This document shows positions 1 to 64,000 of a stretch of 64,000 nucleotides of DNA, piece after piece. The position numbers and the translations under genes are program-made. The first letter of the stretch is position 1. Each line of letters starts with the position of its first letter. Source of the DNA: Croceitalea dokdonensis DOKDO 023 (lineage in GTDB: Bacteria; Bacteroidota; Bacteroidia; Flavobacteriales; Flavobacteriaceae); assembly GCF_001306415.1 (NCBI RefSeq), contig NZ_LDJX01000001.1:248001-312000 (forward strand). The letters run 5' to 3'. A model generated the notes under the pieces. That model was not told where the DNA came from. It did no database searches and worked only from the letters and a program-made list of their open reading frames with translations.

Positions 1-305
1 TAGGCCCCACGGTTCACATAGTCTTCAAACCCCATATCATATACTTCTTCCTCGCTATGTATACGATAAAAGTCAAAATGATAGGCAAGCGGCTGGCCGT
101 GCACATCATGGTATTCGTTCACCAAGCCAAATGTAGGGCTATGGCCAGCGTCTTTTGCCCCCAATCCTTGTAGCATGGCCTTGATCAAGGTGGTTTTGCC
201 AACGCCCATTTGACCATGGAAACAGTAAACGTTATCCTCTGTTTTTCTTAATATGAATTCTGAAATATCGGGAATATCCTTCTTAATATAGATTATATTC
301 TTCAA
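1..305 (-). CDS. tsaE: TsaE, tRNA threonylcarbamoyladenosine ATPase subunit (C-terminus cut by window edge)
   Basis: TsaE is the P-loop ATPase that works with TsaB and TsaD to make t6A37 on ANN-decoding tRNAs. Read from position 305 leftwards, the protein shows the family core: CFHGQMGVGKTTLIKA (Walker A), then SPTFGLVNEY and YHFDFYRI, the usual TsaE blocks after the P-loop. The reading frame is open to position 1, so the C-terminal part lies outside the window. There is no in-frame ATG; the first usable start is TTG at 305 (MKNIIYIKKDIP...), below an in-frame stop further upstream. The neighbouring membrane gene starts divergently only 15 bases away, so their promoters must overlap coding DNA. 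Family call is firm; the start is inferred. Confidence 0.88.
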   Translation of the reverse strand, partial: MKNIIYIKKDIPDISEFILRKTEDNVYCFHGQMGVGKTTLIKAMLQGLGAKDAGHSPTFGLVNEYHDVHGQPLAYHFDFYRIHSEEEVYDMGFEDYVNRGA

Positions 306-320
306 AAATGTTATATTTAT

Positions 321-1355
321 ATGATGTTAGTTCTACCAACTATCGCATTATCAAACTATCTTAAACAGGTGGTCTTTGCGATTTTATTGTTTTTTCTTCC
401 TTTGATTCTTCTGGTACATAAATTGTTCAGTGATAATAGTGTTAACAATTTTACAATATTAGGTTTAAATTTTGTGAACAAGACTAATAGCGATCAGGTT
501 TTGGTTTGGAGCTTTTTAGTTATGATTTTACCGTTGTGCTATCTAATTTTGATGTTTTATCATGGGGTCACACAACATCGAATTGCGTCTTTTCCAATTA
601 TTTGGTGGCTATTTTTTGAGCTATTTGGTGAGGTTTTTTGGCAAATTAGGGAAGTTACTGAAGAGTGGATGTTTTATAGTGCTCTATGTTCATCGGTTCT
701 GATAGTATTACTTTTTGTTCCAGAGTTTAAGAATCGGAGAAATATCCTGACCAAATTGAATAGTACATCAATTTTTGAAAAGGTAAGATTTTTATCTTTT
801 ATGATTTTGGTTTTATTGACGGTTAGTTTTTATAGATTCATTGCTCAAGATATCCTAGATTTAGAACTCCTTGGATTTGATTTATCTAATCTTATCATTG
901 ATGATTTAAGGTTAACAGTTTGGATTTACGGATTAAAAATTTGTTTGTTACTGGTTTTAGTGTTTTGGTTTTTTTCGGTAAACAAATGGTGGAAATATGC
1001 ATTGCTTAGCCCGATATTAATTACGATATTTCAAATACGCAACTTATTAAATCCAAACCAAGATGTTTTTGACGAATACGAAATTATAGAAGCCCTGCCT
1101 TTATTAACTTTCTTAGCTTTATTGTTGATTGTCCTTTCCAAAACTGCGAAAGACAAATATATATTTAGGGCTATTTTTGACCAAACCGTAATGTTGATTG
1201 AACGCAAAGCGCAACGAAAGAACCAAAAGGAAATGCAACGAATAGAAAAGGCTAAAGAAGAACTTCATCACCTTAAAAGAACAGGAAAAGAGACGGATTT
1301 AAAAAAATTGATGGATTTAAAAAAGAAGCTAGAAGTGCAACTGCACAAAGAATAA
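321..1355 (+). CDS. Polytopic membrane protein of unknown function with charged C-terminal tail
   Basis: I do not recognise a named family. The 344-residue product has a strongly hydrophobic N-terminal segment (residues about 15-33) and further membrane-type segments near residues 60-80, 118-132, 155-172, 200-218, 228-238 and 256-272. After residue about 295 the sequence becomes very rich in Lys, Arg, Glu and Gln (RKAQRKNQKEMQRIEKAKEE), likely a cytoplasmic coiled coil. ATG codons at 321 and 324 are both possible starts. It is divergent from tsaE and convergent with the XRE-type gene, with a short hairpin between. Base composition is AT-rich, like the accessory island to its right, so it could belong to the island, but nothing shows that directly. 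Confidence 0.7.
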   Translation: MMLVLPTIALSNYLKQVVFAILLFFLPLILLVHKLFSDNSVNNFTILGLNFVNKTNSDQVLVWSFLVMILPLCYLILMFYHGVTQHRIASFPIIWWLFFELFGEVFWQIREVTEEWMFYSALCSSVLIVLLFVPEFKNRRNILTKLNSTSIFEKVRFLSFMILVLLTVSFYRFIAQDILDLELLGFDLSNLIIDDLRLTVWIYGLKICLLLVLVFWFFSVNKWWKYALLSPILITIFQIRNLLNPNQDVFDEYEIIEALPLLTFLALLLIVLSKTAKDKYIFRAIFDQTVMLIERKAQRKNQKEMQRIEKAKEELHHLKRTGKETDLKKLMDLKKKLEVQLHKE

Positions 1356-1362
1356 ACACTAC

Positions 1363-1389
1363 CCCTAGGTATCGCTAGGGACTCTTTTT
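1363..1389. terminator. Short hairpin between convergent genes
   Basis: CCCTAG (1363-1368) pairs with CTAGGG (1375-1380) around a 6-base loop and is followed on the + strand by ACTCTTTTT. It overlaps the stop codon of the minus-strand XRE gene. The stem is short, so this is a moderate call. Confidence 0.4.
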
Positions 1390-1755
1390 AGAAGTACGCT
1401 TTTCTATTTCTTTGGTAACCTCATCGAGTAAATCCCTTAATTCCTCTTCATGCCGCTTTTTGATTTTGGCTTCAACGATGCGTTCTATTTCTTTTTGTTG
1501 GCTTAAGGGTAACTCACCTGTTTCTAGTATACTTTTATCCGGATTAAGCATCTCGCCTTCACCTGTCAATAACCAAATCAAATTGAGTTTGGGATAGGTC
1601 TTGATAATATTTTCTATAATGTCACTACCAATGGATGCATGGTTCTTTTTCATCCGTAGCGTATACCCATTACTGGCACCAATGCTTAAATCAAACTGCC
1701 TGGCACTGATTCCGGTATAGGTTATAAACTCTAGTAAACGATCTATTGCTTTCAC
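1375..1755 (-). CDS. XRE / CI-like helix-turn-helix regulator
   Basis: A 126-residue DNA-binding protein of the type often annotated in Flavobacteriia as an XRE or phage-repressor-like HTH protein. The N-terminal half (about residues 4-65) has the arrangement seen in that group: RLLEFITYTGISARQFDLSI, a helix-turn-helix with SIGASNGYTLRM, then YPKLNLIWLLTGEGEML. The C-terminal part is charged (EIERIVEAKIKKRHEEELRD) and probably a coiled coil for dimerisation. It starts at ATG 1755, divergent from the exporter genes. A Bacteroidota-type -7 element (1786-1793) sits 30 bases upstream inside a perfect 9-bp inverted repeat, which suggests autoregulation and perhaps control of the exporter. No phage structural genes are nearby, so a prophage origin is not supported. 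Confidence 0.8.
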   Translation of the reverse strand: MKAIDRLLEFITYTGISARQFDLSIGASNGYTLRMKKNHASIGSDIIENIIKTYPKLNLIWLLTGEGEMLNPDKSILETGELPLSQQKEIERIVEAKIKKRHEEELRDLLDEVTKEIEKRTSKKSP

Positions 1756-1777
1756 AAAGTGGTATTTTACTTACAAA

Positions 1778-1804
1778 ATAAAAATCAAAAGTAAGGATTT
1801 TTAT
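1778..1804. promoter_or_regulatory. Perfect 9-bp inverted repeat, candidate operator
   Basis: ATAAAAATC (1778-1786) and GATTTTTAT (1796-1804) are exact reverse complements separated by 9 bases. The spacer contains most of the -7 element of the minus-strand regulator gene, so a dimer bound here would block that promoter. It also lies about 104 bases before the exporter start codon. Confidence 0.5.
1786..1793 (-). promoter_or_regulatory. -7 promoter element of the XRE-type gene
   Basis: On the minus strand the sequence reads TACTTTTG, an exact match to the Bacteroidota -7 consensus TAnnTTTG. Transcription would begin near 1780, giving a leader of about 25 bases to the ATG at 1755. No clear -33 TTG was found. 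Confidence 0.5.
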
Positions 1805-1907
1805 AGAATATCCACATAAAAACTAGGGTTTTAAGAAATTCTTTCGTTAAAAAATATATAAAATATTCTACAATATAGATTATTTACTACATTTAAAGAA
1901 AAAATAA

Positions 1908-3071
1908 ATGCAACTTTTCCCTAAAGAAATTATAGAGAGTACTACCCAATACTTCATACCGAAAAACGCTATTAGAAGCAAAGTGATTTATGGGATAATA
2001 TTAGGATTCATTTTTATTGCCCTCGGAAGTTTACCATTTATCCACATTACCATTTATTCTTCTGCTAGAGGATTTGTGAAGCCTTCTAGTGAAAGAATTG
2101 TAATAACAGCAATTACATCAGGCGTTGTAGAAAGTGCAACTTTGGAGCCTAATACCACAGTAGTATCTGGTGACACCCTACTGATTTTAAAAACAGCTGT
2201 TCTTCAAGAGCAAGTACAATTACATCAAACGCAACTACTACAGGCAAAAAATGAACAGAAAGACCTTATGTTGTTAATCAAGGGTAGCGGTGTTAAGGTA
2301 AACCGCTTAGCTACCGCAAAATACCAAAAGCAATATGTAGAGTATGAATCCTTATTGGATGAGCATTATTTAAAAATCAAACAATTGACTTTGACTTATG
2401 ACCGTAATAAAACACTACTTGAAAAAGGGGTAATAGCAAAGGCAGAATTTGATGAAATTAAGCTTAGTTATGATTTGGCAAAAACAGCATTTTATCAATT
2501 AAAAAAACGGTTTACCAACCAGTGGCAAGCCAATCTAACCGAGATTAACAATACCATAGCAGAAATTAACTCTTCCATAGCGCGCTTAGAACTGGATAAA
2601 GAAAACTACGTTATTACTGCGCCTGTCACTGGTACACTTCTGGCGCCGCCGTACCTTGAAAAGGGAAGCACCGTCAATATTGGTGCAATGCTAGGGGAAA
2701 TCTCACCCGATACAGATTTAATTGCAGAATGCTATGTATCTACAACGGATATTGGTTTAATTGATAAGAATAAGACGGTAAATTTTCAGATTGATGCTTT
2801 TAACTACAATCAGTGGGGTTTTGTAACAGGTGAAATCCTAAGTATAGGAAAGGATGTGGAGTTTTTGGAGAACCAACCCGTTTACAAGGTGAAATGTAAG
2901 CTAAAAAAAGACTTTCTCACCCTTAAGAACGGATATCGGGGAGAAATTACAAAAGGAATGACCTTAAACGCCCGCTTTGAAATTGCCGAGCGGTCCGTAT
3001 ACGAATTATTGTATGATAAAATGGATGACTGGCTCAACCCAAATGCAGGAGAAAACTTAGCACTAAACTAA
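1908..3071 (+). CDS. HlyD-family membrane fusion protein of a peptide exporter
   Basis: The 387-residue periplasmic adaptor has the HlyD layout: a cytoplasmic N-terminus, one membrane anchor at about residues 24-46 (IYGIILGFIFIALGSLPF), a first lipoyl half near 55-100 (ITSGVVESATLEPNTTV), a long alpha-hairpin/coiled coil (about 100-215), the second lipoyl half (ITAPVTGTLLAPPYLEKGS), and a C-terminal beta-barrel domain. Such proteins bridge an inner-membrane ABC transporter to an outer-membrane channel. It is followed after 4 bases by the C39-peptidase ABC transporter, so the two form an operon. No TolC-like gene is present in the window, so an outer-membrane channel encoded elsewhere is presumably shared. 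Start ATG 1908 follows an A-rich leader. Confidence 0.87.
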   Translation: MQLFPKEIIESTTQYFIPKNAIRSKVIYGIILGFIFIALGSLPFIHITIYSSARGFVKPSSERIVITAITSGVVESATLEPNTTVVSGDTLLILKTAVLQEQVQLHQTQLLQAKNEQKDLMLLIKGSGVKVNRLATAKYQKQYVEYESLLDEHYLKIKQLTLTYDRNKTLLEKGVIAKAEFDEIKLSYDLAKTAFYQLKKRFTNQWQANLTEINNTIAEINSSIARLELDKENYVITAPVTGTLLAPPYLEKGSTVNIGAMLGEISPDTDLIAECYVSTTDIGLIDKNKTVNFQIDAFNYNQWGFVTGEILSIGKDVEFLENQPVYKVKCKLKKDFLTLKNGYRGEITKGMTLNARFEIAERSVYELLYDKMDDWLNPNAGENLALN

Positions 3072-3075
3072 TAAG

Positions 3076-5253
3076 ATGGCAAAAAAGACGATTAAACAAC
3101 ATGATATTACAGATTGTGGCGCTGCCTGTTTGGCCTCAATTGCCGCCCATTATAAATTGAACTTTCCTATAGCCCGTATCCGTCAGTTTGCAGGAACGGA
3201 TAAAAAAGGCACCAACGTTTTTGGATTGATAAAAGCCGCGGAAAAATTAGGCTTTGACGCCAAAGGGGTGCGTGGAGATTTTGACAGTTTATTTAAAATT
3301 CCCAAACCTGCTATAGCCCATGTTATCGTAAAAGAAAAATTACATCATTATGTTGTGATTTACGGAGCAACAAAAAAGCATATCCTACTGATGGACCCAG
3401 GTACCGGAAAAATGGAAAAGCGCAGCCATGAGGACTTTAAAAAGGAGTGGACAGGTGTTTTGGTGCTGCTGGTTCCGAGTCAGACTTTTCAAACCGGAAA
3501 TGAAAAAGTGTCCGTGTTCAGCAGGTTTTGGTTTTTATTAAAGCCACACAAAACCGTTCTCGCACAGGCATTCTTTGGTGCTGTCGCCTATACCTTGCTA
3601 GGGTTTTCAACTTCAATTTATATTCAGAAGATTACGGATTATGTATTGATAGACGGTAACTTAAAATTATTGAATCTTTTGAGCGTCATCATGATTCTAT
3701 TATTGGTGCTTAAAGTATTTATTGGTGTTTTTAAGGATGTTTTTTTAATTAAAACCGGGCAGCAAATAGATGCAAGATTGATTTTAGGATATTACAAGCA
3801 CCTCTTAAAACTTCCACAACAGTTTTTTGATACCATGCGTGTGGGTGAGATTATTTCGCGTATTGGTGATGCCGTTAAGATTAGGCATTTCATCAACGGG
3901 GTGGCCTTAACGTTAACGGTGAACATTCTTATCGTCTTGTTTTCTTTTGTACTTATGTTTACCTATTACTGGAAACTGGCGATGATCATGTTGCTCATAG
4001 TACCCATCTACGCGACTATTTATTTCATTGTTAATAAATTGAACAAAAAAGTGGAACGTAAGGTCATGGAGCATTCTGCCGATTTAGAGAGCCAATTGGT
4101 AGAATCCCTTAATTCCGTAGGTACCATTAAACGATTTGGTCTGGAAGGTTTTTCCAATGTAAAGACTGAAACCCGCTTTGTACGTTTATTGAACACGGGA
4201 TATAAGTCCGCGTTGAACAGTATCTTTTCTGGAACCTCCTCCAACACAATAGCCCAAGTATTTGTTATTGTATTGTTATGGGCCGGTTCTGGTTTTGTCA
4301 TCGACAAAGAAATTACCCCTGGAGAATTACTATCTTTTTATGCTATTGTTGGGTATTTTACCGGCCCATTGATGGGGTTGGTCAGCGCTAATAAGGAAAT
4401 TCAAAATGCCATGATTGCTCCAGATAGGCTTTTTGAGATTTTAGATTTGGAGCGTGAGGAAGAGGATAATAAGGTAGCCATCACCCCCGCCAAGTTGGGA
4501 GATATTGTCTTTGATAAGGTTTGTTTCAGCTATGGCACCAGGGTAGAGGTGTTTAAAGACTTTAACCTCACCATAAAAAAAGGCGAAATCACCGCTTTTG
4601 TAGGTGAAAGTGGGTCAGGCAAATCTACCTTAGTGTCGTTACTACAAAATATATATCCCATTACGCAGGGGAGCATATCCATTGGAAAGAATAATTTGGA
4701 ATATATCAGCAATGAAAGCTTGCGTAAACTGGTAGCGGTTGTCCCACAAAAGATAGATTTGTTTGCTGGTAACGTTATTGAAAATATTGCTGTGGGTGAG
4801 GTAGCCCCAGATGTTGAACGTATTGTACAGATATGCACGGATATTGGAATCCTTGAGTTTATTGAAAAACTTCCAAATGGTTTTGCTACTTATTTAGGTG
4901 AAAATGGCGCCAGCCTTTCTGGTGGCCAAAAACAGCGTATCGCCATTGCAAGAGCGCTTTACAAGAAACCAGAAATCTTGGTTTTGGACGAGGCAACTAG
5001 TTCCTTGGACAGCAGCTCCGAAACCTATGTTAAAAAAGCGGTAAATCAGCTGAGGGAAGCTGGTAAAACGGTAATACTAATTGCACATAGGTTAAGTACC
5101 GTGGTGAATGCGGATACCATTGTCGTACTTAAAAATGGAACAGTGGTAGAACAAGGGTCCCATGAAACACTATACCTAAGAAAACAGGGGTACTATCAAT
5201 TATGGAGACAGCAGCTGCCTAGGTTAAGTTTTAGGTTAAAATCTGCCAGTTGA
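3076..5253 (+). CDS. Peptidase-containing ABC transporter (C39, PCAT-type bacteriocin exporter)
   Basis: This 725-residue protein both cuts the leader of double-glycine peptides and exports the mature part. An N-terminal C39 protease domain (1 to about 135) carries the catalytic Cys14 (DITDCGAACLA), His91 (HHYVVIYG) and Asp107 (MDPGTG). A six-helix exporter domain spans about 155-430. The ATPase has Walker A GESGSGKST near 510, a Q-loop (VPQKIDLF), the signature LSGGQKQR near 614, Walker B LVLDEATSSLD near 635 and the H-loop AHRLST near 671. All catalytic residues are present, so it should be active. The two double-glycine peptides encoded 0.6 kb downstream are the obvious substrates. Confidence 0.95.
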   Translation: MAKKTIKQHDITDCGAACLASIAAHYKLNFPIARIRQFAGTDKKGTNVFGLIKAAEKLGFDAKGVRGDFDSLFKIPKPAIAHVIVKEKLHHYVVIYGATKKHILLMDPGTGKMEKRSHEDFKKEWTGVLVLLVPSQTFQTGNEKVSVFSRFWFLLKPHKTVLAQAFFGAVAYTLLGFSTSIYIQKITDYVLIDGNLKLLNLLSVIMILLLVLKVFIGVFKDVFLIKTGQQIDARLILGYYKHLLKLPQQFFDTMRVGEIISRIGDAVKIRHFINGVALTLTVNILIVLFSFVLMFTYYWKLAMIMLLIVPIYATIYFIVNKLNKKVERKVMEHSADLESQLVESLNSVGTIKRFGLEGFSNVKTETRFVRLLNTGYKSALNSIFSGTSSNTIAQVFVIVLLWAGSGFVIDKEITPGELLSFYAIVGYFTGPLMGLVSANKEIQNAMIAPDRLFEILDLEREEEDNKVAITPAKLGDIVFDKVCFSYGTRVEVFKDFNLTIKKGEITAFVGESGSGKSTLVSLLQNIYPITQGSISIGKNNLEYISNESLRKLVAVVPQKIDLFAGNVIENIAVGEVAPDVERIVQICTDIGILEFIEKLPNGFATYLGENGASLSGGQKQRIAIARALYKKPEILVLDEATSSLDSSSETYVKKAVNQLREAGKTVILIAHRLSTVVNADTIVVLKNGTVVEQGSHETLYLRKQGYYQLWRQQLPRLSFRLKSAS

Positions 5254-5409
5254 CAGATTGGCATAGCATTGGGTTGTTAAATTCAAAAAGACCACTTGAT
5301 AGCAATCTAGCGTAAAGCCAACCGCTGTTAGGAAAAGGAAAGACAAATAACAATCAAAACACTAGAGCAAACATCGGTATTTCAAGATGACAAATAAAAC
5401 AAGAATACT

Positions 5410-5721
5410 ATGAAACAATTGACAAAACAAATTGCATTACTGGAGCGCGTAGACCAACTGATACGCCTAAAGGCAACGGGTAGGCCTAAGAACCTGGCAG
5501 AACGGCTAAACGTATCACAAGCCACTGTGTTTAGGATGATTGAGACCATGAAAGAACTAAATGCCCCGGTCTATTATGACCTGGCCAGGCAGAGCTATGC
5601 CTATTCAGAACCGACGGCTTTTAAATGTGGGTTTTTTGTAGAAGCTCTTGATGAAGAGGCACAGCGTGATCTAACGGGTGGCTATGGTTTTAAGAACATT
5701 CAAAGATTGTTGAAATTTTAA
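5410..5721 (+). CDS. Small helix-turn-helix protein
   Basis: A 103-residue protein whose N-terminal half is a winged HTH: LLERVDQLIRLKATGRPKNL, then LAERLNVSQATVFRMIETMK as the recognition helix region, similar to the HTH_11 domain at the front of WYL-type regulators. The WYL part is absent; the short C-terminal region (SEPTAFKCGFF...GGYGFKNIQRLLKF) is unlike anything I recognise. It lies between the exporter and the peptide genes, so control of peptide production is the natural guess, but this is only from position. A candidate promoter for the peptides overlaps its stop codon. Confidence 0.75.
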   Translation: MKQLTKQIALLERVDQLIRLKATGRPKNLAERLNVSQATVFRMIETMKELNAPVYYDLARQSYAYSEPTAFKCGFFVEALDEEAQRDLTGGYGFKNIQRLLKF

Positions 5722-5735
5722 CATTTTTACCTTTA
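5707..5735 (+). promoter_or_regulatory. Candidate promoter of the two-peptide operon
   Basis: TTG at 5707-5709 and TACCTTTA at 5728-5735 are separated by 18 bases, close to the Bacteroidota -33/-7 pattern (7 of 8 positions of TAnnTTTG). Transcription would start near 5742, about 105 bases before the first peptide gene. Confidence 0.45.
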
Positions 5736-5736
5736 T

Positions 5737-5809
5737 ACTCTCAAAAAATGAGAGTTTACGTCTCCATCTTTATAATCTAATTAAAATAGCGCGCTAACAC
5801 AATTAGATT
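5737..5809 (+). promoter_or_regulatory. Structured leader of the peptide operon: two inverted repeats
   Basis: ACTCTCA (5737-5743) pairs with TGAGAGT (5749-5755) over a 5-base loop of A. AATCTAATT (5774-5782) pairs perfectly with AATTAGATT (5801-5809) over an 18-base loop. Either may be an operator or an mRNA-stability element; no T-run follows, so neither looks like a terminator. Confidence 0.4.
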
Positions 5810-5847
5810 TGATTAGATATTTATGTTTAACTTAAAAATTAAAATTA

Positions 5848-6051
5848 ATGGAGAATTTACAAAATCTAAAAATTCAAGAATTAGACTCACAGCAATTGGT
5901 TAATATAGGAGGAGGAGGCTTCCGTGATTTTTTTGTTGAGGCGGCAGTAACTTACATTGTGACGCTTAATACGTTCACTGCCGCGGTTATTGCCGGCTTT
6001 GGAGATGGTGCAAATGCAGTTGCGGAAGCACACGTTAATACCCATCATTAA
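5848..6051 (+). CDS. Double-glycine leader peptide 1 (bacteriocin-like, 67 aa)
   Basis: The precursor has a typical double-glycine leader: QELDSQQLVNIGGG, with Leu17 at -7 and Ile20 at -4 if C39 cleavage occurs after Gly23. The mature part would be 44 residues, starting GFRDFFVEAA, with no Cys, so no disulfides or thioether rings. It is hydrophobic in the middle (YIVTLNTFTAAVIAGFG), carries a small-xxx-small pattern A46-G50-G54, and ends in AHVNTHH. The AHxxTH ending is shared with the second peptide. Placed between a C39 exporter and a CPBP membrane protein, it is most simply an unmodified class II bacteriocin or signalling peptide. I know no named family for it. Confidence 0.82.
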   Translation: MENLQNLKIQELDSQQLVNIGGGGFRDFFVEAAVTYIVTLNTFTAAVIAGFGDGANAVAEAHVNTHH

Positions 6052-6083
6052 TACTACAGATTAAAATTAATAAAATTTAAAGA

Positions 6084-6266
6084 ATGAAAATAGAATTATT
6101 AAACGTTCAAGAACTTAACAATCAAGATTTGGCAGCAATAAATGGAGGAAGTTGGTTAACTGACTTAGCCGAAGATGTAGGCTACGCTGTAGGTTACGCA
6201 GCGGGCTTTGTTACTGGTACAGTTGTAGTAGCAGCACATATTGTAACTCATGAACTGCTTCAATAG
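6084..6266 (+). CDS. Double-glycine leader peptide 2 with glycine zipper (60 aa)
   Basis: The leader NVQELNNQDLAAINGG fits the C39 consensus (Leu16 at -7, Ile19 at -4), giving a 38-residue mature peptide starting SWLTDLAEDV. The mature part has glycines at 33, 37, 41 and 45 (GYAVGYAAGFVTG), three consecutive GxxxG motifs, followed by VVVAAHIVTHELLQ. GxxxG motifs are the known helix-helix contact of two-peptide (class IIb) bacteriocins, and both peptides here end in AHxxTH. No Cys is present. The gene is 32 bases after peptide 1 and is followed by a strong terminator, so the pair forms one transcript. Confidence 0.82.
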   Translation: MKIELLNVQELNNQDLAAINGGSWLTDLAEDVGYAVGYAAGFVTGTVVVAAHIVTHELLQ

Positions 6267-6295
6267 AAGATAAATATGTAATTTTTTGTTACAGG

Positions 6296-6323
6296 AAAAC
6301 ACCTATTGATAATAGGTGTTTTC
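6296..6323 (+). terminator. Strong hairpin terminator after the peptide pair
   Basis: AAAACACCTATT (6296-6307) and AATAGGTGTTTT (6311-6322) form a perfect 12-bp stem with a 3-base loop, ending in a T-run. It closes the two-peptide transcript and separates it from the CPBP gene, which could be reached by read-through. Confidence 0.75.
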
Positions 6324-6351
6324 TTTATTCAATTTATATACACAATTATTA

Positions 6352-7041
6352 ATGCAGTTAATATCAGACTTATTTGCTTTCCTAAGAGATCCAAAAAATT
6401 CGCGAAAAGAGCATAGGAAATTTCCAAAGGCTTTTGTGAATTTTTTAGTTTTTGATTTAGCAATTACCTTTTTATGGGCTTTTATTGTTGGTCTACTTAC
6501 GGTCATTTCTGATGACTTTCGACTCGTATTCCAAAGCAAAGCACGTATTGAGAGTTCTACAACCAATATTTTTCTAACAACTGTACTTTTGGCACCTTTA
6601 ATAGAGGAGTTAGCGTTTAGGTACGGTTTAAAAATCAACAAATTAACTGTATCCGTTAGTATATCTATACAGATCATTATCTATCTTAACGTATTAAATC
6701 TGATTAATGTCTCGTTTTTTATTAGGTATTTAATGATCCTAGTTTGTTCAGTAGTTTTGTTTTTTACTATAGGTGAGAAACTGAGCCACTTTTTAAACAA
6801 AAAGTTTAATTCGTTTGTATATTTTAACATAATTGCTTTTAGCTTTTTACATGTTTCTAATTTTTCATTTTTTGAGTTCAACCATTATTTTTTTATTCCA
6901 GTTTTAATTTGGTTACAGATATTCTTCGGTTTTTATTTAAGCTACGTTAGACTTGGCAAAAACATTTGGTATGTGATATTCTTTCATTCTTTGCATAACG
7001 GGTTAATATTTGGGTGGGGCCAACTAATGACAAGTATGTGA
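6352..7041 (+). CDS. CPBP-family intramembrane metalloprotease, candidate bacteriocin immunity protein
   Basis: The 229-residue membrane protein carries all CPBP (Abi/Rce1-like) signatures: EELAFR at residues 85-90 (EExxxR), FSFLH with His167 (FxxxH), and HSLHN with His212 and Asn216 (HxxxN). These residues form the putative intramembrane active site. CPBP proteins are known as self-immunity factors in lactobacillus and pneumococcal bacteriocin loci, and this one directly follows the two peptides, so immunity or peptide maturation is a reasonable inference. I use the ATG at 6352. An upstream in-frame GTG (6316) sits inside the right arm of the terminator hairpin and is unlikely to be used. 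Confidence 0.82.
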   Translation: MQLISDLFAFLRDPKNSRKEHRKFPKAFVNFLVFDLAITFLWAFIVGLLTVISDDFRLVFQSKARIESSTTNIFLTTVLLAPLIEELAFRYGLKINKLTVSVSISIQIIIYLNVLNLINVSFFIRYLMILVCSVVLFFTIGEKLSHFLNKKFNSFVYFNIIAFSFLHVSNFSFFEFNHYFFIPVLIWLQIFFGFYLSYVRLGKNIWYVIFFHSLHNGLIFGWGQLMTSM

Positions 7042-7419
7042 TTAACTTTAAAGATTCGTTTGTCCGTAAATCTCAGTTAGCATTAAGTTTTTCTTATAAA
7101 TCGACTGGAGTTTTGATTAAAGGTAAATTACATTTTAGTTATGTTTTAGTAAGCATGCGTATAATACTCATTCCGACAAAAGTCGAAGTAGAAAGTAGAC
7201 AGATGTATTACTTAACTAATAATAAAAAACAGTAAGCTTTTCATTGAAAAGTATTACGTTTTAACCATTTAAACAATTAATTTGAAAATTTACAAGACTA
7301 TTGTAAACCTAATTACTGCCTAGGTAAGAGGTTAAAAAGAATCAGATTTAGAAAACATCGAAATCCAATGATGTCAACAATTAATCTATTATTAAACAAA
7401 CAAATTCGCATCAGCTTTA
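7042..7419. other. AT-rich non-coding stretch
   Basis: This 378-base stretch separates the peptide island from porX. It holds one low-complexity open frame without recognisable motifs, which continues from inside the CPBP gene; I do not call it a gene. No repeats, tRNA or convincing terminator were seen. Confidence 0.4.
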
Positions 7420-8964
7420 TTACTTCGCCTCCATCACCACAAACGGAATAATCATTTCCTCCAATGAAATGCCACCATGCTGATAGGTGTTTCTGTAGTA
7501 GCTTACATAGTGGTTGTAGTTGTTGGGATAGGCAAAGAACAGGTCGTTTTTCGCAAAAATAAAAGAACTACTTACATTAATATTGGGCAATCCAATGTCC
7601 TTTGGGTCTTTTGCCGCCAGCACTTCCTTTTCGTTGTACGTTAGGCTCTTACCCGTTTTGTAACGCAGGTTAAGACTGGTCTCCCTATCGCCAATGACCT
7701 TTGAGGGCTGTTTGACGTTAATGGTGCCGTGGTCTGTGGTCAAAATCAATTTCATCCCCATACTTTGGGCTTGCTGTATGATATCCAGTAAGGGCGAATT
7801 TTTAAACCAACTCACCGTTAGCGAGCGGTAGGCCTTGTCATTACTGGCCAATTCTTTGATGACCTCCATCTCCGTTTTGGAATGGGAGAGCATGTCCACA
7901 AAATTGTATACGATCACGGTAAGGTCATTGTCTTTGTGGGCCTTAAAGTTTTGCATTAGTTGCTTGCCTTGCTTTTGGCTGCTAATCTTATGGTAGTCCC
8001 ATTGCAGGTCTATGTCCAATCGTTGCAATTGGGCTCCTAGAAAGTCGGCTTCAAATAGGTTCTTTCCACCTTCATCAGTGTCGTTTTTCCACCAATCTGG
8101 GTGTTTTCTTTCCATTTCCAAAGGGGTTAAACCGGAGAATATGGCATTTCGCGCATACTGTGTGGCCGTTGGTAGAATACTGAAATAAGGGGTTTCCGAC
8201 TTCTTTTTATAAAAGTTGGATATCGTATCCTCAAACGCAAGCCACTGATCGTAACGTAGGTTGTCAATAACCACCAACAAGGTCTTACTGCCTTTAAGTT
8301 CGGGCAGAATGTTCTTCTTAAAAAGGGTATGCGAAAGGGTGGGGGCGTCCTCGTCCGTAAACCAGTCTTGATAATTTTTTTCCACAAATTTGCTGAATTG
8401 GGCATTGGCTTCAACCTTTTGGGATTCCAAAATCTCGAACATACCGGTATCCTCAATTTCTTGGAGCTGTAGCTCCCAATAAATTAATTTTCTATACAGC
8501 TCTGCCCATTCGCTAGGGGAGTTTACCATGGATAGGTCCATGGCAATTTTCCGAAACTCTTGTTGGTAGTTTGCCGTGGTGCGTTCTGAGACCAAGCGAG
8601 AATTGTCCAGACTTTTTTTGAGCGATAGTAAAATTTGGTTAGGATTTACGGGCTTGATCAAATAATCCGCAATTTTGCTGCCAATAGCCTCATCCATAAT
8701 ATATTCCTCCTCACTTTTGGTGATCATCACCACGGGTAGGCTTGGGTCTATTTGCTTTAGGGCTGCCAAGGTTTCCAAACCGGAAAGGCCCGGCATATTT
8801 TCATCCAAGAAAACAATGTCAAAGTTGGTATCTTTTAATTCGTTTAGCGCATCCTGGCCACTTTGGGAGGTAGTGACCCCATACCCCTTTTTGGTAAGAA
8901 AAAGGATGTGTGGTTTTAACAAGTCAATTTCGTCATCTACCCAAAGAATTTTAATAGCGGCCAT
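7420..8964 (-). CDS. porX: PorX-type response regulator with PglZ/alkaline-phosphatase-like domain (T9SS control)
   Basis: The 514-residue protein joins a receiver domain to a large enzyme-like domain. Residues 1-120 are a REC domain: acidic pair Asp10/Asp11, phospho-acceptor Asp54 (VFLDENMPG), and the conserved Lys near 104 (DYLIKP). After a helical linker, residues about 205-514 form a PglZ/alkaline phosphatase superfamily domain with VVIDNLRYDQW and LTTDHGTINV as metal-binding blocks. This architecture is that of PorX, which with the sensor PorY controls the type IX secretion system in Porphyromonas gingivalis and Flavobacterium. No porY is next to it, as is usual. The presence of T9SS cargo genes in the window (55.6 and 61.5 kb) fits. 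The gene is monocistronic. Confidence 0.9.
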   Translation of the reverse strand: MAAIKILWVDDEIDLLKPHILFLTKKGYGVTTSQSGQDALNELKDTNFDIVFLDENMPGLSGLETLAALKQIDPSLPVVMITKSEEEYIMDEAIGSKIADYLIKPVNPNQILLSLKKSLDNSRLVSERTTANYQQEFRKIAMDLSMVNSPSEWAELYRKLIYWELQLQEIEDTGMFEILESQKVEANAQFSKFVEKNYQDWFTDEDAPTLSHTLFKKNILPELKGSKTLLVVIDNLRYDQWLAFEDTISNFYKKKSETPYFSILPTATQYARNAIFSGLTPLEMERKHPDWWKNDTDEGGKNLFEADFLGAQLQRLDIDLQWDYHKISSQKQGKQLMQNFKAHKDNDLTVIVYNFVDMLSHSKTEMEVIKELASNDKAYRSLTVSWFKNSPLLDIIQQAQSMGMKLILTTDHGTINVKQPSKVIGDRETSLNLRYKTGKSLTYNEKEVLAAKDPKDIGLPNINVSSSFIFAKNDLFFAYPNNYNHYVSYYRNTYQHGGISLEEMIIPFVVMEAK

Positions 8965-9132
8965 AGGTTCCCTTCATTTAAACAAATTATCCGCAGCGTT
9001 ACCTTGTACCCCTGGCCCAAAAGGCTCTGGTGGGTATTGATGTGGTTTCCTAAGCAGGCCCAATGGGCTTGCCACTGATCAAATCACATCAGTTTCAAGG
9101 TTAGTTAGCGGAAGCAATTAAGTACGAATGTA

Positions 9133-9140
9133 TACATTTG
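9133..9140 (+). promoter_or_regulatory. -7 promoter element of the HD hydrolase gene
   Basis: TACATTTG matches TAnnTTTG exactly. Transcription would start near 9147, only about 16 bases before the TTG start at 9163, which supports that start. No clear -33 TTG at standard spacing. Confidence 0.55.
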
Positions 9141-9162
9141 CGGAGCAAAAAAACAAGTTCCA

Positions 9163-10389
9163 TTGTCCGAAGGTAACAAGCTCAAGATTTTTAATGACCC
9201 TATTTATGGTTTTATTGGCACTCCAAATGAGTTGATATTTAACCTTATCGCCCACAAATATTTTCAGCGGTTGCGCCGTGTGTCCCAGATGGGCCTTTCT
9301 TTTTTGGTATACCCAGGGGCGCACCACACCCGTTTTCACCACGCTTTGGGCAGCATGCACCTCATGGTCCAAGCCATACGGGTGCTCAAGCTCAAAGGGG
9401 TACAAATTACGGATAGGGAGGAAAAAGGACTGTTGGCGGCTATTCTCTTACATGATATTGGTCATGGGCCTTTTTCCCATGCCTTGGAATATACCTTGCT
9501 CCCGGCAATAAGCCATGAGACGGTATCCTTGGGAATCATGGAAGACCTTAATGCACAATTCCATGGTGAGTTGGCGGAGGCCATCACCATTTTTAAAGGG
9601 GAACATCCCAAAAAATTTCTTAATCAATTGGTATCTAGCCAGTTGGATATGGACCGACTAGATTATCTAAAGCGGGATAGTTTCTACACCGGGGTAACCG
9701 AGGGGAACATTAGCTCTGAACGGATGATCAGTATGCTCCACATCTCCAACGGAAATTTAGTGGTGGAGGAGAAGGGAATTTATTCTGTAGAGAAGTTTTT
9801 AATGGCCAGAAGGTTTATGTATTGGCAGGTGTACCTGCATAAAACAAGCTTGGTGGCAGAAAAATTACTGGTCAAGATCATCCAAAGGGCCAAATATTTA
9901 CAGCGTAAAGGGAAGCAGGTACCGTGCTCCGCACCCTTGGCGTACTTTTTAAAAAAACAAGCGCCTGTGGTCCTAAACGCGGAGGAACTGGAATTTTTTA
10001 CCGCCTTGGACGATGTTGATATGCTATCGGCCTTAAAAATATGGCAACATCATGAAGATGGAATTCTGGCCAGGCTAAGTGCGATGCTGCTTAACAGAAA
10101 CCTGTTGCACATCAAACTAAAAAATAAACCAATAGATGTGGAAAAGTTGCGCCAAAAAGAGGATTGGGTACACAAAAACTATGGTTTGGACCGTGAAGAC
10201 CTACATTATTTTGTTTTTAGCGGGGAGGTCTCCAACCGGGCCTATGACAACGGACAGCAAAATATCAACATCTATAAAAAGAACGGAAAAGTGATTGACG
10301 TTGCCAATGCATCGGACCATTTAAATTTAAAAGCCCTCTCCAAAAAAGTAACCAAGTATTACTTGTGCTATCCTAAGGAAAGCGTTTGA
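9163..10389 (+). CDS. HD-domain phosphohydrolase (dNTPase-like)
   Basis: A 408-residue member of the HD superfamily of metal-dependent phosphohydrolases, related to the SAMHD1/dGTPase-like group. The opening NKLKIFNDPIYGFI, the first His block GAHHTRFHHALG (His54-His60), the paired His97-Asp98 in LLHDIGHGPFSHALE and the later Asp in DMDRLDYLKRD are the expected metal ligands and nucleotide-site residues. The likely substrate is a nucleotide or dNTP; this is by family only. The start is TTG 9163; a consensus -7 element lies just upstream and no in-frame ATG fits the conserved N-terminus. It sits directly before lpxD on the same strand. Confidence 0.87.
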   Translation: MSEGNKLKIFNDPIYGFIGTPNELIFNLIAHKYFQRLRRVSQMGLSFLVYPGAHHTRFHHALGSMHLMVQAIRVLKLKGVQITDREEKGLLAAILLHDIGHGPFSHALEYTLLPAISHETVSLGIMEDLNAQFHGELAEAITIFKGEHPKKFLNQLVSSQLDMDRLDYLKRDSFYTGVTEGNISSERMISMLHISNGNLVVEEKGIYSVEKFLMARRFMYWQVYLHKTSLVAEKLLVKIIQRAKYLQRKGKQVPCSAPLAYFLKKQAPVVLNAEELEFFTALDDVDMLSALKIWQHHEDGILARLSAMLLNRNLLHIKLKNKPIDVEKLRQKEDWVHKNYGLDREDLHYFVFSGEVSNRAYDNGQQNINIYKKNGKVIDVANASDHLNLKALSKKVTKYYLCYPKESV

Positions 10390-10399
10390 CAAATTTTCT

Positions 10400-10407
10400 T
10401 ACTTTTG
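10400..10407 (+). promoter_or_regulatory. Candidate -7 element before lpxD
   Basis: TACTTTTG matches TAnnTTTG exactly and lies 11 bases after the stop of the HD gene. It would give an lpxD leader of about 80 bases. A TTG at 10386-10388 is too close to be a normal -33 element. Confidence 0.4.
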
Positions 10408-10496
10408 CGTTCGTCTGCCATGAGGAAGATACCGTAGTTTGGATTTGACAGGCGATGCGCAACGAATTCGCCATTTAAACTTAAAATGAATACCGC

Positions 10497-11528
10497 TTGA
10501 AATTTACAGCCACCCAAATTGCAGGAATTTTAGAAGGACAGGTGGAGGGTAACCCAGAAGCGGCCGTCCATAAACTATCAAAAATTGAAGAGGGGGAAGC
10601 CGGTTCCCTTACCTTTTTGGCCAACCCAAAGTATACGTCATTTATCTATACCACCAAGGCCAGCATTACCATAGTCAATAAGGATTTTGTCCCAGAAAAC
10701 GCTGTTAGCACCACTTTGATTAAGGTGGATGATGCCTATAAATCCTTCTCCAAGTTATTGGAATACTACAATGAGGTAAAAAACAATAAGGTGGGTATTG
10801 AGCAGCCCCATTTTATGTCTTCCACGGCGCGCTACGGCGAGGGTTTTTACCTGGGCGCCTTTTCTTATTTAGGGGAAAACGTGGAGATTGGCGATAACGT
10901 AAAGATTTATCCCAATGTCTATATAGGGGACAATGTGAAGATTGGCAACAATGTATCTGTATTTGCAGGGGCCAAGATTTATTCAGAAAGTATCATTGGC
11001 AACCATTGTGTAGTGCACAGTGGGGCTATCATTGGGGCGGACGGTTTTGGATTTACCCCCAATGAAAAAGGGGAATACAGTAAAGTGCCCCAAACGGGAA
11101 ACGTTATTTTAGAAGATCATGTGGACATAGGGGCAGGCACCACCATAGACCGGGCTACCTTGGGCGCCACCATTTTAAGAAAAGGGGTAAAGCTGGACAA
11201 TCAAATCCAGATTGCCCATAATGTAGAGATTGGCGAACATACCGCCATCGCGGCCCAAACAGGTATAGCCGGTTCAACTAAAATTGGCAAAAACTGCCTT
11301 ATTGGGGGCCAAGTGGGCATTGTAGGCCATATTACCATAGGTGACCGGGTAAAGATACAAGCCCAATCAGGGATAGGAAGAAATGTTAAGGATGATGAGG
11401 TGCTACAAGGTTCGCCAGCATTAAACTATGGTGATTACAACAAATCTTATGTGCACTTTAAAAATTTACCAAAAATTGTTAACCGAATTTCTGAGCTAGA
11501 AAAGAACATTGACAATGAAAACAGCTAA
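10497..11528 (+). CDS. lpxD: LpxD, UDP-3-O-acylglucosamine N-acyltransferase
   Basis: LpxD adds the second hydroxyacyl chain, on the 2-amino group, in lipid A synthesis. The 343-residue protein has the N-terminal uridine-binding domain (MKFTATQIAGILEGQVEGN; LTFLANPKY) and then a left-handed beta-helix of hexapeptide repeats (IGDNVKIYPNVYIGDNVKIG). The catalytic-type His lies in QIQIAHNVEIG, near residue 240, and GADGFGF is also conserved. The start is TTG at 10497: it gives the family N-terminus exactly, and no in-frame ATG precedes it. A four-codon ORF (ATG 10486) ends with a TGA overlapping this TTG. The 3' end overlaps the next gene by 14 bases. Confidence 0.95.
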   Translation: MKFTATQIAGILEGQVEGNPEAAVHKLSKIEEGEAGSLTFLANPKYTSFIYTTKASITIVNKDFVPENAVSTTLIKVDDAYKSFSKLLEYYNEVKNNKVGIEQPHFMSSTARYGEGFYLGAFSYLGENVEIGDNVKIYPNVYIGDNVKIGNNVSVFAGAKIYSESIIGNHCVVHSGAIIGADGFGFTPNEKGEYSKVPQTGNVILEDHVDIGAGTTIDRATLGATILRKGVKLDNQIQIAHNVEIGEHTAIAAQTGIAGSTKIGKNCLIGGQVGIVGHITIGDRVKIQAQSGIGRNVKDDEVLQGSPALNYGDYNKSYVHFKNLPKIVNRISELEKNIDNENS

Positions 11529-12918
11529 TAAACAAAAAACCATTGCCAAAGCGGTGACCTTAACAGGGGTAGGGTTGCATACGGGCGAAAATGTAAAAAT
11601 GACCTTTGTCCCTGCCAAGGCCAATCACGGTTTTGCTTTTAAACGGGTAGATTTGGAGGGAGAGCCCATCATTGAGGCAGATGCCAATTATGTGGTCAAT
11701 ACCCAACGGGGAACCAATTTAGAAAAAAATGGGGTGAAAATTCAGACTTCCGAACATGTGCTTGCGGCCCTAGTTGGTATGGATATAGACAACGTGCTTA
11801 TTGAACTGGACGCCCCGGAACCACCGATTATGGATGGATCTTCCAAATACTTTGTAGAGGCTTTGGAAAAGGCGGGCATTGTGGAACAGGAAGAGGAGCG
11901 TGAAGTATACGTGGTAAAAGATGTGATTTCCTTAAAGGATGATGCCACAGGCAGCGAAATTACCGTGATACCTTCGGAGGGTTACCAAGTCACCACTATG
12001 GTAGATTTTGGCACCAAGGTATTGGGCACCCAAAACGCTACTTTGGAACAGCTCAAAGATTTTAAGGCGGAGATTGCGAACGCAAGGACGTTCAGTTTTT
12101 TGCATGAACTGGAAATGCTACTGGAGCATGGCCTGATCAAGGGGGGGGACTTAAACAATGCCATCGTCTATGTGGACAAGGAGATTTCCGACGCCACCAT
12201 GAAAAAATTGGAAAAGGCCTTTAATAAGAAAAAACTTTCCGTTAAACCCAATGGAATCCTGGATAACTTGACCCTACACCAGCCCAACGAGGCTGCTAGA
12301 CATAAACTGCTGGATGTCATTGGGGATTTGGCCTTAACGGGCACCCGTATCCAAGGAAAAGTAATTGCCAATAAACCTGGGCATTACATCAATACCCAGT
12401 TTGCCAAAAAGTTGCAGAAAATTATCAAAATTGAGCGGAGGAACAAAGTACCGTCCTATGATCTGCACCAAACCCCACTCATGGATGTGACCCAGATTAT
12501 GGAAATGCTGCCGCATAGACCACCTTTTTTATTGGTGGATAAAATACTGGAATTGTCCGATACGCACGTAGTAGGGGTTAAAAACGTTACCATGAACGAA
12601 CCGTTTTTTGTAGGGCATTTTCCTGGGGCACCCGTAATGCCGGGCGTACTTCAGGTAGAGGCCATGGCACAAACCGGCGGTATCTTAGTGTTGAGTACGG
12701 TTCCGGATCCGGAAAACTACCTCACCTTTTTTATGAAGATAGACAAGGTGAAATTTAAAAAACAGGTTGTTCCAGGAGATACTTTAATTTTTAAATGTGA
12801 TTTAATTTCACCCATCAGAAGGGGTATTTGCCATATGCAGGCCTATGCCTATGCCAATGGCAAGTTGGTTTCCGAGGCGGAATTGATGGCGCAGATTGTA
12901 AAAACAAAAGAAGCGTAG
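11515..12918 (+). CDS. lpxC-fabZ: Bifunctional LpxC-FabZ (UDP-3-O-acyl-GlcNAc deacetylase / 3-hydroxyacyl-ACP dehydratase)
   Basis: A single 467-residue polypeptide with two enzymes, the fusion usual in Bacteroidota. LpxC (about 1-305) performs the committed, zinc-dependent deacetylation of lipid A synthesis: LTGVGLHTGE, zinc His in TSEHVLAAL, and HKLLDVIGDLAL with the His/Asp ligands. FabZ (about 318-467) dehydrates 3-hydroxyacyl-ACP: LPHRPPFLLVD with the catalytic His, GHFPGAPVMPG, and VEAMAQTGG with the catalytic Glu. The two enzymes share or compete for the hydroxyacyl-ACP pool, so the fusion may balance lipid A and fatty-acid flux. I choose ATG 11515, overlapping the lpxD stop, over TTG 11509. 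It is part of the lpxD-lpxCZ-lpxA-efp operon. Confidence 0.96.
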   Translation: MKTANKQKTIAKAVTLTGVGLHTGENVKMTFVPAKANHGFAFKRVDLEGEPIIEADANYVVNTQRGTNLEKNGVKIQTSEHVLAALVGMDIDNVLIELDAPEPPIMDGSSKYFVEALEKAGIVEQEEEREVYVVKDVISLKDDATGSEITVIPSEGYQVTTMVDFGTKVLGTQNATLEQLKDFKAEIANARTFSFLHELEMLLEHGLIKGGDLNNAIVYVDKEISDATMKKLEKAFNKKKLSVKPNGILDNLTLHQPNEAARHKLLDVIGDLALTGTRIQGKVIANKPGHYINTQFAKKLQKIIKIERRNKVPSYDLHQTPLMDVTQIMEMLPHRPPFLLVDKILELSDTHVVGVKNVTMNEPFFVGHFPGAPVMPGVLQVEAMAQTGGILVLSTVPDPENYLTFFMKIDKVKFKKQVVPGDTLIFKCDLISPIRRGICHMQAYAYANGKLVSEAELMAQIVKTKEA

Positions 12919-12919
12919 T

Positions 12920-13705
12920 ATGAATCAGCCCTTGGCCTATGTGCACCCAGGCGCTAAAATTGCCAAAAATGTGGTAATTGAGCCCTTTACCACCATCCAT
13001 AACAATGTCACCATTGGCGAGGGTACTTGGATAGGTTCTAACGTCACTATAATGGAAGGTGCCAGAATTGGAAAAAACTGTAATATTTTTCCAGGAGCGG
13101 TGATTTCGGCCCCACCTCAGGATTTAAAATATCAGGGGGAGGAGACTACCGTCCACATAGGAAATAATACCACCATACGGGAGTGTGCCACCATAAACAA
13201 GGGTACTGCGGATAGGATGAAAACCGTCATTGGCAATAATTGCCTTATTATGGCCTACTGCCACGTTGCCCACGACTGTTTTGTGGGGGACGGCTGCATT
13301 TTTAGCAATGATTCCACCTTAGCGGGCCATGTCACCATTGGTGAAAACGTGGTATTGGCCGGAATGGTGGCCGTGCACCAGTTTGTATCCATTGGAAAGC
13401 ACGCTTTTGTGACCGGGGGTTCCTTGGTGCGTAAGGATGTACCGCCTTTTGTCAAAGCTGCTAGGGAGCCACTGTCCTACGTGGGCATCAATTCCATAGG
13501 GCTGCGAAGAAGGGGTTTTGAGTCCGATAAAATTCGTGAAATCCAGAATATCTATCGGATTTTATATCAAAAAAACTATAACAATTCCCAAGCGGCATCC
13601 ATTATCGAGGCAGAAATGGAGGCCACCCCGGAACGTGATGAAATTTTACAGTTTATAAGGGATTCCCAAAGGGGAATCATGAAAGGATATTTTAGCTCAA
13701 ATTAA
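12920..13705 (+). CDS. lpxA: LpxA, UDP-GlcNAc O-acyltransferase
   Basis: LpxA transfers a 3-hydroxyacyl chain from ACP to the 3-OH of UDP-GlcNAc, the first step of lipid A. The 261-residue length is standard. A hexapeptide-repeat beta-helix fills the first 190 residues (VHPGAKIAKNVVIEPFTTI), with the catalytic-site block MAYCHVAHDCFVGD containing both conserved His residues, and then VSIGKHAFVTGGSLVRKDVP. The C-terminal helices begin near residue 190 (IGLRRRGFESDKIREIQNIY). It begins 1 base after the lpxC-fabZ stop and is followed 2 bases later by efp, so it is translated from the same mRNA. Confidence 0.96.
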   Translation: MNQPLAYVHPGAKIAKNVVIEPFTTIHNNVTIGEGTWIGSNVTIMEGARIGKNCNIFPGAVISAPPQDLKYQGEETTVHIGNNTTIRECATINKGTADRMKTVIGNNCLIMAYCHVAHDCFVGDGCIFSNDSTLAGHVTIGENVVLAGMVAVHQFVSIGKHAFVTGGSLVRKDVPPFVKAAREPLSYVGINSIGLRRRGFESDKIREIQNIYRILYQKNYNNSQAASIIEAEMEATPERDEILQFIRDSQRGIMKGYFSSN

Positions 13706-13707
13706 TT

Positions 13708-14274
13708 ATGGCAAGTACATCAGATATTAGAAAAGGATTGTGCATCAAGTACAACAACGATATTTATAAAATCATTGAGTTTCTCCATGTGAAACCCGGG
13801 AAAGGCCCTGCTTTTGTGAGAACCAAGTTAAAAAGTGTCACTACGGGAAAGGTGATTGACAACACCTTCTCAGCGGGACATAAAATAGAGGACGTACGGG
13901 TGGAGACCCGTTCCTATCAGTACCTATATCCAGAGGGGGATAGTTTCCACTTTATGAATACGGACGATTACAACCAAATCACCTTGCAAAAGGAAACCTT
14001 GGATGCACCAGACTTGTTAAAAGAGGGTGAAGTGGTAAAAATACTCTTTAACACAGAAGACAGCATGCCGCTTTCCGTTGAGATGCCTGCCAGTGTCATC
14101 TTAGAGGTCACCCATTCAGAACCAGGCGTCAAAGGGAATACGGCCACCAATGCCACCAAACCGGCCACCGTGGAAACAGGGGCAAGAATCAACGTTCCCT
14201 TGTTTATCAATGAAGGGGATAAGATTAAAATAGATACCGAGAAAGGAGCTTACTTAGAGCGCGTAAAAGAATAG
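13708..14274 (+). CDS. efp: Elongation factor P
   Basis: EF-P binds stalled ribosomes between the P and E sites and promotes peptide bond formation at polyproline stretches. The 188-residue protein has the three OB-like domains of EF-P. The loop that reaches the peptidyl-transferase centre reads KPGKGPAFVRTK, with Lys32 at the usual modification site. The final domain shows EVTHSEPGVKGNTA and INVPLFINEGDKI, both diagnostic. No EpmA/EpmB-type modification gene is in the window. It is embedded in the lipid A operon, 2 bases after lpxA and 7 bases before the second lpxD-like gene, an order that is common in this group. Confidence 0.96.
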   Translation: MASTSDIRKGLCIKYNNDIYKIIEFLHVKPGKGPAFVRTKLKSVTTGKVIDNTFSAGHKIEDVRVETRSYQYLYPEGDSFHFMNTDDYNQITLQKETLDAPDLLKEGEVVKILFNTEDSMPLSVEMPASVILEVTHSEPGVKGNTATNATKPATVETGARINVPLFINEGDKIKIDTEKGAYLERVKE

Positions 14275-14281
14275 GGAATCC

Positions 14282-15220
14282 ATGAAATTCCCCAATCCCC
14301 ATACTTTAGAAACCATTGCTGGCATCATTGATGCAAAGTTCATTGGTGATTCGGATTTTCCCGTGCTTGGGATGAATGAGATTCATGTGGTCACGGAGGG
14401 AGACATTGTTTTTGTAGACCATCCCAAATATTACACCAAAGCCTTGGAATCCAAGGCCACCGTAATACTCATCAATAAAGAAGTGAACTGCCCCAAGGGT
14501 AAGGCTTTATTGATTTCGGACGACCCCTTTAGGGATTTCAACCAACTTACCAATCATTTTAAACCCTTTATGGCATCCAGTGCTGCCATATCCGATACCG
14601 CCCATATTGGTGAGGGCACCGTAATACAGCCCAACTGTTTTATTGGCAACCATGTCCATATTGGAAAAAATTGTCTTATCCATTCCAACGTCAGTATTTA
14701 CGATGGTTGTAGTATAGGTGATGGGGTCACCATACACGCAGGTACCGTTATAGGTGCCGATGCCTTTTACTATAAAAAACGGGATGCTGGTTTTGATAAA
14801 TTGGTTTCCGGCGGACGCGTGGTCATTGAGGATGGTGTGGATATTGGCGCAGGTTGTACCATTGATCGTGGTGTGTCCGGCGATACCACCATTGGGGAAG
14901 GTTCTAAGCTGGACAATCAAATCCAGATTGGGCACGATACCGTTTTGGGAAAAAAATGCTTGCTCGCCTCACATGTGGGCATCGCGGGCTGTGTGGTAGT
15001 GGAAGATGAGGTTACGATTTGGGGGCAGGTGGGCGTAACCAGTGGTATCACCATTGGTAAGAAGGCCGTAATTTTGGCCCAATCTGGCGTTGCTGGACCA
15101 TTGGAAGGCGGTAAAACTTATTTTGGCAGTCCGGCTCGGGAATCACGCGAAAAATTAAAGGAGCTGGCCACTTTAAAAATGTTGCCCGGTTTGATTAAGA
15201 AAATGAAGGGAAATAGCTGA
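14282..15220 (+). CDS. Second LpxD-like N-acyltransferase paralogue
   Basis: A 312-residue acyltransferase of the LpxD family, shorter and clearly diverged from the lpxD at 10.5 kb. It has the N-terminal domain (MKFPNPHTLETIAGIIDAKF; IVFVDHPKYYTKAL) and a hexapeptide beta-helix (IGEGTVIQPNCFIGNHVHIG). The LDNQIQIGHDTVLG block keeps the catalytic-type His, and GADAFYYKK replaces the GADGFGF block of the other copy. The retained active-site His argues for activity, perhaps with a different acyl chain or sugar nucleotide; this is inference. It starts 7 bases after efp, so it is co-expressed with lipid A genes. Annotation pipelines would probably call it UDP-3-O-(3-hydroxymyristoyl)glucosamine N-acyltransferase. 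Confidence 0.85.
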   Translation: MKFPNPHTLETIAGIIDAKFIGDSDFPVLGMNEIHVVTEGDIVFVDHPKYYTKALESKATVILINKEVNCPKGKALLISDDPFRDFNQLTNHFKPFMASSAAISDTAHIGEGTVIQPNCFIGNHVHIGKNCLIHSNVSIYDGCSIGDGVTIHAGTVIGADAFYYKKRDAGFDKLVSGGRVVIEDGVDIGAGCTIDRGVSGDTTIGEGSKLDNQIQIGHDTVLGKKCLLASHVGIAGCVVVEDEVTIWGQVGVTSGITIGKKAVILAQSGVAGPLEGGKTYFGSPARESREKLKELATLKMLPGLIKKMKGNS

Positions 15221-15370
15221 GATTCTTTTTCTAGTTGAGTTTCAACCGCTATTTTTGCCTTCGGTAATGGCGCTTTGGAAAGCAGGGATGGATGTCATCC
15301 AATTTGTCTCTGCAAAGCATCCGAAATAAAAGAAATTAAATCTCGATCAACGAGTTAACAAATAATAATT

Positions 15371-16243
15371 ATGAGCGTTTTAGTAAATAAGGATTCCAAT
15401 ATTATTGTACAAGGTTTTACAGGAAGCGAGGGCACCTTTCATGCGGAACAAATGATAGCCTATGGAACTAATATCGTGGGTGGTGTAACCCCAGGAAAAG
15501 GCGGGCAGGAACATTTGGGCAAACCAGTATTCAATACCGTTGCGGAGGCCGTGGAAAAGGTAAATGCGGATACTACCATCATTTTTGTGCCCCCAGCGTT
15601 TGCCGCTGATGCCATTATGGAGGCAGCCAATGCCGGAATCAAAGTGATTATTACCATCACGGAGGGTATTCCCGTCGCAGATATGGTTAAGGCCAACAAC
15701 TACATTAAAAACATGGACTGTACCCTTGTAGGGCCTAATTGTCCGGGGGTGATTACACCTGGTGAAGCTAAAGTGGGCATTATGCCTGGTTTTGTTTTTG
15801 AAAAGGGAAGCGTAGGAATTGTATCCAAGTCTGGGACCCTTACCTATGAGGCCGCAGACCAAGTGGTGCGTCAAGGTTTGGGCATTACTACGGCCATTGG
15901 TATTGGCGGTGATCCCATTATTGGCACCACGACCAAGGAGGCTGTTGAGCTTTTAATCAATGATCCAGAAACGGAATGTGTGGTGATGATCGGCGAAATT
16001 GGTGGTCAACTAGAGGCCGATGCGGCCAAATGGTATCAAGAGAGCGGAAGCAAAAAACCCGTTGTTGGTTTTATTGCGGGTGAAACCGCTCCTGCAGGAA
16101 GGACTATGGGACATGCAGGTGCCATTGTAGGTGGAAGTGACGATACCGCCCAAGCTAAAAAGCGAATCATGCGGGAATGTGGCATCCATGTAGTGGATTC
16201 TCCTGCTGAAATTGGATTAAAAGTTAAAGAAGTGGTAAGTTAA
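15371..16243 (+). CDS. sucD: Succinyl-CoA ligase alpha subunit
   Basis: SucD with SucC converts succinyl-CoA to succinate while making ATP or GTP in the TCA cycle. The 290-residue length is standard. The CoA-binding N-terminus reads [19 protein letters not shown], followed by [14 protein letters not shown]. The phosphorylated histidine is His248 in [10 protein letters not shown], and [16 protein letters not shown] is the second conserved block. sucC is not in the window; separation of the two subunits is common in this phylum. A 150-base gap separates it from the lipid A genes and a good terminator follows, so it is probably its own transcript. Confidence 0.96.
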
Positions 16244-16280
16244 TTGGTAGGTGACGCACTAATCCATACTTTCAAAGAAC

Positions 16281-16315
16281 AAACCATTAATTGTATTTCA
16301 GTTAATGGTTTTTTG
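16281..16315 (+). terminator. Intrinsic terminator after sucD
   Basis: AAACCATTAA (16281-16290) pairs with TTAATGGTTT (16302-16311) around an 11-base loop and continues into a T-run. It lies 38 bases after the sucD stop. Confidence 0.7.
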
Positions 16316-16351
16316 TTATCGTAGCTAATATTAATTCATCCATAAACCTAT

Positions 16352-19312
16352 ATGAAACCAACTCTTTCTTTGTTTTGTATTTTGATGCTTATCGCCTTAA
16401 GTTGCAAAAAACAACCATCAGAGGCTTCATTTGAAGCCACTTCCCATACGGATGCAAACGGCTTTAGCTATGAAACGGTATCCAATGACCCAACAGGTCT
16501 ACGTTTGTATACCTTGGACAATGGGTTAAAGGTGTATCTAAGCCAAAACAGGTCGGAACCAAAAATCCAGACATTTATCCCCGTGCGTGCCGGTTCTGTG
16601 TACGATCCAAAGGACAATACCGGTCTAGCCCATTATCTGGAGCATATGGTGTTTAAGGGCACGGACAAAATAGGCACACAGGATTGGGAGGCGGAGAAGG
16701 TGTTGTTGGATAGTATTTCCCATTTGTATGAACTGCACAAGGCTACCACGGACACGGACAAAAAGCTTGAATTGTACAAGCAAATTGACAAAGTTTCTTT
16801 AGAGGCCTCTACCATTTCCATTGCCAACGAATATGATAAAATGGTGAGTTCCTTGGGTGCAGAGGGTACCAATGCTTGGACTTGGCATGAGGAAACCGTT
16901 TACGTTAACAAAATTCCAAGCAATGCCTTGGACAAGTGGCTTCATGTGGAAAGTGAGCGCTTTAGCAAATTGGTACTTCGTATTTTTCATACGGAACTAG
17001 AGGCGGTATATGAAGAATTCAATAGGGGTCAGGACAGCGATTTTAGAAGGGCCAATTATGCCATGAACGATGCATTGTTCCCTACACATCCTTACGGCCA
17101 GCAAACTACCATTGGAACGTCGGAACATTTAAAAAATCCGTCCATGGTTGCTATCCATGATTATTTTAACACCTATTACGTGCCCAATAATATGGCCGTA
17201 ATCCTTGTGGGAGATCTGGATTTTGAAGAAACCATTAAAAAGGTGAACAATGCCTTTGGGAATTTTGAACATAAAGAGGTAAACCATCCAATACGGCCAA
17301 CGGAACAACCTATTGCCGAGATTGTGGAACGTGAGGTATTTGGTCCTGAAAATGAGAGTTTGAATCTTGCCTTCCGGTCAAAAGGAATAGGTTCCGAGGA
17401 TGAGATAAAGATAAAGCTCATTGATATGATTTTGAACAATTCTGCCGCGGGCCTTATTGATCTTAATCTCAATAAAAAACAAAAAGTACAGCAAGCAGGT
17501 TCCTATACCCAATTCCTAAATGATTATGGAATGCATATGTTCTATGGAAATCCAAAATCTGGACAGTCTTTGGAAGAGGTGAGGGATTTGATTCTTGGAC
17601 AGATAGAGGAGGTTAAAAAAGGAAATTTTGAAGATTGGTTGTTAGAGGCGGTCATCAATGACCTTAAATTAAGCCAAATGCAAAGCTATGAGGAGGCCTC
17701 CAACGTGGCTTATGATTATGTAAATGCCTTTGTCCATTTTCAAGATTGGAAAGATAGAGTAGGCCTATTTGAGGCGATGAAAAAAATATCCAAACAAGAA
17801 TTGGTGGATTTTGCCAATTCTTTTTATGCGGACAATTACGCTGTGGTGTATAAGCGACAAGGGGAAGTGAAAGATTTGGTCAAGGTAGAAAACCCAGGAA
17901 TCACCCCAATTGAGCTGAACAGGGATAAAAAATCCGCTTTTGTAGCCGAGTTTGAAGCAATGGAGATGCCGGAACTCCAACCAAGTTTTATAGATTTTCA
18001 GGAGGCTATTGTCACTTCATCCGTTGGTTCAGGTCTAGAAATGGCCTACATCCAAAATAAGGTCAACGACCTAATGGAGCTGAATATTATTTTTGATATG
18101 GGAACGGACCATGACAAAAAGCTTGGATTGGCCATGAATTACCTTTCTTATTTGGGTACGGATTCCCTTTCACCGGAAGAGGTGAGCAAGGAGTTTTACA
18201 AGCTTGGTGTGGATTATGGTGTAAACCCTCGTAGGGACCAAACGGTAATTTATCTCCGTGGCCTTAGGGAAAATTTGGACAAAGGTCTTCAGTTGTTAGA
18301 AAATCTTTTGGATAATGCTGTGGCGGACCAAGCCACTTATGATAAATTGGTGCTGTCGATTGCAAAAGAGCGAGAGGATATTAAAGCGAACAAGGACCAG
18401 ATTCTATGGAATGGGCTCTTCAATTACGGTGTTTATGGGGAAGCTTCAAGACTACGTGATATTTATACCATAGCGGAATTAAAAGCCATGAACCCATCAG
18501 AATTGGTAGAGAAGATAAAAATGATTAAGAAATACAGGCACAGGTTCCTGTATTATGGCAAGGATTTGGCAGAGGCACAGGATGCGTTGGCCAATCACCA
18601 CAACACGGGGGATTTTATGCCATATCCAGAGAAACGGGAATTTGACTATCGAGAAACTGGCGATAATGTGTTTTTTGTGGATTATGATATGGTACAGGCA
18701 GAACTGCTCTTTTTGGCGAAGGGTCCAACCTTTGACCCCAAAAAGGAAGCGGCTGCCAGACTTTTTAATGTATATTTTGGCAGTGGGCTATCTTCTATTG
18801 TATTTCAAGAGCTTAGGGAATCCAAGTCTTTGGCCTATTCCGCATTTGCCCAACACAGCAGTGCAAGGGTGGCAGGAGACCCAAATTACACCTATGCCTA
18901 CATTGGAACACAGGCCAATAAATTGGAACAGGCGGTTTCTTCCATGATGGAGCTGATGCGAAATATGCCAGAGGCCACAGATAATTTTAAGGCTGCCAAG
19001 GAATCCATGTTAAAACAAATGGCTGCCAAACGTACGACCAAGACCGATATCTTTTGGCAGTATGAGTCGTTACAAAAACAAGGGATAGAACAAAACAACA
19101 GCGAGGATATTTATAACGCCATTAAGGAAATGACCTTTGAGGACCTTTCGCAATTTTTTAGGGAAAGTATAAAAGATGGTAGTTATGACGTCATGGTCAT
19201 CGCTAACAAAAATGATGTTGATGTGCAAACTTTAACGGCTTTGGGTAAAGTACAAGAGCTGGATGTAGATTATCTCTTTAACTATGAAAAGCCATTGCCC
19301 ATCAAGGATTAA
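16352..19312 (+). CDS. M16-family zinc metallopeptidase lipoprotein (insulinase/pitrilysin type)
   Basis: A large (986 aa) two-lobed M16 peptidase. The N-terminus is a lipoprotein signal, with LIALSCKK placing the acylated Cys at 18, so it is a periplasmic or outer-membrane lipoprotein. The inverted zinc motif HxxEH is His94-Glu98 region (HYLEHMVFKG), with a downstream Glu (ELEAVYEEFNRG) as third ligand. The middle has the R/Y-type M16 substrate site, and the C-terminal lobe lacks HxxEH, as expected for the inactive half. It probably degrades peptides in the periplasm or at the surface. It is followed 27 bases later by fabG. Confidence 0.92.
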   Translation: MKPTLSLFCILMLIALSCKKQPSEASFEATSHTDANGFSYETVSNDPTGLRLYTLDNGLKVYLSQNRSEPKIQTFIPVRAGSVYDPKDNTGLAHYLEHMVFKGTDKIGTQDWEAEKVLLDSISHLYELHKATTDTDKKLELYKQIDKVSLEASTISIANEYDKMVSSLGAEGTNAWTWHEETVYVNKIPSNALDKWLHVESERFSKLVLRIFHTELEAVYEEFNRGQDSDFRRANYAMNDALFPTHPYGQQTTIGTSEHLKNPSMVAIHDYFNTYYVPNNMAVILVGDLDFEETIKKVNNAFGNFEHKEVNHPIRPTEQPIAEIVEREVFGPENESLNLAFRSKGIGSEDEIKIKLIDMILNNSAAGLIDLNLNKKQKVQQAGSYTQFLNDYGMHMFYGNPKSGQSLEEVRDLILGQIEEVKKGNFEDWLLEAVINDLKLSQMQSYEEASNVAYDYVNAFVHFQDWKDRVGLFEAMKKISKQELVDFANSFYADNYAVVYKRQGEVKDLVKVENPGITPIELNRDKKSAFVAEFEAMEMPELQPSFIDFQEAIVTSSVGSGLEMAYIQNKVNDLMELNIIFDMGTDHDKKLGLAMNYLSYLGTDSLSPEEVSKEFYKLGVDYGVNPRRDQTVIYLRGLRENLDKGLQLLENLLDNAVADQATYDKLVLSIAKEREDIKANKDQILWNGLFNYGVYGEASRLRDIYTIAELKAMNPSELVEKIKMIKKYRHRFLYYGKDLAEAQDALANHHNTGDFMPYPEKREFDYRETGDNVFFVDYDMVQAELLFLAKGPTFDPKKEAAARLFNVYFGSGLSSIVFQELRESKSLAYSAFAQHSSARVAGDPNYTYAYIGTQANKLEQAVSSMMELMRNMPEATDNFKAAKESMLKQMAAKRTTKTDIFWQYESLQKQGIEQNNSEDIYNAIKEMTFEDLSQFFRESIKDGSYDVMVIANKNDVDVQTLTALGKVQELDVDYLFNYEKPLPIKD

Positions 19313-19339
19313 AACAAAAGACGAATTAATATACAACCT

Positions 19340-20086
19340 ATGAAACTATTACAAGACAAAAACGTAATCATCACCGGTGCCAGTAGGGGCATAGGCATGG
19401 GCATTGCCAAGGTCTTTGCCTCCAACGGTGCCAACGTCGCCTTTACCTACAGTTCCAGCGAAGCCCCTGCATTGGCCCTTGAAAAGGAACTAGCTAAAGA
19501 AGGGGTAAAAGCCAAGGCATATAAAAGCAACGCCGCAAGTTTTGAAGCTGCGGAACAGCTGGTACAAGAGGTGCTAAATGATTTTGGGGGAATTGATGTG
19601 TTGATCAACAATGCCGGTATTACCAAGGATAACCTTTTGATGCGCATGGCTGAGGACGATTTTGACACGGTGATAGAAATAAACCTGAAATCCGTATTTA
19701 ACATGACCAAGGCTGTGCAACGTACCTTTTTAAAACAACGCAAAGGCTCCATTATCAACATGAGCAGTGTGGTAGGGGTAAAAGGTAATGCGGGACAGAC
19801 CAACTATGCGGCTTCCAAGGCAGGAATGATTGGTTTTACAAAATCAGTGGCCCTTGAACTGGGCTCGCGTAACATCCGATGCAATGCCATAGCCCCAGGT
19901 TTTATAGAAACGGAAATGACCGACAAATTGGATGAGAAGACCGTACAGGGTTGGAGGGAAGGTATTCCACTAAAACGCGGGGGTTCGCCAGAAGACGTGG
20001 CCAACGCTTGTTTGTTCTTTGCGTCTGATCTTTCCGCTTACGTTACAGGACAAGTTTTGAACGTAGACGGTGGAATGCTCACCTAA
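19340..20086 (+). CDS. fabG: FabG, 3-oxoacyl-ACP reductase
   Basis: FabG reduces 3-oxoacyl-ACP with NADPH in fatty-acid elongation. The 248-residue classical SDR shows the cofactor motif TGASRGIGMGIA, NNAG (INNAGITKDNLLMRM), the catalytic Ser (INMSSVVG), and YxxxK (YAASKAG), followed by IAPGFIETEMTD and the FabG-type ending VTGQVLNVDGGM. ITKDNLLMRM is typical of true FabG as opposed to general SDRs. It lies apart from other fab genes, next to an M16 peptidase and a VWA-like protein, 15 bases before the latter. Confidence 0.93.
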   Translation: MKLLQDKNVIITGASRGIGMGIAKVFASNGANVAFTYSSSEAPALALEKELAKEGVKAKAYKSNAASFEAAEQLVQEVLNDFGGIDVLINNAGITKDNLLMRMAEDDFDTVIEINLKSVFNMTKAVQRTFLKQRKGSIINMSSVVGVKGNAGQTNYAASKAGMIGFTKSVALELGSRNIRCNAIAPGFIETEMTDKLDEKTVQGWREGIPLKRGGSPEDVANACLFFASDLSAYVTGQVLNVDGGMLT

Positions 20087-20101
20087 AACTAACCAATTTT
20101 A

Positions 20102-22129
20102 ATGCAAGCAAGCTCCATGTTTTTTGTCGTTTTAGCCGTTTTGTTGGCTTTTGGAATTGCTTGGTTTCAATATTCAAAAAAAGCCATACCCAAAAAATTG
20201 GCCCGGTTACTGGCCGGGCTTCGTTTTTTTAGTGTGCTGGGTTTACTTTTATTGCTCATCAATCCGCAACTGGAAAAAAATGAGTTTTCCATAGAAAAAC
20301 CCATGTTAACCGTTCTTGCGGATAATACCGAGTCCATAGCCTATTTGGAGGGGCAGAACAGCTTAGCACAAGTTTTTGAAAGCCTTACCCAAGACGCTGA
20401 TTTGCAGGAACGCTTTCAGCTCAATTCCTTTGTTTTTGGTGACAAGTTGGGTGCACCAGATAGTTTGTCCTTTGATGCCCAAGTGTCCGATATTAGTAAG
20501 GCCCTAAAGACCATCCAAGATACCGGAGGCACGGGCAATGAAGCCATCGTCCTTTTGACCGATGGTAACCAAACCCTTGGCGCAGATTATTCTTTTTTAA
20601 ATTTTAGACCCAATATTACCATTTATCCCGTGGTAATTGGTGATACCACCAAGGTAGATGATCTTTCCATAACCAACGTCAATGTAAATACCTATGCCTT
20701 CCTTAAAAATAAATTTCCGGTAGAGGCTACGGTGGTCTATTCTGGGGAGGAACGGGTCCAAAAAGAATTCACCATTCGTCTGGACAATACCATAGTATAT
20801 AAGGAATCCCTTAACTTTTCGGCCCAGGACAATACCAAAACCATTAATACCCTTATAGCGGCTTCGCGGGTGGGGGTCAAAAACTTGCAGATAAGTATAG
20901 CTACTTTAACGCAGGAAAAAAATACGGCGAACAATACACGTGTGGCTGCAATAGAGGTAATAGATGAGAAGACCAAGGTTAGTCTTGTTTCCGATATCAA
21001 ACATCCAGATTTAGGATTATTTATAAAATCCATAGAAGCCAATGAACAGCGTAAGGTAACGGTTTACAAATCCGGCATGGCGGATAGCCAGATGGAAGAA
21101 ACCGATGTATTTATCCTCTATCAACCAACAAACGCTTTTAAATCTGTTTTTGACCATATCAAAAAAAGTGGTGCCGGCTGCCTTATTGTTACGGGTACAC
21201 AAACAGATTGGCGTTTTTTAAGCCAGATAGCCCCTGGGGTTTCCAAAACCCCCTTTAATCAATATGAGGAAATTCTTCCTGTTAAGAACAACGGTTTTTC
21301 ATCTTTTGATATTTCAGCGTTTTCTATGGAAGGTTTCCCACCCTTAAACTCGGTTTTGGGAGAGTTGTCCGTAGAAGGGAAACCCGATATTTTGGCCTAC
21401 CAAAACATTAAGGGAACCACCTTGGAATCCCCCTTGTTCTTTATCAAGGAAGACGGTGCTAAAAAAGCCTACCTCCTTGGCGAGAACGTTTGGAAATGGA
21501 GGGTACAGACCTACAGGAATACTGGGAGTTTTGAGAGTTTTGATAATTTTGTGGACCAATTGATGCTCTATCTTACGGATAACCAAAGAAAAGAACGTCT
21601 AAATGTGCGTTATGAGCGTTTGTATGGGCCAGAGGTGACCCCGGTCATATCGGCCGCTTTTTTTGATAAAAGTTATCGTTTTGTTTCGGATGCAAGTGTA
21701 ATGATTTCCATAACAGATGAAAAAACGGCTACCATACGCAGTTTCCCCATGCTTTTGACCGGTACCAATTATACCGCGGATATAGCTGACCTACCCGCTG
21801 GTAATTATTCCTTTATCGTGACGGTAGAAAATACCAATTATTCAAAAAAGGGGAGTTTTAAAGTTTTGGATTTTGCGTTGGAAGAGCAGTTCACCTCCGC
21901 AAATGATGAAAAACTCCTACAATTGGCGGAATCAACAGGAGGTACTTTGGTGTACAAAGATGGTGTGTCTGAGCTAACTAATTTATTGTCAACCGATTCT
22001 AAGTACGTACCTATTCAAAAAACCACTAAAATTAAGGTATCTTTAATAGATTTTAGGTGGCTTTTATTGTTCTTGGTCATTACCTTAGCGGTGGAATGGT
22101 TTGTATTAAAATATAACGGATTATTATAA
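20102..22129 (+). CDS. Membrane-anchored VWA/BatA-like protein of unknown function
   Basis: I do not know a specific function. The 675-residue protein has two N-terminal membrane segments (FFVVLAVLLAFGIAWF and LRFFSVLGLLLLLINP), a long periplasmic-type region and one C-terminal membrane segment (WLLLFLVITLAVEWFVL). The first soluble part looks like a VWA-type fold: LTVLADNTESIAYL in the place of the metal-site strand, then AIVLLTDGNQTLG. After beta-rich repeats, DVFILYQPT...GAGCLIVTGT resembles a class I glutamine-amidotransferase-like fold seen in BatA-like proteins. It lies between fabG and a prohibitin-like gene with short gaps, so it is probably co-transcribed with them. Confidence 0.75.
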   Translation: MQASSMFFVVLAVLLAFGIAWFQYSKKAIPKKLARLLAGLRFFSVLGLLLLLINPQLEKNEFSIEKPMLTVLADNTESIAYLEGQNSLAQVFESLTQDADLQERFQLNSFVFGDKLGAPDSLSFDAQVSDISKALKTIQDTGGTGNEAIVLLTDGNQTLGADYSFLNFRPNITIYPVVIGDTTKVDDLSITNVNVNTYAFLKNKFPVEATVVYSGEERVQKEFTIRLDNTIVYKESLNFSAQDNTKTINTLIAASRVGVKNLQISIATLTQEKNTANNTRVAAIEVIDEKTKVSLVSDIKHPDLGLFIKSIEANEQRKVTVYKSGMADSQMEETDVFILYQPTNAFKSVFDHIKKSGAGCLIVTGTQTDWRFLSQIAPGVSKTPFNQYEEILPVKNNGFSSFDISAFSMEGFPPLNSVLGELSVEGKPDILAYQNIKGTTLESPLFFIKEDGAKKAYLLGENVWKWRVQTYRNTGSFESFDNFVDQLMLYLTDNQRKERLNVRYERLYGPEVTPVISAAFFDKSYRFVSDASVMISITDEKTATIRSFPMLLTGTNYTADIADLPAGNYSFIVTVENTNYSKKGSFKVLDFALEEQFTSANDEKLLQLAESTGGTLVYKDGVSELTNLLSTDSKYVPIQKTTKIKVSLIDFRWLLLFLVITLAVEWFVLKYNGLL

Positions 22130-22140
22130 ATATTTAAATT

Positions 22141-22956
22141 ATGGATAGATTACCAAAGATTGCCTTACCCGTGGTCTTCATTGCGATTTTAGCTATTATT
22201 TTGATTTCAAAATCGGCCATCACCATTGGATCTGGTGAAGCCGGAGTGCTTTATAAAACTTTTGGTGGTGGTGTGGTTACGGATGAACCGCCTTTAGGGG
22301 AAGGTTTCCATATTGTGGCGCCATGGAACAAAGTATATGTTTACGAAGTACGCCAACAAGAGGTATTTGAAAAAATGAATGTTCTTTCCAGTAATGGATT
22401 GGATATTAAATTGGATGGCTCCGCTTGGTTTCAACCCAAGTACGCTGAGCTTGGCAAGTTGCACCAAGAAAAAGGGGAAGATTACGTACAACGGGTGTTG
22501 TTGCCCACCATTAGGTCTGCGGCAAGGTCCGTTGTTGGCCGTTATACCCCGGAGCAACTTTATTCCAGTAAGAGGGATGCCATCCAGGCCGAAATCTTTG
22601 AGGAGACCAAACGCATCGTGGATGATGAATATATTCAGCTGAATGAGTTTTTGGTGCGGGACGTTACCTTGCCCCCAACCATAAAAGATGCCATTGAGCG
22701 TAAATTAAAGCAGGAACAGGAATCCTTGGAATATGAATTTAGGCTTGTTACCGCTGAAAAGGAAGCGGAAAAGGTGAGGATTGAAGCACAGGGTAAGGCA
22801 GATGCCAACCGTATTTTGAGTGCTTCCCTTACGGATAAAATCCTTAAGGATAAAGGAATTGATGCTACCTTGGAGCTTTCCAAATCACCCAACTCCAAAG
22901 TGGTGGTCGTAGGCTCTGGAGGTGATGGCCTGCCATTAATCCTAGGAAATAACTAG
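22141..22956 (+). CDS. Prohibitin/SPFH-family membrane protein
   Basis: A 271-residue SPFH-domain protein. One N-terminal membrane segment (ALPVVFIAILAIILIS) is followed by the SPFH domain: GSGEAGVLYKTFGGGV, EGFHIVAPWNKVYVYEVRQQ, and RSAARSVVGRYTPEQLYSSK, which is the prohibitin signature. A Lys/Glu-rich coiled coil (about 180-225, VTAEKEAEKVRIEAQGKADA) would drive ring oligomerisation. Such proteins form membrane microdomain scaffolds and often associate with FtsH; no ftsH is nearby. It starts 11 bases after the VWA-like gene. Confidence 0.9.
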   Translation: MDRLPKIALPVVFIAILAIILISKSAITIGSGEAGVLYKTFGGGVVTDEPPLGEGFHIVAPWNKVYVYEVRQQEVFEKMNVLSSNGLDIKLDGSAWFQPKYAELGKLHQEKGEDYVQRVLLPTIRSAARSVVGRYTPEQLYSSKRDAIQAEIFEETKRIVDDEYIQLNEFLVRDVTLPPTIKDAIERKLKQEQESLEYEFRLVTAEKEAEKVRIEAQGKADANRILSASLTDKILKDKGIDATLELSKSPNSKVVVVGSGGDGLPLILGNN

Positions 22957-22967
22957 TAAATGCTTTT

Positions 22968-22994
22968 TTGTGTAAAAATTAAATTTTAATTTTA
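22968..22994 (+). promoter_or_regulatory. Candidate promoter of the his operon
   Basis: TTG (22968-22970) and TAATTTTA (22987-22994) are 16 bases apart, matching the Bacteroidota -33/-7 pattern at 7 of 8 positions of TAnnTTTG. Transcription would start near 23000, placing the leader ORF at the very 5' end of the mRNA. Confidence 0.45.
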
Positions 22995-23001
22995 CGCCAT
23001 A

Positions 23002-23055
23002 ATGAAAAACAGAACGTCACATCATCATATTCATTACTGCGCTCAGGCGAGGTAA
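23002..23055 (+). CDS. Histidine-rich leader peptide (his attenuator)
   Basis: A 17-codon ORF reads MKNRTSHHHIHYCAQAR and then TAA. Four of its codons are His (CAT), three in a row, and it lies 185 bases before hisG and just before an intrinsic terminator. This is the arrangement of a his leader: scarcity of charged tRNA-His would stall the ribosome on the CAT codons and change folding of the following RNA. The mechanism is well established in enterobacteria; here it is inferred from layout. A 7-bp hairpin (TATTTTG 23059-23065 with CAAAATA 23073-23079) separates the ORF from the terminator. Confidence 0.8.
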   Translation: MKNRTSHHHIHYCAQAR

Positions 23056-23086
23056 GGATATTTTGTGTGATTCAAAATACTATTAG

Positions 23087-23116
23087 ACCCGTTTGAGTAA
23101 TCAGACGGGTTTTTTG
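23087..23116 (+). terminator. Attenuator terminator of the his operon
   Basis: ACCCGTTTGA (23087-23096) pairs with TCAGACGGGT (23101-23110), a 10-bp stem with one G-T pair and a 4-base loop, followed by six T. It lies between the His-rich leader ORF and hisG. ATTACT inside the leader (23033-23038) could pair with AGTAAT in the terminator loop (23096-23101) as a competing fold. Confidence 0.75.
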
Positions 23117-23186
23117 TTTTCACTTTTGTGAAGGCACTTAGAGGAATAGGGTAAAAGCGAAATTATTGTTTTAGGAAGAGTAACGT

Positions 23187-24041
23187 ATGAACATCAGAAT
23201 TGCAATTCAAAAAAGCGGTCGGCTCAATGAAGATTCTTTGAAAATCCTTAAAGAAGCAGGAATTTCCATTGATAATGGGAAAGACCAATTAAAGGCAACG
23301 GCCAGAAACTTCCCTATGGAGGTCTTTTATTTAAGAAACGGGGATATTCCCCAATATTTGCGGGATGGGGTAGTAGACATCGCCATTATAGGGGAGAACG
23401 TGTTGATTGAAAAAGGCGAGGGGATTTCCATTGCGGAGAAACTTGGCTTTTCTAAATGCAAGGTTTCCCTTGCGGTTCCAAAATCGGTGACCTATACATC
23501 GGTTCAGGATTTTCATGGTAAACGTATTGCCACCTCTTATCCCAATACCGTAAAGCAGTATTTGGATAAACATGGGGTTTCTGCGGATTTGCATATCATT
23601 AATGGGTCTGTGGAGATAGCCCCTAATATTGGGCTGGCGGACGGTATTTGTGATATTGTTTCCAGCGGAAGTACTTTGTTTAAAAACGGCTTAAAGGAGG
23701 TAGAGGTGATGTTAAAAAGTGAGGCCGTACTGGCAGTTTCACCAAAAATCAATGACATTCGCTCGGGCTTGCTAAAAAAACTCCAGTTTAGGTTGCAATC
23801 CGTATTGCGAGCAAGAGAATCCAAATATGTGTTGTTGAATGCGCCCAATGCAAAGTTGGAGGCCATTCTTAAACTTTTGCCCGGTATGCGCAGCCCTACG
23901 GTTTTGCCTTTAGCGGAGGAAGGTTGGAGTTCTGTCCATACGGTAATTCATAAAGACAAGTTTTGGGAGGTCATAGATGAATTAAAAGCCTCCGGAGCGG
24001 AGGGAATCTTAGTTTGTCCAATAGAAAAAATGGTCTTATAG
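23187..24041 (+). CDS. hisG: ATP phosphoribosyltransferase, long form
   Basis: HisG condenses ATP with PRPP, the first and feedback-controlled step of histidine synthesis. The 284 residues match the long form, which has its own C-terminal regulatory domain and needs no HisZ. Recognisable blocks are IRIAIQKSGRLNEDSL at the N-terminus, DVVDIAIIGENVLIE-like substrate loop (GVVDIAIIGEN), the PRPP-binding region ADGICDIVSSGSTLFKNGL, and the regulatory domain LLPGMRSPTVLPLAEEGW. It is the first structural gene of the operon, preceded by the His-rich leader and terminator, and therefore probably regulated both by attenuation and by histidine binding. Confidence 0.96.
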   Translation: MNIRIAIQKSGRLNEDSLKILKEAGISIDNGKDQLKATARNFPMEVFYLRNGDIPQYLRDGVVDIAIIGENVLIEKGEGISIAEKLGFSKCKVSLAVPKSVTYTSVQDFHGKRIATSYPNTVKQYLDKHGVSADLHIINGSVEIAPNIGLADGICDIVSSGSTLFKNGLKEVEVMLKSEAVLAVSPKINDIRSGLLKKLQFRLQSVLRARESKYVLLNAPNAKLEAILKLLPGMRSPTVLPLAEEGWSSVHTVIHKDKFWEVIDELKASGAEGILVCPIEKMVL

Positions 24042-24124
24042 GGTTAAAACGTCTTTCTCTAAAAGCATATAATCGGATCATAAAATCAGCGGACTCAATT
24101 CTTTTTAAAAATAAGAACTAGGCA

Positions 24125-25408
24125 ATGAAAACATTTATTAATCCCAATAGAGACCAATGGGCCAGCATATTGTCCAGGCCCACACAAACTTTTGACGCCA
24201 TAGAACCTATTGTAGCAAAGGTGTTTACTGCCGTTAAGGCGGAAGGTGACATTGCCGTCCAACGCTACACTAAAGAATTCGATGGGGTTATCTTGGATGG
24301 TGCTGCTGTAAGCAAACAGGAAATAGAGGCAGCTACGGCTTTGTTGGATAAGGAACTAAAAACTGCCATTACGCTTGCCAAGGCCAATATTGAAAAATTC
24401 CATAAAGCCCAAAGAACAGGTCCAGTTTCAGTAGAGACTATGCCCGGTGTATCTTGTTGGCAGGAGAAAAGGCCCATCCAAAAAGTGGGTTTGTACATTC
24501 CCGGTGGTACGGCCCCATTGTTCTCAACTATTTTGATGCTTGCCGTTCCCGCACAAATTGCAGGTTGTGAAGAGATTGTATTGTGCAGCCCGCCCAATAA
24601 AGAAGGAAAGTTACATCCAGCTATTCTATACACCGCACAATTATGTGGTGTTACCAAGATATTTAAAGTAGGGGGTATCCAAGCGATAGCGGCAATGACC
24701 TTTGGTACGCAAACCATTCCAAAGACTTATAAGTTATTTGGCCCTGGTAATCAGTATGTGACGGTTGCCAAGCAGTATGCCACCAAGCTGGGGGTGGCCA
24801 TAGATATGCCCGCAGGTCCAAGCGAACTGCTCGTGGTTGCGGATGATACGGCCAATCCTGCATTTGTGGCCTCGGACCTGTTGAGTCAGGCAGAGCATGG
24901 TGCAGATAGTCAGGTCATCTTGGTTTCTACCTCAAAAGGGTTACTTTCAAAAGTGGAACGGGAGCTTCAAATTCAAATTCAGGATTTGCCGCGCAGGGAC
25001 ATTGCCCAAAAAGCAATGAATCATAGCAAAATCATTTTTGTAGATGATGATAGCACGGCATTGGAATTGATTAATGCCTACGGACCTGAACATTACATTG
25101 TTTGCGTGGAAAACGAGGACTATTACCTCAAGAACACCATCAACGCAGGTTCTGTCTTTATCGGGAACTATACCCCGGAAAGTGCCGGGGATTATGCATC
25201 GGGCACCAACCATACCTTACCCACCAATGGCTTTGCCAAACAGTATAGTGGTGTAAATTTGGATAGTTTTATGAAGAGCATGACCTTTCAGAAAATATCG
25301 GCACAGGGAATTCGCAATTTAGGTACCGCCGTGGAACACATGGCTGCGGCAGAGGGCTTGGACGCCCACAAAAATGCCGTGACCTTACGTCTTAGGAGTT
25401 TGGATTAA
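24125..25408 (+). CDS. hisD: Histidinol dehydrogenase
   Basis: HisD is the zinc enzyme that oxidises histidinol to histidine in two NAD-dependent steps, the end of the pathway. The 427-residue length is normal. Key blocks: KVGLYIPGGTAPLFSTILML, FGPGNQYVTVAK, the zinc-site Gln and His in LLSQAEHGADSQ, and SAGDYASGTNHTLPTNG with further catalytic and metal residues. It follows hisG by 83 bases and precedes hisC by 158 bases; neither gap shows a terminator, so co-transcription is likely. Confidence 0.96.
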   Translation: MKTFINPNRDQWASILSRPTQTFDAIEPIVAKVFTAVKAEGDIAVQRYTKEFDGVILDGAAVSKQEIEAATALLDKELKTAITLAKANIEKFHKAQRTGPVSVETMPGVSCWQEKRPIQKVGLYIPGGTAPLFSTILMLAVPAQIAGCEEIVLCSPPNKEGKLHPAILYTAQLCGVTKIFKVGGIQAIAAMTFGTQTIPKTYKLFGPGNQYVTVAKQYATKLGVAIDMPAGPSELLVVADDTANPAFVASDLLSQAEHGADSQVILVSTSKGLLSKVERELQIQIQDLPRRDIAQKAMNHSKIIFVDDDSTALELINAYGPEHYIVCVENEDYYLKNTINAGSVFIGNYTPESAGDYASGTNHTLPTNGFAKQYSGVNLDSFMKSMTFQKISAQGIRNLGTAVEHMAAAEGLDAHKNAVTLRLRSLD

Positions 25409-25566
25409 GTTTTAAAGCAAACGTATGGAAACAACGGATGGCAGGGTTAGCATCGAATGGAAATAAAAAGGGTTAAAACAAAATTAGAACGCTAGAAAAG
25501 GACTATTGCCCAGTTAGTTTACCGGTTATTGGCTTACATTTTTCACAAAAGTATGGATACAACGCA

Positions 25567-26619
25567 ATGACATTTAACTTAAACAACATCATAAGGAAAA
25601 ACGTTAGCACCTTAAAACCGTACTCTTCCGCAAGGGACGAGTATGTGGCCACAGGTGCCAACATGGTTTTTTTGGATGCCAATGAAAACCCTAATAATAA
25701 TGGGGTCAACCGTTATCCAGACCCTCACCAACGCAGCCTAAAATCTGCCATAGCGGATATTAAAGGTGTTTCACAGAAGCAGATTTTATTGGGCAACGGT
25801 AGTGACGAGGTTTTGGATTTACTTTTTAGGGCTTTTTGTGAACCCGGAAAAGACCACGTAATTACCTTGCCGCCCACTTACGGCATGTACGGGGTTTTGG
25901 CCAACATCAATGCCGTTGAAAATAGGCAATTGCCATTGACACCGGAGTTTCAGCCAAACTTGGAAGCCATCGAAAAAGCGCAAAGCAGTTCCTCCAAATT
26001 GTTGTTTATCTGTTCTCCGAACAATCCCACGGGAAATCTTTTTAATCAAGCTAAAATAGAATGGATTTTAGCTAATTTTAATGGCCTGGTGGTTATAGAT
26101 GAGGCCTATATTGACTTTGCGGACATCCCTTCTTGGGCAACCCGTCTCCATGAATTTCCCAACTTGGTGGTGATACAGACCCTATCCAAGGCCTATGGCA
26201 TGGCCGCTGTTCGGTTAGGTCTTTGTTTTGCGTCTGAAGCAATCGTTAACGTCCTTAAAAAAATTAAACCGCCTTATAACGTGAATGAACTTACCCAGCA
26301 AAGAGCATTGACCGGGATTTTGGACCAACAAACGGTTCAAGAGCAAATTGGGGAATTGGTGAGGCAAAGAACAGCGCTAGCCAACCAATTGAAAGGCATT
26401 TCTTTTATCCGTAAAATATATCCATCAGAAGCCAATTTTATTCTCATAAAAGTGGATGACGCCGATTTGCGTTATCGTCAATTGATGGAAAACGGCATTG
26501 TAGTTAGGAACAGAAGTACCCAAACTTTATGTGAAAATACCTTACGACTAACAGTGGGCACAACGCAAGAAAACAAAAAGTTAGTAAACGTATTAACCAA
26601 TATCATGAAAGATGGCTAA
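25567..26619 (+). CDS. hisC: Histidinol-phosphate aminotransferase
   Basis: HisC is a PLP-dependent class I/II aminotransferase that converts imidazole acetol-phosphate to histidinol phosphate. The 350-residue protein shows [18 protein letters not shown] (family N-terminal block), [16 protein letters not shown] for cofactor phosphate binding, [18 protein letters not shown] with the PLP-contacting Asp, and [14 protein letters not shown] with the Schiff-base Lys. Its stop codon overlaps the start of hisB (8 bases), indicating translational coupling. Confidence 0.96.
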
Positions 26620-27790
26620 CGATAAACAAAAATCGTTCCCTATGAAAGCGCAGGGCAAACGTGTTCTTTTTATAGACAGGGATGGCACACTGGCCATAGA
26701 ACCGCCTTTGGACTATCAATTGGACAGTTTTGAAAAACTGGAATTTTATCCAAAGGTATTTACCTATTTGGGCAAGATTGCCAGAGAATTGGATTTTGAG
26801 TTGGTCATGGTGACCAACCAAGATGGTTTGGGTACGGATGGTTTTCCGGAAGATACCTTTTGGCCCGTTCATAATTTTATGTTGACCTCTTTTCACAATG
26901 AGGGTGTGGACTTTAGTGAGGTGCTGATTGACAGAACTTTCCCCAAAGACAATGCACCTACACGTAAACCAAGGACCGGATTGCTACAACGATTTCTGAC
27001 AGAGGAATATGACCTGGCACAAAGTTTTGTGATAGGCGATAGGCTTACAGATATGGAACTTGCCAAGAACTTGGGGGCAAAAGGCATCTTTATCAACGAC
27101 CAAACCCAATTAGGTACCGATGAAATTACGGTAAAGGAGACTGACCTTTCTGACTATATTGTATTGGAAACCAATGATTGGGAAAAAATATATACATTTT
27201 TAAAACTTTCAGATCGTGTAGGAAAAACACATCGGAAGACCAAAGAGACCGATGTACGTATTGAAGTAGACCTGGATGGTACGGGGAAGGCCAATATCAA
27301 TACGGGGCTTGCCTTTTTTGACCATATGTTAGACCAAATAGCGCGTCATGGGCAGATGGATCTGGCCATACAGGTTGATGGGGATTTGGAAGTGGACGAA
27401 CACCATACCATAGAGGATACCGCAATTGCCCTTGGCGAAGTTTTTACCAAGGCCTTGGGAAATAAATTGGGAATTGAACGATACGGTTTTTGCTTGCCCA
27501 TGGATGATTGCCTAGCGCAGGTCGCCATTGATTTTGGTGGTAGAAACTGGCTGGTCTGGGATGCGGAGTTTAAGCGGGAAAAAGTGGGAGATATGCCTAC
27601 CGAAATGTTCCTGCATTTTTTTAAGTCCTTTAGTGATGGAGCCAAGGCTAATCTAAATATAAGTGCTAAAGGAACCAATGAACACCATAAAATCGAAGCT
27701 ATTTTTAAGGCATTTGCCAAAGCCATTAAAATGGCCGTAAAGAGGGATGTGGAAAAAATGGTGTTACCATCAACCAAAGGACTCTTATAA
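26612..27790 (+). CDS. hisB: Bifunctional histidinol-phosphatase / imidazoleglycerol-phosphate dehydratase
   Basis: The 392-residue fusion carries two pathway steps. The N-terminal HAD-type phosphatase (about 15-190) has the nucleophile motif [22 protein letters not shown] and later [14 protein letters not shown]. The C-terminal IGP dehydratase (about 200-392) has the manganese-binding repeats [27 protein letters not shown] and [15 protein letters not shown]. This bifunctional form is shared with enterobacteria and common in Bacteroidota. ATG 26612 overlaps hisC; ATG 26642 is a possible alternative start. It shares one base (TAATG) with hisH. Confidence 0.96.
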
Positions 27791-28368
27791 TGAAGTTGGT
27801 TATTATAGACTATGGCGCAGGCAACATCCAGAGCATTAAGTTTGCTTTTCAAAGATTGGGTATTGAAGCAGTGTTGAGCAATGATGCCCAAGAGATTTCA
27901 AAGGCGGACAAAGTTATTTTTCCAGGAGTGGGAGAGGCCAGTACTGCCATGGCCAAATTACGGGAAAGTGGACTGCAAGATGTTATTACGGATTTAAGCC
28001 AGCCGGTTCTGGGGATTTGTCTAGGGATGCAGCTCATGTGTAATTCCTCTAAAGAGGGCAACACCAAAGGACTTGGTATTTTTAATGTTGACGTCGTGAA
28101 ATTTAAGGCTGCGGTAAAAGTGCCACAGATTGGATGGAATAGGATTGAAAACCTTGAGGGAGAATTGTTTAAAGGGCTTCAAGAAGATTATATTTATTTG
28201 GTTCATAGTTTTTATGCACCAAAGAGCAATGAAACTATTGCCACATGCACTTATGGAGAGGCATATAGTGCTGCCCTACAAAAAGATAATTTTTATGGCG
28301 TACAGTTTCACCCAGAAAAGTCCGGGGATTATGGGGCCAAAATCTTAAAAAATTTTTTGGACTTATGA
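27790..28368 (+). CDS. hisH: Imidazole glycerol phosphate synthase, glutaminase subunit
   Basis: HisH hydrolyses glutamine and channels ammonia to HisF. The 192-residue class I amidotransferase has the nucleophile Cys in [10 protein letters not shown], the oxyanion region [10 protein letters not shown] and [11 protein letters not shown], and the His/Glu pair in [10 protein letters not shown]. It overlaps hisB by one base at its start (TAATG) and hisA by four bases at its end (ATGA), so all three are translationally coupled. Its partner hisF lies 1.5 kb downstream, after hisA and a DinB-like gene. Confidence 0.96.
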
Positions 28369-29135
28369 GAATAATACCTGCCATAGACATCATAGAGGGC
28401 AAATGTGTGCGCTTATCCAAAGGGGATTATGCCACTAAGAAAATTTATAATGAAGACCCGCTGGAGGTGGCCAAGTCGTTTGAGGACCACGGGATACGCC
28501 ATTTGCATTTGGTAGATTTGGATGGGGCCAAATCAAAACATATCGTTAACCATAAAGTCTTGGAACGGATTGCCTCAAAAACCACTTTGGAAATAGATTT
28601 CGGTGGGGGACTAAAAACCGATAAGGATTTGCATATTGCCTTTGAAAGCGGTGCCAAACAAATAACGGGTGGCAGTATTGCCGTAAAGGACAAAGAAACC
28701 TTTACCCGCTGGATAGCGCAATATGGCAGTGATAAAATTATTCTTGGGGCCGATGCACTGAACGAAAAAATAGCGGTATCGGGCTGGCAGGAAGCATCGG
28801 AATTGGAATTGATTCCTTTTGTTAAGGCTTATCAGGAAAAGGGCATTAATTATGTGATTTGTACAGATATTTCCAAGGATGGGATGTTAGAGGGGCCAGC
28901 GTTTTCGCTTTATCAAAAACTATTGGAACAAACCATGGTCCATAAAACAAAGGTAACGGGTGCCGGCGTAGAGGATTACCGGGAAATAGGAATTGGTTTA
29001 ATTGCCAGCGGTGGAATTTCTGCCTTTGACCAACTACCACAATTAAAGGAATTGGGTTGTGAGGGCGTCATCATAGGTAAGGCTATTTATGAGAATAAAA
29101 TAAGTTTAAAGCAATTGGAAGAATTCGCCTTTTAG
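28365..29135 (+). CDS. hisA: ProFAR isomerase (phosphoribosylformimino AICAR-P isomerase)
   Basis: HisA isomerises ProFAR to PRFAR and is a (beta/alpha)8 barrel with internal two-fold symmetry. The 256-residue protein shows the catalytic Asp in [15 protein letters not shown] and the second in [13 protein letters not shown], with two phosphate loops [10 protein letters not shown] and [12 protein letters not shown] short insertion near residues 205-215 ([15 protein letters not shown]) is unusual relative to the compact barrel but does not disturb motifs. It overlaps hisH by 4 bases and ends one base before the DinB-like gene. Confidence 0.95.
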
Positions 29136-29136
29136 A

Positions 29137-29655
29137 ATGGACAAATTAACACATTTTCAGGAGGAACTTATAGCGCATTGCCACTACCGCATGGATGAAA
29201 GTCTGCGCATGTTACGCATTTCGCTTTCAACACTAACAGAGGATGAAGTTTGGCAAAAACCAAACGCTTCCCTAAACAGTGTTGGTAATTTGGTGCTTCA
29301 CCTTTGTGGCAATATGAGGCAGTACGGAATTGCATCCTTAACGGAAATGGAAGACAACCGGAACCGAGATATAGAGTTCTCCACAACCGGTGGTTATGAC
29401 AAAACAGGCTTGCTCAAACAATTGGAAACCACGGTCACAGAGGTCAAACAAGTAATTTCGGCCACTACGGTAGAACGTTTTTTGCAAAAACAAAAAGTGC
29501 AGGGTTTTGAATTTAGCGGTATTGGCAATTGTATTCACCTAGTGGAACACTTGTCTTACCATACCGGGCAAATTGCTTTTTGGGCAAAATTGCTCAAGAA
29601 TAAGCAGCTTGGCTTTTATGCGGGAGTTGATTTGAATAAAAAAAATGTAACCTAA
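29137..29655 (+). CDS. DinB/DUF1572-like four-helix protein inside the his operon
   Basis: The 172-residue protein resembles the DinB/YfiT-like superfamily of putative metal-dependent thiol-transfer enzymes (DUF1572 group). The His ligands expected for the metal site are visible: GNLVLHLCGNMRQY and VEHLSYHTGQIAFW, with EVWQKPNASLNSVGN before them. The function is not known; members are linked to bacillithiol, mycothiol or similar cofactors, and nothing here ties it to histidine synthesis chemistry. It begins one base after hisA, so it is surely co-transcribed, and hisF follows after a 228-base gap. Confidence 0.82.
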   Translation: MDKLTHFQEELIAHCHYRMDESLRMLRISLSTLTEDEVWQKPNASLNSVGNLVLHLCGNMRQYGIASLTEMEDNRNRDIEFSTTGGYDKTGLLKQLETTVTEVKQVISATTVERFLQKQKVQGFEFSGIGNCIHLVEHLSYHTGQIAFWAKLLKNKQLGFYAGVDLNKKNVT

Positions 29656-29883
29656 GGCCGAACCCGTTTTAGGTTAGGATGCGGGATGCGGTTTAAATTG
29701 GAGTATGGAATGACTTACAGGAATAGCACTACTTTGCATATAGACCGATTGGGAAATGAAAAGAACTAAAAAATTGCTGCTAGAATTGAAAAACCAATTT
29801 AATCAAGCAAAAAATGTCAACCATGGAAACCTTAAATCACCAATTTGAAAAGGTTTCAAAACACGTAGGGAATAACAAAAGCT

Positions 29884-30639
29884 ATGTTAACAAAAAGAAT
29901 TATACCCTGTTTGGACATTAAGGACGGCAGGACTGTGAAGGGAGTTAATTTTGTGCACCTTCGGGATGCTGGGGACCCAGTGGAACTTGCTCAACGGTAT
30001 GCCTCTGAAGGGGCAGATGAGCTTGTGTTTTTGGATATTTCAGCTACGGAGCAGAAAAGAAAGACCCTGGCAGCCTTGGTGTATCGTGTTGCTGAAAAAT
30101 TGAATATTCCCTTTACAGTGGGTGGTGGTATATCTTCCGTTGCAGATGTGGATATCCTACTAAAAAATGGGGCAGATAAGGTTTCGGTGAATTCTTCCGC
30201 TGTAAAACGTCCAGCTTTGATCAATGAACTTGTCGCCAAGTTTGGATCCCAATGTATTGTGGTGGCCATTGACGCCAAGGAAATTGAAGGGGAATGGATG
30301 GTTCATTTGGTAGGAGGCAAGGTGCCTACCAAAATTAAGTTATTTGATTGGGCCAAAGAGGTTGCATCCCGTGGAGCGGGGGAAATCTTGTTTACCAGTA
30401 TGGATCATGATGGTACCAAAGAGGGCTTTGCCAATGATACCCTGGCCAGATTGTGCTCATTGGTAAACATTCCCATCATTGCTTCTGGCGGTGCCGGCAG
30501 TATGACCCACTTTGAGGAAGCCTTTTCCCTAGGAAAAGCTGACGCTTCCCTTGCGGCTAGTGTTTTCCATTTTAAGGAAATTGAAATTGTGGAATTAAAG
30601 CAGCGGTTAAAGGACCAAGGTATACCCGTTAGGTTGTAG
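29884..30639 (+). CDS. hisF: Imidazole glycerol phosphate synthase, cyclase subunit
   Basis: HisF uses ammonia from HisH to convert PRFAR to imidazole glycerol phosphate and AICAR. The 251-residue barrel shows the catalytic Asp in [17 protein letters not shown], the second Asp in [12 protein letters not shown], and the phosphate loops [11 protein letters not shown] and [11 protein letters not shown]. It is separated from the DinB-like gene by 228 bases that contain no clear promoter or terminator. Confidence 0.96.
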
Positions 30640-30759
30640 TTTTGGGTAAACCCAAGAGGTTTTTGTTTGCATAAAAATACCATTGCCCAAAACGGTTATT
30701 ATCATGAAGTGATATTGATTTTTGGGCTGATTAAGAGGATTAATAAAAAATGATAATAT

Positions 30760-31374
30760 ATGAGGTTGGATTTTAGCACGCCGGCATGGGAAAAATTGGA
30801 ACAGGGATTGGTACCGGCAATCATCCAGGATGCCACTACCAAAAGCGTGTTGATGCTAGGATATATGAATGCCCAGGCCCTAGATAAAACATTAAAGCTT
30901 AAAAAGGTGACTTTCTTTAGTCGTAGCAAACAAAGACTTTGGACCAAGGGCGAGGAGAGCGGTAATTTTTTAAACTTGGTCAGTATTAAGAACGATTGTG
31001 ATAAGGACACCCTATTGGTGAGCGTAAATCCAACTGGGCCTACCTGCCACAAAGGGTCGGATACCTGTTGGAACGAGGAAAACAGCGGACGCTTTGGGTT
31101 TTTTGGGGAGCTGGAAAAAACCATTGCGTCCCGAAAAGCGAATCAAGATGATGATAACAGCTATGTAGCTTCCCTATTTAGAAAGGGCATCAATAAAATA
31201 GCCCAAAAGGTGGGCGAAGAAGCCGTGGAAACCGTTATTGAAGCCAAAGATGATAATGATACCTTATTTCTGAACGAAAGCGCCGATCTGTTGTTTCATT
31301 ATTTAATATTGTTACAAGCAAAGGGTTTTAGTCTAAAGGATATAGAAGCTACGCTACTGGAACGAAAGAAATAG
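30760..31374 (+). CDS. hisIE: Bifunctional phosphoribosyl-AMP cyclohydrolase / phosphoribosyl-ATP pyrophosphatase
   Basis: Two consecutive early steps of the pathway in one 204-residue protein. HisI (about 1-110) shows LMLGYMNAQALDKT, FFSRSKQRLWTKGEESGN, and the metal-binding CHKGSDTCW; HisE (about 120-204) shows YVASLFRKGINKIAQKVGEE followed by AVETVIEAKD and the DLLFHYLILL helix. It is the last gene of the operon, 120 bases after hisF, and is followed by a hairpin. Confidence 0.95.
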   Translation: MRLDFSTPAWEKLEQGLVPAIIQDATTKSVLMLGYMNAQALDKTLKLKKVTFFSRSKQRLWTKGEESGNFLNLVSIKNDCDKDTLLVSVNPTGPTCHKGSDTCWNEENSGRFGFFGELEKTIASRKANQDDDNSYVASLFRKGINKIAQKVGEEAVETVIEAKDDNDTLFLNESADLLFHYLILLQAKGFSLKDIEATLLERKK

Positions 31375-31424
31375 GCACATGAAGTGATACACTTTATTTG
31401 ATGGTTTGGCAGTGTGTTTTAGTT

Positions 31425-31450
31425 ACCAAAGCCCTAGGTACGGCTTTGGT
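31425..31450. terminator. Hairpin at the end of the his operon
   Basis: ACCAAAGCC (31425-31433) pairs perfectly with GGCTTTGGT (31442-31450) over an 8-base loop. It sits between the convergent hisIE and DUF1853 genes, so it may stop both. The T-run is short. Confidence 0.55.
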
Positions 31451-31519
31451 TTAAAAGCTATTTTATTTTTGTGGTTTTCCTAGTTGAAAATGAAGACTTT
31501 TATGGTTAAGGACTTCTGC

Positions 31520-32326
31520 CTACCACCAAACCACAAATATTTTGCGAAGGCTTCCATCCGGTTTCTTCATCCAGAGCATCGGGGCATTTTCACGTATCAT
31601 TCGCAGATTAATTTCCATCAAGGTTTCAAAATGCGAAAGGTAGGTTCTGTTTGGTACTGGGGAAATTACCCATTCCCTCTTGAAGGGAATGTAGTATTGA
31701 GCGTCTGCAAACTCTTTTTTCTTAAAGGCATCAAACGGTAACCAATTGCCTACAAAACAGTTGGTGTTCAAAGGCCTAATTTTTGGGGTAACCTCTCCAT
31801 AGGGTGTAAACAACTGTGCCTTAAAGCAAGCATTTTGATGGACGGATGCCGCACTAATGCCTAATTGCCGCAGCATCTTATCTACTGGGGCACTAAATAA
31901 CAACGGAAATTGCTTATCCCTTAACTTATCCAACTTGGAAAAAAACATATCCCGTCTATTTGGGCCCATTAACCGGTGAATAGGTTCCGTGATATTGGGG
32001 TTGACAATATAGAATTTATAGGTCAGTTCTACGTGGTGAACGGCTTGGGTGCGCCTATTTTTTAAAATAAAGTCAAGTTCTCCCAATCTTGTCTTACCAT
32101 GGTCTACCAAAATGTTTTTGGACAGTACTTCCCAGGTCTGGGAGTACTGTAATAGCTGTTCAAAAACATATTCCATTTGGTGGCCCAATCGTAATTTTTC
32201 CGGTATGGGATACGGCAGGAAATTTCCCAGATGTACCTCCGGAAAGTTAAATTGGGAGATTCCAAACTGTTCTTTGGTCCACAGTGGATGTGTTTGGTAA
32301 AAGCCTTGGCAAAGTTCCTTTTCCAT
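31520..32326 (-). CDS. DUF1853-family protein
   Basis: The 268-residue protein belongs to DUF1853, of unknown function. Family marks are LRLGHQMEYVFEQLL near the N-terminus, GELDFILKNRRTQAVHHVEL, which looks like a PD-(D/E)xK nuclease-type core (E...D...E-x-K-like arrangement around the strand pair), and MGPNRRDMFFSKLDKLRDKQ. A nuclease-like fold is inference from the pattern only. It is convergent with hisIE and lies downstream of fhs on the same strand, 80 bases away. Confidence 0.8.
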   Translation of the reverse strand: MEKELCQGFYQTHPLWTKEQFGISQFNFPEVHLGNFLPYPIPEKLRLGHQMEYVFEQLLQYSQTWEVLSKNILVDHGKTRLGELDFILKNRRTQAVHHVELTYKFYIVNPNITEPIHRLMGPNRRDMFFSKLDKLRDKQFPLLFSAPVDKMLRQLGISAASVHQNACFKAQLFTPYGEVTPKIRPLNTNCFVGNWLPFDAFKKKEFADAQYYIPFKREWVISPVPNRTYLSHFETLMEINLRMIRENAPMLWMKKPDGSLRKIFVVWW

Positions 32327-32406
32327 TACAAAGATCCTGATTTTTATGCCTCTTTCTGTCTTTTGCCGTAATTAAGTCGCAGGCCTGCTTAACCTTGCGG
32401 ACCAGT

Positions 32407-34074
32407 TTAAAACAACCCGCTGATTACCCCATCTTTGTCAATATCAATGTGCTCAGAAGCAGGATGTGCCGGTAATCCGGGCATTCTCATAATGTTTCCT
32501 GTGATGGGAACCAAAAAGCCTGCGCCAGCGGCAATCTCAATTTGACGGACGGTTATCATAAAATCCTTTGGCCTACCCAATAACTTGGGATTGTCAGAAA
32601 GGGATTTTTGGGTTTTGGCGATACAAATGGCCAAATGTTCCAGTCCTAAGTCGGCAATTTTTTTTAAATCTTGTTTGGCCTGTGCGGTATAATCTACGTG
32701 TTTGGCCCCGTATATCTTTTTGGCTATGGTTTCTATTTTTTCTTTTACCGGGCTTTTCCAGTCATACATTGGGGTAAAGGGTTGGTGGGCTGCATCCGCA
32801 ATATCAATTACTTTTTGCGCCAAATCCAAAGCGCCGTTACCTCCTTGTTCCCAAACATTGGCAATGGCCACAGCCACGCCCAATTTCTTGGCCGTAGCTT
32901 GTATAACGGCTATTTCTTCATCACTGTCCGTTAGGAATTTATTGATGGCAATAATGGGGGTTACGTTAAATTGTTTGATGTTTTCTAGGTGCTTTTCCAA
33001 GTTGGGCATCCCTTTTCTCAACACCTCCGAATCGGGAGACTTTAAATCGGACAAAGCAGCGCCACCATGATACTTTAAGGCTCTTATCGTGGTGGTTAAC
33101 ACCACTACACTGGGAGAAATACCAGCACTTTGGCATTTAATGTCAAAGAATTTTTCTGCTCCAAGGTCAAAACCAAATCCGGCCTCAGTGACCACATAGT
33201 CAGACAAGGTCATTCCCATCCTTGTGGCGATGACGGAGTTGGTGCCTTGTGCAATATTTGCAAATGGGCCACCGTGAATAATAGCTGGGTTGCCTTCCAT
33301 GGTCTGCACTAAATTTGGCTTTACCGCATCTTTCAGAAGAGCGGTCATAGCTCCCTGAGCCTTTAAATCCTTGGCATAAATAGGTTGTTTGTCAAAAGTA
33401 TAGCCAATAAAGATGTTACCCAACCTTGTTTTTAAATCCAGAAGGTCTTCAGCCAAACATAAAATGGCCATGATTTCTGAGGCAGCGGTAATGTCAAACC
33501 CAGTTTCTCGTGGAATTCCGGAACCCGTGCCACCAAGCCCAACGATAATGTTACGCAGGGAACGATCGTTCATATCCACTACGCGTTTCCAAGAAATTGT
33601 CCTAGGGTCTAGTTGAAGTGTATTGGTTTTACTCTGAATATTGTTGTCAATAAGCGCAGCTAAAAGATTATGCGCCTTTTCAATGGCGGCAAAGTCCCCA
33701 GTAAAGTGCAGGTTAATGTCCTCCATGGGCAATACCTGTGCATGACCCCCACCGGTAGCACCGCCCTTAATACCAAATACAGGGCCAAGAGAAGGCTCCC
33801 TTAGCACCACGGTAGTTTTTTTTCCAAGCAGATTCAACCCCTCGGTCAGACCAATGGACATGGTAGTTTTTCCCTCTCCGGCCGGTGTAGGGGATATGGC
33901 CGACACCAGTACTAATTTGGCCTTGGCGGCTTGTGTTTTGTCAATTAGATTAAGTGGCAGTTTTGCCTTGGATTTGCCGTAGGGCTCTAGGCTATGCTGC
34001 GGAATTCCTAATTTGGCTGCAATCTCTGCTATAGGTTTTAGGGACGCCTTTCTGGCAATTTCTAAATCGGTCAT
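32407..34074 (-). CDS. fhs: Formate-tetrahydrofolate ligase
   Basis: Fhs makes 10-formyl-THF from formate, THF and ATP, feeding purine synthesis and one-carbon metabolism. The 555-residue length is standard. The nucleotide-binding loop reads SPTPAGEGKTTMSIG, followed by LREPSLGPVFGIKGGATGGG, which is highly conserved, and later HGGPFANIAQGTNS and EAGFGFDLGAEKF. The C-terminal MPGLPAHPASEHIDID is also typical. It is preceded by the LpxL-like gene with only 30 bases between, suggesting co-transcription without an obvious functional link. Confidence 0.96.
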   Translation of the reverse strand: MTDLEIARKASLKPIAEIAAKLGIPQHSLEPYGKSKAKLPLNLIDKTQAAKAKLVLVSAISPTPAGEGKTTMSIGLTEGLNLLGKKTTVVLREPSLGPVFGIKGGATGGGHAQVLPMEDINLHFTGDFAAIEKAHNLLAALIDNNIQSKTNTLQLDPRTISWKRVVDMNDRSLRNIIVGLGGTGSGIPRETGFDITAASEIMAILCLAEDLLDLKTRLGNIFIGYTFDKQPIYAKDLKAQGAMTALLKDAVKPNLVQTMEGNPAIIHGGPFANIAQGTNSVIATRMGMTLSDYVVTEAGFGFDLGAEKFFDIKCQSAGISPSVVVLTTTIRALKYHGGAALSDLKSPDSEVLRKGMPNLEKHLENIKQFNVTPIIAINKFLTDSDEEIAVIQATAKKLGVAVAIANVWEQGGNGALDLAQKVIDIADAAHQPFTPMYDWKSPVKEKIETIAKKIYGAKHVDYTAQAKQDLKKIADLGLEHLAICIAKTQKSLSDNPKLLGRPKDFMITVRQIEIAAGAGFLVPITGNIMRMPGLPAHPASEHIDIDKDGVISGLF

Positions 34075-34104
34075 ACTTGTAATTATGGGTTAGGGGTTAT
34101 GGCA

Positions 34105-35007
34105 TCAGTCGGTTTTTGTTACAGCTGTTTGTGGTTCTTTGCCGGCATGTTTCCACCGCTTATGGGTCCAGAAGTAATATTCAGGTTTTTTTCGGATTAC
34201 CTGCTCTAGCGATTTCATAAAATGTTCCGAAATCCCAAAATCCGGTATATTTTTTGGTTCTTCGGTAATAATTTCAAAAGTTGCCTTGTAATATCCTCTT
34301 TTCTTTTTTTCAACCTTTAAAAATATTGGGACCAAATCATGCTCTTTACACATTTTTTCCGCACCCACATGAATGGGTACCCTAACGCCCATAAACTCCA
34401 TCCAGTGCTTTGCTTTGGAGAGCATTGGGGATTGGTCACTTGCTAGGCCTAAAACAAAGGTTTGCCCATTCTCCACCAAATCCGCAATGCGTTGCCTGGA
34501 CTCATAGGTCCTTAACAACGTAGTGCCAAACGTACCACGGATACGTTGTACCAATTTGTCGAAATAAGGGTTTTCTATTTTTTGGTAGATGGCATATGCC
34601 TTTGGATTTAAGCGCACGTTAAGGGCCAACAGCCATTCCCAACTCGCGTAGTGGCCCGCAAAAAGTACGGTGCTCCTTTGTTGGGCGGCCATTTGGTTGA
34701 TGATGTCATGGTTGTGCATCTCAAAACGTTCTTCCATTTGTTTGGCCGTCATCCCCATGGTTTTAATGATCTCTAAGAACACGTCGCACATATGACTGTA
34801 AAATGCTTTTTGAATCCTCATGATATCTTTCCCATCCTTTTCCGGAAATGCGAGTTGCAGATTGGCGTGCACCACTTTTTTTCGATAACCAATGACATGG
34901 AAAAGCAGGTAATACAGGGCATCGGACAGTATATACAGTATAGTGAAAGGTAGGCGGGAAATTATCCACAGTATGGGATAAACCAAGAGATAAACGAGTA
35001 ATTGCAT
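34105..35007 (-). CDS. LpxL/HtrB-like lipid A acyltransferase
   Basis: A 300-residue member of the late acyltransferase family that adds secondary acyl chains to lipid A, or a related lysophospholipid acyltransferase. There is an N-terminal membrane helix (YLLVYPILWIISRLPFTILY) and the active-site block LFAGHYASWEWLLAL, where His and the Glu five residues later fit HX4(D/E). The block GLASDQSPMLSKAKHWMEFMG and PIHVGAEKMCKEHDLVPIFL follow as in the family. It is transcribed towards fhs and diverges from the rhomboid gene, starting 51 bases away. Confidence 0.88.
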   Translation of the reverse strand: MQLLVYLLVYPILWIISRLPFTILYILSDALYYLLFHVIGYRKKVVHANLQLAFPEKDGKDIMRIQKAFYSHMCDVFLEIIKTMGMTAKQMEERFEMHNHDIINQMAAQQRSTVLFAGHYASWEWLLALNVRLNPKAYAIYQKIENPYFDKLVQRIRGTFGTTLLRTYESRQRIADLVENGQTFVLGLASDQSPMLSKAKHWMEFMGVRVPIHVGAEKMCKEHDLVPIFLKVEKKKRGYYKATFEIITEEPKNIPDFGISEHFMKSLEQVIRKKPEYYFWTHKRWKHAGKEPQTAVTKTD

Positions 35008-35058
35008 AGAAAAATCGTGTACACAAATATAGCTATATTTGCAGCCAAATTCTGTCTC

Positions 35059-35712
35059 ATGAATCAGTTAGATATAGTTACTATAGCTTTGATTGCCGCC
35101 AATGCCTTGGCATCATTTAAAGGATTTAACGACAACGGATTCTTTGAGCGTTACAAATTTAGTATTGGGGGAATTAAGGCAGGACAAAAGGACCGTATGA
35201 TATCTTCAGGTTTTTTACATGTAGACCTCTCCCACTTGTTCTTTAATATGTTTACGTTGTATTTTTTTGCACCTGTTATCATAGGCTGGTTTGGTTCCGT
35301 GCAATTTTTGATCATTTACTTCATAAGTCTTTTTACCGGTAGTTTGCTCGCCCTATATTTTCATAAAGATGAACCTTTGTATAGTGCGGTAGGTGCCAGT
35401 GGTGCCGTAACCGGTGTATTGTACGCTGCTATTCTTCTGCAGCCCAATATGCAATTGGGCATCATGTTTATACCCATACCTTTACCAGCTTATGTACTTG
35501 GTATTGGGTATCTATTGTACTCTATTTATGGAATGAAGAGCAGGTTGGGCAATATTGGGCATACGGCACATTTTGGAGGTGCCATTGGGGGATATATGAC
35601 CACCCTCGTCTTTAAGCCAGCACTATTGGTTACGGACACCCTTATGGTCTTGCTATTGGCGTTACCCATTATCATTTTATTTGTGTTGACCAAAATGGGC
35701 AAAATTCATTAG
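35059..35712 (+). CDS. Rhomboid-family intramembrane serine protease
   Basis: The 217-residue polytopic protein has the rhomboid catalytic pair: the nucleophilic Ser near residue 114 in VGASGAVTGVLYA (GxSG) and the His in helix 6 (HTAHFGGAIGGYM). The HVDLSHLFFNMFTLYFF segment is the conserved H/N-containing second helix. Six membrane helices fit the prokaryotic type. Substrates are unknown. I use ATG 35059; the open frame extends upstream to 35002 but that part would overlap the start of the divergent LpxL-like gene and has no rhomboid-like residues. Confidence 0.9.
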   Translation: MNQLDIVTIALIAANALASFKGFNDNGFFERYKFSIGGIKAGQKDRMISSGFLHVDLSHLFFNMFTLYFFAPVIIGWFGSVQFLIIYFISLFTGSLLALYFHKDEPLYSAVGASGAVTGVLYAAILLQPNMQLGIMFIPIPLPAYVLGIGYLLYSIYGMKSRLGNIGHTAHFGGAIGGYMTTLVFKPALLVTDTLMVLLLALPIIILFVLTKMGKIH

Positions 35713-35860
35713 ACTAACTGCTTATTTGTAGGTGATTTCTTATTTTCTGTAAAATATTCTGCTAAAATGAGGTAGTTTGTCGAAATATGGCATTTTTCCT
35801 ACAAGATATTTTAATTCTGCCCGTTCTTTGTAAGTCCCAAATTTAAAAACCTATAATGCT

Positions 35861-37492
35861 ATGAGACGAATACTACTTTATTCCTCATTACTATTATTTT
35901 TTGCAGCCTGTTCAGATACTACCACCGTTTTTGAAAATGAAGAAAATCTTATTCAGTTAGAGACCAATGCAACCGTTTTGGAAAACAGTTTAAGCTATGA
36001 CAATAGCGGTGTTCTTGATATTTACGAGGAGGAGTTGACAACAAATAAATCGGCTAGATTTGTAGAGGAGCGAGCTGGGGATTATCCGCTTAGCTTGGTG
36101 GCCAGTATAAGACCCCCATCTTTTAACGGAGGTGAAAACCTTACCGCAAGCCATGTAGACCTTGTAGGTGAATATGCTTATGTGGCATACAATACCGTTG
36201 AAGATGGTTATGCAGGTGGTCTCGATATCGTTGATATCAGTGACCCGGACAGACCAAGGGTTACTTCCAGATTGTACTATCTCAATGCAGATATCAATTC
36301 CTTAAAGTTCAGTAATGGGTTTTTATATGCCGTTGGCGGTTTTGATTCTGAACAGTCTGCAACCATAACATCCAATTCCTTTGTGGCAAAAATTATGGTA
36401 CAGAATGGAAGGTTTAACCTGGCACCGGGCATCAGCTATGGTTTTCAAGAAGGCTTTAATGCAAATGATGTGGCCGTTACCGCTACCAGTGTGTTTATGA
36501 CCAGTGGCCGTGATGGTTATGTTACGGAATTTGATAAGTCTACTTTGGAAATTATCAATGAAACGCCTTTTCAAGATTTAAGGTCCATTGCCATTAGAGA
36601 CAGTAAAATCATGGTGTTGGATGCAGATTTTGGGGTACGTATTCTGGATTCGGAATTAAATGAAACCAACCAAATCCCCATCAATTCAGACTTTAGGCTT
36701 GCTGATAAACGTACCTTGGATTTTTATAATGAAACTCTGGTAGTTGCAGAAGGGGAGCGCGGTGCTGGCCTTTATGATACCAATTCAGGAAACCTGTTGC
36801 AATATATTGATATACCCCTTAACCCTAACGATGCATTACCCGAAGAAGTGGTAACCAATGCAACTGCCTTTAACGATGGTGTGTTATTAATGGCAAATGG
36901 TGGGGCAGGTCTCTGTATATCGGAAGAGGTAAAAGGAGAGGACCTTACCGGAATAATAGAGCTTAATGGTTCCATTAACTATGTGGCCACAAAGGGCGAT
37001 TATATTTTTGCCGCTTCTGGAACAGAGGGACTTCAAATCATAAAAATGAACAAGCCCTCTGCAGATTTGGCATCCAGATGTGCAGATACCCCAAACTATG
37101 CCGGTAGTACGAATCTAAGGGTTGGTGCGGCCGAGAATCTAGCCTATAGTGGTTCTAGAAGGTTTAGAAATGTTTCCGTAGATGGACAACTATTGCTATG
37201 TGGTACCTGGACGGTAAACAACCAAGTGGACATAAGTGCAAATGGTTCTTTCGCCATTAGGGGCACTTTTATTGTAGCCAGAAACAATAGAAGACGAAAT
37301 TTAGTTGTTGGCGCTAATGCCAGACTACAAATAGAGGGTAATCTTACCATATACGGAGATTTGGTTTTAGGGGAGAATGCCACCGTGGAATTTTTGGGAG
37401 ATACCTCAAGGGCCAACATCTTTGGAAATGTGGTAATGGGCAGCGGAGCAGCGGTCACCGGTAATTATGATGACATTCAGGATAAATTTTAG
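35861..37492 (+). CDS. LVIVD-repeat lipoprotein
   Basis: A 543-residue surface-type lipoprotein. The signal peptide ends in LLLFFAACSD, giving a lipidated Cys at residue 17. The middle (about 70-400) contains LVIVD-type propeller repeats: YAYVAYNTVEDGYAGGLDIV and IVDISDPDRPRVTSRLY, then repeated blade-like strands. The last 130 residues change character to short Asn/Gly/Val repeats (VSVDGQLLLCGTWTV, LQIEGNLTIYGDLVLGENA), resembling a small parallel beta-helix. Function unknown. It is a single gene, ended by a bidirectional terminator. Confidence 0.82.
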   Translation: MRRILLYSSLLLFFAACSDTTTVFENEENLIQLETNATVLENSLSYDNSGVLDIYEEELTTNKSARFVEERAGDYPLSLVASIRPPSFNGGENLTASHVDLVGEYAYVAYNTVEDGYAGGLDIVDISDPDRPRVTSRLYYLNADINSLKFSNGFLYAVGGFDSEQSATITSNSFVAKIMVQNGRFNLAPGISYGFQEGFNANDVAVTATSVFMTSGRDGYVTEFDKSTLEIINETPFQDLRSIAIRDSKIMVLDADFGVRILDSELNETNQIPINSDFRLADKRTLDFYNETLVVAEGERGAGLYDTNSGNLLQYIDIPLNPNDALPEEVVTNATAFNDGVLLMANGGAGLCISEEVKGEDLTGIIELNGSINYVATKGDYIFAASGTEGLQIIKMNKPSADLASRCADTPNYAGSTNLRVGAAENLAYSGSRRFRNVSVDGQLLLCGTWTVNNQVDISANGSFAIRGTFIVARNNRRRNLVVGANARLQIEGNLTIYGDLVLGENATVEFLGDTSRANIFGNVVMGSGAAVTGNYDDIQDKF

Positions 37493-37507
37493 TCCTCCTA
37501 AAGCGAA

Positions 37508-37548
37508 AACAAAAAACGCTATCCATTTCACGGATAGCGTTTTTTGTT
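37508..37548. terminator. Strong bidirectional terminator
   Basis: A perfect 17-bp inverted repeat (37508-37524 with 37532-37548, core AACGCTATCC / GGATAGCGTT) around a 7-base loop, with A-runs on the left and T-runs on the right, so it works in both directions. It separates the LVIVD gene from the convergent thioredoxin-like gene. Confidence 0.85.
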
Positions 37549-37567
37549 TTTTCTTAAATCCTTTGGC

Positions 37568-38686
37568 TTAATCCAAAAGCTCCGCAACCTTTTCACGTAA
37601 GGCAGAACCCCTTAAATTCTTGGCAATGATGATGCCATTTTCATCCAATAAAAATGCAGCAGGAATCGCATTTACTTGGTATAACTGTGCTATGGGGCCT
37701 TGAAAGTACTGCAAGTTACTAATGTGGTTCCATTCCAGCCCGTCTGCGGCAATCGCATTTTTCCAGTCTGAGTCCTTTCTATCCAAGGAAACGCCTAATA
37801 CATTAAAACCTTTGTCTTTATAGTCTTGATAAACCGATACGATATTGGGATTTTCCAAGCGGCAGGGTTTGCACCAACCTGCCCAGAAATCTATTAAAAC
37901 CACTTTTCCCTTTACATCAGAGAGTGCTAAGGTCTGGCCCTCTGGTGTAGGTCCAGAAAATGACGGCGCGGGACTTCCTATGGCTGTTTTTAATAATTTT
38001 GTGATGGTTTCTCCAACTCGCTTGCCCGCTTTGGTATCCTGCATTTCTGCACTTAGGCCATCATAAAGTTCCTTTAATTCTTTAGCCGGCAACCCTTTAG
38101 TGGTTACCGCCCTTTCCAGAATTAGTACAGAGATAAGGCCGTTGGGGTTTGCTTTGATAAAATCAACGTCCGTACTTTTTGCACGCTCTTGGAGGTCAAG
38201 ATATTCCGCCCTTAGGGACTCTATTGCCGCAGTATCCTGTTTCTGTTGGGCCATCCGGAATTCCTCATTAAAAGAACGGGAAATAGCACCCATTTTTCTG
38301 GTTTCTTCCAAATAGGCCATAAAAATGTCGTTCTGTGGCGTTCCCTTAACTTTTGAAAAGCCAATACTGTCTTTTTGGGCAGAAAAGGATATGGTACCGT
38401 TTTCAACGACTAATGGGGCATTGCCTCGCACACCATCAAAACTTAAATAATGCACCATCGCTTCGTCCGCTGTCCCAGTGAATTCAAAAAGTCCGTTGGT
38501 TATCTCGGTAGTGTCAATGGCAACAAGGCTTCTATTCAATGAATCTGGTTTTTGCAATAGTACCTTGGTGCCATCGGCAAGATCGCCAGTCATTTCACCT
38601 TTGATTGTAAAACCCTCAGGGGCTGTGTTACAAGAGAAAAACAATAGGGAGCAGAAACCTATTGCCAGTAAAATTCTTTTCAACAT
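37568..38686 (-). CDS. TlpA-like thioredoxin-fold lipoprotein with DUF4369 domain
   Basis: A 372-residue lipoprotein (LLFFSCNTAPE, Cys19) with an N-terminal DUF4369 domain (FTIKGEMTGDLADGTKVLLQ; ITNGLFEFTGTADE), a helical middle part, and a C-terminal TlpA/ResA-type thioredoxin domain from about 235 on. The redox motif is WAGWCKPCRLENP (CxxC), followed by the cis-Pro region AIPAAFLLDENGI. Such proteins are common in Bacteroidota and are thought to keep envelope thiols reduced, for example in cytochrome c maturation; the specific partner is unknown. Its upstream neighbour on the same strand encodes a small outer-membrane protein, but a hairpin lies between them. Confidence 0.9.
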   Translation of the reverse strand: MLKRILLAIGFCSLLFFSCNTAPEGFTIKGEMTGDLADGTKVLLQKPDSLNRSLVAIDTTEITNGLFEFTGTADEAMVHYLSFDGVRGNAPLVVENGTISFSAQKDSIGFSKVKGTPQNDIFMAYLEETRKMGAISRSFNEEFRMAQQKQDTAAIESLRAEYLDLQERAKSTDVDFIKANPNGLISVLILERAVTTKGLPAKELKELYDGLSAEMQDTKAGKRVGETITKLLKTAIGSPAPSFSGPTPEGQTLALSDVKGKVVLIDFWAGWCKPCRLENPNIVSVYQDYKDKGFNVLGVSLDRKDSDWKNAIAADGLEWNHISNLQYFQGPIAQLYQVNAIPAAFLLDENGIIIAKNLRGSALREKVAELLD

Positions 38687-38731
38687 AAAATACGATTTTG
38701 ACCAAAGGTAGCCCTTTTCGTAGGCAAAAAA

Positions 38732-38758
38732 AAAGTGCTTTCCTTAGAAAAACACTTT
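38732..38758 (-). terminator. Terminator after the small outer-membrane protein gene
   Basis: On the minus strand AAAGTGTTTT and AAAGCACTTT form a 10-bp stem (one G-T pair) over a 7-base loop, followed by a run of T. It lies 53 bases after the stop of the gene at 38811-39305. Confidence 0.6.
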
Positions 38759-38810
38759 AATTCCATTGCGGCCCTTGTTGGCCAAAGTTTGGATGAAAAC
38801 TAAAATTAGG

Positions 38811-39305
38811 TTAGAATTGATAGCGAATGCCAAGGGCAATATCAAAATCAAAGCCATCATCAAAACCGTCGTACCCTACCAAACCAATTTCTGGTCTAAA
38901 ATCCAGCGATAATAGCAAAGGGAAATCGAAACTATATTCTATCCCAATATTTCCGGCAGCGAATATAAAAACACCATCGTTGTCATCTGCCACAAAAGGG
39001 TCTTCAAAAGATACACTGCCTAAACCCCCACCAGCACCATAGTACCAGTTAAAATTTCCATCCAGCGGTTGTACCCACTGGTAAATCCCTGTTAGTTTAA
39101 AGGCATCAAATACACGGCTATCTCGCCAACCTAGGTCAATTTCCGCCCTGTTTGTCCTACCAATGGCTTTCTGGTACGATATTTCTGCCCCAAAGCCATC
39201 ACTATCCCCAAGCCTAAGGCCAAGGGCATGTTCCGAGATACTTTGGGCGCTTAGCCCAATTGTTCCTAAAAACAAGAGTACCATAAAAATTGTGGTATTT
39301 TTCAT
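38811..39305 (-). CDS. Small outer-membrane beta-barrel protein
   Basis: The 164-residue protein has a cleaved signal peptide (IFMVLLFLGTIGLSAQSIS) and alternating polar/aromatic strands ending in the aromatic C-terminus IALGIRYQF, typical of an eight-stranded outer-membrane barrel. Strands such as HALGLRLGDSDGFGAEISYQ and FNWYYGAGGGLGSV are visible. It resembles small OmpA/OmpW-like barrels in Flavobacteriia but I cannot give a function. It is divergent from the large FAD/Fe-S dehydrogenase gene. Confidence 0.8.
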   Translation of the reverse strand: MKNTTIFMVLLFLGTIGLSAQSISEHALGLRLGDSDGFGAEISYQKAIGRTNRAEIDLGWRDSRVFDAFKLTGIYQWVQPLDGNFNWYYGAGGGLGSVSFEDPFVADDNDGVFIFAAGNIGIEYSFDFPLLLSLDFRPEIGLVGYDGFDDGFDFDIALGIRYQF

Positions 39306-39334
39306 AAGATGTTCTATTAATTAAAAATTAAGGA

Positions 39335-39342
39335 TAATTTTG
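39335..39342 (+). promoter_or_regulatory. -7 promoter element of the YdiJ-like gene
   Basis: TAATTTTG matches TAnnTTTG exactly. Transcription would begin near 39349, just before the candidate GTG (39366) and TTG (39378) start codons. Confidence 0.5.
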
Positions 39343-39365
39343 TTCATCGCTTTTTTAACTCAAAA

Positions 39366-42296
39366 GTGGGGCCAAAATTGTTCACTTTGCAGAAAATTTT
39401 ATTTCAGTCATTAGAATCAGGATTTGAGGGTGATTTTTTAGATGATAGTCTAACTAAGGCCCTTTATGCTACGGACGCCTCAGTTTATCGTAAAATTCCT
39501 TTGGCGGTCGCCTACCCAAAAACAATAGGTGACATTAGAAAACTGATTGCTTTTGCCAACGAAAATAATATAGGTCTTGTACCTAGAACGGCTGGTACAT
39601 CCTTAGCAGGACAATGCGTTGGTGAAGGTATTATTGTGGATACCTCAAGGTATTTCACTAATATTTTGCATTTGGACGTAGAAAAACGACAAGTTGTCGT
39701 ACAGCCCGGGGTGATACGGGATGAGCTCAATCGGTATTTAAAACCATATGGTCTATTTTTTGGTCCAAATACCTCTACATCCAATAGGTGCATGATCGGT
39801 GGAATGGTGGGAAACAACTCTTCTGGGACTACCTCTATACAATACGGGGTTACCCGTGATAAAGTGGTATCGATGACAACCATCCTTTCCGATGGAAACG
39901 AAGCAACATTTGGACCCATCAGCAAAGGGGAGTTTCAAGAAAAAACGCAAATAGACGGCTTAGAAGGGAAGTTGTATCAAACAGTGTTCAATCTGCTCTC
40001 TGACGAAGGAGTGCAACTGCGCATAAAAAACGAATTCCCTAAGCCGGAGATTCACCGCAGGAATACCGGCTATGCCATAGATGAACTGCTACACAATGAG
40101 GTTTTTGGAACGGATAAAGGACCTTTCAACTTTTGTAAATTATTAAGTGGCAGTGAGGGCACCTTGGCTTTCACCACTGAAATCACTTTGGGCTTAGATG
40201 AATTGCCCCCAGAAAAGGCGGCTCTGGTGGCCACCCACTACCATACTTTGGAGGATTGCCTAGCGGACATTGCCCCTGTCATGGAACATCCATTGCACAT
40301 GTGTGAAATGATGGATAAGGTGATTCTGGATTGTACCAAGAACAATAGGCAACAACTTAAAAACCGTTTTTTTGTAGAAGGTGATCCAGCGGCGATTCTA
40401 ATGTTAGAAGTAAAATCCAATACGAATACAGGACTGCAACAGGCCATAGCATCGCTCCAAAACACCATTGCCAAAACGGGTAAGAGCTATGCCAGTCCGG
40501 TGTTATTTGGAGGCGATATTTCAAAGGCTTTTGAGCTTCGTAAGGCGGGTCTTGGGCTTTTGGGGAATATGGTAGGGGACAAAAAAGCCGTTGCCTGTAT
40601 AGAAGATACGGCAGTGGCCCTTAACGATTTAAAGTCCTTTATTGGGGAATTTACCCAAATTATGGAGGGTTACGGGCAAAGTGCGGTGTACTACGCCCAC
40701 GCCGGTGCCGGTGAACTACATCTGCGGCCCATTCTTAACCTTAAAAAATCTGAAGACGTACGTTTGTTCAGGGCCATTACAACAGATGTTGCCGAGCTCA
40801 CCAAAAAATACCAGGGGAGTTTTAGCGGAGAACACGGAGACGGAATCGTAAGGGCAGAATTTATCCCATTGATGTTGGGAGAAGCCAATTACACACTGTT
40901 AAAACAAATAAAATCACTTTTTGATCCCAAAAACATCTTCAACCCAGGCAAAATTGTTGATGCCTACCCCATGGACCAATCGCTCCGGTACCAAATAGAC
41001 CGGGAGGAACCTATAGTGAATACCTTATTGGATTTCTCCGATAGCGAAGGCATCCTAAAAGCGGCCGAAAAGTGCAATGGTAGTGGGGATTGCCGGAAAA
41101 CGCACCATATGCCAGGCGGAATGTGTCCAAGTTATCACGCCACCAAAAATGAAAAAGATACGACTAGGGCCAGGGCCAATGCGTTGCGGGAGTTCTTGAC
41201 CGAGGGAGATCGCCCCAACAATTTTGACCATAAGGAACTTAAAGAAGTATTTGACCTTTGTTTGAGTTGCAAAGCTTGCGCCAGCGAATGTCCCAGCAAT
41301 GTGGATGTTGCCACCCTTAAGGCGGAATTTTTGTACCAGTACCAAGAGACCAACGGGTATTCCCTGCGCAGTAAATTGTTTGCGCATAACACTAGGCTCA
41401 ACGCTTTTGGAAGCAGGGTATCTGCCGTGACCAATGCGGTCTATGATTCATTTTTGGGCACATCCTTAAAAAAGTTAGCCGGTGTTTCCCCAAAAAGAAG
41501 TTTGCCAAAGGTGTACCGGTTTAATTTCAATTCCTTTTTAAAAACGGCTAAAAAGGGTAAGGAGAACGGACAAAAAGTGGCCCTGTATATTGATGAATTT
41601 ACCCGTTATTTGGATGTGGAAGTGGGTCGTGATGCCATATCCTTATTGGTCGGACTGGGCTATGATGTAGAATTGGTACATCTAGAAAGTGGACGCACCT
41701 ATTTGTCCAAGGGTTTTTTACGGCAAGCCAAGGCCTTGGCCCATAAAAACAGCAAAACATTGGCCGCATTTGCGCAAAGAGGGGTACCGGTTTTGGGGCT
41801 GGAACCATCGGCCATCCTATCCTTTAGGGATGAATACAAGCGACTGTTGGAAGATAGGTCCTTGGCGGAGCAAATTTCGGCAAATGCCTATTTGATTGAA
41901 GAATTTTTGGCCAAAGAAATGGAACATGGACGTTTGACCCAAAATCAATTTACGCAAGAACATCAACAAATTAAAATTCACAATCACTGTCACCAGAAGG
42001 CATTGTCCAATCAAAAAGTAACGTTTGATGTTTTGAATCTACCAAAGAATTATAAGGTTTCCATTATCGCCTCTGGATGCTGTGGCATGGCGGGTTCCTT
42101 TGGGTATGAGAAGGAGCATTATGACGTTAGTATGCAAATTGGGGAACTTAAGCTATTTCCAGCGGTAAGAAAATCGGAACGTAAGGTAATCATTGCTGCA
42201 AACGGCACAAGTTGTCGGCATCAAATATTTGATGGTACTCGCAGGAAAGCCATGCATCCAGCTAGCATTTTAAGGCAGGCGTTGCTCGTTCAATAG
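39366..42296 (+). CDS. YdiJ-like FAD and Fe-S dehydrogenase (GlcD-GlpC fusion)
   Basis: A 976-residue fusion of a D-lactate/glycolate-type FAD oxidase with an Fe-S and CCG-domain subunit, as in E. coli YdiJ, a D-2-hydroxyglutarate dehydrogenase. The FAD domain shows VPRTAGTSLAGQCVGEGIIV, the substrate domain YAHAGAGELHLRP and SGEHGDGIVRAEF, then two 4Fe-4S clusters: CNGSGDCRKTHHMPGGMCPS and CLSCKACASECPSNVDVATL. The C-terminal CCG domain has HNHCHQKAL and SGCCGMAGSFG. It probably oxidises a D-2-hydroxyacid and passes electrons to the quinone pool. The start is GTG 39366 or TTG 39378. The 3' end overlaps the convergent LpxH-like gene by 27 bases. Confidence 0.9.
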   Translation: MGPKLFTLQKILFQSLESGFEGDFLDDSLTKALYATDASVYRKIPLAVAYPKTIGDIRKLIAFANENNIGLVPRTAGTSLAGQCVGEGIIVDTSRYFTNILHLDVEKRQVVVQPGVIRDELNRYLKPYGLFFGPNTSTSNRCMIGGMVGNNSSGTTSIQYGVTRDKVVSMTTILSDGNEATFGPISKGEFQEKTQIDGLEGKLYQTVFNLLSDEGVQLRIKNEFPKPEIHRRNTGYAIDELLHNEVFGTDKGPFNFCKLLSGSEGTLAFTTEITLGLDELPPEKAALVATHYHTLEDCLADIAPVMEHPLHMCEMMDKVILDCTKNNRQQLKNRFFVEGDPAAILMLEVKSNTNTGLQQAIASLQNTIAKTGKSYASPVLFGGDISKAFELRKAGLGLLGNMVGDKKAVACIEDTAVALNDLKSFIGEFTQIMEGYGQSAVYYAHAGAGELHLRPILNLKKSEDVRLFRAITTDVAELTKKYQGSFSGEHGDGIVRAEFIPLMLGEANYTLLKQIKSLFDPKNIFNPGKIVDAYPMDQSLRYQIDREEPIVNTLLDFSDSEGILKAAEKCNGSGDCRKTHHMPGGMCPSYHATKNEKDTTRARANALREFLTEGDRPNNFDHKELKEVFDLCLSCKACASECPSNVDVATLKAEFLYQYQETNGYSLRSKLFAHNTRLNAFGSRVSAVTNAVYDSFLGTSLKKLAGVSPKRSLPKVYRFNFNSFLKTAKKGKENGQKVALYIDEFTRYLDVEVGRDAISLLVGLGYDVELVHLESGRTYLSKGFLRQAKALAHKNSKTLAAFAQRGVPVLGLEPSAILSFRDEYKRLLEDRSLAEQISANAYLIEEFLAKEMEHGRLTQNQFTQEHQQIKIHNHCHQKALSNQKVTFDVLNLPKNYKVSIIASGCCGMAGSFGYEKEHYDVSMQIGELKLFPAVRKSERKVIIAANGTSCRHQIFDGTRRKAMHPASILRQALLVQ

Positions 42297-43166
42297 GGAA
42301 AGAATCTGCTCTATGGTGGTAATCTCGCTCTCCTTTTTATTGGTTTTGTTTGGTAACGTATCGGATATCATGTCATTCATATCCATTTCCTTAATATCTT
42401 GGTCCGTAAAGAATGGGGCCAATTTGTCGTTATTATAGCGGTAAATTTTCCAGCGTTTAAAGGAATACTCCAAGGCCGTAAGGTTTTCTACCCAGTCACC
42501 AGAATTTAGGTATAAAGTTTCCCCTAGACCGTTATTGTACACTTCTTTTTTGGGTTGGTGGATGTGCCCGCAGACCACGTAATCAAAATTGTTTTCAATG
42601 GCAATATCACCTGCAGTTTTTTCAAAATCCTTAATATATTTTACTGCATTTTTAACCCCATTTTTGATACGTTTGCTTAAAGAGTATTTTTCTTTACCCT
42701 GCTTTTGGAGAAACCAGTTAAGGCCTCTGTTCAACAATATCAGGATGTCATAACCGTATCCGCCAAGCTTGGCCAGCCATCTAGCATTCTGGATAGACGC
42801 ATCAAAAATGTCCCCATGAAATAACCACGCTTTTTTTCCATCCAGTTCTAAGGTGAGTTTGTTTAAAATTTTAAAGTTCCCCATTACCGTTGGGGCAAAT
42901 TTGCGAAGCATATCATCATGGTTGCCCGTGATATAAATGACCTCTGTATCCTTTGTGGCCATATCCATTAACTTACGTAGCACTTTTAAATGGGAGGCTG
43001 GAAAATAGTGTTTTCTAAATTGCCAGATATCAATAATGTCCCCGTTAAGGACGAGTTTTTTAGGTGCAATACTATTTAAGTAGGTCAAAAGCTCATTGGC
43101 ATGGCATCCGTAAGTACCAAGGTGTACGTCTGAGATTACGGCAATTTCTAATCTTCGCTTTTTCAA
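42270..43166 (-). CDS. LpxH-like calcineurin phosphoesterase (putative UDP-2,3-diacylglucosamine diphosphatase)
   Basis: The 298-residue metallophosphoesterase shows the dinuclear-metal motifs in order: ISDVHLGTYGC (DxH), LNGDIIDIWQ (GDxxD), GNHDDMLRKF (GNHD) and GHIHQPKKEV (GHxH), plus LFHGDIFD. Annotation in this phylum is UDP-2,3-diacylglucosamine diphosphatase, the lipid A step after LpxA/C/D, but it is longer than E. coli LpxH (about 240) by a C-terminal extension, so the role is inferred. Its 3' end overlaps the YdiJ-like gene. Confidence 0.85.
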   Translation of the reverse strand: MKKRRLEIAVISDVHLGTYGCHANELLTYLNSIAPKKLVLNGDIIDIWQFRKHYFPASHLKVLRKLMDMATKDTEVIYITGNHDDMLRKFAPTVMGNFKILNKLTLELDGKKAWLFHGDIFDASIQNARWLAKLGGYGYDILILLNRGLNWFLQKQGKEKYSLSKRIKNGVKNAVKYIKDFEKTAGDIAIENNFDYVVCGHIHQPKKEVYNNGLGETLYLNSGDWVENLTALEYSFKRWKIYRYNNDKLAPFFTDQDIKEMDMNDMISDTLPNKTNKKESEITTIEQILSLLNEQRLP

Positions 43167-43428
43167 TACCGATAAGTTTAAAACAAAATTCGCACCTATT
43201 TTTTTATTGTTAAATGAATTGAAGTCAATAGATTATCAGATTATCGTTAACTAATTGTGATGCCTAATTTTCCAATGTTAGGGAAATATTAATTTTCCCG
43301 TTTGCTTATGGTGGAATGTTGTTGTGAATCACTTGTAAACCCAACTTTAAACCTGAGTTCTAGTTTACGGCCCACTTTCTTTTATAAACCCCATTTAAAA
43401 ATTAACTTTGGACTTTAAGCAATGAGGT

Positions 43429-44493
43429 ATGGCAGGGAATTCTTTTGGAAGTTTGTTTAGGTTGACCACTTTTGGTGAATCCCATGGCAGGGCCCTGGGG
43501 GGCATAATCGACGGTTGCCCGGCGGGAATCGTACTGGATCAAGATGCCATACAGCAAGAATTAAACCGGCGAAGACCAGGACAATCATCCATAGTTACAC
43601 AACGGAAAGAGGCAGATACCGTTGAAATTTATTCCGGAACGTTTGAGGGTAAAACTACGGGTACGCCCATAGGTTTTGCCATTCACAATACCAATCAAAA
43701 ATCTAAGGATTACGGTCATATCAAAGATTCTTACCGTCCTTCCCATGCAGACTATGTCTATGACCAAAAATACGGGTTCCGGGATTATAGGGGCGGTGGG
43801 CGTAGTTCTGCCCGTGAAACGGCAAGTAGGGTAGTTGCAGGTGCCATTGCAAAACAGTTTCTAAAGGATGTGAGGATAAATGCCTTTGTATCCCAAGTAG
43901 GTGAACTGAAACTCGAGAAAAATTACCAAGAGCTCGATTTTAACCAAATAGAGAAAAATGCCGTGCGCTGTGCAGACCCAGAGATGGCTGCGCTTATGGA
44001 GGATTACATTAAGGCTGTAAAGAAAGAAGGGGATACCATTGGGGGAGTCATCACCTGTGTTGCCCAAAATGTTCCCGTTGGCCTGGGCGAACCGGTTTTT
44101 GACAAGCTACATGCGGAATTGGGCAAGGCCATGCTATCCATCAATGCGGTAAAGGGATTTGAATATGGCAGCGGTTTTGCTGGAGTTGCTATGAAAGGGA
44201 GTTCGCACAATGACCAGTTCAATGCCGATGGAAGCACAAAGACCAATCTTAGCGGTGGAGTGCAAGGGGGTATCAGTAACGGAATGGACATTTATTTTAA
44301 TGTGGCCTTTAAACCCGTGGCCACGGTTTTGCAGGCTTACGATACCATTGATAAAGAAGGCAATAAAGTTACGACGCAGGGAAAAGGACGTCATGATCCT
44401 TGCGTCGTCCCTAGGGCAGTGCCTATTGTGGAGGCCATGACCGCTTTGGTTTTGGCAGATTATAGTTTGTTGGCCAGAACAAATAAAATATGA
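43429..44493 (+). CDS. aroC: Chorismate synthase
   Basis: AroC removes phosphate from EPSP to give chorismate, using reduced FMN as catalyst, the last shared step of aromatic amino-acid synthesis. The 354-residue length is standard. The three PROSITE-type blocks are present: [37 protein letters not shown], and [17 protein letters not shown] near the C-terminus. [20 protein letters not shown] gives the FMN/substrate-site Arg and His residues. No other aro gene is in the window. The gene is monocistronic with a 262-base gap before it and a 208-base gap after. Confidence 0.97.
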
Positions 44494-44701
44494 AAATTGT
44501 ACTGGACGTAGTTTTTGAACAGAAGGCAGCAGCTCGTTTAAAATTTGTATGCAGAGAGCTTGGTTTTGCTGGCTCTAGCTTATGATAGACCTCTTTTGTC
44601 AATGCGTTCACCAACCCTATTTAAAGGGTCTTCGGCAGCGGATTGCCATTAGGTTTTATACTTAGTGCATTTAATAGTATCTTCCACCACAAATTTTAAC
44701 T

Positions 44702-46027
44702 ATGCGCAAACTTGAACTCCACTGGAAAATCCTCATTGGGATGCTTTTGGGAATCGTTTTTGGATTTTTGATGACCCTTTGGGCTCAAGGACCGGACTTT
44801 GTAAACGATTGGATTCAGCCTTTGGGAACAATTTTTGTGAAATTACTGAAATTGATTGCCATTCCGCTGATCATCGCTTCCTTGGTCAAAGGGATTTCCG
44901 ATTTAAAGGATATTTCAAAATTCAGAAACATAGGTCTTAGGACCATAGGAATCTACGTCCTTACCACGGTGGTCGCCATCACCATTGGCCTGGTTTTGGT
45001 AAATATAGCCAAGCCGGGGGACGGAATATCTGCGGAAACAGTGCAGAAATTGACAGAAACCTATGCCAGTTCTGACGGGGTTGCCAAAAAGATGGATGAA
45101 GCCATGAAACAGAAAGACAGTGGCCCCTTACAGTTCTTGGTGGATATGGTACCGGACAATGCGCTAAAAGCCATGAGTGACAATAGTCTAATGCTCCAAG
45201 TCATCTTTTTTACCATATTCTTGGGTATTTCCATGCTGTTAATAGGGGAAGAACGTGCCAAACCCCTTAAAGACTTTTTTGATGCCTTAAATGATGTAGT
45301 ACTGAAAATGGTGGATTTGATAATGCTTTCCGCACCTTATGCGGTTTTTGCCTTGCTGGCGGGGGTCGTGGTATCTTCCAGTGATCCTGATTTGTTGCTG
45401 GCCTTGCTAAAATATGCGGGTACCGTGGTCCTAGGACTTTTCCTGATGATCGTGTTTTACGGTTTTGTGGTCGCATTGGTCACCAAAAAGAACCCTTTTT
45501 GGTTTTTAAAAGAAATGAGCCCTGCACAACTCTTGGCGTTTTCAACGAGTTCCAGTGCCGCTACCTTACCCGTGACCATGGAACGGGTAGAGGAACACAT
45601 TGGGGTGGACAAGGAAGTATCAAGCTTTGTCTTGCCCGTTGGGGCCACCATTAATATGGATGGGACCAGCTTGTATCAGGGCGTTGCGGCCGTTTTTATA
45701 GCACAGGCCCTAGGTTTTGACCTTACCTTGGGAGACCAATTAACCATTGTCTTAACTGCGCTTTTGGCGTCCATTGGTTCCGCAGCGGTTCCGGGAGCGG
45801 GTATGGTGATGCTCGTCATTGTTTTGGAAGCTATAGGTTTTCCTTCTGATAAATTGGCCATTGGCCTGGCCCTTATCTTTGCCGTGGACAGACCGTTGGA
45901 CATGTGCCGCACCGTTGTGAACGTCACCGGGGATGCCACCGTTTCCATGGTGGTTGCCAAATCTGTTGGTAAACTGGGGAAACCAAAAGTTAAGGAATGG
46001 GATGATCATTATGAGGAGGTAAAATAA
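44702..46027 (+). CDS. Dicarboxylate/amino acid:cation symporter (DAACS family)
   Basis: A 441-residue Na+/H+-coupled transporter for glutamate, aspartate or C4-dicarboxylates, the GltP/DctA/GltPh family. The tell-tale re-entrant loop HP1 has FSTSSSAATLPVTM, the TM7 motif is GATINMDGTSLYQG (NMDGT), and TM8 has DRPLDMCRTVVNVTGDA with the Asp and Asn that bind substrate. About eight membrane helices plus two hairpins fit. A loop insertion near residues 110-150 (AETVQKLTETYASSDGVAKK) is periplasmic. Substrate cannot be decided from sequence: Arg in TM8 (CRTVVN) suggests acidic amino acids or dicarboxylates. Confidence 0.94.
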   Translation: MRKLELHWKILIGMLLGIVFGFLMTLWAQGPDFVNDWIQPLGTIFVKLLKLIAIPLIIASLVKGISDLKDISKFRNIGLRTIGIYVLTTVVAITIGLVLVNIAKPGDGISAETVQKLTETYASSDGVAKKMDEAMKQKDSGPLQFLVDMVPDNALKAMSDNSLMLQVIFFTIFLGISMLLIGEERAKPLKDFFDALNDVVLKMVDLIMLSAPYAVFALLAGVVVSSSDPDLLLALLKYAGTVVLGLFLMIVFYGFVVALVTKKNPFWFLKEMSPAQLLAFSTSSSAATLPVTMERVEEHIGVDKEVSSFVLPVGATINMDGTSLYQGVAAVFIAQALGFDLTLGDQLTIVLTALLASIGSAAVPGAGMVMLVIVLEAIGFPSDKLAIGLALIFAVDRPLDMCRTVVNVTGDATVSMVVAKSVGKLGKPKVKEWDDHYEEVK

Positions 46028-46229
46028 GCCTGCGCCATACCAGTATGTACAGCTAAAGGTTGTCTGCTAATCGGATTTAAGAATATCCGCCCAAAGAATT
46101 CAAACAAACGGCGGCCAGATAGCTCCAATATTTTGAGTTATCGGAAATAACCAATATCTTTTGGGCTAAGCTAATAGTGGCCATAAAAACCGAAGCCAAC
46201 GGTTAGTGATTCACCTCTAAAAACACCGT

Positions 46230-47261
46230 ATGAACATTTGTTTTTTAATGTACCCATGGGAAGAAATAGACCCAGAGAATGACACCAGTCTCGCGCTCAT
46301 ACACGAATGTGTAAAAAGAGGGCATGGAGTAGCAACCTGTAGTCCTGCAAATTTGACCATTAGAAATAGCGTTACCAATGCCTTCTGCAATGTCATTGGC
46401 CGAATGGCAAAGGTATCCAGCAATTTAAAAACCTTTTACAAACAGGCACAGCTTCGCGAAGAAATGCTTCCATTGGCAGGTTTTGATGTTATTTTTATGC
46501 GTGCCAATCCGCCACTAGATCCCTTAATGCTTAATTTTTTGGATTCGGTCAAGGATGATGTGTTTATCATGAATTCCCTACAAGGGCTTCGGGAAGCCAA
46601 TAACAAATTGTACACGGCCGCTTTTGGAGATAGCCATAGCAATATAATCCCAGTTACCCACGTATCTAAAAACAAGAACTACTTGGTACGCCAAATCAAA
46701 GAGTCCCCAGCGGATAAAATGATATTAAAGCCATTGAACGGTTTTGGGGGCTCTGGTGTGATTTTGATAGAAAAATCCGCTATGAACAATATTAAGTCAT
46801 TATTGGATTTTTATGTGACCAATTCTGACGGAACATCCAACTATGTGATACTTCAAGAATACATTGAAGGTGCCGATCAAGGAGACGTTCGGATTTTGTT
46901 ACTTAACGGAGAGCCTATTGGCGCCATGAAAAGGGTGCCGGGTTCTGACGATCACCGTTCCAACGTTTCTGCCGGCGGTTCCGTGGCCAAGCATTCCATG
47001 ACCAAACAAGAAAAGGCACTTTGTAAACAGATTGGGCCTAAATTGGTAAAGGATGGCTTGTACTTTGTTGGTATTGATGTCATAGGGGGTAAACTTGTTG
47101 AAGTCAATGTGATGTCTCCCGGCGGTATTACCTATATGAACAAAGTGTACAAAACAAAAATCCAGGCCAAGGTCATTGATTTTGTAGAGAGTAAGGTGTT
47201 GGACAAATTGGAGGCTTTTAACAGAAGGTCTAGACTACGCAACGAAGTTGAAAATGCTTAG
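46230..47261 (+). CDS. Glutathione-synthetase-like ATP-grasp ligase
   Basis: The 343-residue protein is an ATP-grasp enzyme close to GshB: PEN-type N-terminus (FLMYPWEEIDPENDTSLALI), MRANPPLDPLMLNF, the glycine loop KPLNGFGGSGVILIEKS, LQEYIEGADQGDVRILLLNG, and the Mg-site GIDVIGGKLVEVNVMSPGG. It would join a carboxylate to an amine using ATP. A GshA partner is not in the window, and the gene forms an operon, overlapping by 8 bases, with an N-formylglutamate amidohydrolase-like and a QEGLA metallopeptidase gene. So the product may be a peptide other than glutathione. Confidence 0.9.
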   Translation: MNICFLMYPWEEIDPENDTSLALIHECVKRGHGVATCSPANLTIRNSVTNAFCNVIGRMAKVSSNLKTFYKQAQLREEMLPLAGFDVIFMRANPPLDPLMLNFLDSVKDDVFIMNSLQGLREANNKLYTAAFGDSHSNIIPVTHVSKNKNYLVRQIKESPADKMILKPLNGFGGSGVILIEKSAMNNIKSLLDFYVTNSDGTSNYVILQEYIEGADQGDVRILLLNGEPIGAMKRVPGSDDHRSNVSAGGSVAKHSMTKQEKALCKQIGPKLVKDGLYFVGIDVIGGKLVEVNVMSPGGITYMNKVYKTKIQAKVIDFVESKVLDKLEAFNRRSRLRNEVENA

Positions 47262-48078
47262 GTTATCGGTTGCGGAGATGGTTTCCAAAATAGAGAGCCA
47301 AGAACCCTTTGAGGCGGTTGCGGATGACTATTCCTTTACCCTTAAGATTGAAGAATACGTACCTTATGTCTGCGCTGCGGTGCATGACGGGCATCAGTTT
47401 AGAAAATCACTTTGGGATACTTGTTTGCATACGGAATATGAGCGCTGGTATGAGGAAGATCCCTGTACCAAACAGTTGGTGCAAACCCAACCCATAGTGA
47501 TTGCGGGGTTGGATAGCCGTTTTGAATATGACCTAAACCGCCCAGCGGAAACTGCAATTTTTGATACCGCCTGGGGGAAACAATTATGGAAAAGCCCCCT
47601 TGCAGAGGTTGAAAAGCGGGAAAGTCTAAGGAAACACGCTAATTTTTATAAGGTGGTTTACGCTTTAATCAACAAAGTGGAATACCTATATGGTAAAGCC
47701 ATTGTGTTTGACATGCACAGTTACAATTGGAAGCGATGGGACAGGGCAGTACCCACATGGAACCTTGGCACTGCGAATATTGATAATGGCAGGTTTGGAA
47801 ACATGGTGGAGGCTTGGAGTAAAAGATTGGGGAGCATCCAACTGCCGTACAAGCTTCCACAGACCTCCCTTATCAATGATACTTTTCAAGGCAATGGCCA
47901 TTTCTTAAAATACATTACCCAAAACTTTGCAAATACCCTGGTTCTGGCCACGGAAATCTCAAAAATCTATTGTGATGAACTTACGGGCATCATTTTTCCC
48001 GAAGTTGTAAAAACGGTGGAAGACCAATTAAAACAATTGATACCTTTACAGACCAAAGAATTTATGAGTCACGTATGA
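47254..48078 (+). CDS. N-formylglutamate amidohydrolase-like enzyme
   Basis: The 274-residue protein (from ATG 47254) belongs to the N-formylglutamate amidohydrolase (HutG/FGase) family, zinc enzymes that cut formyl or amide bonds. Visible landmarks are VPYVCAAVHDGHQFRK (metal-site region), GLDSRFEYDLNRP, VFDMHSYNWKRWD with the metal-binding Asp and His, and the NGHFLKYITQ block. The start overlaps the stop of the ATP-grasp gene (ATGCTTAG) and its own stop overlaps the next start by 4 bases, so the three products are made together. There are no other hut genes here, so a role in histidine breakdown is unlikely. Confidence 0.85.
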   Translation: MLRLSVAEMVSKIESQEPFEAVADDYSFTLKIEEYVPYVCAAVHDGHQFRKSLWDTCLHTEYERWYEEDPCTKQLVQTQPIVIAGLDSRFEYDLNRPAETAIFDTAWGKQLWKSPLAEVEKRESLRKHANFYKVVYALINKVEYLYGKAIVFDMHSYNWKRWDRAVPTWNLGTANIDNGRFGNMVEAWSKRLGSIQLPYKLPQTSLINDTFQGNGHFLKYITQNFANTLVLATEISKIYCDELTGIIFPEVVKTVEDQLKQLIPLQTKEFMSHV

Positions 48079-49247
48079 TTCCTGTAGCACCTATAGCAGA
48101 TTTACAACAGCAATATCCATTCTTGTTTGATATCGATTCCAATTTAAACCGATTGGTGAAGCGTATAGAATTGTTGAGCTACGTAAATCCCTTGAATACG
48201 GAAAAAGAAAAACATCGTTTTTTTGCCTCAAAGTATACCTACGAACCGGAGTTTAAGTATCCCAAGTTAAAATTTGACCCCTATAAATTGCAACGGTTGT
48301 TTTTTTCGCAACGTTTGGAACGTATTCAGGACGATACCATACGCAAATCTTACCAAGACGTGGTCTATTACTATGCCAATATGATACAGTGTATTGAGAC
48401 CATAGGAAGGGGCAAAAAATTCTACTATAATTCTTTACGGGTCTACGGAACCCCAACGGAGCGGGATGTGGATAATGCCCGTTTTATCTTGCATTATGCA
48501 GATGAGCCTCAGGGAGAGGACATGGACAAAGTCTTTTCCGCAGAAGAGGCAAAAGCGTTTTTTGAACAATTTGCCAAGCAATATGACTTTCCTTTGAACA
48601 TCAAGTTCTCCGTACATATTTCTGCTGCTGCCATGGTTAGCAATGCTACGCAGACCCTTTTTATCAAAAAGAACAATAAGTTCAGTAAAAATCAGCTTTT
48701 GACCTTGGCGCATCATGAAATTGGGGTACATCTGGTCACGACCTTTAACGGTCTAAAGCAGCCATTGACCATATTTTCCAACGGATTACCCAAAAATGTG
48801 GAAACCCAAGAAGGCTTGGCCGTTTTGAGTGAATATATGGGTGGGGCATTGACCTTAAAACGGCTGAAAGAGTTGGCCTACCGTGTCATGGCGGCAGACA
48901 GCCTGATAAAAGGGTACTCTTTTGCCGATACGTTTGACCTTATTCACGGGCATTATAAACTGAATAGGGACGATGCGTTTGCCATTACCCTAAGGGCACA
49001 TAGGGGTGGAGGTTTTACTAAAGATAGACTATACTTAAGTGGCCTGCGAAAAATTTACAAACGCTACCAAAGTGGTAAGCCCATGGATATGCTTCTGACT
49101 GGTAAAGTGGCTCTGGACAGTGAGCCGTCCATGAGCTATATGAAGCAGTTAGGGCTTGTTGAACCCATTACCTACAAAAGTCTTTCCTTTCAAGAGAAAT
49201 TGAACACCAATACCACTTTGGATTTCATTCTTAATAATTTAAAATAA
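48075..49247 (+). CDS. QEGLA-motif zinc metallopeptidase (DUF1704)
   Basis: A 390-residue protein of DUF1704, often called flavohemoglobin expression-modulating QEGLA motif protein. It contains HHEIGVHLVTTFNG (zinc motif HExxH-like with His spacing HEIGVH) and TQEGLAVLSEYMGG, where the Glu is the expected third metal ligand. Eukaryotic relatives (MATCAP/KIAA0895L) are tubulin carboxypeptidases that remove C-terminal tyrosine, which suggests a bacterial carboxypeptidase. It is the last gene of the three-gene operon, overlapping its predecessor by 4 bases (ATGA). The native substrate is unknown; the partner ligase may make it. Confidence 0.88.
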   Translation: MIPVAPIADLQQQYPFLFDIDSNLNRLVKRIELLSYVNPLNTEKEKHRFFASKYTYEPEFKYPKLKFDPYKLQRLFFSQRLERIQDDTIRKSYQDVVYYYANMIQCIETIGRGKKFYYNSLRVYGTPTERDVDNARFILHYADEPQGEDMDKVFSAEEAKAFFEQFAKQYDFPLNIKFSVHISAAAMVSNATQTLFIKKNNKFSKNQLLTLAHHEIGVHLVTTFNGLKQPLTIFSNGLPKNVETQEGLAVLSEYMGGALTLKRLKELAYRVMAADSLIKGYSFADTFDLIHGHYKLNRDDAFAITLRAHRGGGFTKDRLYLSGLRKIYKRYQSGKPMDMLLTGKVALDSEPSMSYMKQLGLVEPITYKSLSFQEKLNTNTTLDFILNNLK

Positions 49248-49267
49248 CTTGGTAGGCATGTTCTAAT

Positions 49268-49980
49268 TGTCATGCAAAGCACAAAGCATCCCTAGGTTGG
49301 GTAAGCAGGAGCAATGTAGTCCGTCTATAAGGGATTCTTCGCCCTTTGCCAGATAGATTACTACGACAAGAATAACAAACAACTACAAAGATTTTTACGT
49401 TCGCACCATGTGTCATGCTTAGGCACGAAGCATCCCTATGTTAAGTAAGTAAGTGTAGTGTAGTCCGTTTAGGATAGGGATTGCTCGCCCTTTGCCAGAC
49501 AGATTACTACGACTAGAATAACAAACAACTACAAAGATTTTTATGTACGCAACATGTGTCATGCTGAGGTACGAAGCATCCCTAGGTTGGGTAAGCAGGA
49601 GCACTGTAGTGCGTTTAAAAGGGATTCTTCGCCCTTTGCCAGTTGATTACTTACAATCAGAATAACAAACAACTACAAAGACTTTTATGTACTTGCTTTT
49701 TGTCATGCTGAGGCACGAAGCATCCCTATGTTGAGTAAGCAAGCGTACTATAGTCTGTCTATAAGGGATTCTTCGCCCTTTGCCAGTTGATTACTTACAA
49801 TCAGAATAACAAACAACTACAAAGATTTTTATAAACGCATCAGTTGTCATGCTGAGGCACGAAGCATCCCTAGGTTGGGTAAGCAAGCGTAGTCCAGTCC
49901 ATTTATGATTGGGCTTCCTGCCTGTTCGCAGCCGGATTCACTACAGTCAGAATAACAAACAACTACAAAGACTTTTATGT
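49268..49980. repeat. Five tandem copies of a ~144-bp repeat
   Basis: Copies begin with TGTCATG at 49268, 49411, 49557, 49701 and 49845 (spacing 143, 146, 144 and 144). Each has ACGAAGCATCCCTA near the start, a run like GTAAGCAGGAGC, GGGATTCTTCGCCCTTTGCC in the middle, and AATAACAAACAACTACAAAG followed by TTTTA at the end. CGAAGCATCCCT and AGGGATTCTTCG form an imperfect inverted repeat in each copy. Copy 5 is the most diverged in the middle. There is no gene on either strand, and the whole gap 49248-50083 is otherwise empty. Sequences of this type (CATGCTGAGG.ACGAAGC) recur as intergenic repeats in many Flavobacteriia; I infer the relation. Confidence 0.85.
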
Positions 49981-50083
49981 AAGCAAACAACCTTATCCTA
50001 TGTGATTGTTATTAAAAACGCCCATCGTCAATGCTTCATAAAAAGACTGCAGGATATAAAAATTGCCCACGGAGAAGCACCAC

Positions 50084-52183
50084 CTATAATGAAATATAAC
50101 GCCCACGCGGGTATTTTACCTGAAAACCAAAGGTTTCTGTTTTAATTTCTTGAGGCATTAGGTTCAACTTCCAGGTGAGAAGTCCTTTTTTACTATCAAA
50201 ATCTGCCGTATCTATCAAAATATCATCAATTTTAATGTCTTTGTTCTGGGATTTTGGTATTCTGTCCAACAACCTTAATGAAATGGCCACACCTTTATTG
50301 TTCTTCACCTCAATGACATACCTACGGTTTAGAATACGATTGTTGCCGCTAAAGGACCTGCTCTTAAAATTCCGTTCTTGCTTTCGGCTAACAGTGATAT
50401 TGGGGTCAATACCTAGAGAGAGTACCATTTCTTTTTTGGTAGTGTAAGGGTCCAACACTGTTTTGCCTGCATAAGTACCCTCAAAATAAATATTGGCCTC
50501 TCCTGGCAACAATTGTAGTTTTTCCCAATCTGTAAAGCTCGTGGTCAGGAAAACATTTTCATTGACTATGGGGGCGGCAAAATATTCGTAGGAGGCAGGT
50601 AGGGCAAAGGAGTTGATTTCAATGGCAGTGATATCATTATCCGAGGGAATGTCATATGTCTTTTTTATGACAAACTCCGTTTTGGTCGCCCCCTCTACAG
50701 AATCACTTTTTTTAGTCGTGATAATGACCACTCCAGAGGTGCCTCGGCTGCCGTAAAGTGATGTGGCGTCCTCCCCTTTGAGGATATCAATACTTTGAAT
50801 TTCACTGGCATCCAAATCACCCTCAGTATAGCCATCAAGGGGAACGCCATCAATAATATAAAGGGGTTGCAGTTCCTGATAATTCGCTCTGGCATTAGTT
50901 CCCCTTAGGCTAGAACTCCCCCTAATTTGTATCCCAGCTGCCCGGCCTTGAAGCAATCTTTCAGTGGTAACACTGCCAACCGCTCCGGTAATACCAGTGG
51001 AACTAGAAGTTCCATATCCCATAACCACCACCTCGTCCAAAGCACTGGCGTCTTCCTCTAAGCTTAAATTGATAATGGACGAATACAAGGGGATATCTTG
51101 ATTGTGCATCCCTAGATAGGAGAAACTCAGTTCTTGTCCGTAGGGCACCTCTAATTCGTAATGGCCATCAAAATCGGTTTGTGTACCTGTTTGGGTTCCT
51201 TTTACTAAAATATTTACACCTGGTAAAGGTTGTCCGGAGGCATCTGTTACCGTTCCTGCCACCTTTTTAACACTGGGGTTGTAGGAATAACCTTTTTTCT
51301 TTTGGATATGGGAATAGCGTTTGGAATAGGCAGATGTAAAATCTAAATAATGAGTTTCCAATTTGGGTTTACTGATATTAAAGTCTGGTTTTCCCGTTGA
51401 TAATACAACCCGTACACCTTCCCAATCTTTCCCCGTATTTTGGTACACATTGGCCTTATAGGCCAAGTTCAATGGTGCGTTTAGCCCCGTGGACTTGATA
51501 TCGTAATTGGGTACCCATCCCGCATCGTTAACCATATATTTAAGGGTAACCTTTAAGGTTGTGGCGATAGGGGCATCAAAGGTAATGGCGATTTCCCCTT
51601 GCTGGGTATCCGGGGTGTTATTAGCCTCGGCCAGCTGTTGTTGCAAGTCTTTTATAGTTGTTTGATGCTTGTTTATCTCTAGGTTGGTCCTGAAAATTTG
51701 GTTTTTGATCGCCGTAATCCGTTCCCGGTAATAGGTACTTATTTCCTTTACCTTTTCCAGGTCCAGCGCTTGATTGTCCGTACCGACCATGCGGTTGGTG
51801 GTGATTACCTTTTCTTCCTCACTTAGCCCTGCTATTTTGTTTTTTAAAAAAGTAATGTCTTGTTGCGCAGAAGCAATTGCGTTTTCCCACGCGGTTACCT
51901 TTGGATGGCTTTCCCGTTTGTCCAAATAATTGATTTGGTACCCCATGGTTAAGATGGAAACACCATTTAAGCCGGAAACTTGAATGCTACTTTCATCAAT
52001 TTTGTGTGATAGGCCTGTAAAGATGATTTCATTACTTCCTTTTGTAAGACTGCAATTGGCTGTGCGGGTGACTTGTGCACCACTGAGGTAGACCGTGACC
52101 GATTGGATGTTTGAAGCTATTGGTTTTTGAGCGGAGAATACAAAGTAGGGGAGGCAAAAGATAAAAAGATAACAAAGTTTCAT
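50084..52183 (-). CDS. DUF4139 (MuiA-like) protein with inserted carboxypeptidase-like and SusC-plug domains
   Basis: A 699-residue secreted protein built as a nested fusion. A signal peptide (LCYLFIFCLPYFVFSAQ) leads into the DUF4140 start domain (SVTVYLSGAQVTRTANCSLT), a coiled coil (about 100-195) and the first half of DUF4139 (MVNDAGWVPNYDIKS). At about residue 307 the DUF4139 is interrupted by a carboxypeptidase D-like domain (VAGTVTDASGQPLPGVNILV) and a TonB-receptor plug-like module (DEVVVMGYGTSSS, LYIIDGVPLDGY, IQSIDILKGEDATSLYGSRG; to about 492). From about 505 the DUF4139 resumes (FVIKKTYDIPSDNDITAIEI) to the end. No outer-membrane barrel follows the plug. Confidence 0.85.
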   Translation of the reverse strand: MKLCYLFIFCLPYFVFSAQKPIASNIQSVTVYLSGAQVTRTANCSLTKGSNEIIFTGLSHKIDESSIQVSGLNGVSILTMGYQINYLDKRESHPKVTAWENAIASAQQDITFLKNKIAGLSEEEKVITTNRMVGTDNQALDLEKVKEISTYYRERITAIKNQIFRTNLEINKHQTTIKDLQQQLAEANNTPDTQQGEIAITFDAPIATTLKVTLKYMVNDAGWVPNYDIKSTGLNAPLNLAYKANVYQNTGKDWEGVRVVLSTGKPDFNISKPKLETHYLDFTSAYSKRYSHIQKKKGYSYNPSVKKVAGTVTDASGQPLPGVNILVKGTQTGTQTDFDGHYELEVPYGQELSFSYLGMHNQDIPLYSSIINLSLEEDASALDEVVVMGYGTSSSTGITGAVGSVTTERLLQGRAAGIQIRGSSSLRGTNARANYQELQPLYIIDGVPLDGYTEGDLDASEIQSIDILKGEDATSLYGSRGTSGVVIITTKKSDSVEGATKTEFVIKKTYDIPSDNDITAIEINSFALPASYEYFAAPIVNENVFLTTSFTDWEKLQLLPGEANIYFEGTYAGKTVLDPYTTKKEMVLSLGIDPNITVSRKQERNFKSRSFSGNNRILNRRYVIEVKNNKGVAISLRLLDRIPKSQNKDIKIDDILIDTADFDSKKGLLTWKLNLMPQEIKTETFGFQVKYPRGRYISL

Positions 52184-52290
52184 TAGGATTGGTTTTTAAA
52201 TTTCATCAAACCTAAGTAGATGATGACTCCGGTAAAACCAACAATTATTGAACAGGAATACGAGGCAGGTAAAAGCTACGTCTGGGTGAG

Positions 52291-52698
52291 TTAGGTTAAA
52301 AATTTTGCTCGAAGTTCCTTTGTAGGAACCATACAAGCCTCTTTTTTACCGTACCAATGGTATCGGTTACGCGCTACAAAATCATATATAAGATTTCTAA
52401 ACCCCAAAGGAAAGAGTTTAAAAAATTTGGATAGCGTTCTATATCCTTTTAAATGGGCTCCTATCTGCAATGCCGCATCGGACTTGATATAGTAAGCCAA
52501 TCCGGGTTCTATTAGAATTATGGAATCTACATTGGCCGTATCAATACCTCGTTCAGAAGTTAGTTTTTGTCCAATCTCACTTTGGAGCGCGGCATATCTA
52601 AATAGGTCGGCCGTATCATGCTTTATAATGAACTGAACAGAGCGGTCGCAAAGATTGCACACCCCATCAAACAATATGATTTTTTTACTCGCGTTCAC
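52291..52698 (-). CDS. DCC-family thiol-disulfide oxidoreductase (DUF393)
   Basis: A 135-residue thioredoxin-like protein of the DCC family, named for its Asp-x-x-Cys-x-x-Cys motif: ILFDGVCNLCDRSVQFII shows DGVCNLC. The rest fits the family: YAALQSEIGQKL and DSIILIEPGLAYYIKSDAAL, then FRNLIYDFVARNRYHWYGKK. The cellular partner is unknown. It lies between the MuiA-like gene and the TPR regulator on the same strand with short gaps. Confidence 0.92.
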   Translation of the reverse strand: MNASKKIILFDGVCNLCDRSVQFIIKHDTADLFRYAALQSEIGQKLTSERGIDTANVDSIILIEPGLAYYIKSDAALQIGAHLKGYRTLSKFFKLFPLGFRNLIYDFVARNRYHWYGKKEACMVPTKELRAKFLT

Positions 52699-52737
52699 AT
52701 GGTAAAGATACCAACGGTTAACCTGCCCGCCTAAAAT

Positions 52738-54633
52738 TTATAAGGTATTTAAGAAACTGCTTAGGTCCATTTCCTTATCCAATCCTAATTTCTTTTTGAG
52801 TCGATATTTGGATTTTAAGATACTGTCTGGCAAGACATTTAAGGTGGCCGCGATCTCTTTGGTGGTCAGGTTCATCCGCAAGAAGGCGGCCAAGCGGATT
52901 TCCTTCTCTGAAATATCTGCAGATAGGGTTTTAAGTTTTTGGTCAAAATCGTTATGGACTTCTGCAAAATAGGTTTTGAACACCTCCCAATCCTTGTCGG
53001 AGGCATTCTCTTTTTTGAGCAACATGACAATACGGCGAAACTCGGTCTTGAACTTTTCAGGGGATTTTTTAATGTTCTCCAGGTTCTCCATCAACTCTTG
53101 GATAAAGGTGTTCTTTTGCACGAGGTGCAGGGTCTGGGTGGTCAGTTCCTTTTGTTTGTGCTCGATTTCCTTTTTATAGAGTTCCTCTTGTTTTTCCCGT
53201 TCGATACGGTTCTTTTTGATGCGTTGGCGATATCCGAATATGGAGAGTCCTAACAATGCTAGTGCAGAGAACATACCTCCTGCATAAAGTCCCTTGGTTA
53301 GTTTATCGACTTTTGCTTTTTCATTCAGTGTTTTGATTACCTCTAGTTGTAGGGCGATTTCGGTTTCTTTCTTTTCGGTTTCGTAAATGGTTTTAAGTTC
53401 TTCTACTTGTCTTATTTTTTCAACTGAGCCAATGCTATCGCCAATTGCATATGAATCTTTTAAATAGGTGAGGGCTTCTTTATGGTTGCCTATTTTGTCA
53501 AGAATCTGCGATTTTAGGGCAAAAAGCTCTTTGAGCGTTATTGTCGCACCACGTGCTGTGCCAAGTTCTAACGCGTCATCCACCGTAGCTAGGGCAGATT
53601 GATAATTTCCCAATTCAAGGTCCAATTGGCTCAAGGCCTTCAACGCGTAGATGGATGGAAGGGTCAATTGCTCGGCTTCCGCAAGTTGTTTAGATTCATT
53701 AAGTACGATTCTTGCTCCTGAAAAATCCCTTTTTCGGGTAAGCACCACACCATAATTTAGGAGCGCATTCGACAAAGAACCTTTTAGATTGAACTTTCTG
53801 GAAAGCTCGATACCTTCCGAATAGAATGCTTCTGCATCGGTCAACTCGTTTTTAAGCAAATAAACCTGACCCAATGCGATAATCGTATTGGCTTCATAAA
53901 TGTTGTCATTGTTTGCATTGTATATAGCCCTTGCCTTGTTATAATATTCAACTGCCAAGGATAGGTGGTTAAGCTTGCTTTCGATATCCCCAAGTTGTTT
54001 AAAGGTATCCGCTGTTCGTAATTCATCATTGATCTTTATAAAATTGTCTAGGGCAAGAAGGGATTCTTTTAAGGCCAGGTTCAAGTTCCCTTTTTCAAAA
54101 TAACAGGAACCTATGGATAGGTGCGATGATGCTAAAAATTGACTTTTATAGGGCTCATCCGTGATATTTGATTCAATCTCTTCCAAGCTATTGATGAAAA
54201 TCTTAAGGGCATTGTCATAGTCGCCCTGTGATTTGTAGATATCACCAATGGTAAAGTTGGCAAAAATCAACCCTCTGATTTTTTTGTTCTTTGTAAATGA
54301 GTTCTTAGCAAGAATATAATGATATAAAGCCGTGTCGTTCATACTCTTGTTATAAAAGTAATCGCCTATATGCAAATTGCCCAACCCAAATGCGAATTCA
54401 GAACCAGTACGGTGATAAATGTCCATTTCCCGATCGGCGTACCCCTTAGCCTCTTCTGGATTGGAAAACATCAATTTCTCGTGAAGCATGGTCAATAACA
54501 CCACTTTGATAGAATCATTTATCGATTCTTTCTTTAATTCGGTTTTTAGGCTATCAATATGCTTTTGATTTTGGCCAAATGTAATTTGAATGCCAAATAA
54601 AAGAATGCAGCCTATGATTGTTAAAGTGTTCAT
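52738..54633 (-). CDS. TPR-containing membrane-anchored transcriptional regulator with LuxR-like HTH
   Basis: The 631-residue protein has a signal sequence (TLTIIGCILLFGIQITFGQ), about eight tetratricopeptide repeats (roughly 60-410, e.g. ALYHYILAKNSFTKNKKIRG), a single membrane helix near 440-460 (LYAGGMFSALALLGLSIFGY), a charged coiled coil (NRIEREKQEELYKKEIEHK), and a C-terminal HTH (TTKEIAATLNVLPDSILKSK). This layout is common in Flavobacteriia and is thought to sense periplasmic conditions while binding DNA in the cytoplasm. It faces away from a surface-protein cluster, with repeated TTGTCCAT sites in the space between, so it is the best candidate for the regulator of that cluster. Confidence 0.85.
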   Translation of the reverse strand: MNTLTIIGCILLFGIQITFGQNQKHIDSLKTELKKESINDSIKVVLLTMLHEKLMFSNPEEAKGYADREMDIYHRTGSEFAFGLGNLHIGDYFYNKSMNDTALYHYILAKNSFTKNKKIRGLIFANFTIGDIYKSQGDYDNALKIFINSLEEIESNITDEPYKSQFLASSHLSIGSCYFEKGNLNLALKESLLALDNFIKINDELRTADTFKQLGDIESKLNHLSLAVEYYNKARAIYNANNDNIYEANTIIALGQVYLLKNELTDAEAFYSEGIELSRKFNLKGSLSNALLNYGVVLTRKRDFSGARIVLNESKQLAEAEQLTLPSIYALKALSQLDLELGNYQSALATVDDALELGTARGATITLKELFALKSQILDKIGNHKEALTYLKDSYAIGDSIGSVEKIRQVEELKTIYETEKKETEIALQLEVIKTLNEKAKVDKLTKGLYAGGMFSALALLGLSIFGYRQRIKKNRIEREKQEELYKKEIEHKQKELTTQTLHLVQKNTFIQELMENLENIKKSPEKFKTEFRRIVMLLKKENASDKDWEVFKTYFAEVHNDFDQKLKTLSADISEKEIRLAAFLRMNLTTKEIAATLNVLPDSILKSKYRLKKKLGLDKEMDLSSFLNTL

Positions 54634-54818
54634 TACGTATTGGATTTGTTATCAAGGTAAACAAATATTAGGTGCAATTATAACCTTTAAACAAAGCTTA
54701 GTTTAGTGCTATCTGCAAACAGTCCATCCCAAAACCTTTTACGATCCAAAAAATAATCCATGTAAATGCCTTTATTTATTGACATTAAGTAGCTTTTCAG
54801 GATTTAAAAGAATCTCTC

Positions 54819-54879
54819 TTGTCCATGCCCTATTTGCACACATCTAGTTACAGTTGTCCATACTTTGTCCATGGACAAA
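54819..54879. promoter_or_regulatory. Three TTGTCCAT sites, one a 16-bp palindrome
   Basis: TTGTCCAT occurs at 54819-54826, 54854-54861 and 54865-54872. The last is part of the perfect palindrome TTTGTCCATGGACAAA (54864-54879). The last two copies are offset by 11 bases, one DNA turn. All lie just upstream of a -7 element at 54905 and 5' of the divergent regulator gene, the usual place for activator sites. Confidence 0.6.
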
Positions 54880-54904
54880 ATTAGGGTTGGGATGTTTTCT
54901 GGTC

Positions 54905-54912
54905 TAGGTTTG
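54905..54912 (+). promoter_or_regulatory. -7 promoter element of the surface-protein cluster
   Basis: TAGGTTTG matches TAnnTTTG exactly; a TTG at 54887-54889 is 15 bases before it, slightly short for -33. Transcription would start near 54919, 23 bases before the ATG at 54942. Confidence 0.5.
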
Positions 54913-54941
54913 GGTTGTTGAATCTTAAAAATCAAATCATT

Positions 54942-55481
54942 ATGAAAACAATCAAAAGCAATTTAGCAAGAACATTTTTGGCAGGAATTTTAATGGCCAC
55001 CGCAATCTCTTGTAGCAGTGATGAAGATGAGGTGGAACAACCCGAGCCCCAGGTAGATATCTCTTACCGAGTACAGGTTACCAAAATTAAGGCTACGGAT
55101 ACCTCAGGGGAGGGTAATGCTGATAATGTGGAGCTAGAAATCTTTGGCGAACTATCTTCCTCGTTAACAATTGGAACTACCGTTGATACTAGAATCCTTT
55201 GGTCCGCTGATTTAGAAAACCTTATTTCTGTAGGTCAAAATGACACCCAGCTAACAGGCACAACTACATTTACGGTTACGGAAGATGAGCTGAGTACAAG
55301 CAGTATTACCTGCTCCGGAGATTTGGACGAAAATGACGGTGGAGGTAACATACAAAACCAAGGTCAGGAATCTAGCACTTTTTCATTGGCTAATATCACG
55401 GATACCCAGGATATTGATCTTACTTTTTCTGAACCAGCGGGACAAACCGTTGTGGTCACCTTTGTAGTAACTAGACTTTAA
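54942..55481 (+). CDS. Surface lipoprotein of unknown function
   Basis: The 179-residue precursor (ATG 54942) has a lipoprotein signal LMATAISCSSDEDEVEQPEP, with the acidic run after the Cys that in Bacteroidota marks surface-exported lipoproteins. The rest is a beta-rich domain (ISYRVQVTKIKATDTSGEGN...), ending in PAGQTVVVTFVVTRL, which looks like a jelly-roll or Ig-type fold. I do not recognise a family. It is the first gene of a five-gene run on the same strand, likely under the TTGTCCAT sites. Confidence 0.78.
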   Translation: MKTIKSNLARTFLAGILMATAISCSSDEDEVEQPEPQVDISYRVQVTKIKATDTSGEGNADNVELEIFGELSSSLTIGTTVDTRILWSADLENLISVGQNDTQLTGTTTFTVTEDELSTSSITCSGDLDENDGGGNIQNQGQESSTFSLANITDTQDIDLTFSEPAGQTVVVTFVVTRL

Positions 55482-55611
55482 TTAAGTTCAAAAGCGGCTG
55501 GTGCCTAAAGTTGTAGATTCAACAACTTGGCATTGGTCGCTTATTGACTTTAATTATGGGAATTAGGCATAGCAAAACGCCATGTTCCATAATCTATCAA
55601 ATGATAAGTCC

Positions 55612-56100
55612 ATGAAAACACTACAATGGTTACTGGTGTTTGCCACAATTCAGTTGGTTAATTCGCAGTCTTTAAAACGCCAAACTTTAGCCTCAGCTGG
55701 TAATAGTCAACCAGTGCAAACTAGTACCGGTTCTTATTTCTTACTCCAAAGTATAGGACAGTTAGGTGTTATTAACACATTTGAGGCAAATGAAAATGAA
55801 CTAAGACAGGGTTTTGTGCAGCCATTACCTGCCATTGTTTTGGGTGGAGACCCCAATGATTTGGAGATTTTGGTATACCCAAACCCTTTTGTAGACGGGG
55901 TAATCGTAAATCTGGAGAATGGGTTGGAGGGTGAAATACAAATGCAACTTTTTGATATTTCTGGAAGACTGGTCGTGGCCGACTCATTCGGGCAAACGTC
56001 TCAACTTTCTATACCCTTGACCAATCTTTCACAGGGTTCTTATTTTATGAGGTTGAGTGCCGGGGGTCAACAGCGAGTCACCCAATTGTTAAAGTTATGA
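55612..56100 (+). CDS. T9SS type A sorting-domain protein
   Basis: A 162-residue secreted protein (ATG 55612; ATG 55582 is less likely). After the signal peptide (LQWLLVFATIQLVNSQ) come about 60 residues (VQTSTGSYFLLQSIGQLGVI) found in many T9SS cargo proteins just before the sorting domain. The type A C-terminal sorting domain fills the rest: LVYPNPFVDGVIVNLENGLE, then MQLFDISGRLVV, LSIPLTNLSQGSYFMRLSAG and the ending VTQLLKL. It is thus exported and anchored by type IX secretion, the system PorX controls. It is translationally coupled with the next gene (4-base overlap). Confidence 0.9.
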   Translation: MKTLQWLLVFATIQLVNSQSLKRQTLASAGNSQPVQTSTGSYFLLQSIGQLGVINTFEANENELRQGFVQPLPAIVLGGDPNDLEILVYPNPFVDGVIVNLENGLEGEIQMQLFDISGRLVVADSFGQTSQLSIPLTNLSQGSYFMRLSAGGQQRVTQLLKL

Positions 56101-56750
56101 AATGGTTCATAATCGTGCCTTTTTGTTTGGCATTTAACCTGTTACAAGCACAGTTTTTGTATACTGAAATTGGGCAAACCATATCTAGTTTTGACTACCA
56201 GAACTCAGCTGGCGGAACACTGGAAAACCTGCAATCAAAAAGTAATTCCTATCTCAAGGCAGGATATCAGTTTCAATTACCTGGTGATAAATTGTCCATT
56301 GCTTTGGGTGGCGTTTTGGCCAACTATGGAGCAGTGGCGAGTGATGCGCTATTGGATAATTACTTTGCTTGGGATGTTACCTATGCTGGTATTCAAACAG
56401 GATTGTCGTATGCTTTTGCCCGTTCTAGGGCCTTTGAATTTTTCTTGCAACCAACGGTTTCTTTGGAATACCTAGTGAGAGGAACGCAAACGCTTAACAA
56501 TCAAGTTTTTGACCTTACTGGGGAAAATGAATTTGATAATATGTTGTTGGTGCCCCGCATTGGGGTGGGAATACAGTACCCCATATCCAATAAAGCTGCA
56601 CTCTTTTTGAGCTACCATTTTGGGCGTAGTTATTCTTTGGTAAATGCTAACCCAGAGGACAATGAGAAATTAAGCATTAACATGCACAATATCGGTATCG
56701 GCCTAATCATTCAATTACCGGGCTGTAATTGTGCCTTTAATAATTTTTAA
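56097..56750 (+). CDS. Outer-membrane beta-barrel protein
   Basis: The 217-residue protein starts with a signal (WFIIVPFCLAFNLLQAQ) and consists of amphipathic strands (FLYTEIGQTISSFDYQNS, SNSYLKAGYQFQL, GIQTGLSYAFARSRAFEF) ending with IGIGLIIQLPG. It looks like a small PorV/OmpA-like barrel, but I cannot place it in a family. The gene overlaps the T9SS cargo gene by 4 bases, suggesting that the two products work together at the surface. Confidence 0.75.
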   Translation: MKWFIIVPFCLAFNLLQAQFLYTEIGQTISSFDYQNSAGGTLENLQSKSNSYLKAGYQFQLPGDKLSIALGGVLANYGAVASDALLDNYFAWDVTYAGIQTGLSYAFARSRAFEFFLQPTVSLEYLVRGTQTLNNQVFDLTGENEFDNMLLVPRIGVGIQYPISNKAALFLSYHFGRSYSLVNANPEDNEKLSINMHNIGIGLIIQLPGCNCAFNNF

Positions 56751-56751
56751 C

Positions 56752-58680
56752 ATGAAAAAAACATACTTTTTACTTATCGTATTGCTAATTACGTGCTCAA
56801 AGTCCATAGCACAGACTGAGGGCATTACGTACCAAGCGGTATTGGTGGATAACAATCCAGATGAAATTCCCGGCATTGATGTTCCATCCAGTAATATTCC
56901 CAATCAACCACTCAATGTGCGCTTTACCATTGTCAATAGTTTTGGTGACACGGAATATCAAGAAACCCAAAATACCCAAACCGATGCTTACGGTGTCATT
57001 AACCTTTTGATCGGTGAGGGAGTACCCACAGGACAAGGCTTGGGAAATTTTAATCTTATCGATTGGGATGGTCCAAAGACGCTTAATGTAGACATTGATT
57101 TGGACGCGGGCACTAATTTTAGTCCTTTTAGTAGTCAGTCGTTAACCTATGTGCCCTATGTGCGGCACCGGAATTTAATTGCTGATGGTATTACGAATCT
57201 AAACAATGATCTAAATGTAAATAACCAGAGAACAGCTTGGTTTACGGGTGACGTTAACGTAGATCAAAATACGAGGCTACAAAGACTTCGTGTTCAGGCA
57301 GATGCAGAGTTTCAAGACAGGGTGGTTATTAATGCTACATTGACTGAAACGAATCAATCCGATATTGATGCGTATCCATTGAGATTACAAGGTAGCTCCC
57401 ATGGTATGGCCATTCAATTAAACCAATTCACACCTACCAGAGAACATAATTTTATGTCTTTTTGGAATGCTAACAATGAGCCTATTGGCAGAATAGAAGG
57501 ATTTCAGGCAATCAGTGATGTAAGCCAGAACTTTATTCTTGAGGTTTTGTTGGATAACGAACCAAGTGAAGATGACGCTAAAGACCGTGATGATGATGAT
57601 ACGGCACCACCTGCTGAAGCCCCCGGTGCATTTGATATTTATTTAAATAACGATTATACGCTGAATTTGCTTCTGGAATATATGGATTTACTGGAAGCTT
57701 CTGCTACTTTCGGTGTTAATTTGGGAGCCTGCCTAGCGGGTGTTGGAATTGCAGGTGATTGTGATGATGCGGCATGGTCAGCCTTTTCCATTTTTGTTCA
57801 GGGAGTCCAAATATCTTTAACTATTGTTTACAATGAGGCCAATAGGGGAACTGCATTTGAATCTGGTGGTGCGGATTATGCGGAATGGCTAAAAAAATAT
57901 GACTCCAATGAAACTTTAACCTATGGTGACGTTGTCGGGTTACGTTCCGGTGAGATATCTTCAAGATTTTTGGATGCAGATAAGTTTATGGTCATTTCGC
58001 ATAACCCTATTGTTACTGGTGCCATGCCGTTGTCGGATGAGGAACACTTGCACAAAAGAGTTGCTTTTATTGGCCAAGTTCCAGTGAAAGTTCTAGGAGA
58101 AGTGAATAAAGGAGACTATATCCTCCCGTCCGGAAATGGAGATGGAATGGCCATTGCAGTGCACCCTAGCAAAATGCGGCTAAATGATTACAGGCGGATT
58201 GTTGGGGTGGCATGGGAAGCATATCAGGGTAATGATTTGTTTTCCTTTATCAATACGGCCGTAGGTATCAACGTCAATGATTTAACCCAAGAAATTACAA
58301 AAATGCAATTGCTGTTGAATGAAATACAAACCGCATTAACACAGGCCAACCCAAATTACAAGCCAACTTATTTTGACGTTGAAACTATTAGTGTTACAGA
58401 AAATGCGAAGACAACTAAATCAAAAACCCAACAGCAATTGGTATTAGAGCAGTACGGAATTGATGCGATAGCTGATAATCAACAAAAAATGGCTCAAATA
58501 AATTCCCTGATGAACCAAGAAGATTCTGAAAACCAACACTTTAAATTTTCCGATATGCCTTATTTAAAAGAAGTACTAGAGAATCCATCGGAAGAAAACC
58601 TAGCGAAATACAATGCTTATTACTCAAAAGCTTTGGAAAAATTAAAATCATTGATTGCATCTAGAACAACAAACCATTAA
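56752..58680 (+). CDS. Large secreted protein with tail-fibre/surface-type domain
   Basis: The 642-residue precursor (ATG 56752) has a signal peptide (KTYFLLIVLLITCSKSIAQ), then a Bacteroidota surface domain (EGITYQAVLVDNNPDEIP; LNVRFTIVNSFGDTEYQETQ) often found at the front of proteins with tail-fibre-like C-termini. An acidic stretch (EDDAKDRDDDDTAPP) lies near residue 280. The second half shows GGADYAEWLKKYDSNETLTY, GDVVGLRSGEIS, VAFIGQVPVKVLGEVNKGDY and ILPSGNGDGMAIAV, a module seen in phage tail-spike and surface proteins next to self-cleaving domains. No clear catalytic dyad is visible, so cleavage is not claimed. The C-terminal 120 residues are helical (LVLEQYGIDAIADNQQKMAQ). Confidence 0.7.
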   Translation: MKKTYFLLIVLLITCSKSIAQTEGITYQAVLVDNNPDEIPGIDVPSSNIPNQPLNVRFTIVNSFGDTEYQETQNTQTDAYGVINLLIGEGVPTGQGLGNFNLIDWDGPKTLNVDIDLDAGTNFSPFSSQSLTYVPYVRHRNLIADGITNLNNDLNVNNQRTAWFTGDVNVDQNTRLQRLRVQADAEFQDRVVINATLTETNQSDIDAYPLRLQGSSHGMAIQLNQFTPTREHNFMSFWNANNEPIGRIEGFQAISDVSQNFILEVLLDNEPSEDDAKDRDDDDTAPPAEAPGAFDIYLNNDYTLNLLLEYMDLLEASATFGVNLGACLAGVGIAGDCDDAAWSAFSIFVQGVQISLTIVYNEANRGTAFESGGADYAEWLKKYDSNETLTYGDVVGLRSGEISSRFLDADKFMVISHNPIVTGAMPLSDEEHLHKRVAFIGQVPVKVLGEVNKGDYILPSGNGDGMAIAVHPSKMRLNDYRRIVGVAWEAYQGNDLFSFINTAVGINVNDLTQEITKMQLLLNEIQTALTQANPNYKPTYFDVETISVTENAKTTKSKTQQQLVLEQYGIDAIADNQQKMAQINSLMNQEDSENQHFKFSDMPYLKEVLENPSEENLAKYNAYYSKALEKLKSLIASRTTNH

Positions 58681-58691
58681 AAATAAAAACA

Positions 58692-59069
58692 ATGAAAAAA
58701 ATCATCTATTTACCAGTGTTACTATTACTTTTTTTAAATACCTCTTGCTCCGAAGATGATGAAGCAGAAGAAATAAGACCTAGTTTGACGGGAAGCTGGA
58801 GCGGCACTTATTCTGGTGATGATCGTGGAAATTGGACGGTGAATGTAAGCAGTACTGGTAATGTTTCTGGAACGGCAACCTCTTCGTTCACCCAAGATTC
58901 TGCTGACATCACGGGTAAGGTAAGCGATACGGGGAACTTGTCCGCTACCATTGGAATTACCGATGATCATGAGTTTTTTGGCCAATTAGGTGAAAATAAT
59001 GAGGCTAGCGGTACTTGGATAGATACACAAAGGGACCAAAATGGTACTTGGACGGGAACAAAGGACTAA
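58692..59069 (+). CDS. Small lipoprotein of unknown function
   Basis: The 125-residue precursor has a lipoprotein signal (LLLFLNTSCSEDDEAEE) with the acidic sequence after Cys typical of surface-exposed lipoproteins. The rest is a small beta-sandwich of Gly/Thr/Ser-rich strands (LTGSWSGTYSGDDRGNWTVN; GNVSGTATSSF; NEASGTWIDTQRDQNGTWTG), with a repeated GTW pattern. It ends the five-gene run. A 238-base gap follows, in which I see no gene or clear terminator before the convergent MutS2-like gene. Confidence 0.75.
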   Translation: MKKIIYLPVLLLLFLNTSCSEDDEAEEIRPSLTGSWSGTYSGDDRGNWTVNVSSTGNVSGTATSSFTQDSADITGKVSDTGNLSATIGITDDHEFFGQLGENNEASGTWIDTQRDQNGTWTGTKD

Positions 59070-59307
59070 ACACGCTTTCTTCCATTACGTTTGGATTACC
59101 CCTTTTGTACTTTAACCTTTGTGAACTACAACATATGAACTAGAGCAATTTTGAGGTACGAAAATAGGATTGAGAGGCGTTTTAAAGACTAAAATGTTAG
59201 TTCCAGACCTGTCTTATGTGAACCAAAGGCATAAATTTCACTTTTTGCTTAAGTGTGCGGTACTTGCACTGAAAAAATCTCTTAGGACAGAAAATAGGTT
59301 CCATCAA

Positions 59308-61479
59308 CTATTTTGTTTTAGCTTCTACCAAATCTAACAACTCCACACCGACATTTGTGGTAAATAGGCCGTAGTTCACTACGGCTTTATTTTTTTCCAG
59401 TTTATCGATGGTGCCAACCGCCTTGCCATCAAAAAGGCGTACCCGATCACCAATTTTGAACACGGGTCTAGGCTTTATCTTTTCTGCCTGGATAGCTTTT
59501 TTCTTTCTGACTATTTTTTCCTTTCGAACTTTCACGATTTTTTGCTCCAGTTCATTGGCAATTTGTTTTTTCTGCACTTTTTTGGCCTTGGCCTCCTTCG
59601 CCGAGGTTTTTTTTCGCTTGCTGTTTTCGGTCTCCACGATACGTAGCAGCTCCGAAACCAAAGGACGTTTTTTGTTGTCCAAGAAATAACGCTCTGCGGC
59701 ATCATTAAGTTTGTTGCCCAAATAAATCATACGTTGGTTATGGTCATACTGTTCTTGGTAATTTTCCAATTTGCTCTTGACCTTGGCATTTAATGCCTCC
59801 AATTTTTTGGCTTCCTCCCTAGCTTTGGTTTCCTCGTCCTGTAACCTGGAGCCTGTCTTGGCCATTTTACTGCGCTCCTGTTGTAATTTGGAGATAGTGG
59901 CATCAAAACGCACCTTGCCCCGATCAATTTTCTTTTTGGCTTTATTTATAAGGGAGTAGGGGATGCCGTTCTTTTGCGCTACTTCAAAAGTAAAGGAACT
60001 TCCAGCTTCACCCAATATCAGTTGGAATGTGGGTTGCAGGGTCTTATTGTCAAACCGCATATTGGCATTTGTGGCATGGGGTAGTTCGTTGGCCAATAAT
60101 TTTAGGTTGGCATAATGGGTGGTGATGATCCCGTAGGCACCTCTTTCATAAAATACCTCTAAAAAAGTTTCCGCTAAGGCTCCACCTAGTTCCGGATCGG
60201 AACCTGTTCCAAACTCATCAATTAAAAATAGGGTTTTAGCATTGCACTTTTTTAAGAACTGGTTCATGTTCTTCAAGCGATAACTATAGGTGCTCAAATG
60301 GTTTTCTATGGATTGGTTGTCCCCAATGTCCGTCAGAATCTTGTCGAACAGGCATACGGTGCTACGTTCGTGAACAGGAATCAGCAGACCACTCTGCAAC
60401 ATCACTTGTAAGAGGCCAATGGTCTTAAGGGTGATGCTCTTCCCTCCTGCATTGGGTCCAGAGATTACAATGATTCGGTTTTCCCCATGCAAGGAGATGG
60501 TCTGTGGCCAGGTCTTTTCCTTTTTTTGCTTGTTGTTTAGATATAGCAAGGGATGATAGGCATCCTTAAAAAATAATTTGCGCTCCCCGCTCAGTTCTGG
60601 TAGGATGGCATTGAGCTCCTTTGCATATTTGGCCTTGGCGGCGGTAATGTCTATATGCGTAAAATAGTGCTGATAGTTGGACAAATCCTCTCTGTAGGGC
60701 CGTATCTCATTGGTCAATCCATTAAGGATGCGTTGTATCTCCTCTTTTTCCTCAAATTCCAAATTGCTGAGCTCTTGGGAAAATTGCAGGGTAGTTTCGG
60801 GAACGATGTAGACAATACTGCCTGTTTTTGAGGCGCCCATAACGGTACCACGTACTTTTTTGCGATACATGGCCTTAACGGCCAAAACACGACGGTTATC
60901 TACTACGGATTCCCGTATCTCATCCAAAAATTCTGAGGCTTGGTATTTGGTCATGGCCACCCCAAAACTTTGGTTGATCTTTCCCCTAACCTGATGGATA
61001 CCGTAGCGTAAATTCTTTAATTCCACGGAAGCATCATCCCGTATTTCCCCAAATTTATCAATGATATTGTCTATGGATTGTGGGATATAGGTGTTTTCTT
61101 CAAACCTCTCCGTAAATGAGAACAGAAGCGGATAGTATTCTTTGAATTTTTTAAAAAAAGTTTTATGCTGGGTCAACTGTTTACATAAGGCCGCAATACG
61201 TCTAAACCCGGGGAGCTCCAGTGTTGTATTCTCAATTTTAAGGAGTTTTAGCTCCTTGTTGATATCGTCAAAACCATGGTTGGGAATCCTGTTTTCGTTG
61301 GCAAATGAGGCTAAGTACTCCGAGGTTTGCCCTAAGACCGTGGTCAATGTGTTCTGGTCTTCGTAGGGCGCAATGGCCAGCGCGGCCTCCTTGCCCAATG
61401 CTGTGTTACAACGCGCATTAAGCTGTTCCAATACGGTAGGAAACTCTAGATCTTGCAAGGTTTTGGATGGTATCTGCAA
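59308..61479 (-). CDS. mutS2: MutS2-like DNA-binding ATPase lacking a recognisable Smr domain
   Basis: MutS2 proteins act on branched DNA and, in some bacteria, on collided ribosomes. The 723-residue protein has the MutS core/clamp region (about 20-300), Walker A VISGPNAGGKSITLKTIGL, Walker B LFLIDEFGTGSDPELGGALA, and the conserved ITTHYANLKLLA. A long coiled coil follows (residues about 510-660). It ends with a KOW-like segment (IGDRVRLFDGKAVGTIDKLE) and lacks the C-terminal Smr nuclease domain of Bacillus MutS2. The start is TTG 61479; the longer frame to TTG 61503 would begin inside the promoter. Its own promoter overlaps the end of the preceding gene. Confidence 0.88.
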   Translation of the reverse strand: MQIPSKTLQDLEFPTVLEQLNARCNTALGKEAALAIAPYEDQNTLTTVLGQTSEYLASFANENRIPNHGFDDINKELKLLKIENTTLELPGFRRIAALCKQLTQHKTFFKKFKEYYPLLFSFTERFEENTYIPQSIDNIIDKFGEIRDDASVELKNLRYGIHQVRGKINQSFGVAMTKYQASEFLDEIRESVVDNRRVLAVKAMYRKKVRGTVMGASKTGSIVYIVPETTLQFSQELSNLEFEEKEEIQRILNGLTNEIRPYREDLSNYQHYFTHIDITAAKAKYAKELNAILPELSGERKLFFKDAYHPLLYLNNKQKKEKTWPQTISLHGENRIIVISGPNAGGKSITLKTIGLLQVMLQSGLLIPVHERSTVCLFDKILTDIGDNQSIENHLSTYSYRLKNMNQFLKKCNAKTLFLIDEFGTGSDPELGGALAETFLEVFYERGAYGIITTHYANLKLLANELPHATNANMRFDNKTLQPTFQLILGEAGSSFTFEVAQKNGIPYSLINKAKKKIDRGKVRFDATISKLQQERSKMAKTGSRLQDEETKAREEAKKLEALNAKVKSKLENYQEQYDHNQRMIYLGNKLNDAAERYFLDNKKRPLVSELLRIVETENSKRKKTSAKEAKAKKVQKKQIANELEQKIVKVRKEKIVRKKKAIQAEKIKPRPVFKIGDRVRLFDGKAVGTIDKLEKNKAVVNYGLFTTNVGVELLDLVEAKTK

Positions 61480-61500
61480 CGGCCTCTTTTTATAGCAGGG

Positions 61501-61533
61501 CAAAGATAATAATTCACTAGCGCATTAAGGCAA
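61501..61533 (-). promoter_or_regulatory. Promoter of the MutS2-like gene
   Basis: On the minus strand TTG (61531-61533) and TATCTTTG (61501-61508, exact TAnnTTTG) are 22 bases apart from start to -7 element with a 22-base interval, within the Bacteroidota range. It overlaps the last codons of the T9SS type B gene and fixes the mutS2 start downstream, at TTG 61479. Confidence 0.55.
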
Positions 61534-63637
61534 AGTAACCACTGTTGGTATAGTTTTCTTGGTTGTAGGTGAAATCTACCTGAAACCAGTAGGTATCCGC
61601 GGGCATTGGTGTGCCATTGGTTAAACCGTCCCAACCTACAGCTACGGAATCACCTTTAAGTTCTGCCATCAGGCGGCCATAACGATTAAAAATTCGAAGA
61701 CTTTGAATGTTTATCCCAGGGTTGATTTGAATGTTCCAGTTGTCGTTGTGAAAGTCTTGGTTAGGGGTGAAAAATTTAGGATAACCAATGATAAATAGTC
61801 TCTCTGTTACACTGGAGCAACCATTGCTATTAATTGCGGTAATACTATGTGGCCCTGCAGGCACATTAAAAAACACCCCCGTAGTATTGGATTCCAAACC
61901 GGAGAGCTCATAGGTGTATGGCCCATCCCCATTAACTGTTGCAGTAATTTTATTACTGTTGGAAAATGGTTTGGCCTCTATTTTTAACTCCACATTATCT
62001 GGTACTTCGGCCAGCCTAACACTGGTTTCCAAAGTATAACCGCAGCCAGAAAGGGAATTGGTTATGGCTAGTTTATAGGTACCCGGTTCCAAAACGGACA
62101 ACATGGGAGATGTTTCCCCGTCTAGTGGTGTGTCTTCAAGGAACCATTGAAAATCAAAATCATTGGCGTTTAACCCAGAATTTATGACTACGGGACCGGT
62201 ATTGGAACCATCTTTGAATTGGCAGATGGTGTAACTTTCTACCATCCCACTCTTAATAATACTGGTTGGTTTTAATTGAAAACTTTTGATGAATACGCAG
62301 GATTCAAAACCATTTATTCTCACGTAAACAGTGATTTCTTTATCAAAAATAAATATCGGAGGCAACTTGTTATCTTCATTTTCAGCATCAATTAAGGATT
62401 CATGGTAGCTTATTGCAAAGGAATCTATATCCGTAATTTCATTTTGGGACAAAGCAGCCAAATCAATAACAGCTTCAGCATTTAAGTCCCTACAAACTTC
62501 AATATCATTAAACCCTCGGTTCAACGGGGGTGAAATCAGGTTAAATTGTTGGGAACCAACGGCAAATGCACCAGTTTGTACATCGGTTAGTCTATAGTAA
62601 ATGGTGTTTTCAGTTTGTGCAAATTGTATTTGGTTGTCCGTTAAGGGGTTTTCATTTTCAAGCACATTGTCCATGTCGGCAAAAAAAGTAACGGCCAAGT
62701 TGGCATTGTCCTCCAAAATCAATGGTTCGGTTTCATCTAAATTAGCCACGATTGTGCCGTCTAAATCGGTATCACAAACATAAATGGTTTGGATTGGGGG
62801 CAGGGATGGAATTTCATTTAAAACAAGCCTAAAACTGGTGGTGGCAAACTCCCCGGTATGTCTGTTTTCTAGACGGGCATAAATAGTTTGTGGATTGGAG
62901 GTGTTACCAAACAGCAAGTCTAATGGATTTATGCCACTTTCTGCCTGTATTAAGGACAAATGATAGGTTACCGTAAAATCTTCGGGATTTTGGGTGTTTA
63001 AGATGGTATTCGTATTTCTTTGGAGATTAAAAAGTTCTGTGCCGTCACCGCTGATATCATCGTTAAGAACCAGATCTTCCGGATTTCCAATGTCTATGAT
63101 TGGAGGGGTACAAAATACCAATGCCCTCCAACCACTATAAGAAGTGTCGTCATTGGGTTCTGCAAAGGTGGAAGATGTTATAAAGGTAAGGGTTAAACAG
63201 CCTGTGGCATTTCCATAAGATGCCCTGAAAAATGCGGTACCGCTAAGCGCATTTGAGATGGAACCCAGTGTGCTGGCCGTTGTGTCCAGACCATCATAAA
63301 TTTGCAGCACATGCGAGGCCTGTAAATCGTAATTGGTAAAGTCTATATTGATTCGCTCATTTGGGTTCTCTGGACAAATGGTTATGATGGCATTATTTCC
63401 ATAGCGGTAGTTTTCAGAACTACCACCGCTATCATAAAAGTTCGCTTCACATGTAGTAACGGTCAGTTCAAATCCAGGACTATTGTTGTATCTAGGCATT
63501 ATAATATCCGTAGATTGACCATGTATTTTCAAAGAAATAAAGAGGAAAAAGAACAGGTTGGGCACAACAAGGTGAAAGGCTATGGTGTTCTTGGTACCCA
63601 TCACATTGTCAATCCTCATCTTTAGCTCTTTGTTCAT
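61517..63637 (-). CDS. Secreted CUB-domain protein with T9SS type B sorting domain
   Basis: A 706-residue exported protein. After a signal-type segment (LVVPNLFFFLFISLKIHGQ) comes a CUB-like domain at about 50-165 (LTVTTCEANFYDSGGSSENY; GCLTLTFITSSTF), then repeats of the flavobacterial type found in gliding-associated adhesins (YVCDTDLDGTIVANLDETEP; VCRDLNAEAVIDLAALSQNE), and a C-terminal gliding-motility-type (T9SS type B) sorting domain (YPKFFTPNQDFHNDNWNIQI, LRIFNRYGRLMAELKG, GWDGLTNGTPMPADTYWF). The protein is most likely a cell-surface adhesin. ATG codons lie at 63637 and near 63616. Its 3' end overlaps the promoter of the MutS2-like gene. Confidence 0.88.
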   Translation of the reverse strand: MNKELKMRIDNVMGTKNTIAFHLVVPNLFFFLFISLKIHGQSTDIIMPRYNNSPGFELTVTTCEANFYDSGGSSENYRYGNNAIITICPENPNERINIDFTNYDLQASHVLQIYDGLDTTASTLGSISNALSGTAFFRASYGNATGCLTLTFITSSTFAEPNDDTSYSGWRALVFCTPPIIDIGNPEDLVLNDDISGDGTELFNLQRNTNTILNTQNPEDFTVTYHLSLIQAESGINPLDLLFGNTSNPQTIYARLENRHTGEFATTSFRLVLNEIPSLPPIQTIYVCDTDLDGTIVANLDETEPLILEDNANLAVTFFADMDNVLENENPLTDNQIQFAQTENTIYYRLTDVQTGAFAVGSQQFNLISPPLNRGFNDIEVCRDLNAEAVIDLAALSQNEITDIDSFAISYHESLIDAENEDNKLPPIFIFDKEITVYVRINGFESCVFIKSFQLKPTSIIKSGMVESYTICQFKDGSNTGPVVINSGLNANDFDFQWFLEDTPLDGETSPMLSVLEPGTYKLAITNSLSGCGYTLETSVRLAEVPDNVELKIEAKPFSNSNKITATVNGDGPYTYELSGLESNTTGVFFNVPAGPHSITAINSNGCSSVTERLFIIGYPKFFTPNQDFHNDNWNIQINPGINIQSLRIFNRYGRLMAELKGDSVAVGWDGLTNGTPMPADTYWFQVDFTYNQENYTNSGYFALMR

Positions 63638-63712
63638 TTGGAATGGTACAAAATAAATAGTTTTTATTAAAATATTTTGGATTGATGTTTGCTTTTAGGG
63701 AAACTATTGTGG

Positions 63713-64000
63713 CTAGAGAGTTGCATTAGCCATAAATGTTTTTAAAAGGTTGTCTAGCGACGTTATAACATGGTCCACATTCCCCTTGGTAAAACAAAGC
63801 GGCGGTTTGGTTTTAATGACGCTGTCATCAGGGCCATCCGTGCTGATTAGGATATGTCGCTTTCGAAATTCATTTTTGATATACTGGGCAAGGTGGTTAT
63901 AGGTGTTTTTGGTATTGGGATGAACAATATCAATACCCAAGAAGAGCCCGGAACCCCTAACGTCCCCAATGACGGGATGTTTTTGTTGTAAGTGCCTTAG
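63713..64000 (-). CDS. Class III aminotransferase, C-terminal part (cut by window edge)
   Basis: The frame is open from position 64000 to the stop at 63713, giving the last 95 residues. HPVIGDVRGSGLFLGIDIVH is the small-domain signature of class III PLP aminotransferases, and the tail ILISTDGPDDSVIKTKPPLC resembles the ethanolamine-phosphate phospho-lyase (AGXT2L1) group more than ornithine or acetylornithine aminotransferases. In Flavobacteriia such domains are often the C-terminal part of larger fusions with a kinase or peptidase domain; the rest lies outside the window, so this cannot be decided. Confidence 0.82.
   Translation of the reverse strand, partial: LRHLQQKHPVIGDVRGSGLFLGIDIVHPNTKNTYNHLAQYIKNEFRKRHILISTDGPDDSVIKTKPPLCFTKGNVDHVITSLDNLLKTFMANATL

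Follow-up and report, generated by a model that had tools for sequence, protein, structure and literature searches.

The window, 64,000 nucleotides of DNA from Croceitalea dokdonensis DOKDO 023, contains three consecutive genes that encode an ATP-grasp ligase, a protein resembling N-formylglutamate amidohydrolase (FGase) and a metallocarboxypeptidase-like protein of the MATCAP/DUF1704 family. Open reading frames and sequence confirm that the genes overlap by 8 and 4 bases, as a sequence-only reading of this DNA had claimed, with the start of the FGase-like gene taken as the ATG at 47254 (the mechanical open reading frame begins at a TTG at 47248). The features are:

44702..46027, + strand: sodium:dicarboxylate/glutamate symporter family protein (PF00375, 425.6 bits), a syntenic neighbour
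46230..47261, + strand: ligase gene, PRK12458-family ATP-grasp, 343 aa; relatives are annotated 'glutathione synthase/synthetase'
47254..47261, + strand: ligase/FGase gene overlap, 8 bases (open reading frames, sequence read)
47254..48078, + strand: FGase-like amidohydrolase gene (PF05013), 274 aa
48075..48078, + strand: FGase/MATCAP gene overlap, 4 bases, ATGA (open reading frames, sequence read)
48075..49247, + strand: MATCAP/DUF1704 metallocarboxypeptidase-like gene (PF08014), 390 aa
48714..48731, + strand: HExxxH metal-binding motif (HEIGVH) in MATCAP; H214, E215 and H219 invariant in 13/13 aligned proteins
48807..48821, + strand: QEGLA motif in MATCAP with the presumed third metal ligand E246; Q245, E246 and G247 invariant in 13/13

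The six neighbours scanned between 39366 and 52698 encode the symporter, chorismate synthase, a phosphoesterase, an FAD oxidase, a DUF4139/4140 protein and a DCC1-like protein. None of the six is a hut gene, which is in agreement with the earlier placement of the FGase-like enzyme outside a hut operon and gives it no HutG-type setting. A functional link of the symporter to the three genes is uncertain: it also lies upstream at eight MATCAP loci without ligase and FGase, and was not found adjoining the three genes in Aquimarina loci.

The MATCAP protein belongs to PF08014 (355 bits, cut-off 27) and contains the metal-site motifs. Despite its QEGLA letters it scores below the cut-off of the TIGR02421 'QEGLA' model (314.9 versus 338.65), as does the relative at locus L026 (334.2), while the Photobacterium fusion described below exceeds it (459.9). 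The proposed kinship of DUF1704 with tubulin carboxypeptidases holds: besides the family assignment, a profile built from 13 relatives finds human MATCAP (7z5g) with an E-value of 3e-17, and the QEGLA motif of the window protein aligns with the human EEG motif. Human MATCAP/TMCP1 (KIAA0895L; 7z5g, 7z6s), a tubulin tyrosine carboxypeptidase, shares with the bacterial proteins the catalytic domain, the HExxxH and (Q/E)EG metal site and the KDxxYL motif, all common to the MATCAP family. Superposition of the L026 MATCAP domain on the human protein covers 291 residues (Z 23.4). The two differ in sequence (about 20% identity) and in setting, as the bacterial protein adjoins a GshB-like ligase and one bacterial clade carries a degenerate FGase domain.

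The FGase-like protein matches PF05013 (47.2 bits, cut-off 28.9) and no NCBIfam model at an E-value of 0.1. Its AlphaFold2 model (mean pLDDT 95.6) superimposes on the FGase structures 2q7s (Z 24.9, 238 residues, rmsd 2.5) and 2odf (Z 22.1), and on M14 carboxypeptidases with Z up to 12.6. A PDB sequence search with the FGase profile gave no match at an E-value of 0.1, whereas the fold comparison did find FGase. Although the fold is shared, sequence identity to these FGases is 15–18%, and the protein studied here is adjacent or fused to MATCAP. Fusions of the two occur at L023, L114 and L115; in Photobacterium, both are a single protein. In a second, long MATCAP clade, hhalign identifies the N-terminal extension as a degenerate FGase (probability 97%, E 9e-11). 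The modelled extension of L026, a member of this clade, superimposes on 2q7s (Z 12.3, 175 residues); here too a PDB sequence search with the extension profile found no match at an E-value of 1, whereas the fold comparison found FGase. The subtypes can be mixed: at loci L024 and L025, ligase and FGase of the window type are accompanied by a MATCAP of the long clade and by a second ligase. Where a Vibrio fusion lacks an adjoining ligase, its FGase half is without the conserved histidines H47 and H155, as if FGase decays in the absence of the ligase.

The window ligase exceeds the cut-off of NF009110/PRK12458 (470 bits, cut-off 408) and also matches PF02955 (182.5 bits) and a RimK-like ATP-grasp model (70.4 bits). 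Of the two glutathione synthase models, it fails TIGR01380 (239.4 bits, cut-off 299.05) and passes the NCBI equivalog NF003573 (286.1 bits, cut-off 272). Cluster ligases of other genomes score 429–501 bits against PRK12458, with 5/5 scanned over the cut-off. The tubulin tyrosine ligase family TTL (PF03133) has no match in the window ligase at an E-value of 0.01, and the second ligase of L024 matches it under cut-off (E 0.012). E. coli GshB (1gsa) aligns over near-full length (E 3e-40), with its catalytic arginines and Mg ligands conserved; the residues kept are R210, R225, R233, D273, E281 and N283. However, the GshB signatures RKDPPFD and NVTSPT, retained by E. coli GshB as well as by two GshB-like proteins of MATCAP-free genomes, are missing from 19/19 aligned cluster ligases, which carry R-x-(N/D)-P and NV-x-(S/T)-PG instead. 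The window ligase further differs from E. coli GshB in its tie to MATCAP and in its genome, where neither GCS2 (PF04107) nor Glu_cys_ligase (PF04262) found a match; the E. coli positive controls matched both. BshC of bacillithiol synthesis is present. The earlier description of a GshB-like ligase without GshA is thus upheld for these two gshA families. A search with PF08886 gave 0/17 matches, with no positive control matching either, a result that does not speak for absence. The window ligase is probably not an ordinary GshB.

The three-gene neighbourhood recurs in Bacteroidota and Proteobacteria, which supports the sequence-only reading. The order ligase ... FGase ... MATCAP, under which fused FGase-MATCAP proteins were counted, is found in 78 of 94 related loci scanned, and the order FGase-MATCAP-ligase in 5/94. 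Three separate best hits were obtained at 82 loci. Ligase and FGase abut at 54 of these, 45 of which have an ATG that creates the exact 8-base overlap; FGase and MATCAP abut at 81, and 33 of those show the ATGA overlap. The recurring gene order and overlaps show that the arrangement is not due to chance. All three families occur together in 5/5 annotated rhizobial-type stretches, on rhizobial replicons as FGase, QEGLA protein, ligase, and an ORF scan located them on pSymB of S. meliloti 1021 and in Photobacterium. Rhizobia account for many of the carriers in plasmid records.

Among 247 Bacteroidota genomes, 13 contain a PRK12458 ligase over the cut-off, all of them within the 15 MATCAP-positive genomes, compared with 0/232 of the genomes without MATCAP, where the best score is 215 (Fisher p = 7e-20 for ligase family versus MATCAP, with genomes treated without kinship correction). 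A fourteenth MATCAP genome (G002) has a ligase slightly under the cut-off (396.5 bits). MATCAP is adjoined by the ligase in 14 and by FGase in 13 of the 15; neither adjoins the divergent MATCAP of G186. FGase-family proteins are more widespread, occurring in 39/247 genomes, 25 of them without MATCAP. The same survey revealed clusters of FGase, GCS2 and a RimK-like ATP-grasp protein, which likewise place FGase beside an amidoligase but differ in containing GCS2 and in an ATP-grasp protein far under the PRK12458 cut-off. GCS2-family proteins are present in 6/15 MATCAP genomes.

Independent variation of the other two genes, which the sequence-only reading had named as speaking against it, is found in part. 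MATCAP is kept without ligase and FGase, with its catalytic motif retained, in 8 of the nearest 80 loci, which indicates that it is useful by itself. One cluster (L032; genome G053) lacks FGase and has an AstE/AspA-family (aspartoacylase-family) protein beside the ligase and MATCAP. On the other hand, ligase and FGase are lost jointly: both are absent elsewhere too in 8/8 of the MATCAP-only genomes, and both are present in 4/4 comparison genomes. The distances of the three proteins correlate weakly when a neighbour gene is controlled for (mirror-tree, partial r 0.17–0.25).

From the observed gene set, co-occurrence, fusions, fold families, catalytic motifs and lack of matches to two gshA families, we hypothesize, at roughly an even chance, that the genes encode a module dedicated to ligating and trimming a small peptide-like metabolite other than glutathione. 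The enzyme classes are consistent with the make-and-trim idea put forward earlier. The ATP-grasp ligase would activate a carboxylate with ATP and join an amino acid to it through an amide bond, its acceptor being acyl-amino-acid-like; MATCAP, with its metallocarboxypeptidase fold, would take the C-terminal residue off again, and the FGase-like enzyme would hydrolyse the acyl-amino-acid amide of the remainder. Both trimming metallohydrolases would be carboxylate-recognising. We infer that the three enzymes share one compound, an N-acylated and perhaps acidic dipeptide, and that the steps run in these directions. The closest functional analogy is the mammalian N-acetylaspartylglutamate cycle, in which the dipeptide is made by an ATP-grasp ligase and then loses its glutamate to a zinc carboxypeptidase and its acetyl group to aspartoacylase. 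The likeness lies in the trio of ATP-grasp ligase, metallocarboxypeptidase and M14-like deacylase, but the enzyme families are not all the same. Bacterial kin of an animal tubulin-trimming family are tied, in Bacteroidota and Proteobacteria, to a single ligase subfamily and a single family of amidohydrolases. The compound to look for is thereby limited to one that has a free carboxylate and one amino acid that can be ligated. Should the module produce a new metabolite, the label 'glutathione synthetase' is misleading for this ligase subfamily.

Counted in favour of the module were the confinement of the PRK12458 ligase to MATCAP genomes, the recurrence of the set in rhizobia and Photobacterium, the FGase-MATCAP fusions and the degenerate FGase extension, the mixed subtypes together with the AstE/AspA-family protein of L032, the lack of PF04107 and PF04262 matches alongside BshC, the missing GshB signatures, the joint absence of ligase and FGase from all MATCAP-only genomes and the histidine losses of the Vibrio fusion. 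Counted against it were the acceptance of the window ligase by NF003573, the GCS2 proteins of MATCAP genomes, the G186 MATCAP without partners, the weak residual distance correlation, the MATCAP-only loci and the FGase family in MATCAP-free genomes. No acyltransferase that could supply an acyl-amino acid was seen in the cluster.

Several other readings were weighed. The ligase could attach a residue to the C-terminal end of a cellular protein and MATCAP take it off again, as tubulin tyrosine ligase and MATCAP do in eukaryotes, with FGase maturing or editing the same tail. The structural match of the L026 domain to human MATCAP, the motifs shared across the family and the RimK-like score of the ligase agree with this, RimK being a protein-modifying ligase. 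However, the ligase is GshB-like and the window protein lacks a TTL match, MATCAP persists without the ligase, and FGase relatives act upon small molecules; we regard the protein-tail role as unlikely. A broader version, in which ligase and MATCAP form a bacterial C-terminal add-and-remove cycle on a peptide or protein, a counterpart and perhaps antecedent of tubulin tyrosination, with the FGase paralogue of one clade as a non-catalytic fused domain that perhaps holds a complex together, is quite unlikely. Ordinary glutathione synthesis was ruled out as the main reading by the missing PF04107 and PF04262 matches, BshC and the differing signatures. That the ligase is nevertheless an ordinary glutathione synthetase, as the NF003573 equivalog and the retained E. 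coli GshB residues would allow, is extremely doubtful in view of these same points and the failure against TIGR01380.

In 18/94 loci, ligase and FGase are separated by a rhodanese that resembles 3-mercaptopyruvate sulfurtransferase (that of L027 scores 216 bits against NF008557, under the cut-off of 250). It would suit a role in sulfur or thiol metabolism, with a cysteine-containing peptide as the ligase product and the sulfurtransferase serving it. The rhodanese is, however, absent from the other 76/94 loci and from the window, whose ligase and FGase genes overlap, and the five annotated rhizobial-type stretches hold no annotated sulfurtransferase; we consider this role very unlikely. The genes might also be neighbours without a common pathway, MATCAP being an independent peptidase. 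The MATCAP-only loci, the weak residual co-evolution and the FGase family of MATCAP-free genomes point that way, but the ligase adjoins MATCAP in 14 of the 15 MATCAP genomes sampled and also in records from alpha- and gammaproteobacteria, and the FGase-MATCAP fusions and degenerate FGase domain speak against it as well; we judge it highly improbable. Finally, the product could help cells adapt to salt or osmotic stress as a dipeptide-like solute, in the manner of N-acetylglutaminylglutamine amide. In Photobacterium damselae, RS17020 ('GshB') is up 38.4-fold and RS17025 ('QEGLA') 27.5-fold in 1% versus 3% NaCl (PMC10308900); judged by names and neighbouring locus tags, these would be genes of this cluster. 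Against a solute, the induction is at low salt, not high, in a single organism, and 1,808 genes changed in the experiment; many plasmid-borne carriers are rhizobia. We hold this role to be quite improbable.

Literature searches, outside which most subscription papers lie, returned no paper pairing DUF1704 or N-formylglutamate amidohydrolase with ATP-grasp. Within the same scope, the accessible text of the sources, including PMC10499314, PMC10308900, PMC4431377, PMC3091676 and PMC5936775, yielded neither a description of the operon nor a report on the role of bacterial MATCAP relatives. Two of the papers tabulate neighbouring QEGLA/COG3930 and glutathione-synthetase genes.

Other candidate contexts were rejected. 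As to a defence system, 0/3 proteins match PADLOC models at an E-value of 0.01. An EcfG-type general-stress promoter was dismissed because its motif occurs at −332 in two S. meliloti sequences but in none of the other four of 6 rhizobial-type upstream stretches, and is absent from the Photobacterium one. Phage cargo was discarded, as none of 15 pattern matches in viral_contigs was confirmed as a relative; the phage collection gave one partial match, to Pseudomonas phage Y1, over 46% of the query.

The three genes are arranged in the window as follows:

46230-47261, + strand, ligase ORF (PRK12458-family ATP-grasp), overlapping the FGase gene by 8 bases
47254-48078, + strand, FGase-like ORF (N-formylglutamate amidohydrolase-like), overlapping the MATCAP gene by 4 bases
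48075-49247, + strand, MATCAP ORF (DUF1704/QEGLA metallocarboxypeptidase-like)

An ORF scan and the sequence itself confirm the positions and the 8- and 4-base overlaps claimed in the sequence-only reading. The ligase is a PRK12458-type ATP-grasp protein (470 bits, NCBIfam cut-off 408), the middle protein matches PF05013 (47.2 bits, Pfam cut-off 28.9), and the third contains the MATCAP domain (355 bits, Pfam cut-off 27), with a score below cut-off for the QEGLA model TIGR02421 (314.9; 338.65). The gene upstream of the ligase encodes a symporter of the glutamate/dicarboxylate family. The genome holds a single MATCAP copy, and the glutathione-synthetase ATP-grasp domain occurs in three of its proteins; the two further ATP-grasp proteins (contigs C10 and C13) look RimK-type when aligned, a label of our own. 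Among the best 80 of 563 relatives, the closest named loci are from Allomuricauda/Flagellimonas. Directly 3' of the MATCAP gene lies a 144-base intergenic repeat in five tandem copies (49268-49986, 81% matches), and a DUF4139/DUF4140 protein (50084-52183) has carboxypeptidase-regulatory-like and TonB-plug matches mid-protein.

The module is real and conserved. Of 247 evenly drawn Bacteroidota genomes, 15 have MATCAP, and the ligase model exceeds its cut-off in 13, every one MATCAP-positive (Fisher p 7e-20, kinship ignored). The MATCAP-positive genome G002 scores slightly under the ligase cut-off (396.5), and the top scores among MATCAP-negative genomes are 215 and 194. MATCAP-positive genomes span six families (f1, f3, f7, f8, f23, f43), five of which have the ligase over cut-off; in f1, both genes occur in 8 genomes and neither is over cut-off in 19 others listed. 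The MATCAP locus carries the ligase in 14/15 genomes and FGase, separate or fused, in 13/15. The exceptions are G186, in which a divergent MATCAP stands alone, and G053, which has no FGase and an AstE/AspA-family protein 3' of the ligase (69.6 bits, cut-off 25). The FGase family as a whole is not exclusive to MATCAP genomes (39/247, 25 of them MATCAP-negative). FGase also occurs in a separate cluster with a divergent GCS2 (~420-430 aa frame) and an ATP-grasp protein (~480-500 aa frame) at G226:C1:849767-852338 (L136) and G171:C42:9793-12462 (L135), and matches to the three families lie side by side in several more Bacteroidota. At L029:11314-12792, one 492-aa frame combines a D-Ala-D-Ala-ligase-like ATP-grasp with a SET domain, ~440 bases 5' of an FGase gene.

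Loss of the genes was surveyed in the best 80 of 563 confirmed relatives from named genomes, a set biased to close kin. All three genes are matched in 71/80 loci, with the ligase short at a contig edge in one and the FGase match short in another; one locus (L055) is cut before the ligase. The other 8 consist of the symporter, then MATCAP, and neither PRK12458 over cut-off nor an FGase match was found anywhere in their genomes, while both are present in 4/4 comparison genomes. HExxxH and QEG are intact in all eight of these MATCAPs. Taken together, these losses show the ligase going with FGase, and a use for MATCAP in the absence of both. Independent variation of the ligase's two partners, which had been held to speak against a make-and-trim system, is thus seen in part: MATCAP is kept without the others, and ligase and FGase are lost together.

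The closest structural matches to the model of the window FGase (pLDDT 95.6) are FGases, with Z 24.9 and 22.1; M14 carboxypeptidases and succinylglutamate desuccinylase come next, with Z 11-13. H44, H47, E68, D93, N95, R96, D153, H155 and E234 are invariant in 24/24 aligned FGase sequences (window plus genome loci), and presumably resemble the residues with which carboxypeptidase A binds zinc and carboxylate.

In a tree of 21 MATCAP sequences, whose root is unsure because of the very long branch of L019, the long forms of rhizobia and other Bacteroidota (11 rows) make up one group with support 100/100, and the short or fused forms (window, L023, Photobacterium, Vibrio, other Flavobacteriaceae; 9 rows) have support 89/87. 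The long forms carry ~220 additional N-terminal residues, which match no Pfam family in L024 and L031, the two scanned; by profile comparison they are related to the FGase family with a probability of 97% (E 9e-11 over 209 columns). The degenerate FGase row displayed has a gap at the first conserved histidine, F, E and W at H47, D153 and H155, and S at E234. In an AlphaFold2 model of the L026 protein (mean pLDDT 88.5), the C-terminal region superimposes on human MATCAP with Z 23.4 (291 residues, rmsd 3.1), and the N-terminal region on FGase 2q7s with Z 12.3 (175 residues, rmsd 3.3). We infer that the ancestor was an FGase-MATCAP fusion. It would have come apart in Flavobacteriaceae, with the ATGA overlap as the trace, and its FGase half would have decayed in the long clade, whose members encode an active-looking FGase in a gene of its own. 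The subtypes also mix: in L024 and L025, a long-clade MATCAP and an additional ligase stand with a ligase and an FGase of the window type (FGase identity to that of the window 64% and 59%).

MATCAP matches occur in 127 plasmid or megaplasmid records, 79 from Sinorhizobium. Eight regions were opened, six annotated and two unannotated, the latter read by ORF scan. The order N-formylglutamate amidohydrolase, QEGLA protein, 'glutathione synthase/synthetase' is found in five of the six annotated regions (four Hyphomicrobiales, one labelled Roseateles). In the ORF scan, all three genes appear on S. meliloti 1021 pSymB, and in Photobacterium sp. DA100 a 662-aa FGase-MATCAP fusion comes after the ligase. 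The sixth annotated region, from Vibrio sp. HDW18, encodes a 663-aa fusion (L114:7128-9119) with no adjoining ligase, and the ligase domain was not found on the replicon bearing it, the one searched; in the FGase set with plasmid records, its FGase half has lost two conserved histidines (H47 to S, H155 to Y). In a comparative-genomics table, COG3930 adjoins 'glutathione synthetase' in V. vulnificus (VV2_1203/VV2_1204; PMC3091676). Pseudomonas phage Y1 has a partial MATCAP-like match (OQ572403.1:63515-64081, 32.5% over 46% of the query).

Like E. coli GshB, the window ligase retains R210, R225, R233, N235, D273, E281 and N283 in the alignment, residues that have a role in the E. coli enzyme, and the NCBI equivalog for glutathione synthase, NF003573, accepts it. 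Unlike GshB, the aligned cluster ligases, drawn from both cluster types, read PG(G/A) instead of the PT in NVTSPT, and RKDP is replaced by R-x-(N/D)-P (19/19). The GshB forms are retained by E. coli GshB and by two GshB-like proteins from G194 and G076, Bacteroidota that are MATCAP-negative; a GCS2 match lies ~1.4 kb from each of the two genes. The claim of a ligase without GshA holds for the two gamma-glutamylcysteine synthetase families searched, as the window's genome matches neither GCS2 nor Glu_cys_ligase. GCS2 is present in 6/15 MATCAP genomes and Glu_cys_ligase in none of them; BshC, of bacillithiol synthesis, was found in 17/17 genomes, these 15 plus G076 and G194. PF08886 gave 0/17, with no match in a positive control either. 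Glutathione synthesis is probably not the module's role in the window's genome. The PRK12458-type proteins at L116:9161-10207, L129:7801-8847 and L131:7815-8861 are publicly named 'glutathione synthase/synthetase' yet are without GshB signatures.

ATP-grasp ligases accompanied by peptidases are already known as a general kind; a description of the function of this module was not found in the literature searched. One ligase and two hydrolases, which by family would recognise a free carboxylate, could form a cycle that builds and then dismantles a small acyl-amino acid or dipeptide. The AstE/AspA protein and nearby amino-acid permease of G053, and the symporter in Flavobacteriaceae, hint weakly at an acidic amino acid. 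In a transcriptome of Photobacterium damselae (PMC10308900), two genes with adjacent locus tags, one named GshB and the other QEGLA, are 38.4- and 27.5-fold up in 1% versus 3% NaCl, which suggests a salt-responsive role there, with gene identity taken from names and tags. A 3-mercaptopyruvate-sulfurtransferase-like rhodanese lies between ligase and FGase in 18/94 loci (positions include L027:6770-7609, L024:11316-12137 and L092:5001-6156), often with a 110-aa protein, one of which was scanned and has no Pfam match.
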